This document shows positions 1-64,000 of a DNA stretch of 64,000 nt, in pieces. This DNA is from Liolophura sinensis (Eukaryota > Mollusca > Polyplacophora > Chitonida > Chitonidae). The notes beneath the pieces are model-generated. The model ran no database searches. It was not told where the DNA came from and saw only the letters and a program-made list of their open reading frames with translations. Position numbers and translations under genes: made by a program. Location: positions 48,037,187-48,101,186 of the forward strand of contig NC_088301.1 in assembly GCF_032854445.1 (NCBI RefSeq). Direction: 5' to 3'. Position 1 is the first letter of the stretch; every line of letters begins with the position of its first letter.

Positions 1-14393
<14,393 letters not shown>

Positions 14394-15425
14394 ACAGTTA
14401 TTCAGCGTTTATGCATGTGTGAGCTGCGTTGCCATGTTCAGTATAGGTAGTTAGTGATTTAAGGAGATGTCACACTAAAGAAAGGAAAGAATATATATTG
14501 TTCCATAAATAGTCACCAGAGGTCAATATTTTCCACTTTGTGGCACTTGTCGCTGTGCCTTTCTCAGCCCAAGCCTGTCTTCATGTGACCACTTCTTGTT
14601 TGGTATACATTGTTCCACTCATGCCCTTGTACTGTTTGTGGCGCACATCATTCAGTTTAATGGAGACGCCAATAACTTCAATCAACCAACCGATTAGCCC
14701 AAGCGTGGTTGTGTTCTATTTAGTGCGTCCATGTTGCGCCCAAGACTTTTCTTGTAAATCCATAGATTGCACTGTATATCATGGAAGTATCAAAAAAGCC
14801 GCAAAGAACGGGGATGTCTAGCAGCATTTGAGGTATAAACGCTTGAAAACGATTGACCAGCTTCACAACCGATAAACGGTTATTCTTGTCGTCATTTGTC
14901 TAGCTGCTCAGATATTGTCTTGGACGGTGGGAATAGCGTGTGAAAATGGTTGATTTCCAGCATATAAACGTTATCGGTCATAGACTGTATGATATAGTGA
15001 ATGTGAATCTTAGGGAGTCCTGTCACTACAAGGTGATCATATTAAAGGACACGAAAGGACATGTATTACAAAAATGCTCATTTAATCTTTCTCAAGGAAA
15101 GTCTTCATTCGTATATACGGGAGGAGAGGTCAGGGATAAATTGCATGTTAGTATGTTATTGTTGTTCAATAAAATTCTGCAATTTGGATACATATTTTCT
15201 GTCATGTTATAATTACTTCACCACAATATCACGCGAAGCGGTGTTTCCGCAAATCTTAGACACATATCCGAAATGAGAGAAACGCTTTATAATTACACTG
15301 GACAACATTGTTTAAGCACTCCCAGATCTCTTTCTAAATAACCACTGGACAGCTCACGTATACAATTTGGGGAAGATGCCCTTTACACCACGGCCATATT
15401 TACTGGCTCATCTCCTTAGTCCGGT
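14394..15425. other. No gene seen; probable 3' UTR and flank of the ITIH-like gene
   Basis: Small open frames are present, for example 14540-14821 and 14940-15212, but they resemble no family I know, lack splice context and show no repetitive structure. The most likely content is the 3' UTR followed by spacer DNA. Confidence 0.4.
15168..15173 (+). promoter_or_regulatory. Possible polyadenylation signal of the ITIH-like gene
   Basis: An AATAAA hexamer lies about 775 bases past the ITIH-like stop codon on the same strand. It is the first canonical hexamer I noticed downstream. Nothing else confirms the 3' end, and chance occurrence in AT-rich DNA is common. Confidence 0.25.
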
Positions 15426-15940
15426 CATGTTTCGAATACTGCAACCTCGTCTTTGACACATTTGTACAGGATGTTCTCTTTAGCCAGGTCGAGAGCCGAG
15501 AACTGCAACCCCCTGCTGTGACAGTTTTGTGCAGAATGCCCTCTTTAGAACTGTCAAGTTTCAAATAATACATCTCCGACAGTGTCAGTTTTGTACAAGA
15601 TGTTCTCCTTAGACCGGTTAAAATCCGAATACTGCTACCCCTTCCGTGACACTTTTGTACATGATGTTCTCTTCAGCACTGTCAAATTTCAAATAATACA
15701 TCTCCGACCGTGTCAGTTTTGTACAAGATGTTCTCCTTAGACCGGTTAAAATCCGAATACTGCTACCCCTTCCGTGACAGTTTTGTACAAGATGTCTCCT
15801 TAGCCCGGTTAAAATCCGAATACTGCTACCCCTTCCGTGACAGTTTTGTACAGGATATTCTCCTTAGCCTGGTTAAAATCCGAATACTGCTACCCCTTCC
15901 GTGACAGTTTTGGACAGGATATTCTCTTCAGCCAAGAGCT
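15425..15940 (+). repeat. Minisatellite, ~63-bp unit, about 8 copies
   Basis: The unit runs like ctaccccttccgtgacagtt, then ttgtacaagatgttctcctt, then agcctggttaaaatccgaat. Right-hand units are nearly identical and left-hand ones are diverged, suggesting recent amplification on the right. No coding function is supported. Confidence 0.92.
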
Positions 15941-16129
15941 GAATGCTGCAACGATGACTGTGACAAAGTTACACAGTCCAACCTATTTCGTTCTTATTAT
16001 TTTAGTCCCACAGTACCTACAGACAGGTTATAAAGAAAACAATAATAACAATAACCTGGACAATGAAAATACCCAGTATTTCCAAGTGTACATAGTAAAG
16101 ATTCCCCGTAACTTGGATATTAAATATCA

Positions 16130-16695
16130 GGGGCCGCTTGCACAGAGGAATCGTGAGCGTAAGATTGTTGTAAATCACTAAGATCTCGATCGCAGGCACA
16201 GCTTACAGCTGACACCCTCTTGCACGAAAGGATTGTAAGCTACCATAGTTGGTAAGTTACCGTCATAAATCACAATCGGGTCAACACTGTTGTAAATATT
16301 TAGTCGCCCGAAAATTAATGTTAAGCACAAAAACCTGCCTTAGATAAACTGTTAGTTAGTACTTTTTGACTAGGTTTGCAAAAATGTGCAATGCAATTGT
16401 CTTAAAAAGACGTTACGAACATTTTTTCACATGCTGCTGTTGCTAGCTGCTGAATCATTATAATGTACAACTCTTTCGAAAATGAAGGCAAGAAAAATTA
16501 TTGACCTGTGCATTGTCCATTTACCCTGGCCACTTTTATGTACGAGTCAAATTTAGTTTACGAACGCGATTGTAGGTTCAAAAAAATTACAATTTCCTTC
16601 GTGCAAGCGGTTAAAATATTTTTACAATCAACTGTAATGTCAACTGTAGGATCTACAATCGATTGTAGCTAAAATCGCTTTGTCCAAGAGGGCCC
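16130..16695. mobile_element. MITE-like element with imperfect terminal inverted repeats
   Basis: The left end reads ggggccgcttgcacagagg. The reverse complement of the right end reads gggccctcttggacaaagc. The imperfect match continues for about 28 bases (tcgtgagc against tttttagc-type sequence). The interior has no ORF and several internally complementary gattgta/tacaatc segments. Such 0.5-kb non-coding elements with GC-capped inverted ends are typical of non-autonomous DNA transposons. I could not identify a target-site duplication with confidence. Confidence 0.55.
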
Positions 16696-16989
16696 ATGTT
16701 TATTTCAGAATACTGTGTTCAGAGATAGAATATATTACTCACTGGTGCAATGAATCACAACCGATCAGGTAACAGGTTTTCTAAAGAAACAAAATGAAAC
16801 TAGGAATTTACTATCTCTGCGTTTCGCCCATACAAGGTTGAAAAATCCGCCAATGGGATGGTGTGTGGAGCACGTACTGTTTGCATGTACTCGTAAACGA
16901 ATCTACATACTTATTATACACATTTGAAACTGTAGAATGTGTGAAAACTTCACATGGTTTGTTAACATATTTAAATCAAAACTATCCAC

Positions 16990-17200
16990 AAACTGTCAAC
17001 TTCTGCAAGCGGTGATTACTTGCCCTCTCTCAACCTCTGCTACAAGCGGCCATTACTTCGTCTCACCTGCTACAAGCGGCCATTACTTCATCTCTCTCTC
17101 AACATCTGCTACAATTAAAGCAGCTATTACTTTTTCTATGTCATTTTCTGAAAGAAACGGCCATTACTATCTGTCGATCAACCTGTGCTTCAAATTAGCC
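16990..17200 (+). repeat. Minisatellite, ~37-bp unit, left block
   Basis: Degenerate units of the form ctctcaacctctgctacaag then cggccattacttc. The same repeat resumes at 21366, on the other side of the retrotransposon. Confidence 0.8.
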
Positions 17201-17221
17201 CCACAACAGTTTATGTGCACA

Positions 17222-17324
17222 TGTAATGGCTGCGCCCATGTAGCACGACGCTTGATCAATGTTCACTGTCAATACAAACTTCACCTTGTCTTTTACGTAG
17301 TAAGCCTTGCATTACTTTATTACA
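17222..17324 (+). repeat. Candidate short 5' LTR of the Gypsy element
   Basis: The interval begins TGTAAT and ends ATTACA, the inverted ends expected of an LTR, and lies five bases before a primer-binding-like sequence. About 103 bases is short for a Gypsy LTR, so it may be truncated or wrongly bounded. I found no matching 3' copy. Confidence 0.4.
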
Positions 17325-17329
17325 TGTTT

Positions 17330-17347
17330 TGGCGACGAGGATGGGAT
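17330..17347 (+). other. Candidate primer-binding site of the Gypsy element
   Basis: The sequence TGGCGACGAGGATGGGAT begins with TGG, complementary to a tRNA CCA end, and sits immediately after the putative 5' LTR and before gag. The cognate tRNA was not identified. Confidence 0.45.
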
Positions 17348-18015
17348 CTGTGCTATAGACTATTCTATCGATGGTTTCGCACGGAAAAATCGAGGACGTT
17401 GGACGTTTAGAACATTACTTTATTGCTAATGACATTGAAGGTGAACGGAAAAAAACGTTCAGTCCTACTCAATGTTTGTGGAGAAAGGACTTCATAAGGA
17501 ATTTCGTTGCACTTGAAAAACCTGGCGATAAAACGTTTAACGAACTGGTGAAAATCGTCGAGGATCACAACGACTCCCGTCGTTAGCGTGCGTTCAGAGA
17601 TGCAAATTCGAGTAAGGGCCCGGGTGAGTCATTTGCTGCGTTTGTGTCCGAATTACGTCGATTTTCTGAACTTTGTGACTTCGGGCGATCTCTAGATGAA
17701 ATGCTCAGAGATAGGCTGATATGTGGAGTGAAAGATGACAGAATCCAAGAAGATTACTGTCGGATCGTGGATTAACGTTCCAAAGGGCGTATGAAGTAGC
17801 TACAGCTATGGAATTACAGCTAAAAACACCACCAACCTCCATCACACAACAATCCACACAACCTGTAAAACCAGCAGCAGTCAGTAAAATTCAGGCCAAA
17901 CCAAGTGAGACTTCATTTGCAGTATTCTCTCGCTGTACGGGAAATCACGAGCCATCTACATGTCGTCACATCCATTCAACCTGTGGTTTCTGTAAGGTAG
18001 AAGGTAGCGAAGGAA
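17342..18015 (+). pseudogene. Gypsy gag remnant (capsid and zinc knuckles)
   Basis: Short open stretches carry a retrotransposon Gag pattern: EKPGDKTFNELV near 17515, then, after an in-frame TAG at 17584, SFAAFVSELRRFSELCDFG and MLRDRLICGVKDDRIQ, then further stops. At 17930-18000 a zinc-knuckle-like Cys cluster appears (RCTGNHEPSTC and CGFC), cut off before its second half. Compared with complete relatives the frame is broken at least twice. Confidence 0.8.
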
Positions 18016-18019
18016 GCTA

Positions 18020-18365
18020 AATTGGGAAACTCCAGAAATCCAAAGTTAAACTCAGGACTTACACAGGGGAGGAAATTCCAGTATTGGGGACAGTTATGGT
18101 CTCGGAATAATACAATGGCGAAGGAACAAGCCGGCAGTTTTAACGGCCCTTATTCGCTGAGAGGCAACACACGTCCAGGATAAATTGCTGGATGTTAAAG
18201 ATGGAGGAGCGATTTATGCCAGCTTTGCCGTTTTCAGGCTTTACGTGTATGGCGAGAAAAAATCGCAAAATTATGCAGCAGGCAGATAGAAAATGTGTGC
18301 AGGCAGAAAGAAAAAAATGTGCTCTTTTCAGCCTATAGTGTCATTTTTTAAAAGTTTTCTCCTCC
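18020..18365 (+). repeat. Insertion in the Gypsy copy carrying a 99-bp duplicate of the protease region
   Basis: Bases 18020-18118 repeat 18643-18741 with only about one difference (tacaatgg against tacagtgg). The duplicate is followed by about 250 bases without recognisable Gypsy coding, after which the gag-pol spacer resumes near 18370. The high identity implies a duplication younger than the decay of the element. Confidence 0.8.
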
Positions 18366-18523
18366 TTCTACAAACAACAACGAGGTAATAATTCTGGACA
18401 AGGGAAAACAGTCACCCAAAATCGTCCGGCCATAGCAAAAATAAATGGCGTCGAACACCACAGCAAGCCAGTCCTGCAGAATGAGAGGTCAAATCTGTCG
18501 GGGAAGACGAGGACGTCTATGCA

Positions 18524-18735
18524 GTGCTTAGCATACGGCGTGATGAGCGCAGGAAACATATCAGACATGTTACTGTTCAGTTAGAATTGGACTCTGGAGC
18601 ATCAGTTACTGTGCTAAATGAAAACACATACAACCAGTTGAAAATTGGGAAACTCCAGAAATCCAAAGTTAAACTCAGGACTTACACAGGGGAGGAAATT
18701 CCAGTATTGGGGACAGTTATGGTCTCGGAATAATA
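18524..18735 (+). pseudogene. Gypsy retropepsin (protease) remnant
   Basis: The frame contains the aspartic-protease signature LDSGASVTVLN followed by KLRTYTGEEIPVLG, the expected spacing for a Gypsy retropepsin. It ends at a TAA just after VMVSE, where intact relatives continue toward reverse transcriptase. Confidence 0.8.
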
Positions 18736-19575
18736 CAGTGGACAATCCGCTAACCTCACAGCAGTTGTCACTAAAGGCAACGGTCCTAACTTGCCAAGAC
18801 TGGTTAAGTCAAATCAAATTGAATGGAGGAGACATTTTTGAAATGAATCAAATCTCCAAATCAGTTACAGAAGGAACTGTGTTGGACAAGTATCCTGGCC
18901 TATGCAAAGAGGAATTAGGCACCTTTAAGGGCGTTAAGGTCAAAATAACTGTGAAACAAATTGCTCAGCCTAAATTCTTCAGACCAAAAACATTACAGTA
19001 TGCATTACGTGAGAAAATTAACCTGGAATTGGAGAGACTTCAGTCAGAAGGAACAATAGAATCTGTGCAGTATTCTGAGCGGGAAGCTCCAATAGTACCA
19101 GTAGTGAAGAGCGACATATCTATCCGTATCTGTACAAACAAACAGTCAGTCAAGTTTCCAAAGTGGACATCTATGCAGTTCCACTTGGTGGTGGACAGAA
19201 GTTTACAAAGTTATGCCTGTTTCAAGCCTACCAACAGATGTTACTAGACAAAGATTTCAAGGTCTTCACTACCATCAACACTCCTAAGGGGTTATTTCAG
19301 TATAATCGATTACCATAATGGGGTGTCTAGTACAACTGGAATTTTTAAGAGGGCGATGGAAAATCTCCTTCAAGGTATTCCACATGTGTTAGTACGTCTA
19401 GATAACATACTAAGAACTGGGAAAGATGATTCTGAATACCTGGACATTTTGGATCAGGCTTGTTCACCCCCTCATTAAAGCAGGAATTAATCTGAAAGAG
19501 AACAAATGTTTCTTTGTGGTAAATAATGTTGTCTTCCTTGGACATCGAATCAGTAAAAACGTAAAGTGACATTGG
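18735..19575 (+). pseudogene. Gypsy reverse transcriptase remnant
   Basis: The N-terminal reverse-transcriptase region is recognisable (PKFFRPKTLQYALREKIN, EREAPIVPVVK, then a shifted frame around 19200-19380). The catalytic box at 19395-19410 reads R-L-D-N instead of the Y/R-L-D-D expected, because the second Asp codon is AAC. Downstream NKCFFVVNNVVFLGHRISK is the standard post-catalytic segment. The frame is broken by several stops and by the loss of the active-site Asp. Confidence 0.8.
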
Positions 19576-20160
19576 GGTAAACGACAGGAGGATGCTTTCC
19601 TCAGGTCAAAAAAATCGTTACAGTCTTCAAATGTGTCAGTTCACTTCGACTCAAGCAAACTCTTGGTACTGGATTGTGATGCGTCACGATACTGAATTGG
19701 GGCAATGCTCTATCACAAAATGGTGGACTGAACAGAGCAAACCATCGGCTTCATGTCGCTCACACTCTCTACAGCATAAGAAGGATATTCCCAGCTGGAG
19801 AACGAGGCCTTAGCCATCCTGTTTGGAGTAAAAAAACTTTCATCAATTTCTGTATGAGCGACATTTTACCATAATGAGTGACCACAACCCATTACTTGAA
19901 CTATTAAAAGAAACCGAGGGAATACCAGCCATGACAGCAGCACGTATGCAGCGCTGGGTATCAACTTTGTCAGCCTACGAATATGAGCTGGTCCACAAAT
20001 ATCGTAAGTCAAATGCAAACGCAGATGCTTTAATGCGTATGCTATTTCTTGATTCATCAGGCGGTGAAAATGCATCAATCCCAGGAAAGAACATTTTACT
20101 CATGGAACATCTGGACACTCATGGACCTGTAAATCCAAAACACATAAAGTCATGGACTCA
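19575..20160 (+). pseudogene. Gypsy RNase H remnant
   Basis: The segment from 19860 carries SDHNPLLELLKE and RMQRWVSTLSAYEYELVHKY, followed by KSNANADAL. This matches the C-terminal half of the RNase H domain in Ty3/Gypsy polyproteins. The preceding part is scattered over other frames. Confidence 0.75.
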
Positions 20161-20189
20161 GCGAGACCAAGTGTTGTCCAAAGTACTCA

Positions 20190-21120
20190 AATTTGTTCTC
20201 AAGAGCTGGCCAGACAAATGCTAGTAAGCAGACCTGCAACCGTTTTTTTACACGACAGACGGAACTCAGTGTACACAATGGTAGTCTTCCATGGGGAACA
20301 CGTGTCATTGTACCTCCACAAGGACGTCAGCAGGTGATACAGGAACTTTCGGTAACTCATCCACTGATTTCTCGTATGAAAAACCTTGGCAGAAGCTATG
20401 TGTGGTGGCCCAAGATGGACAATGAACTTGAAAACATAGTCCGCAGTTGTGTAGACTGTCAACTACGCCAGCCTACAACACATACTTGGGGGAAATGTTT
20501 CTCCTGGCAATAGATTCCTATACAAAGTGGCTGGAAATCTTTGCAACTAATGGATCGAGTAGTAGTTCTACCAGTGAGAAGCTACAACAGTGCTTTGCTA
20601 CCCACAGTCTACTGGATCAGATGGTATCGGATAACGGGACTAGCTTCCCAAGTCAAAATGGAATTAACCACATCTTGATTTCTCCATACCACCCAATATC
20701 GAATGGGCAAGTAGAGCGAGCTATTCAGTTCTTCAAAGGGACTATGGCCAAGACAAAAAGGTGGTTGCATTCAGGAACAAACTGAATCAGTTACTTTTTC
20801 AGTGTAGAATCACACCACAGACTACAACAGGCTTGTCACCTGCTGAAATGTTGATGAATCGACGACTCAAATCCAGACTGGACGTATTGCACCCAGATAT
20901 TTAGGGACGCACTGGCGAGAAGCAACAACATCATGACATAGCATGATTGACATGCAAAAAGTTGCACTATATTGGAAAACAACAGCGTCTGTGTTCGCAT
21001 ATTATGGCAGAGGGAAGAAATGAAAACTAGAAATTGCACAGAAAGGGAACCTTTGTCTTACCACGTTCAAACACCAGACGGACGAATCTGCCGTCGACAC
21101 CAGAAGCAGATTTGACTTCG
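20190..21120 (+). pseudogene. Gypsy integrase remnant
   Basis: The zinc-binding region is visible (THPLISRMKNLGRSYVWW then CVDCQ), followed by core-domain pieces with VSDNGTSFPSQ and a shifted SPYHPISNGQVERAIQFFK. Stops and frame changes recur through to about 21120. A short tail rich in Thr/Ser (21152-21360) precedes the minisatellite. Confidence 0.78.
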
Positions 21121-21365
21121 CTCTGATAACAGCGATGACAATGCTGTAGCCATGAAATATCAGCCATTCCAGGAGAATGTTACAGATGTTGTTGAGAAAT
21201 CGTTGCCTACAACCGTAACATCATCAGACATCGACACCAACAGTGGTAGTTCTCTTTGTGATAGTCACGTGGATAATAGTGTTGTTCCAGAGACTACACC
21301 AACCTCTGAACCAGTGCAATCTACCTTCCAGAGGCAGACTGAGCCAGGAATGAAGCCACTGGTAC

Positions 21366-21840
21366 CAGTGGTCATTACTTTCTCTCTCTCAACCTCTGCT
21401 ACTAGCGGCCATTACTTCCTCTCTCTCAACCTCTGCCATGAGCGGCCATTATTTCCTCTCTCTCAACCTCTGCTACGAGCGGCCAGTACTTCCTCTCTCT
21501 CAACCTCTGCTACAAGCGGTCATTACTTCCTCTCTCTCAATACCTACTACAAACGGCCATTAATTCTCTCTCCCTCAACCTCGGCTACAATTAAACGGCC
21601 ATTATTTTTTCTCTCTCAGTCCCTGCCACAAGCGGCCATTACTTTCCGTCTCTCAACCTCTGCTACAAGCGGCCATTTATTTCTGTCTCTTAAACTCTGC
21701 TACAAATAAAGCGGTCACTAATTTCTGTCTCGAGTGACGATTACGCTCTTTCTCTTTCAATCTCTGCTTCAAGATATCATTACTCTCTCTATTTTTCTCA
21801 GTCTCTGCTACAAGCAGCCATTACTCTCTTTCTGATGAAT
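21366..21840 (+). repeat. Minisatellite, ~37-bp unit, right block
   Basis: About a dozen units like ctctctcaacctctgctaca then agcggccattacttc. It is the same family as the block at 16990-17200, so the Gypsy copy appears to sit inside one array, or the array spread from one side to the other. Confidence 0.9.
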
Positions 21841-21844
21841 TTAC

Positions 21845-22790
21845 TCTGATCATCTGTGAAACAGCCGGTGAATCCACTCTCGCCGTCTCGGTTACAGTAG
21901 ATTACTGCACTCTCGCTATCTGTTCTACCGCCGATCGGTGCACTCTCACCACCTTTGATACATGCGATTACTGCACTCTCACCACGTCTGTTACAATGGA
22001 TTACAGCACTCTCACCATGCCGGTTACAATCGATTACTGCACTCTCAGCATCTCTGTTACATCCGTTCATTGAACTCTCATCACGCCTGTTACAATCGAT
22101 CACTGCACTCTCACCACGCCTGTTACAATCGATCACTGCACTCTCACCACGCCTGTTACAATCGATCACTGCACTCTCATCACGCCTGTTACAATCGATC
22201 ACTACATTTTAGACATCCCTGTTACATCTGATCACCATACTCGCACCACGCCCGTTACAATAGATCACATCACTCTCAGCATCTCTGTTACATCCAATCA
22301 CTGCACTCTCACATCTCTGTTACATCCAATCACCGCACTCTCACCACGCCTGTTACAATCGATCATTGCACTCTCACATCTCTTTTGCATCTGATCACTG
22401 CTTTCTCACCACGCCTGTTACGATCGATCACTGCACTCTTAGCATTTCTGTTATATCCGATCACTGCACTCTCTCCAGGCCTGTTGCAATCGATCACTGC
22501 TGCACTCTCAGCACGCCTGTTACAATCGATCACCACACTCTCAAAATTTCTGTTATATCCGATCACTGCACTCTCTCCAGGCCTGTTGCAATCGATCACT
22601 ACACTCTCACCACGCCTGTTACAATCGATCACCGCACTCTCAACATTTCTGATATATCCGATCACTGCACTCTCTCCAGTTCTGTTGCAATCGATCACTG
22701 CACACTCACCACGCCTGTTACATTCGATCACCGCACTCTCAACATTTCTGTTATATCCGATCACTGCACTCCGATCACAGCACTCATTTT
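21845..22790. repeat. 33-bp satellite with higher-order repeats
   Basis: About 28 units of 33 bases (cactctcaccacgcctgtta then caatcgatcactg). Because the unit is divisible by three, frames stay open on both strands; the minus strand reads an 11-residue repeat CNRRGESAVID. In 22440-22790 three unit types alternate to give a ~99-bp higher-order period. The reading frames are a by-product of repeat length; no gene is inferred. Confidence 0.93.
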
Positions 22791-22799
22791 CATAACGTA

Positions 22800-23734
22800 T
22801 AGAATGGAGAATAGCACTTAACGATTTTATTTTAGGTGGATCTCATGGGGATACCAGATATCGTTATATCTCAGAAGAGGGAGTAAGCCAACACAAAAAT
22901 GATGACGAGGTAGCGCTGGAATGTTGATAAACACTCGGTCTGGCCTTTTTGTAATTAATCATGCAAGTCTGTCTATAAAGGTTTTGTAGTAGGATCCTCG
23001 TGCTTCTGCTATCAGCTCAGGCTAGCTTTCAGTTTCAGATTAAGTAGATTATTCCCCATCACCTTTTCCGTGCACATGCATTTCCTTGTCATTTATACAG
23101 CATACCGCCTGAAATACGAACCAATGTATCTTTTGTTATATTACGAATATTTTAGACTTCTTACTTAATGCGAGCAATAGTCAACAACTCAGGCTGCATA
23201 GACTGACATAAACGCACACTTCAGTATTTACTGACTGTGTCTCTGAATTCATAGTACCCCCAACCCTAGTACATTTTATGACATTTTAAGTGCAAGTTTC
23301 AAGACCTTATAAACACAACTCCACATACCCTTATTTAAAAAAGCCTATTTTTAGCGTACAAATAAAAATTTGAACAATGCAAACTAGAACAAAAGATTCT
23401 ACACAGCCCTGTATACATGAACAATGTCTCTTTTGATTTAGGTATATACCCATGGCAGGAAAACGTTGTAGCACTACCCTGCCAGAGAGCAGGATATGAA
23501 CGGTATACGGAAACATAGGTTCAAATATAGGTGAGACCATATTGTGTACTTTCAGTGAGCCAGGGTAACATAGAAGAGAGTGCACTGGCCCGACCTTCTC
23601 AGCTGGTTAAGCCAAGCAGGATATGTTTGCACCGCGTGGCTTGTGGAGCGAGTATACAGTACGCGCCTGGGACGGGGCAGTGTACATACGGATGAACAGC
23701 TGTTGAGCTAAAGCGTCAGGTTATACGTAGGCAT
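22800..23734. other. Non-coding flank upstream of the + strand SLC26 gene
   Basis: No supported exon or repeat was recognised here. The 5' UTR, any non-coding first exon and the promoter of the SLC26-like gene starting at 23735 probably lie in this stretch, but I see no decisive core-promoter motif. Confidence 0.4.
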
Positions 23735-35408
<11,674 letters not shown>

Positions 35409-37405
35409 GGATCAGTGGGTAAAATCATGTGAAATGAATTGTGTCATCGACAAACTTTTCGCACACATTCCAACCACTTATCCTTATATGTTGCATTAGT
35501 GTGTTGATCACATAGCGTTTCTGAAAAATACGTCTGTTTCGCCGCCCCCCCCCCCCCCACACCCTCCCCCAAAACACAACAATAGAGATATCAGATGTTT
35601 ATATCAAAGTATTACTGATTGGTCTTTTAATTGAGTTATTTCTGCTTAGTGAATATGAAGGTGTCAAGATCTTGCTTGATTTCATGAACTGATAGATGAT
35701 AGCTGTCAACTGAATATATTTTTAAAAATTTCTGAGCATGTTCACCAAGTACATTCCAACAACCGTTAATCTCATTTTCAACCCATTTTAAACCAGTAAA
35801 ACACGTTTATTGGTAGATATGGTCCAAATGCTCTCAGGGTCTCTGGATTTTCTCTTACAGCTTTGTTGTGTTCGGTTCCTCTTATTGTTGGGCTATAGAA
35901 GTGCATAAACATGACCATATTTACAACCAGATTGTGACTTCATCGAAATGTCGCAATTATAAAGTAACTAAAATAAAAAATCTATTTTGCTTTTATTATC
36001 GAATCTTTCTGAGTGATGATTACTTATCTTTGATAGTACCCAGCCTTGAGTTAAAGTGCATATACATATTTATCAAGAGTGTTAGTGAATTAGAGAAACT
36101 TTTGTTTTAGAGATATGTTTTGCGAGTATTTTGGGCTTTTTTTGGAATGGATGCATTGGCTAGCTGTTATTTTCCAGTGTAACACCTAATACAAGTGTTT
36201 ATTTATTAATTTCGTTATCACTTTACGTTCTCACTGCAAGAATATTCACTGATAAAACGAGAGTCATGCAGATTTACGAGCAGAGCCAAGTACTTGCATA
36301 ATTTCCTGAGTAAAACTGCAGCCGAATCAAAAAACTGCGGTTGGACCAGCGAAGTCACTGACCAAAGGCTCATGAATTTCTGGTATAGAAAAGAGAACTA
36401 ATCTAGTATCATTGGTAAAAAAGTACATGTGTTGATGTCTTTGGTTGAAGACACCTTCAAGCTAAAGAACTTCACTTCACCGCGCTCTCTCTATATATAC
36501 GTGTTTCTCATGGTTATATTAAATGCCACTTTGGTGACTACTTATCTCTGAATGTGATGTCTAATGGAGATAGTCCCATCCCACATACTACAGTACATGC
36601 GTAAACACAAGCGGATAGACCACAGAAGGACACGAAATGTCATCCAGCACACTATTTATATACAGAATGTCGGCATATTGTACAAGAAGTAGAATGCTAT
36701 TTACAGCGTTGTTACAGTGACACAAGCAATCGTAATGGTTTCGTATCCCTTTTTTGTACTTTTTAAACAGGTTATTAATCAGTGTTTTCCATTCTGATCA
36801 GGCAAGACCGAATGGAATACACGTACCTGAATAAATAACTGTCAAAATTATAATTATCTCGAATATATCACTGAATATAACAGGTAATAAACACCAATGT
36901 CACCTAAAGTAGAACCCTAGCCCTACAATCTTGTGTTAGTTTGCAATAATTCGAAGGCGCAATGCTAGAGACGAGTCAGCTCAGACGTCGCACATGTACC
37001 ATGGTCGGACGTAAGCGAATCTGAGAAAAAAAGAAATTTAAAATACAATCAAATATATTTGATTTCACATCTGTTCGATTTGCATTTCAATATCGCATTA
37101 AATGAAATTCCTATAATTTAGATTTCAACTGTCCTTATTGTAAATGACTTCCAAGATATTCTGCATGCTTATTTCAAGGACATTATGAGTACATATAGTA
37201 AATATCTTTTCAATTTCCGGCGGTCAACTCTCTTCTGAAAAGGATCAGAAGTGTGGCAGGTTAGAATATGGTTGATGTATAATGTCGCAACAGACATTCG
37301 ACGTGAAACGCCATTTAAAGAAACAAACAAGCCGTCATTTTGGAAAGATAATGCAATAAAACAGCTTCTGTTGTTTCTGCAAGTACATTATAATTGAAGA
37401 TGTGC
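35409..37405. other. Intergenic stretch between the convergent SLC26 genes
   Basis: It holds the 3' UTR of paralogue 1 (with an AATAAA at 35972), a poly-C run near 35544-35560 and otherwise unremarkable AT-rich DNA. No exon was found. Confidence 0.5.
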
Positions 37406-37665
37406 AGCACAGAGAATAAAACTAGATAAGCGGCTATAGGGTAATAGCTGACAGCTGGTCACACGTAACCGATAAAATACGGTCTCTTATCAGTTTACCT
37501 CAGTCAGGGTTTTATTCTAACTGTTGATGTAAGCCTAAATGCAAAAATATGGCAATTTACACGCCCCCTAACTCCATGGCTTAAGCAGAGTTAGGTAAAA
37601 TAACTACAGTGATGTTAATTGCAATTTATTAGATGTCTCTGGTACAGAATTACTGTGATGTCATC
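37405..37665 (+). repeat. Dispersed repeat, copy 2
   Basis: Partner of 32640-32895, with shared ordered blocks (cagggttttattctaactgt, ggcttaagcagagttaggta). It lies immediately beyond the stop codon of the minus-strand SLC26 gene and may overlap its 3' UTR. Confidence 0.65.
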
Positions 37666-37701
37666 AGATTTGACAGACTCTAGAGATTTCGTATTGTTGA
37701 T

Positions 37702-40700
37702 TTATTTGCCCTGTGACTGGTGTATACCTTGCGATGGGGTGTCGATCCATCGAGACGCGGTTTCTTCGGCATCGCGGAGTGATACAAACAGTCTTAGACT
37801 GAAGTCATCCCAATACCCAGAGGTCTTAAACACCTCAAGGACATCGTCTGAAAAATGAGTAACTCTCATGAAGACATGTGAATTTAAATTTCTTAATTTG
37901 CAGTCGTTTAACAAGAAATCTGAGTTAATTAGCCTTTATAAATTCATATTTTGCTTGAGAATCGTACTCAAAACAAAATGGCTCATTCATCTAGGACCTT
38001 CATACGTTGTCGTCATTCTGGCCATATGTTTGACGTTTGATAAGTGCTACTAATAATTGCTTTCCTTAGTTCAGAATTTTGTGGAGTGGTGAAAGAGTAG
38101 TTTTCTTGAATCATGTCGTTTCAGTTGATAATAGGAAGCCACATTTGCATAACAGCCTTATACGGCAATAAGGAATATGTATAAAATAATACATACATGA
38201 TAACTATATCTGTAAGACATAAAACTTTTTAACATGAAGATCCTTTTACTGATGCGTTCGAAATGCGAACTATTCTGCTCGGCTCCATAGAGTTACATTT
38301 CTTACCATTGCATTCTGCAACGAGGACATCCATTCCAATCATATAACAGTCCATAATAAGCTGCACAAATAACAGATAGAGACAAATGGAATGAAAAAAG
38401 CTCAAAATTCAAATAAAAATCAGTAAACCATTAATAGCAATGCCAGATTAATCGGTTGTACTCTCAAATATTACCAGCGGCCTATATAGTCCATATAGTT
38501 CCATATTACCTATCATAGAATACAAACATTTGAAGTATTAAGTATTTCAACAGGTATTACACAGCATGTATTTAACGCTGTTGTGGAAAAAACAGTAACA
38601 AGATGTTTTCAGGAGCAGATTTCAGTGACCGCAATCATATGAATTAGACTGTGAGTTTTCATTACTTTTAGCTGATTCTGGCAATATCTGAATGTCTTTA
38701 CTATTGGTCCCTTTGTCTCGAAGGAAGGTTTCCAGAAGCTAGATACAATATAGTACATGTGTGTACATGAATATGCCTGTCGAAATATTGGCAACTGTTC
38801 CCAGTATTATATATGGCAAACGTCTGAATTTACATTTAAAATTCTTATGAAAACCATAGCTTTGGTTCTAAGCTTCATGTCAGATAAGGTCATTATCGGC
38901 CTTTCAGCTTTCCTAGTATGTGAATCTGGACAAAGATATTTATAAGCCATGCTAATAAATACCTCTTTCAATGTTTTGACTCCAACGATATCGACGAAGA
39001 AGACTTTACTCATATCGAATATCAATACTTTAGGTTTGTCGCAATTGAGAGTTTCGTCTGATCTACTAGAGGAAAACGAAGACGATGAAGGCGAACTCTG
39101 TAAAAGAAAAAACTTGTCAAAAACCCACACAAATAAATGGATAAACTGTTTGAAGAATATGATTAAAAATTAGTGTAAAGATTTAAGAAATACGCGGTAA
39201 CATTCAACCACATGCATTCGGCGTACTCTACGGTAATATTGGAATGATCTATAACAGTTATGGTGTGAAAAATACCTTTAATTTCCATGTGATCTTTGTG
39301 TCCATGAGAGTGAAAGGTAGTTCCACAGCGGACAGGTTACAAGTGGAGAATACCGGCTCCGATGTAGGGTTGATTTCTGCGGAATCTGTAGTATCTTTAC
39401 CATTTTGGAGAAGTTCATCAACTGCTTGAGTAACCACAACCGATCCTGCTGTTGAACATCGATCTATCTGTTCTTCAGCTCCAAAAAGCTCTGTCTGACT
39501 GCCTGCGCTTGGTTGGCTTGTAAACGTATACAGATGTTTTCGTGCCCTGGCATTTTTCTTGTACTTAGAGGTTGACAACTGTTTCGGGCAGGGTTCACAA
39601 TCTAAAGAACGCTGCCGTCTAACTTCCTTTTCCAAGTCAAACTCCAAACATTTAGACACATTCTCGAGAAAGTTATCGACATTTGCGAAATATAATGGCG
39701 CCGGGTAGCTGACTATTTTTACGCCTTGGATGTCTTTGACCTAATAAAACATATTCAATTTTCAACTATTTATTGCAGAACAAAACAATGCTGCAGACTT
39801 GACAACCAGATGGCAAATTCTTTGTGCAAACTTGATATAAAAGGAATAAGGAGTTCTAAAGACGTTCATGTTTATTACAATAGAAAAGACTGTTCATTAT
39901 TGTACAGTTACAAGTAAGTACAAATGAACCAGGAAGATGTATCAAATTGTGCGGGACATACCTCTTTATACAGTTTCTTTGACTTGTAATTATTCGTATC
40001 GCCAACTCTCCCGATGGAAACTGGATTAACTCTGGATAATGTAAATGGAGTTCTCTTAAGTTTATACTCTACCAAAGGTCAATATTGTCTTATCTTCTGA
40101 CTGATTTCTGTTTACTTTGGCAAAGGCCAATGCTCTCTTTTTCCAAGAAGGCATTTGTACTGGTTTTTCTAGAATGGGTTTTCTACGAAATGTACAAAAA
40201 TGCTGATAGTAGACAGAGAAGCTCTTGCGGATTTTTGGAGCACCACAAAAAAGTTGATCCATGTACGTCATGACATACGTTAGTAGTAAGAAAAATCACC
40301 TTTGTGTTCTGATGACTACGGTTAGTAAAGAAAAGACAATGCCGAGTGCCAATCCAATGTCCGCATCAAGTACAACCACAGAGACATAGGTCACCACCCA
40401 TATAGACTGAAACAAACGAATTAATTCAAACTGATCTGTATTCAAAATAAAATATACTGCTTTGACATTCTGAATCATGACCTTCTCAAATCATTCGTGG
40501 GTTTCCATCGTACTCTTCTCAGGTTAATTTATGTCCTATGATAGCCATTTAAAATGTTTAGCTTAAACACCAGGCTTGTGTTCTAGTTTCAAAATTTCTT
40601 GGTACACAACTGTTTGGCCTATATAATTATTAAACGAACGACGCATTTTTTCTGTGTTACTGTGGTAAATATTTTTAAGCTTTGTGCTTTACCAATTTCG

Positions 40701-43700
40701 AATTTTCAGTATATGCTAATTACACCGCGTTAATGAACTCACAAATGGGACTCACCAGATCATATTTTGATGTCTTCCACAGTTGTTTTGTTTCTCGTAT
40801 TTGCAAAAACATACTTCTCAAAGCCACAAGAATAACGCTGGATAAAACACACTGAAACGATGAGAGAAAAAAAGCTGGTTGTAAATAAGGATTCGATATG
40901 TTTCATCATTATACTGAAACCATCGGGAGAAGTTAAATCAAAGCTGCAAAACCAATGTAATAATTCATACATGTTCACATTTAACGACCCAATTTCCTTT
41001 TTTCACTCCATCTATCGTTTTCTTATTAATTCACATACATCTTATTCAATACATTTGAAGAACAACAGGAGCATCTGGGTTAACAAATAAGTTAGTGTGA
41101 AACCATACATTTCAACACCACGCCAACTCAAAAGTCATTTAATTTATTTATTTGATTGGTGTTTTCCGCCGTACTTAAAGAATGAACTCATTTAATGTCA
41201 TTCTGGTACTATTAGTGGATAGCTACAAATACATGAAAAAAAGTCTCCTTCACCTGTGGTAGAGCAAAAAACAAAGGTCCCACAGCCATAATCACTACAA
41301 ACACAACGACGCACGAAAATATCGATGCAATCTGAAAAGAAACCACACACATAAAATGATCTGGTATTATGTCTGCGTTGGCGCATTAGGGAACACTTTC
41401 AAGAAGCTCAGAGTAGTGCATGGTCGAAGAGGAAGTATTGTAAATAAGGATTAAATATGTAGTGAGTAAATAAATGCAAACACATTATGTAGAGCCTTAG
41501 GAATCATCTGAATATGTCTACTGAGACGTTCAAAAGGTGGAAATTTCATTTCCGATTATTAGTGCTGGTAATAATTACGTTATTCGGAAGCTTATTTACA
41601 ATCTTATGCAGAACCTAATACTTTAAACTTAAGAAGTTATATTTCATAACAATTGTTTTTCACGGCATGGAAACTTACCTGCGTCCTGCCGCCTGTAGTC
41701 TCTTGCACAAGACTCCGGGCCACGGATCCGGCTGTAATGTAACCAGAGAAAACCGCACACACCATACTACCAGCGCCATACGCAACCATTTCCTGGAACG
41801 GAAAACAAACCAGCATATGTTACACATCTGTATGTACAAAACAATGTTCATGAATACAGACGATGGATGCTTGATCACGCACTTTTGACGTCTGTTCTAT
41901 ATCGAGGGGGATTTATCGGTTACTTAAGCTTACTCAAAAAATATGTCACTTAAGAAAGAGCTGATGGAGACACTCTAAGACATAATTGATTTAAGGAAAT
42001 TACAGAAATATGAAAATTCTTATTACAATGCAGACTGAAAACATCAAAATTATTGTTCAATATCCTATAGTAATTTAAACATTTTCGTAAAAATCTTAAG
42101 AAAAGTATTGCTGTATACAAACCCTAATCAGTCATGTAAATGCATTGTCATTAAATCTGACCAGGTTTATTGAAAAGTACACGCCAATTCACACCTGGTT
42201 TGGCTTGATCGTATAGTTGTTTCGTCTTGCCAGTATCTTCGCCATAGAGACAGACTGACCAAAGGCAACAATCCCGATCAGCAATGCATCTGTGATACAG
42301 TCTCGCACCACACTAAAGTTAGGTAATCGCGGGGTGGGTAACCTGAAAATTCAGTTGGGGCGATTCTCAGGTATGATTGCCATGTATGTTATTTAAAAAT
42401 GTGTCTTTTCTCAACAGAGTACAAAAGAAATTGAGTGCATGTAAATTCTTTTTTGTCACACACATCAATTCTTGATTAACATCATATGGAATCTAGAACG
42501 TCATACAGAGTGGGGAAGACCTGGCTAAATGTTTCTGTCCTCTTACTATTGATATTCGTGTAACAACGGACAAATACGGGTGTATATGGGGAATGCAAAG
42601 TTTATACTGGACATTGCTCGAACCGATTCAAACTGTTCTGCAGACTCCACATACCCTAATATCGGCTCACTGGCACACTATAGGCAAATGGTTAGTTGCA
42701 AAGTGTGCTAATGTCCCAATACAGGAATATATGAGGTTTGGAATATTAGCATTGAACATGCCCAATATAATACTCAGGTATCCGTGCATATAGACCCGTA
42801 TCGGTATGCTGGCACACAATGCAACTGACAAAATCCTGCAAATATTTAAATAAACGTTGACTTAAACTCTCAGAACCACGAAGTAGTCAGTTGTGGATTA
42901 CTGATTAAGATTAGAACGCTTACCCCGCTGGAATTGATCCGACGACTTCAACTCCGTACGTTGTTTCTAGTCGCAGAAAATAGGATGCTACTGTGCCTAG
43001 GATTATCTATAAACAGGACAGGTCAGTATAGGTCAAGTGTGGTAAGCAGTTCAAGCGTTGACGTCAAAGCTTAGGCCAGAGTAATGCAACGTCATAGATA
43101 AACAATAAGACAGCAACTGCCGGAGGATCCTATTTCTTTTGGACTTTTCAAAGTGTGAAAACATATATTTGGCAAGGGGCCTCTCTGATGGCTTAGCCTG
43201 TCATTCAAGGCATTGCTCCTCCAAATCAACCAGACGCAATGAGTTAAGACCTATACTGACAGGCTAAGGCGGCGCTGAGATAGTTAACATCTTATTCAGT
43301 AGATCCTTGCTGATTTTCGATCGAAATTGTTATCAATGAAATTCACCCTGAAACATGAGGTGCTGTATTGGAAACAATTACAATATATTATCCACAAATC
43401 CGGGGTAGCAGCCTTTACCCGATGAAGTGAAAATGGCGGCGCGGATTGTACAATACTTACATAAGAAAACCATGTAGTATCACTTGCTTCAGGACATGAA
43501 GATTAAATGGTATAATGTATACTGTGGGTGTGTCTTGCCAAATCGAGCAACTTGAGGCCATGCATGTTCCGACCGTCGATTTGACAACACGCGTTAATGG
43601 TTTCTAATGAACACAGTTATAGTAGCTGCTTGGCTCGAGAACGTACCACAATCAGTTCTACAGGTATTGGAATGTGAAGCTTGGCTCTGAAACGATGATT

Positions 43701-46700
43701 GACCTGGACCTTGACAAGGTAGAGAAGAAGAATGCATATCGACGACGTCAACACGTCGGCAAGGTTTGTGTCCGTGATGTGCTGGAACACCTCTACTAGG
43801 GTCTGAAAAAACAGAACAGCAAGTTATAAGGGTACCGTAACGCTGAATGCCTTTAGAAAATACGGACATTTAGTTATTTAAGTTTTTACTTAATTCAAGA
43901 ATTTTTCACTGATGATGGCGCGATTAAGACTGTAATCGGTCTTCGCCAGGTAAGATAGAAATGATGCCATTATAACACTTTTGATCCAAAATAACAATGA
44001 CTCAGTTCTATTTTATTATAATACTTTAATTTGCAGTAGATCAGTGGACGCATGTAACCTTGTCATGTGGCAACACATGATCCTGATGTTTACTCAACCA
44101 CATTTTAAATAATATTACACCTTCTTCAAACTTTGCATAATCATAGGCATGTTTTGACGAGAAAGACATCATTTAGCTTTTAAAAATGTTCAATAACGGG
44201 TTAAGTTAATTAGAAATTAGATCTTTAGATTAAATGCAGGTTCACAACGTGTGAAATGGCTTAAAATAAGCTATCGACTGCTTTACTGTGCTTACAGATT
44301 CCATCATTAGAAATGATGATCCTCACCTTGAATATTTTGAACATGCCATTATGACGTCTAATCTTCAGTCCAAGGATGTTTTTCATCTGACTAACAAGCA
44401 CGTGAACGGCCACACCAGAAGTAAAAGCGCTGATTAACGGCTCGGACATATAGGTCGTTACTACGCCAAGACCCACTTTGCCCAGCAGAATCTTATAACA
44501 ACAAAACCAAAGCTATAAGCTGCGTTTTCTCGTATTTTTTGGGAGAGGGAGGGGGGGGGGGGGGGGGGAGGAGGAGATGTACAGTCTTCAGATTTCTCAA
44601 GTAGAACTGTGGAATTCGTCGTACAAAGTCCACTGCAACCAGTTTAAATTTGAACCAAAAAGGCTATTAGTCATTTTGCTCACTCTTGTGCAATGGATAA
44701 GTAATGAAACGTTAAAGATAAATCAGATCAGGAACAATACAAGTTTTAAAATAATCGTCACCAATTATCTGTATCTTGACTTCAACCAAAACACTACCTA
44801 CCATCATTGCCCCAGACACAAATGATATAGCGACAGCAATCTCCACTTTCTGGTCCTGTAAACTGCTTATTGTGCCATTACCATAAATGGGACTGCTATT
44901 GTTGATCATATCCGAAACTAATCCGCCATCAATGTCCAACTTCCGGTCCAGGACAGCTGCCATCATTAGGCTTACCACAGTGATAGCACCTGATGCGGAA
45001 ACCATGTAATTTAATTAGGCAGACAAGATAAAAGTCAGATTTAAAAACATCTAATTTCCACAACTATCGGAATGCCTTTTTTTGCAGGACATAACATAGT
45101 AAAAATCAAACAACAAATCACACTGACATGATTACAGGTTCCGTACACCAAAACCTCCTATGATGTCATAAATATGCTTCTGACAGCACAAGGTTGCCTA
45201 CACTTAATATTTTCACAGTTAACGTCCGAAATAATTTGATAACTAAAAGAAGACATAACATTAATTGTTATTAAACGCCAGAATTTACACAAAATAACGA
45301 AAAGGAGTGGTTTTTCTGAAATCGCTTCATGTTATAAAATCAAATGCAATGTTTTTTATGCGAGTGGGTTATAATTGTAGAAATTCTACACCAATGCTTA
45401 GTTCCCACAAGTTTCCCTTAAGAAAGGAGATTTCACTAAAATCCTTATTACTAGCAGTCCTGCCTTACTATTTGAAAATGTTCTTCTTGTTATCTGAATT
45501 GGCCTTGGGGCAAAATGTGATTTACCTACCCATGGACAAATGTTTGGAGGTTCCTAAGAATATATACACCAGAGGAGCAAATAAGGCTGTATATAGTCCG
45601 CATATAGGTGGCAATGTGGCTAAGAGCGAATACGCCATACCTGTACAGAAAAGAAATATACATGTAGTGCTGTGCTTTAAATATCGTGAACAAGAATGAG
45701 TAACCATTCATCACAAAGTTACATACGGCGCTATAGTCACAGTGTTCCAGTCTATAATGCTGTGGTAAATATTTAAACGTTTTTAATCCGTTTGCTGTAC
45801 ATAATAGGAGACTGTCATGATTGTTATCTTATCTGGGGCTTTATTTAGAATATAGATGGTATGATGAGAGCGTATCAACGTTGACATCACTATCGCGCGC
45901 ACGAACATTTGTCAAGCTGTGTGCATGCAAACTTGTCTGTGTGTTAAACAAAACGTCATGCTGTTAGAGTTAACACTGTTGTCGGTTTTATTTATTGTGC
46001 TTAGAAAACAAAATGAAGTGGCAACAAAACAACGTTGTAGTCAAATTATGTCGCTTACATAAGGACAAAATAGCGAAAAAAGTAGGAAATACACCAGTCA
46101 TAAGTTCCTTCATGGGCGTCCTCAGGATCATACAGGATTATTCAAAATTCAGTAGTAATTTTTATAACTAATCATGCATTTTTAATCTTAGCGACATTAT
46201 TTAGAGAAATGTTGTGCGTCGTGCTATTTAAGGCCACTAAAACTGGTCTGAAATATGTCGTTTCATTTATAAAGATGTACAATTAAATATATTTTTGCTC
46301 GTTTATGTGCAGATGAATCATTATTGTTCCCTATGAACTCCTGATGTCGAAATATTAATCCGAACGGGTGATTTGCTTGATACGTTCGTTTATCAAGTAA
46401 GGACATGGCTATGAGATTTAATTTAAACTATAACAATAATCGTCAAAGAAAATGTAATTATAACCCTTCATTCCTTCAGTACAGGTCTAAATATATAGGC
46501 GTTGCGCAAAACATTATATAGTGTTGATCGGGATTGTTCAGTAGGCCTGGTGTTGGAATTGAGGATAAAAAGTACATTTCAATCTGAGTCCTTTACGTTA
46601 CGAACACATGGTACATAAAATAGGCATATACAGCCGTTTAAAATTACTTTTAAATTAAATATAGAGAAAGTTATAGGAATTGATCAGGCTGAACGAGTTT

Positions 46701-47108
46701 ACGTAGATTTCAATGAATAGGTCTATATGGCGGCTGAAAATTAATTTTAGAACGCATAAATTAATACCGGTATAGAGAAAATTATCAATATTAAACTGAA
46801 TCCGTTTACTTACTTTGGGGGATGTGCATGATGCCGACGCTGATGCCAGAGAGAATATCCCTTGGAAAGTCTTCGCAAAGTTTGTAAGACTGAAGAGTTT
46901 CCCAGACTTGACAATGTTTCCTAACGGAATTTACAACACATTGCTTCGTGAATTTTTGCCGGAAATACTGACTTGCGGTGCTTCTAAATGTTTTTCGAAC
47001 GGTTTCTTTTTTGTATAAATCTTGAAATCGTATAACATCGCCTTTGGACTCCAATACTCGAGTGTTTTTTTGAAACAACATCTTTTTTCTCCTTTCTTGT
47101 CGAAACAC
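37702..47108 (-). CDS. SLC26-like: SLC26-family anion transporter, paralogue 2 (16 coding exons)
   Basis: Coding exons in order: 47108-46814, 45640-45530, 44989-44802, 44491-44327, 43802-43647, 43006-42924, 42342-42195, 41792-41679, 41331-41254, 40851-40756, 40406-40300, 40031-39962, 39740-39276, 39097-38963, 38360-38306, 37847-37702. The total is 2412 bases, 803 codons plus TAA. The sulfate-transporter signature reads [20 protein letters not shown] with FLGTSKHLSMG. TM10 reads AGSVARSLVQETTGGRTQ, with Ala where paralogue 1 has the Ser before Arg. The STAS domain (exons 13-16) has a long Ser/Thr- and charge-rich insertion: exon 13 is 465 bases against 183 in paralogue 1. Nine exons match paralogue 1 exactly in the membrane part. 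Predicted function is plasma-membrane anion transport. An AATAAA overlaps the stop codon. Confidence 0.93.
41141..41182 (-). repeat. Reversed SINE tail in SLC26 paralogue 2, intron 9
   Basis: The block atttatttgattggtgtttt then ccgccgtacttaaag is the reverse complement of the SINE 3' tail. Only the tail remains. Confidence 0.55.
44553..44574 (+). repeat. Poly-G / GGA-rich run in intron 3 of paralogue 2
   Basis: A run of about 18 consecutive G flanked by gagaggga and aggaggaga lies about 60 bases before the exon 4 acceptor on the minus strand, where it becomes a poly-C tract near the branch/pyrimidine region. Confidence 0.8.
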
Positions 47109-50100
47109 ATGTCAAGCATAAATCTGGGTGTTCAGGACGATGGCATTTTGTTCAGGCTTAGGCGTTGTGTTTGACTACATCCTGTAAACCAACCACATCG
47201 GGAGTCCAGTTCAGGTATGCCAAGCCACCGCTAGACATTCAAATGCATATACAGTTACAACTGCTGAACGCACAATAATAATAAAAAAATTCTCCAACAT
47301 TATATATATATACAGTCGGGATAAAATAAAAGGAACGAATCATCAGAAAGATTTCACCGGTTTTTGACACATGTAAATTGTTTTTAGGAGAGGTGCAAAT
47401 TAAAGATGCATTAACTACCGCTGATCATTAACTCTTCACGGCAATATGTTAAGAATAGATCACACACCACAAAACTATTTCCTTGTCCTACAAGGGGCTT
47501 GTTGTCATTTTCACTCAGCCTCATGTTGAAATCCTCAAGCAGCTACTTTTCCCCACCTCTCGACGTGATAGTTCACAATTTGTTACATGACCAAACCCTC
47601 TAGGTTAATTTATATATAAAAACGCACACAAAGAGAAGCTAAGTATAAGGTAGAGGGACAAATACACGTTTTTATAGCTGTGTTAAACTTCACCCTTGTG
47701 ATAGTGAGACCGTGAGTAAGTTCGCTGTTTCACTCTGCGAAGGGCTTCAACCACAACACAGTAAAATACATCTGTGCACAACTATTCCCCATTAACTTGA
47801 CCAACGGTACCCTAAGTGCTTTCTAAATTAGTTCGATTAAATCAGCTAGTTTTTACCTTGTGGCGACAACGGTCGATTTTGGGGTTACACCCTGCAAAGT
47901 AATCATTTTAGTTGGTAAAAGACAACTGATCTACATGCCATATGCATAAACTGGGCGAACCAATCACTATGTATACATTATGTGTTGTGAATGTGTTTTT
48001 GAATTTTTGAATTTCAGAAATATACCAAATAAAAGTCTATCCGCTAATTAAAAATACATTCATACATACAAAAATGTGTGAAAACTTTTTCGTCAACACA
48101 AGTAAAAGCTCATAGCAATTGCCATCGAACCCTATTTTAAACCTATTTTATCCAACATACATGCGCTGACAAACCTTTGCTGTCATAACGTAACAGGGCA
48201 ATTAGACATCTACAATAAATTGGCACGAGGTCCTTGCAAAGTTATGAAGTTGTCGTGCATAAAGTATAACTTACTATGATTATTTTGGTGTGTTAGAAAA
48301 AAATAGCACACGTTTGACAGGTATGATAATTCATAAAAAAGCTTTTGTCCTGTTATGAAAAGATTGTCACATATTGAATTTCACGATACAATACTAAACA
48401 ACGTTACTGCTAATATGCTTATCTCGGAATATTTATAACCGTAGTCTTATATTTAGAATCAAAACCCGCCTATTTTCGGGACAATGCTGTTTTTTTAATC
48501 CATCACCAGCCTGTCAGTATCAACAACTTCATGGTAAACAGCTCTGATCCCCTCCGATATAACGTCATGTTTACAAGTTACAAAGCTGTCCAATAGCCAA
48601 CACACCGTTCGTAGATTTTCAACGACACCTTGTTACCTGCAAGAAAATTTAATTACCTGCCAAATGGTGGGGTGAGATTGGGAGACCTAACTGTAAGCAC
48701 GGTTGAGGCTGAAAGCCCAGGGCTTGGCTCCCTTCTAGGGTAACCGGTACACCTTGTCACGTCGGTTGTAGCCGGACAAATAGACGAGTTTAACACTCAA
48801 ACATTCTCTCACCTTAAATTGTGCTTTAACTGAACTAACTTACAAATACAAATATATATATTTAAATAGAGAGGGGACGCTCTTTGTATGCCGTGGGTAT
48901 ATTATGTGAAGAAAAAATAAATAGGTGCATCCATACACATTTATATCTAAGCAGACGACCCAAAGATCACGTCCTTATTTAAAACGTCCAGACGAGTCGT
49001 CTATATCATATCTATAATGCGTATTATATCTATATATGCAAACACAGGAAGAATATGATTAAATTCCACACTAAAATTAAGATTTTATTCTCAATATACA
49101 GTCATCTTATCGAAAATTGTATCCTGCGGATGGTCGTGGGTTTCCTCTCACCATAATGCCGGCCGCCATCGTATAAGTGAAATATTCTTTCTTGAGTAAA
49201 GCGTAAACACCAATCAAAAAAACAAAAAAACAAAACCGAATGCCGTCATTTGCTTTCCTTAAGAAACTAATACATTTTATCTATAACAAAAATGTAGAAT
49301 TTTTTGGTTTAAAAGTGTATACTTTCAGTTTAAGTACTTTGAATAGAAAGATCGTGATTCACTGCTTAAAAAAGTGAATTGTCTTCTGTTGAAAAACTGA
49401 TGAATGTGACGTTAAATCTTCAAATAAATAAATAAATAAATAATCAAAGGCAATACAGGCATGATTCTTTCATTTGATATTTGTTAACTTGATTACAGTT
49501 TTACCATACTTCATGTATTGCGAAGTATGGAACAAAGCTGTAAGGGCATGGCCAGCCGCCCTGAACCAATTATCACCCCTCTGTAGTGGTCTTTGCAAAA
49601 GTTACTGTGCTGAACTCCCAAGTGCAACGTACTGCATGACTAGCAAGACACAGGCCTACAAATCACTGAGTTAATGGCAATAGGAGCGTCATTGACCGCT
49701 TATTGTCACCAAGGCCTTTACAAACCGCGAGAGCTGTAAAATGTACGAACTGCCAACGCCGGACTTGGAAAATCGTGAAACTCTTTGACTGACACTTAAA
49801 CATCACTGTCTCATTAATAAACACTGGAATATAAGGTACCATGACATGACTAAAACCTTTAAAAAAAACGAAGAAATGCAGTCACTTGAGATTTTCCCTT
49901 CATTAACCTTACCTTAAATTTGAAGTGAAAGACGCATATGTTTAGAAATAGTTTAGGCTTTATGATTATCATGCTTAAGAACGGTTATTAAAACAATTCA
50001 TGACATCTATATACTTACATATCAATGGTGATTTTACGCCCGTCGTCAGTTATTATTACATTAACTACTGTCAAATCCAGCCATAAAGAGAATACAATGT

Positions 50101-50330
50101 TACCCGAGTTGGAATAAAAATGCGCAAGTAAGACATCGCGTGCAAATATCCACTTAGTTTTAATACTTTTAGCGGTTATGCTACACAATATTGACAACCT
50201 ATACAATTTTCACAACTTTTTCGTTAATATATCTTATCTGTATGGAGTATATTGCTTAAAAAATCAGTTAGATATGTAGGTGTCCAAATGTTGGGTCACG
50301 TGTAATATCTGAGTCTCGAATGACGGATGC
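47109..50330. other. Intergenic DNA, no gene seen
   Basis: Apart from a SINE fragment at 49118-49225, the stretch shows only AT-rich spacer. A short sequence at 47310 (tatatacagtcgggataaaa) resembles a DNA-transposon end, but I found no partner end. The 5' UTR and promoter of SLC26 paralogue 2 should lie in the left part. Confidence 0.4.
49118..49225 (+). repeat. SINE 3' domain
   Basis: Body block ggatggtcgtgggtttcctc then tcaccataatgccggccgcc and the tail gtataagtgaaatattcttt followed by gagtaaagcgtaaacaccaa. Head absent. Confidence 0.8.
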
Positions 50331-50870
50331 ACCATCACAGCATGGATAGTATCCGAATGTTACAGGATGTGTTGTATTCAAATGTCGTATGAAGTGTATG
50401 GCATCCGAGTGTCAGATGAAGCGTAGTATTCAACTATCTGATGAAGTATGATATCCGAGTGTCAGATGACGCGTAGTATTCAACTATCTGATGAAGTGTA
50501 TGATATCGTATTGTCAGATGACGCACAGTATCCATCTATCTGATGAACTGTATGACATCCGAGTGTCAGATGACGCGCAGTATTCAACTATCTGATGAAG
50601 TGTATGACATCCGAGTGTCAGATGACGCGCAGTATCCATCTATCTGATGAAGTGTATGATATGTGAATGTCGTATGGTGCGTAGTATTCAACTGTCGGAT
50701 GTAGGGTATGATCTTCAAGTGTCAGATGACGCGTAGTATCCATCTATCTGTTGACGTGTATGATATCCGAGTGTCAGATGAGGCGTAGTATCCTACTGTC
50801 GGATGAAGTGTATGATTTGGGATTGTCTGATGACGCATGATATCCAACTGTCACATGAAAAAATGCAAAG
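50330..50870 (+). repeat. Minisatellite, ~52-bp unit
   Basis: About ten units like tccgagtgtcagatgacgcg, tagtattcaactatctgatg, aagtgtatgata. Two half-units of related sequence (gtgtcagatga and ctatctgatga) suggest an ancestral ~26-bp period. Confidence 0.9.
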
Positions 50871-50954
50871 TGAACAGGCATCGCGGACTCATAGTCCACC
50901 ATAAGAATAATTGGAATGCCAGATGATATGCTGTGTCTGAATATCAAATGGCGT

Positions 50955-51775
50955 GTATAGTAAACACGTGTGATATGCTAATATCCTAATGTCGGGCGGC
51001 GTGTAGAGTGAACACTGTTATACCCTATTATCCTAATGTCGGGCAGTCTGTACAGTGAACACTTGTAATATCCTAATGTCCTAATGTCGGGCGGTCTGTA
51101 TAGTGAACACGTGTGATATGCTAATATCCTAATGTCGGGCGGTCTGTATAGTGAACACTTGTAATATCCTAATATCCTAATGTCGGGCGGTGTGTGTACT
51201 GAATGCGTGTAATATCCTAATATCCTAATGTCGAACGGCAAATATGGTGAACAGGTGTAATATCGTAATGTCAAACGGCGTACATGGGGAACACGTGTAA
51301 TAATGAACAGGTATATTATCCCAATATCCTGATATATGTGTATAGTGAAGACGCGTAATATCCTAATATCCTAATGTCAAACAGCGTGTATGGTGAACAC
51401 GTGTAATATCCTATGACGTACGGCGTGTACAATGAACACATGTAATATTCTAATATCCTAATGTTGAACGGCATGTATATTTATTTATTTGTTTCATTGG
51501 TGTTTTAGGCAGTACTCAAAAATATTTCACTTATACGACCGCGGCCAACATTATGTTGGGAGGAAACCGGGCAGAGCCCGGGGAAACCCACGACCATCCG
51601 TTAGTTGCAACGGGCGTGTATAGTGAACACGTGTAATATCCTAATGTCGAACGGCGTGTATAGTGAACACGTGTAATATCCCAGTGTCAAATGGTGTGTA
51701 TGCTGAACACGTGGAATATCCTATGACGAACGGCGTGTATAGCGAACACGTGTAATATCCTAATGTCCTACTTTA
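50955..51775 (+). repeat. Minisatellite, ~38-48-bp unit, split by a SINE
   Basis: Units contain gtgaacacgtgtaatatcct, aatatcctaatgtcgggcgg and tgtgtata. About 16 copies are visible, with variable length because the atatcctaat block is present once or twice. A reversed SINE interrupts the array at 51478-51612. Confidence 0.9.
51478..51612 (-). repeat. SINE inserted inside a minisatellite
   Basis: Reading the minus strand gives the SINE body and tail (ggatggtcgtgggtttcccc, ggtttcctcccaacataatg, cgtataagtgaaatattttt), 5' truncated. Satellite units continue on both sides, so the array is older than this insertion. Confidence 0.88.
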
Positions 51776-52204
51776 TTATTCTGAATATCGGATTTCACGC
51801 ATTGGTTCCAAGAATTGCCCATATTCATGAGAAAACACATTTTACACATGGAGGTAATTTCATTTAAACGCTAGGATTCCAAATCGAACATAATTAGCAG
51901 AACATTGTGCAATCAATGCATGTGCATTCAAATTGGGTTTGTTTATTGATATTAATCACTTGTACAAAGCAAGAAATTAATATTATATAAATATAGAAAG
52001 AACCTTATATGCTTACATAAATGTATATAGAAATATAAATTATTGTCATATTACTTAAATTACCATTTCATCAACATGATGTTACAAGACATAAATTGTT
52101 CCTAAAAGAAACAACAATTTTGGCTGCTTACTGCAGCGAGTTTTACAAGAACCATTACATCCAACTGAGGCGTCGGTGGCTAAATCAGCAGAACCCCTGC
52201 AAGG

Positions 52205-53652
52205 TCAATCACGTGGCCTTGGTCGAAGGTTATGTGCTCTGTGGTTGTGAGAATATCTTAGAATTGCGGAAGTGCACGTGCACCCAGTTGGCATAGGTTC
52301 CAGTGCCATGGCATATTCGTAGCGTCCTGATGAACATCCCACCCTGCGAAGAACTCTGATGAAGTTAGGGATGGGTTTGCACTGGTTTTGGGTCCTCACA
52401 TCACCCATGAACTCCAAACATTGCTCACAACTGCAAATCGCCTGTATTATTGTTCTTGGGTACCTGAAAAATATGAAATTTTTAATAAATCGTGTTTATA
52501 TAACAAATCTCGCTCACAAGTTACCACTAGATTAGTGTATTGCTAACATATATGCTGCTGTTTTGAATCATTACAAATCTCATGATAGAAATTAAGATAA
52601 GTTTTGATACAAAGTTATGGGGGAAGCTATCCATATAGATATTAATTAATAATTTAGTAATTCACTCTACGGTCCAAAAATATGAAAATAAAAACACGCT
52701 CATACAACAAGATACTCATTTACATGCTTTGGGAATGTAATATAAACGATAATTAATGGCCATCTCTATCCAATCGGTGCGCAATATGTAGGCATTACTA
52801 GGTCTCTGAGTACGAACACTACAGGTGAAGACACAAGTGTCTGTGGCTTAGGAGTAATAAAACAATACCATTGAAGATTCTCTAGGTTTGGCATATCAGA
52901 TACAAAAGTATTTACAAATTACCTGTTGACGTCTGTGTTCCTCGCAAAATACCACGGGCACGTGGTCATGATCTGGTGATGGTGGTGGCGCAATGGCGCA
53001 GAACAAGATGTCCGGCCGTACTCTGGTTCCAGTTCAATGCTCACGAATTGGGGCGTTTTGTTTTGAATCTCTTCTAAAGTCTTCAGTTCGCCTGTTGGCA
53101 AATTGCGCTCTGGCGGCACGTTGAGAAAGGAGTCGTGTTTTGGATAAGAATTCAGGTTGGCTTTCATCTGATCAAGGTTTTCCGGCTCCTCACACCAATC
53201 CAGCTGTAGATTACCTTTTCCAAAGTGACTGGTGGTTAGCACAATAATCACTGTTATCTGAAACACAAAACAAGCATTTATTGTCGTCGTTTAGCCTTTA
53301 AAATAATCGTGGACAACCTCACCGAACTTTTTCGAAGGCATATTGTTATTGGCATAAATTATGTATGTGGCCATGTTAATAAACATAAATTTAAGTAAAT
53401 AAAGTTAAGTGCTAAGTATAAACCCCATAAATTGGAAATTGAGCAATTGTTAGTTATTTGGGTTAGATGAAAGAACTCCAGGTTATCCATTAGTGTAAGT
53501 ATAAGTTAAATGTAATATTCAAAAGTTTATCTAGGCTTGGTTACAAGCAGTGCATTTGTTATTAGCTAAAAGCCTTGTTCTAAGAGTATTATGATATAAC
53601 GGCTTCATATAATGCAAGCCTATCCACTTACCGTCAGCATTAGCGTCTTCAT
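52205..53652 (-). CDS. IL17-like: Interleukin-17-like cytokine (3 coding exons)
   Basis: Exons: 53652-53632 (7 codons), 53257-52923, 52463-52205; 615 bases give 204 residues and a TGA. The start ATG opens a hydrophobic signal peptide (residues 1-18, MKTLMLTITVIIVLTTS) split by intron 1. A variable segment with an N-x-T site and a short His run precedes the IL-17 fold: C107-P-W-Y-F, N-T-D-x-N-R-Y-P (114-121), C129-x-C131-x2-C134, I-R-V-L-R-R, C162, Y-E-Y-A-M-A-L-E-P, P-T-G-C180-T-C182. These are hallmark residues of the IL-17 cystine-knot family. Secreted IL-17 proteins act as dimers on IL-17 receptors in mucosal immunity, and invertebrates carry expanded sets. An AT-rich TATTTAT-like sequence lies shortly upstream of the ATG and an AATAAA lies about 260 bases downstream of the stop (51947-51942). 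Confidence 0.92.
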
Positions 53653-54056
53653 ATTTGAATTTTGCACGGAGTGGATAAGTATATACTTAATAAATACACA
53701 CTAAGTTGGGAAAGTCTGATCGAACTGAACAGCAACATGTGTGTCTGTTAATTTATATGTTTATCTCTCCGGAAAAAAGGGATAAGGATAATTTCCTAAA
53801 TGTTTTAAGGGCTTTCACTAAGTTGTCATCTAAAAATTTTCGCGGAAGAATTATGAATGCATAATAAATAGAAAATAAATGCACGTGTTTGTATTGAGGT
53901 GATAGCTATTTGAGGACACCAACATGTGATCTCCAAATGATGTCAGAATAAATTAACTATAACATATTTCGCAAATACAACCAGTACATTCTTGAATTTA
54001 CATTTCCGGCTGGGCGTCTGTAGATCTGTTTATTGAGTGAATGGAGTTGTGACCAG

Positions 54057-54831
54057 CTAGTCGTATTCACGGAAGAAGACCCTGTAAAAAAGAGAAAACG
54101 TCTAACCATTACAGTTTTGCTAACACACTGTTCTCAGGAAGCACAGCATTTACCAAACCAAGGAATAAATTGTCTTCCATAAGTGTTAAACACTTAAGCA
54201 AAATTGTCTTCGATACGCGATTAACATTGACGCATAAGTAAATATACTTTCCAATGATCTTGTTTATATAATATGATTTATGCATACAGTCTGAGCATAC
54301 CTACCATTGTGAGGAATGTTGAAGGTCCTGTTCAGGAATGCAGCGCAGTAATTTATTCCAACCATTGTTGTACACTTTGTTCGATTCTTTTAATCTAGCA
54401 GGAAAAGTGTGAGAAAATAATCATTAAATTTTCATAAACACTCCTTAATATCAAGATACATCACTCGAGCATAGGATATTAATTTCCCCTGATCGTTTTC
54501 CAAACATGACTTTGCCATTTTCATATATATAACATGGGAATTCTCGGAGGGTTTCAAACAATATTTTAACCTGTATTAACCTGTATGTAGTTGAGTGCTG
54601 GACAACGAGGGGAGGACAGTCATAATTCAAAAATAGCTCAGCAGAATGTATGAGCTCAAATAATTGTGTTGAGTTGAAAGGTGTAGGAATTCTCTTCTTC
54701 AAGTTCCAAGTCTTCCAACCACACGGTACGGTTCTAAATGTTTGCAATTTAGGTTTTTTGGAATTCTCCTTATAGTAAAGTAGAATAAAAGAGCCATCGA
54801 TAAAATCTTCAGATACCATTGATAAGTTAAT
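54057..54831 (-). CDS. Divergent, probably catalytically dead tyrosine-phosphatase domain (C-terminal part)
   Basis: Three exons with compatible phases: 54831-54581, 54394-54305, 54081-54057, ending in TAG. Translation aligns by pattern with the second half of a receptor-type PTP domain: SEDFIDGSFILLYY, then K-x2-LQTFR and a Trp (WPD-loop region), FELIHSAELF, then LVVQHSTT where active PTPs have VVHCSAG. Exon 2 gives NKVYNNGWNKLL, like the NKVDVYGYVVKLRR helix of PTPs. The end, LQHSSQWVFF, is like the terminal QTxxQYxFI segment. The catalytic Cys is replaced by His, as in many D2 pseudophosphatase domains. No upstream exons (N-terminal PTP half, transmembrane part) were found, so this may be the end of a longer gene or a pseudogene piece. 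It lies just upstream of the IL-17-like gene on the same strand. Confidence 0.5.
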
Positions 54832-55869
54832 CTGGGAATGCACACAATAAAAACCTAAGAAGATATGACGGTAAAAAATTCAAATTAATAAAAATCCCAT
54901 TTTAAGCCTTCGACCGAAGAAAACAACGCTTTGCGTTTGATGATATGCATTCTCTCAGCGGCGGACATAATTTCTGTGTGTATATGTTTATGCTGAAGAA
55001 AGTCGGACAGTCAAAAAAAAACAAGTCAAAATGAACCAATTTCAAGAAGCTCGTCTGAAACCGCTATAAATCCAGTATAATTTAACGTATTACTAACATT
55101 ACTGTGTTTGTTGGGTCTGATTAACTATGCGATTAGTTAGCAAGACGAGATGCAAATATTCATCTGGTACAGCTGTATAATAATTTAATTGTGAGTTTAT
55201 ACCGAAAGATGATAATGTCTTTTTTCAATGGTAAAGTTATGGTGAATAAGTTTTTAATTTTAAAATCTATCTTCTACTAAACTTTGAAGTAATTCGCTAT
55301 TTTTTTCAGTGTTTTGTTTTATTAGAGTAAATTTTTCTTGAATATAGCAGTGCACATTTTCGTGGGTTTTTCTCTAGGTAGTGCCGCGATTGTTTCATAC
55401 CTGGTTAAGCCTATGAAAAGACTTACACTCCTTTTATTAAGGAACACTTCTTGAAATAAATATCGCTTTTATACACTCTGTCCTTGAATGAAACATATAA
55501 ATCAAGTTTAAGTCATCGTAGAATAATTTTCCACGCGCAATGAGTGCATATATGTATGAGACCTGCGCTGAATATCGTTGGTTTGAAAATGCTTTATCTT
55601 CCTTCCAGACGTGTACAAGAGATTGATTCAGCTATAAACCTGATGTGCGTGGGTTAATCGTCTTAAGCACTTCAATGGAGCATTGAGAATACTGGACTGA
55701 ACCATTATGAGCCGACTGGTTCCTCTTGTAATGGTAATGATACTTCCGGACCTGAAATGCTGCAGGAAATTGCCAATGACAAGCCCGCAGAGGACAAAAC
55801 GCTTTTATTGGTCCAGTGTATTGGTAATGATAAACCTTTTACCGTGTCCACATAAGCCTTTCTTATTCA

Positions 55870-55983
55870 TTAACTGACGTACATATGCAGCCGTTCCGTC
55901 TTCGGCTTACTCAACAATATATTTTGTTAACTGACGTACATATGCAGCCGTTCCGTCTTCGGCCTACTCAACAATATATTTTG
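55870..55983 (+). repeat. 57-bp tandem duplication
   Basis: Two adjacent copies of ttaactgacgtacatatgca, gccgttccgtcttcggctta, ctcaacaatatattttg differ at one base (gctta against gccta). It is a recent simple duplication. Confidence 0.95.
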
Positions 55984-56084
55984 TATATTTTTATTAGCTT
56001 CTGCATTACAAATGGTGGCAGGCACAAACAGGAGACAGGAGACAAACATCTACTCTAGTATCACCACCCGAGAAAAATAGATCT

Positions 56085-56268
56085 GCACAGGCTTGTAAAC
56101 TAACGGTTTAAATACACAGCTCCATGCTGGCTTCCATTCCGGTCGTGAGTGGGAAGTCTGGCGACAACTTACAGATGGTCGTGGCTCTAACCGGTTTCCT
56201 CCCATCATAATGCTGCCCCCAGTGAAAAAGTTTTGAGTACGGCGCAAAATAAAATAAATAAATAACAA
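56085..56268 (+). repeat. SINE copy
   Basis: Diverged head-body remnants (cttccattccggtcgtgagt, cagatggtcgtggctctaac, ggtttcctcccatcataatg) and a shortened tail ending in aaaataaataaataac. Confidence 0.75.
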
Positions 56269-56894
56269 CTGCAAAAGGCATCAAAAACAGTTCAAATGCA
56301 CAATATATACCTAAACCAGTCGCATTCTACCACACCGAATTTTGCTAGTACTGCTACAAGTATTGACTATATGCCATTGCACCGATGCGTAACACACAGT
56401 TCACTGCACCCACCAATGCGCCGCGGCTATGCCATTCCTTCTTAGAGCACACCGCTAGAGGCAAGCGCCCTCGCATATGTGCATGCCCCTTGCGCAAAAG
56501 TTTCTTCTGCAAATAAAATGAACATAAATGACTTAGCACTACCATTCATACTAATCAGTTAATATAGAAAGTTTCCGACCCAACTTAGAACAACGCAAAA
56601 TATGCAAATCAACCTTAGCAGCATAAACAGATTTAACATTAATTTTGCACTATAAATATGTCAGCGTGTTGAATAACACTACTACTTTGCGTGGAAGACA
56701 TTTTCTTTATAAAATTCATGAATTCCAGAATGTGACTGATGTAACGAACTGAGTCTAGATTATAAGGGGCGTTTGGATGATTACAATCCGATTAGCTCAT
56801 GACAATTCCACGACTGTTGGTCAGGAATATTCAGGTTTTTCGCATTTCTGTAAATAGTTGGTCTTTAGCACCGGTCATTATGTGTATAAAAATA

Positions 56895-57585
56895 AATGGC
56901 TTAGAACATTCATATCGGTTTAGAACATCCGCATCGGTTTAGAACATCCATGTCGGTTTAGAACATCCATATCAGTTTAGAACATCCATGTCGGTTTAGA
57001 ACATCCATATCGGTTTAGAACACCTATCTCGGTTTAGAATATCCAATCGGTTTAGGCCATCCACATCGGTTTAGGCCATCCATGTGCGTTTAGAACATTC
57101 ATGTCGGTTTAGAACATCCATATCGGTTTAGAACATCCACATCGATTTAGATCATCAATATCAGTTTTAGAACATCCATATCGGTTTAGAACATCCGCAT
57201 CGGTTTAGAACATCCATGTCGGTTTAGAACATCCATATCAGTTTAGAACATCCATCTCGGTTTAGAACATCCATATCGGTTTCGAATATCCATATCGGTT
57301 TAGAACACCTATCTCGGTTTAGAATGTCCAATCGGTTTAGACCATCCACATCGGTTTAAAACATCCATGTGGGTTTAGAACATTCATGTCGGTTTAGAAC
57401 ATCCATATCGGTTTAGAACATCCACATCCATTTAGATTATCCATATCAGTTTTAGAACATCCATATCGGTTTAGAACATTCATATCGGTTTTAGAACATC
57501 CATATCGGTTTAGAACATCCATGTCGGTTTTAGAACATGTGTATTGGCTTAGAACATCCATATACGTTTAGAACATCGAAATCTT
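56895..57585 (+). repeat. 19-bp satellite array, about 36 copies
   Basis: The unit is acatccatatcggtttaga, with small variants such as ccacatcggtttaggccat and catgtcggtttagaa. A longer segment (roughly 56920-57140) recurs in the same variant order at about 57180-57420, so the array has a higher-order duplication of about 260 bases. Confidence 0.95.
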
Positions 57586-57589
57586 CTCA

Positions 57590-58560
57590 CGATTGCTGTA
57601 CTATTTGGCGCATTCTTCGGTGCATTTTCTTACAATTATCAAATATATCCTATTTGTGGCTCAGTGTGTGTTACCCTGTACTTTGTTGACTGTGGAAGTC
57701 CTCTGCATCTAATTAGCCAATTGTCAACGGCTAAGGCTTGCTAGTGCACGCTCTATAGACTGACACATATTTATATTGTTTTTATTAGCGACTTCCAGCA
57801 TTTGCGTTTTTTCGAGATTCACTCCCTAAAATCATGTGCGAAAAACGTTGAATGTAGGAATTGTAATTAAAGAGTAACTCGGATATTTTGATTAGCTTAT
57901 CACTGAGCATGTACCACGGTTTGGGCACTGATTATATTCACATCCAAACTCAAAGTCTAAAATGTTGAAGAGGAAATCATGCATCTCATGTACTGCACTA
58001 ATTTGATGGTAATTTTTATCTTTGAAATTTTCATATGATTAAGTTCAAAAGGCTCCGATTACCATACATGCCGGATCCGTTTTACGCCGGAACAATAAGA
58101 TTTAGCTCTACTATTACAATATCAGTAAAGTTTTCTTGCATTGCTTAAATTGCTTGACATGGTTGTTTAATCGACTGTTTTGTGGGGGTAATAAATATGT
58201 TTGTAATAATTATTCAAGTTTTTAAATTTACTTTAGATACAAGGCAATACAATTGCTGCTATTCAAATCAGTTTGAGCACACCTCACTCAAACAATTGTC
58301 ATCGGCACCAGCTTCTGTTAAGTCCCATCGATGACGAAATTAGACAGAAGCGTTAATTATAAAACCAAACTGTCTCTTTTGGGATACTGAATATTCATGT
58401 ATAAAATCTCTGTCTGAACCCACACATGACGGTTATTGACTGAAATATACACGCATTGTAAAAATAAATTTAAACTCATCTAGATTTAAAAAGCAAAATT
58501 AACAACTCCATAGTTCAAGTATAGTCATAATATGGGAAGTGAATATGTAATCTTATCAAG
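57590..58560. other. Spacer, no gene or repeat recognised
   Basis: AT-rich unique-looking sequence without supported exons. Confidence 0.4.
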
Positions 58561-59490
58561 GCGATAAAGGAAAAGACCATACTGGACCAAATGTATGTAT
58601 GCACTGATAATGTACTCCACAAGAAGTTTAAAAAGCATAAATTTAGTTTACTTTTGTGACATTGTACAACAGAGATATATCAGTTTAAAGTATGCAAAAT
58701 AGCGAACATTGAGACAACTAGAAGCGCCAACTGAAATTGGTCCTATAATCACTGACCCGAAATATTCATGTATGAATGGATGATGATTAACATACGAATA
58801 TCAGTTTCGACACCTAGATACAAGAGAATCAGTATGTAGTGTGGTCTGCAAGATATGTTATTCAAGAGCACATCACAGAGCTCTTTGATATTCAAAAATT
58901 ATCTTTGTTATCAAACTTAACTGACAGTCGATTCAATAAATCCAATATAAATTTAATTTTTGGCTTAAATCTCATAATGGATGTTCCAGGTTAATAAACG
59001 TAATATCAATTTCCAAAACAACCTTCACACAAACTATCACAGAATTAAGAAACAAGTACATTAGACGTAATACCAATTTCCAAAACAACATTCACACAAA
59101 CTATCACAGAAATAAGAAACAAGTGCATTAGAAATTAAGCAGTTTTAACAAATCAGGTGCGGGTTATTATTACATCCCGAGGACGCAGCTGTTTCCGCTT
59201 ACGTCACCCGAACACTGGTTTGCGTCTTAACTAAATGTACGTGGGAGACAAGTGAGGCGACATCGTGTTTCCGGTTGCTCTGATATGGAGCTTCTCACAG
59301 CCTCGAAAGAATTCCTGATAAACAGGTGATTTATAGTTATCAAGCACATAAGAACAAAAGGTTGTGGTCATTTAGGTCCCTTTTCCTTAATAACTACGGT
59401 TATATTATTTGTTGTCTTTTCGGCCAATTATACAGTTACCAAGCACATCATGAAAAATTTTTGATGGCTGTTTAGGACTGTTTTCATCTC
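58560..59490 (+). repeat. Dispersed repeat cluster, including copy 1 of a ~340-bp repeat
   Basis: Bases 58733-59139 match 60956-61295 at high identity over about 340 bases; this copy carries an extra ~66-bp tandem unit (ttccaaaacaacattcacac type). Flanking blocks at 58568 and 59324 resemble the ITIH intron repeat at 3900-4140. Confidence 0.85.
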
Positions 59491-60955
59491 TTTTCCGCAA
59501 TAACTTAGGTTATATTATTTGTTGTCTTTTCTGTTGAGCAATATTCATATTCTCTGAGCTTTTAGAACTCTTGATCAGCAGACATAATACAATGTATTAA
59601 CTTTCAGTATCAGAATAGAAAGAAGTCACGTTATATATACTGGACTGATTTCAAGACCCAATGCACACAATATATGCAAAAGGTCCTACGTCTTCAACTT
59701 CCATTGTGTACAGGAATACTGTGCTTGTGAGTTCATCGCAATGTTTAAGCTGACAAGGCATTTAAACAGTGTGTAGAGATTTAACATAGCCTATCTCTTA
59801 TATATACAGCGATCGAAAAGGTGATGGACAAAGGGAAATTGAGACCATGTACCACACGTTGACTATCTATCTGTCATTTGTCGTCTATGGACAGACTGTA
59901 ACATGTACAAAGGACTGCTGATTTAATAAAATACAAATAGTAATTAAAAATACATCTATGACAGTATAATGCGTGCGTACATCAATATACCAGCAGTTTA
60001 GCACCGTTAATTTGAGCGCACGAAAAGGTCTGCACCTGTGCAATAATCAAAAGTATGGGAAGTACAAAACTTTGGTCAATGATAACAAATTGATAACTAT
60101 TCACCCAATAAGATTCCAATTAAATCCGTCAGTACATGCGTTGGTTTACATGGCAATTTGAACTCCACATAAAATACATACAGAGCCGGCCTGGCTTCTT
60201 AATATTGGAGAGAACGGCATTAACGCATGCTGACCATGTTATGGAATTAATTCCTCTCCCGGACAACATCTTAGGTTTAACAAAGTGACGTCATATGATT
60301 AGAACATTTTAAATATTTAACTTGCGGTCATGATTGCGGTCGTTATTAGAGGGATACAACGCAATCTTACTGATTAACACCTGATTCAGTTTTGATATCC
60401 CTGTTGGAGATGTGCTAAACGTTTTGTATGGAAATCATGCACTGAATTTCTCAAATTCTAACAGATGATTTATTCCTTCCGCCTATTTATGACATTTATC
60501 ATGTGATGTTGATATATTTTTTTAAAATATTTACTGGTGGACTGGACCGGTTTCCCCCCATAATATACACATAGCTTTTGTGTGTATTTGGATTCAATGG
60601 ACAACCTGGTCTATAGTTGGTTTAAGGACATCCTGTCTTAATTTTTTCTTCTTTCTTTATACGGAACTGAATTTTAACTGGAGTAGGGCCAATGTACGTT
60701 TACCCTTAAACATTCCCCCCAACACAATCGTGCAGAACACGGATCACTTGCACCACGGATTTACATGTATAATGTTTTCTGAACGACGTATGCTAATATG
60801 TGAAACCAGTACTACAAGCTCCCAGACGATCTGCTTTGCATATAACGGTCTTTCAGGCATCGCTGTTTATCGCTGTTTCAAACTGTTTATTTTCACATGT
60901 ACGCGTCATATTTTGTTACATTGTATACTTTCTTAGTTCTGTTGAACGTTGCTTG
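59490..60955. other. Spacer between two copies of the ~340-bp repeat
   Basis: No gene recognised. Small frames such as 60580-60936 lack family resemblance, and a tiny SINE-like piece (gaccggtttccccccataat) occurs at 60544. Confidence 0.4.
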
Positions 60956-61295
60956 GAAATTGGTCTTATAATCATTGACCCGAAATATTCATGTATGCAT
61001 GGATGATGATTGGTATACGAATATCAGTTTCGACACCTAGATACAAGAGAATCAGTATGTAGTGTGGTCTGCTAGATATGTTATTCAAGAGCACATCACC
61101 GAGCTCTTTGATATTCAAAAATTATCTTTGTTATTAAACATAACTGACAGTCGATTCAATAAATCCAATATAAATTTAATTTTTGGCTTAAATCTCATAA
61201 TGGATGTTCCAGGTTAACAAACGTAATATCAATTTCCAAAACAACCTTCACACAAACTATCGCAGAATTAAGAAACAAGTGCATTAGAAATTAAG
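60956..61295 (+). repeat. ~340-bp repeat, copy 2, ending at the GC-rich junction
   Basis: Nearly identical to 58733-59139 minus one 66-bp unit. Similarity stops exactly after gcattagaaattaag: copy 1 continues cagttttaac, this copy continues acggagtcat, where GC-rich sequence begins. Confidence 0.92.
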
Positions 61296-61451
61296 ACGGA
61301 GTCATGTTGCAGCAGGGGGTGCCAGCATACCACTCGGTGAGGCCGTTGAAGCTCCAATCGGTATTTCCGGGGCATGTTTATAGGTAATCAACCCCACAAA
61401 AACAGGTCTGGTGGGCTAAAAAACAACGCATCTCGCCTGTCCAAAACTAGA

Positions 61452-61482
61452 CCGCCAGAGGGGCGCCACCCCCTTTGGGCGG
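61452..61482 (+). other. GC-rich imperfect hairpin in the element's left end
   Basis: The arms CCGCCAGAGGGG and CCCCCTTTGGGCGG can pair imperfectly around a CGCCA loop. It lies about 90 bases before the first ORF. It might be a terminal or regulatory structure; function is unknown. Confidence 0.5.
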
Positions 61483-61520
61483 CCCCCTAGCCAAGGCGTA
61501 CACGTTTGTTTACCTTTTAG

Positions 61521-61534
61521 ACATACCCATCCGC
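61521..61534 (+). promoter_or_regulatory. 14-nt repeat upstream of the first element ORF
   Basis: ACATACCCATCCGC lies 36 bases before the ATG at 61571 and recurs exactly at 61854-61867, before the second ORF. A CGTTTGTT block is also near both. Its placement suggests an element-specific promoter or processing signal. Confidence 0.45.
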
Positions 61535-61570
61535 AGTAGTATACGAAGTGATAAGCAGCCCGTATACGCG

Positions 61571-61843
61571 ATGACTCGAGGAACAAACACATGCGCCTGG
61601 CTCATGATTGGCACAACCGACCTCTGCGGTCGCTCCTGCCTAGGCACGCACTGTAAAATCCACCTGTTTCGCCTCCGAAAGGGGCCGCCACTCCAACTGT
61701 GTAGCAAGTGCGGGAAGGGTGTTAAAAACGCTTTCTGTCTCTGCCAAGCTTGTGGGTATGACAACGCAATAACCAACAACTGGAAGCGAAAGAAGGCAGC
61801 GTTCGAGAAGAAGTTTAAACGTTTGGCTAGGATTGACCCCTAA
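61571..61843 (+). CDS. Small Cys-rich zinc-ribbon protein of the GC-rich element (90 aa)
   Basis: Intact ORF of 90 codons plus TAA; an in-frame ATG at 61475 would extend it to 122 residues, but the downstream ATG places the whole Cys-rich core near the start and follows the 14-nt repeat. Two metal-binding-like clusters are visible: C8-x10-C19-x3-C23-x4-C28-x2-H31 (CGRSCLGTHCKIH) and a zinc ribbon C44-x2-C47-G ... C58-x2-C61-G. The C-terminus is basic (WKRKKAAFEKKFKRL). This suggests a small nucleic-acid-binding or regulatory protein. I do not recognise a named family. It is the only undamaged ORF seen in the element, lying 88 bases before the long frame. Confidence 0.6.
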   Translation: MTRGTNTCAWLMIGTTDLCGRSCLGTHCKIHLFRLRKGPPLQLCSKCGKGVKNAFCLCQACGYDNAITNNWKRKKAAFEKKFKRLARIDP

Positions 61844-61853
61844 CCCCCGTTGT

Positions 61854-61867
61854 ACATACCCATCCGC
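61854..61867 (+). promoter_or_regulatory. 14-nt repeat upstream of the second element ORF
   Basis: Exact second copy of ACATACCCATCCGC, 64 bases before the ATG at 61932, followed by CGTTTGTTAATACC. See the copy at 61521. Confidence 0.45.
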
Positions 61868-61931
61868 CGAGACGACCATTTTGAGAAATGAAACGTTTGT
61901 TAATACCCAATCGAATTGACTGATATCGGTA

Positions 61932-64000
61932 ATGACGCACGCGGAAAAAGCATCAGCATTACGCCATGCGTACCAAATCGCCACTGGCAGATGGCCAGCC
62001 TACCCCCGCTCCCGTGTGGCCCTAGAGGCCCTTCGGGAGACCCTCGACCGCTACAAATCGGCCTCCAAGGCCCAATCGGCCAATGAGACCAAGCGCCGAG
62101 ATGCTAAGGATTTCGCTGCCGATGCCAAGCGCCTTGGGGCAGTCGATATTGCCCTCGGCTTCGATCTCGAGCCGGAGCCGGCAAAGCTCGTGGGGCGCGC
62201 CAAACAGCAGCACGCCCGGGAAAGCGCTGCCCACGTCTTCACTTCCTGACGGAAGGAGACCCCTGACCCTCATGACCTCGGCGACGTGGTCGTCAATGAC
62301 CGCATCCGTGTCGTCGCTGGCAACATGGAACAAGACAACACGATCGACACCGCCCGTTCAGCAGACATCCTGGGAAGCCTAGAAGGCGAATACCTCATCA
62401 AGATCAAGCTGATAAAGGAACAGGAAGAAGGCGTCTTTGTGGTCGAGGATGCTTTCCAACCCCTCCGGGAGGGTAGAACACGAGGAAAAGCTGTAATCGA
62501 GATTACGGCCCAAACGGGGGCCACTCTCCACGACCTTGCACGGCTCGAGACAGCCACACGGCGCGCCATTATCGTCCGCGACATCGCTGGCGAGACCCTC
62601 CACTCGAGTGGCAAGTATGGAGCCAGCAAGTGGAAACCGATCGAAATCACACTCGATAACGGCCACGCCTGGTGACCAGAGCTGGCATTCCCCCAAGCCC
62701 GAGAAGTCCGGACCTACGCCGGCGACGTCTGGGAGGCGATCCGAAAAGAGGTCGCCGACGAACCGATGGCTGTCTGGTTGCTGGGGGGCAGCGAAGGACG
62801 GAAGCTCACTGTCAACCAGTTCGTCCTCGCCGACGGGCGCACCTACCGGACCAGCCTCGTGCACGAGACCTTGATCGCCGCCTGTCGCCACCTATCTCCC
62901 GAGGACCCCGAGGCACTGGCCAGCAAGGTCTTTGGCGAGAATCACGCCGCGAGCCTGGTAGCAAGGAGGAAGAACGACTGGCGACCCACGCCAGCCAACC
63001 TCTTGGACGAGGTCCAGGCGGCCTGCGTCGAGCATGGCCACGGCCGCCTGTGGAACTCCCCGGGCTACCACACACAGAACGTAGTTAGCATCGATATAAA
63101 AGCCTATTACCCTGCCTCCTTCCAGGGCCACGGCGAGGCCGCACCCTGGTTCAGGCGCTGCCCGTCGACACTGGCACAGGCTTCGCCTGCGCACGCTCGT
63201 GGGAGTTCGCGCCCGACTGCCACCCGGTCATACCTGCGTGGTTTGGGGCAAAAGGCTGGGTTCCCACTGCACTCCTAGCCTATCTCACTGACAGGCCTCC
63301 TAACTCACCTCAAGGTCACAGAGGGGCTCGTTGCTCCCAGGCCCCAGCACAATGTCTGGCTCCCTGACAGCCGAGACCAGGCATGTTCTGTCATCGGCAA
63401 GTTTACCCAGGGCTCCAAGGCCGATGGCAAGCGGATGACGCGGCGTCTGATCACGGACCAGGGCGAACTGGACTTCCCAGTAGATGACTGCCGCAAAAGC
63501 GGCTCCCTAGTAGATGTGCCCGAACAGTGCCCTCTGGGGTGGGTCTTCACCTACTACGATGGGGCCCAACCGCAGTACACCCACCTGCGGGCGAGCATGC
63601 TAGCATCCGCCCACATCAATCTATTGGCGATGCTCCGCCTTACCCGTCCGGACCTAGCCAAGCTCGACGGCGTCGAGAACTTCGTCGCTCTCCGGCATTG
63701 TAACTGCGGTAGACAATTATGTGTCCATTGTCTGATGGGGTTGGCCTGGATGCCCCCCGTGGTCCCGGGCCAGTGGAGAGATAAGGGCGAGACGATCTTT
63801 GCGCCCCAGGCCCACGCCGCCTACCAAGCGAAAGCCGACGCATGGGGGTACTGTCACCTGCTCCCCGACAGCATGGCGCCCAGCCACACGGATCCGCTAA
63901 CGCGCCACGCCCTCAGCTATCTCAACGGGGGTGGTGGCTCGGGAAAGACGACACGAGAAATCGAGCTCTTTCGCGCCCGCGGCTCCCTGGTGGTGTTCAC
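61932..64000 (+). pseudogene. Degenerate family-B DNA-polymerase-like / P-loop helicase-like fusion (3' partial)
   Basis: One frame starts at ATG 61932 and continues through two in-frame TGA codons (62247, 62673) to a polymerase-like motif A, VSIDIKAYYPAS, whose Asp codon is 63093-63095. Coding similarity then moves to a second frame (about 63155-63290) and back (about 63291 to the end), so at least two indels are present. LRASMLASAHINLL (from 63585) sits where polymerase motif B is expected. No DTD-type motif C occurs in any frame afterwards. A Cys cluster (HCNCGRQLCVHC, about 63694) precedes a Walker A, GGGGSGKTT, at 63927-63953, followed by IELFRARGSLVVFT at the window edge, as in superfamily-1-like helicases. 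The order polymerase then helicase in one protein suggests a self-replicating element. The copy is inactive as read. Homology to family B is by motif only. Confidence 0.5.

Follow-up and report, generated by a model that had tools for sequence, protein, structure and literature searches.

The GC-rich block at the right end of the 64,000-nt stretch of the Liolophura sinensis genome analysed here (the window) is the left fifth of a decayed Polinton/Tlr-type element of ~13.8 kb. In our judgement it is highly probable (roughly 0.83) that this is a decayed Tlr1-type Polinton-like element, dsDNA virus-like in nature, with a protein-primed pPolB-S1H replicase that carries a C-terminal HNH nuclease. 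The Polinton/Tlr-type assignment was made because remnants of integrase, packaging ATPase and capsid-like genes lie in the order found in sister copies. Published cases of this replicase architecture come chiefly from elements of unicellular hosts; here it is found in an animal chromosome, and no report of a palm-helicase fusion in animals was found in the open-access literature searched. The original prediction had envisaged polymerase-like and helicase parts in a single chain of a virus-like element within an animal genome, and this was borne out, with other copies uninterrupted and in the same order. Its suggestion of a little-described lineage did not hold, given that the fusion corresponds to the pPolB-S1H architecture described, in the sections concerned, for PLVs, Tlr1 and transpovirons (PMC11071308, PMC12721341).

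The element spans from window position 61309 to C7:48112317 in the same genome. Its left terminal inverted repeat (61309..61523, + strand) was paired with a right arm at C7:48112094-48112317 (= L041:4908-5131), the two being 89.3% identical over 224 nt in inverted orientation. The left copy of a target-site duplication, CATGT (61303..61307; TCATGT from 61302 when an ambiguous end base is counted), was read by eye, and the right copy follows the right inverted repeat. The block had been predicted to start at 61296; that border was rejected, as 61295/61296 marks only the divergence of a host repeat pair and the inverted repeats and duplications place the start at ~61309. Terminal inverted repeats were also found in copies C8, C2a, C2b and C12a. 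As read by eye, the target-site duplication is exactly 6 bp in C2b (AATGTG), 5 bp in C2a (AGTTT), and 5 bp, or 6 bp counting one ambiguous end base, in the window copy and C12a; in C8 and C11 it was unreadable at one end. Polinton/Maverick elements generate target-site duplications of 6 bp. The GC content of the block is 59.6%, versus 38.2% for the remainder. A 14-nt word, ACATACCCATCCGC (repeat family D13), occurs on the + strand at 61521..61534, upstream of an open frame for a small Cys-rich (zinc-finger-like) protein of 90 aa (61571..61843, +), and again at 61854..61867, upstream of the replicase frame. The Cys-rich protein yielded at least 150 own-genome matches (150 scored of 331 candidates). 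Inside the window, this gene and the replicase were the only element genes seen. No unusual fold was detected in the left 225 bases (z 0.32), and no RNA family reached its gathering score.

The replicase gene of the window copy lies on the + strand and is broken by in-frame stops (TGA at 62247, TGA at 62673 and TAG at 63276). Two N-terminal pieces in the same frame, 61920..62249 (first in-frame ATG at 61932) and 62250..62675, each end at an in-frame TGA; they are followed by a piece (62676..63128) carrying motif A, VSIDIKAYYPAS (63084-63119), and by a broken segment between motifs A and B (63129..63290, borders approximate) in which the coding signal is off the main frame. The last piece (63279..64000) runs from motif B to the helicase P-loop and continues past the window; as predicted, there is no stop between these motifs (frame 63279-63998 is open), and codon-position GC is strongly periodic in that frame. 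The four strings on which the original prediction was based, VSIDIKAYYPAS, RASMLASAHINLL, CNCGRQLCVHC and GGGGSGKTT, were all present where reported. However, RASMLASAHINLL (inside 63585-63626), which had been taken for motif B, is more probably the palm helix that precedes motif C. The presumptive motif B, going by the PolB motif pattern, is instead DQACSVIGKF (63375-63404), which was aligned by profile to NSLYGKF of phage pPolBs. A decayed motif C (DGVENFVAL, 63666-63692), the Cys cluster CNCGRQLCVHC (63699-63731) and the P-loop GGGGSGKTT (63927-63953) then follow, all on the + strand. Of 1000 Markov shuffles of the block with its dinucleotide make-up, 8 matched motif A in at least one of the six frames, none contained a strict P-loop, 139 contained a loose Walker A alone, and 1 had motif A followed by Walker A in one frame.

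When the replicase was searched against its own genome, 56 matches were obtained, corresponding to 34 places on many contigs after matches <2 kb apart were merged by eye. Naturally open replicase frames in other copies reach 1309 aa. In copy L018, one open frame contains motif A (DMKACYP, residue 414), motif B (CAVIGKF, 532), motif C (ATDSIYI, 627), the Cys cluster (653), the P-loop (729) and WDEV (799), residues being numbered within the segment analysed; the P-loop thus does not belong to an unrelated downstream gene. Some fusion-type copies are ~97-99% identical. Where borders were read, copies sat in differing flanks and carried inverted repeats, with short target duplications in four of them; C12b and C12c share a common flank and were counted as one insertion. 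The gene order of the window copy matches that of ~16-kb sister copies, and all 12 neighbouring ORFs queried from the C8 copy (including o242 and o180, an overlapping antisense pair) matched in the right flank of the window copy. Between these two copies, dN/dS was 0.09-0.33 in 10 of the 12 regions; the helicase and integrase regions were saturated at synonymous sites, and the palm and HNH regions nearly so (pS 0.72 and 0.70), the palm giving 0.17 under this near-saturation. Purifying selection therefore acts between element subfamilies. The proposed search for intact copies succeeded within this genome, in the same order and with open frames, but not beyond it: scans able to detect close relatives or exact patterns found no relative in viral contigs or in prokaryote genome contigs, and tblastn against phages and plasmids gave matches at E 2 to 10 only. 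Three loci from one viral-contig scan were rejected, their proteins being unrelated by eye.

The domain order of the replicase is a family-B-like palm, a Cys cluster, an SF1 helicase and an HNH nuclease. The predicted helicase was recovered in the same chain, as an SF1 helicase, by Pfam (AAA_30, 1.7e-14; AAA_19, 3.7e-11) and by PHROGs as a Dda-like match (8.4e-15). The C-terminal nuclease matched HNH at 2.2e-4, just above Pfam's cut-off, and endonuclease VII in PHROGs at 1e-12. For the window copy, the rest of the replicase (helicase, HNH) and the other genes continue in L022 and L041, where remnants of an integrase, an A32-type ATPase and a capsid-like gene were found past the window. In the original prediction, the lack of an integrase was what distinguished the element from Polintons, yet a remnant 79% identical to the rve integrase of L024 (PF00665, 3.4e-11) lies 1.5-2.0 kb past the window edge (L022:1503-2000). 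The A32-type packaging ATPase matched PF04665 (Pox_A32) at 1.9e-9 and terminase family phrog_2666 at 5.1e-12. The capsid-like gene is a 323-aa ORF (L024:4250-5218) that matched Capsid_N at E=0.016, below cut-off, and had only chance-level matches in the PDB. Pfam recognised no adenain-like cysteine protease in the 8 ORFs searched from L024 (E<=0.1) or the 10 from L037/L023 (E<=0.5), and some of these ORFs are outside the element. In such an element, the palm-like part would serve as a protein-primed polymerase copying the linear DNA, the helicase would take over strand opening, the integrase would insert the copy, and the capsid genes may package it.

The palm is likely family-B-like, a polymerase identity that rests on motifs and architecture. 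Motifs A, B and C occur in order in one open frame, N-terminal to the helicase, while no profile search gave a significant polymerase match, which speaks in part against the predicted polymerase relationship. In L018 the spacing is 118 (A-B) and 95 (B-C), close to but just outside the ranges of 124-140 and 67-89 in 8 of 9 phage pPolBs, the ninth having been missed by the motif patterns. The motif A Asp is present in 18 of 22 rows and motif B GKF in 17 of 22 (the window place being counted twice in both lists); at motif C, among 21 rows with <3 gaps at the motif, L018 included, DTD occurs in none, the first Asp being absent throughout, and ATDS occurs in 14. Pfam returned 0 families at E<=1 on L018:901-2130, and the palm gave one chance match each in PHROGs (0.08) and the PDB (0.69). 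A profile was built from nine of ten phage polymerases, which had been chosen by hand among 126 matching records, with phi29 and PRD1 added (L011 was omitted because its gene is split). Compared with the palm profile, it gave P=0.049, with an alignment passing through motifs B and C; the N-terminal region gave P 0.16 and the helicase P 0.49. Against the in-genome canonical pPolB, the palm gave P=0.83, aligned at the wrong place. When tested with the phage profile, window pieces did not outscore shuffles (39/150 and 12/150 of which reached the score); their best places were motif A and the pre-C helix, as in 5/150 shuffles each. One reversed window piece nearly reached the score. Family searches with window pieces gave nothing significant, and single-sequence structure models of two pieces were uninformative (pLDDT 33.0 and 39.5). 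Ahead of the palm, no exonuclease was matched significantly in Pfam or PHROGs, a missing match being a weak sign, and TP and vOTU domains had no Pfam match.

Given that none of the 21 rows keeps the first Asp of motif C, we considered whether the palm has lost its polymerase role and the protein works only as an SF1 helicase-nuclease, with copying left to the host or to the canonical pPolB that abundant relatives in this genome carry. The abundance of DTDS relatives in the genome is in keeping with this, and the first publication on the family, by its title (Krupovic 2016), gave it an inactivated polymerase. Retention of the motif A Asp and of GKF in most rows, and the low palm dN/dS, with synonymous sites near saturation, argue in the other direction, and we regard loss of polymerase function as rather unlikely. 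The first motif C Asp is also missing in published Tlr1-like helicases, and other active PolBs lacking the same Asp are argued for, in the relevant part of PMC11071308.

A protein-primed virus-like element also has to be weighed against a non-viral transposon or plasmid-like element, in which the polymerase-helicase fusion travels without working capsid genes. Transpovirons, in the account given in part of PMC11071308, have pPolB-S1H without a structural module; in the window, too, only the two genes were seen, and the capsid-like gene was recognised weakly. Nevertheless, the genes for an A32-type ATPase, the capsid-like protein and an rve integrase follow each other in the same order in the window copy and in C8, and their dN/dS is far below 1 wherever it was measurable, which makes such a non-viral element improbable. 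Microbial contamination or misassembly joined to the animal contig, which the sharp GC change at the border might suggest, is hardly credible: dispersal over 34 places on many contigs in the main refutes it, and the differing flanks, inverted repeats and four short target duplications, together with the absence of relatives in the prokaryote genome scans, speak against it.

Likened by architecture and gene content, Tlr1 (Tetrahymena) and PLVs with pPolB-S1H, as far as the published excerpts describe them, share with the Liolophura element a palm-like part, an SF1 helicase and, at the C-terminus, a nuclease of homing type, which is GIY-YIG in Tlr1 and HNH in our element. They also share a motif C lacking its first Asp, together with genes for an rve integrase, a packaging ATPase and a capsid-like protein. 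In contrast, the host here is an animal rather than a protist, a Cys-rich gene adjoins the replicase or lies at the far end, and the TP and vOTU domains of Tlr1-like proteins were not detected by Pfam. Animal Polintons/Mavericks (adintoviruses) likewise have an rve integrase, an A32-type ATPase, a capsid-like gene, inverted repeats and short target duplications (5-6 bp as read by eye in our copies), but here the helicase fusion replaces their exonuclease-bearing pPolB. In one survey, metazoan capsid genes, Cnidaria excepted, fell in the Maverick-Polinton group (PMC10120064, in the portion concerned). Transpovirons have the replicase in common with our element but differ in that integrase, ATPase and capsid-like genes and a chromosomal location are found here. 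An endogenous PLV of Oxyrrhis marina also joins helicase and pPolB in one chain, but with the helicase N-terminal and the exonuclease kept, whereas the palm comes first here, as in Tlr1 (PMC12721341, pertinent section). HelPol polymerases were set aside, as the passage on them in PMC11071296 describes a PolB relative without helicase fusion.

Canonical pPolB (DTDS) occurs at no fewer than 90 places in the same genome and outnumbers the fusion type. Only one canonical place, L049, was examined closely: its integrase shows 81% identity to that of the fusion type, and a neighbouring gene also closely matches the fusion-type element; canonical pPolB was seen there, and weakly in L053. Because this canonical relative has a closely matching integrase, the elements appear to form one lineage with two alternative replicases, one of which seems to have been swapped for the other. 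We lean slightly towards a single Polinton-like lineage that, in one animal genome, bears either an exonuclease-bearing pPolB or pPolB-S1H-HNH, the fusion having spread recently. A many-copy fusion beside relatives with ordinary polymerases offers a natural comparison, which bears on whether a palm with an incomplete motif C copies DNA and on the exchange of replication modules between virus-like elements. At L049 the Cys-rich protein forms part of the frame encoding the canonical replicase, and fusion-type elements carry it as a gene of its own; it may therefore be an adaptor common to both modules that allows one to stand in for the other.

The GC-rich block at the right end of the window is the left part of a real, integrated, virus-like element of the Polinton/Tlr type. 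GC content in the final ~2.7 kb of the window is 59.6%, compared with 38.2% in the remainder, and from ~61950 onward codon periodicity is strong in one frame of the block. This main replicase frame contains motif A VSIDIKAYYPAS (63084-63119), DQACSVIGKF (63375-63404), and a stretch resembling a helix, LRASMLASAHINLL (63585-63626); further on come a Cys cluster at 63699-63731 and, at 63927-63953, the P-loop GGGGSGKTT. When the block was shuffled, motif A arose in 8/1000 shuffles, the strict P-loop in 0/1000, and motif A followed by Walker A in a single frame in 1/1000; because shuffles so rarely reproduce these motifs, a chance origin of the combination is unlikely. The replicase gene of this copy is broken and cannot yield a single-piece replicase. 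It is interrupted by stops at 62247 (TGA), 62673 (TGA), and 63276 (TAG), and the coding signal lies out of the main frame at ~63129-63290, a segment on which the codon score was not trained (it was trained on the remaining frame). Upstream of the replicase, a Cys-rich ORF of 90 aa is open (61571-61843). An exact 14-nt word, ACATACCCATCCGC, precedes each of the two genes (61521-61534 and 61854-61867) and may be their shared promoter-like signal.

Several other copies in the same genome lie within long open frames (maximum, 1309 aa). In one such copy, L018, a single open frame carries motif A DMKACYP at residue 414, motif B CAVIGKF at 532, motif C ATDSIYI at 627, the Cys cluster at 653, the P-loop at 729, and WDEV at 799 (L018 segment numbering). 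The helicase part matched AAA_30 (1.7e-14) and AAA_19 (3.7e-11) in Pfam and a Dda-like helicase family (8.4e-15); among structures, it had weak matches to RecD and Pif1 (E 0.0016-0.0073). The replicase C-terminus matched HNH (2.2e-4) and endonuclease VII (1e-12), and the N-terminus of the frame in the C8 copy matched Rho_N (2.2e-6). Among the 21 rows covering motif C with fewer than three gaps, DTD was found in none and ATDS in 14; the window row drops out under this filter, its own stretch there being DGVENFVAL. Profile-profile alignment of the palm with nine phage protein-primed family-B polymerases (pPolBs) paired NSLYGKF with CAVIGKF and DTDS with ATDS. Given that the palm was recognized by neither Pfam nor PDB, that this match was weak (P=0.049), that nothing was found against the genome's own canonical pPolB (P=0.83), and that the L018 spacings (A-B, 118; B-C, 95) fall marginally outside the ranges of 8/9 phage pPolBs (124-140 and 67-89), the palm's sequence-based identification as a polymerase is graded as likely, not as proven.

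Gene content beyond the replicase was read from the C8 copy. There, the plus-strand replicase is followed on the minus strand by an rve integrase (171 aa; 3.4e-11), ORFs of 149, 156, and 202 aa, an A32 ATPase (213 aa; 1.9e-9), a 323-aa ORF that matches Capsid_N weakly (0.016), and, after overlapping ORFs on both strands, a 430-aa ORF; plus-strand ORFs of 193, 272, and 234 aa come last. All 12 queried neighbour ORFs were matched in the right flank of the window copy (L022 or L041), with identities that include 79% (integrase), 73-89% (149-aa ORF), 75-76% (323-aa ORF), 58-64% (ATPase), and 62% (430-aa ORF). Not every one of the 12 is a gene, because two overlap on opposite strands. Since dN/dS between the window copy and C8 was 0.09-0.33 in 10/12 regions (synonymous sites being saturated in the helicase and integrase regions and nearly so in the palm and HNH), purifying selection acted on most of these genes before the decay of the window copy.

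The terminal inverted repeats of the window copy (61309-61523 and L041:4908-5131) are 89.3% identical over 224 nt, and their positions therefore give an element of ~13.8 kb; C2b, of the first subfamily, is ~16 kb. Element ends read 5'-AGCAGCAGGG...CTGCTGCT-3', with small variations among copies. Target duplications were read by eye: C2b has AATGTG (6 bp) and C2a has AGTTT, whereas the window copy has CATGT and C12a has GGTGG, both of them 6 bp counting one ambiguous end base; C8 and C11 were left out, as one end of each was unusable. First-subfamily inverted repeats (e.g., L023:4178-4400 and L029:4117-4403) appear to contain short tandem units of ~50-60 bp in copy-dependent number.

The window lies at C7:48037187-48101186 of a 609-Mb genome (632 contigs). 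With its piece 63279-63998 as query, 51 candidates were found in that genome and all were scored, yielding 56 matches, the closest at 86% identity; merging by eye those <2 kb apart left 34 places. In the first subfamily, five copies were 96.6-99.9% identical to reference L032 (L034, 99.9%; L016, 98.4%; L018, 98.5%; L019, 97.5-98.8%; L036, 96.6%). The window copy and C2a (L015, L028) fall in the second; their long matches to each other show about 86-90% identity, against about 65-77% to the first. C12b and C12c are 99.9% identical, and the host sequence of their left flanks (L031 and L033, 52 kb apart) is 98% identical over 6 kb; they thus look like a single insertion copied by segmental duplication, or an assembly duplication.

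The Cys-rich protein gave at least 150 matches in the genome (150 of 331 candidates scored). Among those listed, 8 were at ≥86% identity (window included) and the others at ≤59%, and a fusion-type replicase match lay within ~2 kb of all 8 close ones. At L049, a distant Cys protein (53%) lies N-terminally in a frame of 1348 aa that also has DTDS, Endonuclease_7 (3.7e-6), and DNA_pol_B_2 in two pieces (8.3e-4 and 6e-5), both short of Pfam's cut-off. Because this canonical frame adjoins an integrase (81% identity to its counterpart in the fusion-type element C8) and a 149-aa ORF (79-86% likewise), one element lineage appears, on sequence comparison, to carry two replicase kinds, integrase sharing having been checked at L049 only. 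The L049 pPolB piece gave at least 99 matches at 90 or more places (90 of 596 candidates scored), and a Cys protein lay within ~3 kb of such a pPolB at ten pairs compared by eye between this match list and that of the 150 Cys-protein matches. Endonuclease_7 and DNA_pol_B_2 recurred more weakly at L053 (0.0019 and 0.005). The C8 copy has a Cys protein (49%) at its far right end. L052 (G000:C12:13456000-13464000) is a shortened element, a deletion derivative or recombinant, with integrase, the 149- and 202-aa ORFs, and only part of the palm; it has a Cys-rich protein of each kind, one 93% and the other 51% identical to that of the window. L050 (G000:C8:26893500-26900500) holds two tandem Cys-rich protein copies in one 251-aa frame.

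By analogy with pPolB elements, a linear form would be copied from the inverted repeats by protein priming, with the fused SF1 helicase opening the strands; the rve integrase would insert the copy, and the A32 ATPase might package the element into a capsid. The fusion itself is already known; what surprises is to meet it in this host and in so many copies, together with an apparent exchange of replicases. Passages of one published account describe pPolB-S1H proteins with motif C lacking the first Asp and, in some, C-terminal GIY-YIG or HNH domains (PMC11071308). Tlr elements are described in part of another as possessing an SF1 helicase and sharing integrase and ATPase with Polintons (PMC4028283), and a passage of a third places metazoan capsid genes, Cnidaria's excepted, in the Maverick-Polinton group (PMC10120064). 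Searches of an open-access library, which lacks the 2016 founding paper, turned up no account of a pPolB-S1H element from an animal.

The window contains no N. The host is taken to be an animal, because the window encodes inter-alpha-trypsin-inhibitor heavy chain exons (5783-12327, plus strand; ITI_HC_C 9.2e-25, VWA) and Ty3-like retrotransposon remnants, including one at 19832-20513 (plus strand) that retains RNase H and the zinc-binding domain of an integrase. A minisatellite-like stretch (21738-22842), located where GC skew is strong, has several frames open on both strands. Near the element, two copies of a host repeat (58733-59139 and 60956-61295) share 96% identity across 333 nt; 67 bp are duplicated within the left one, and the right one stops 13 bp short of the element.
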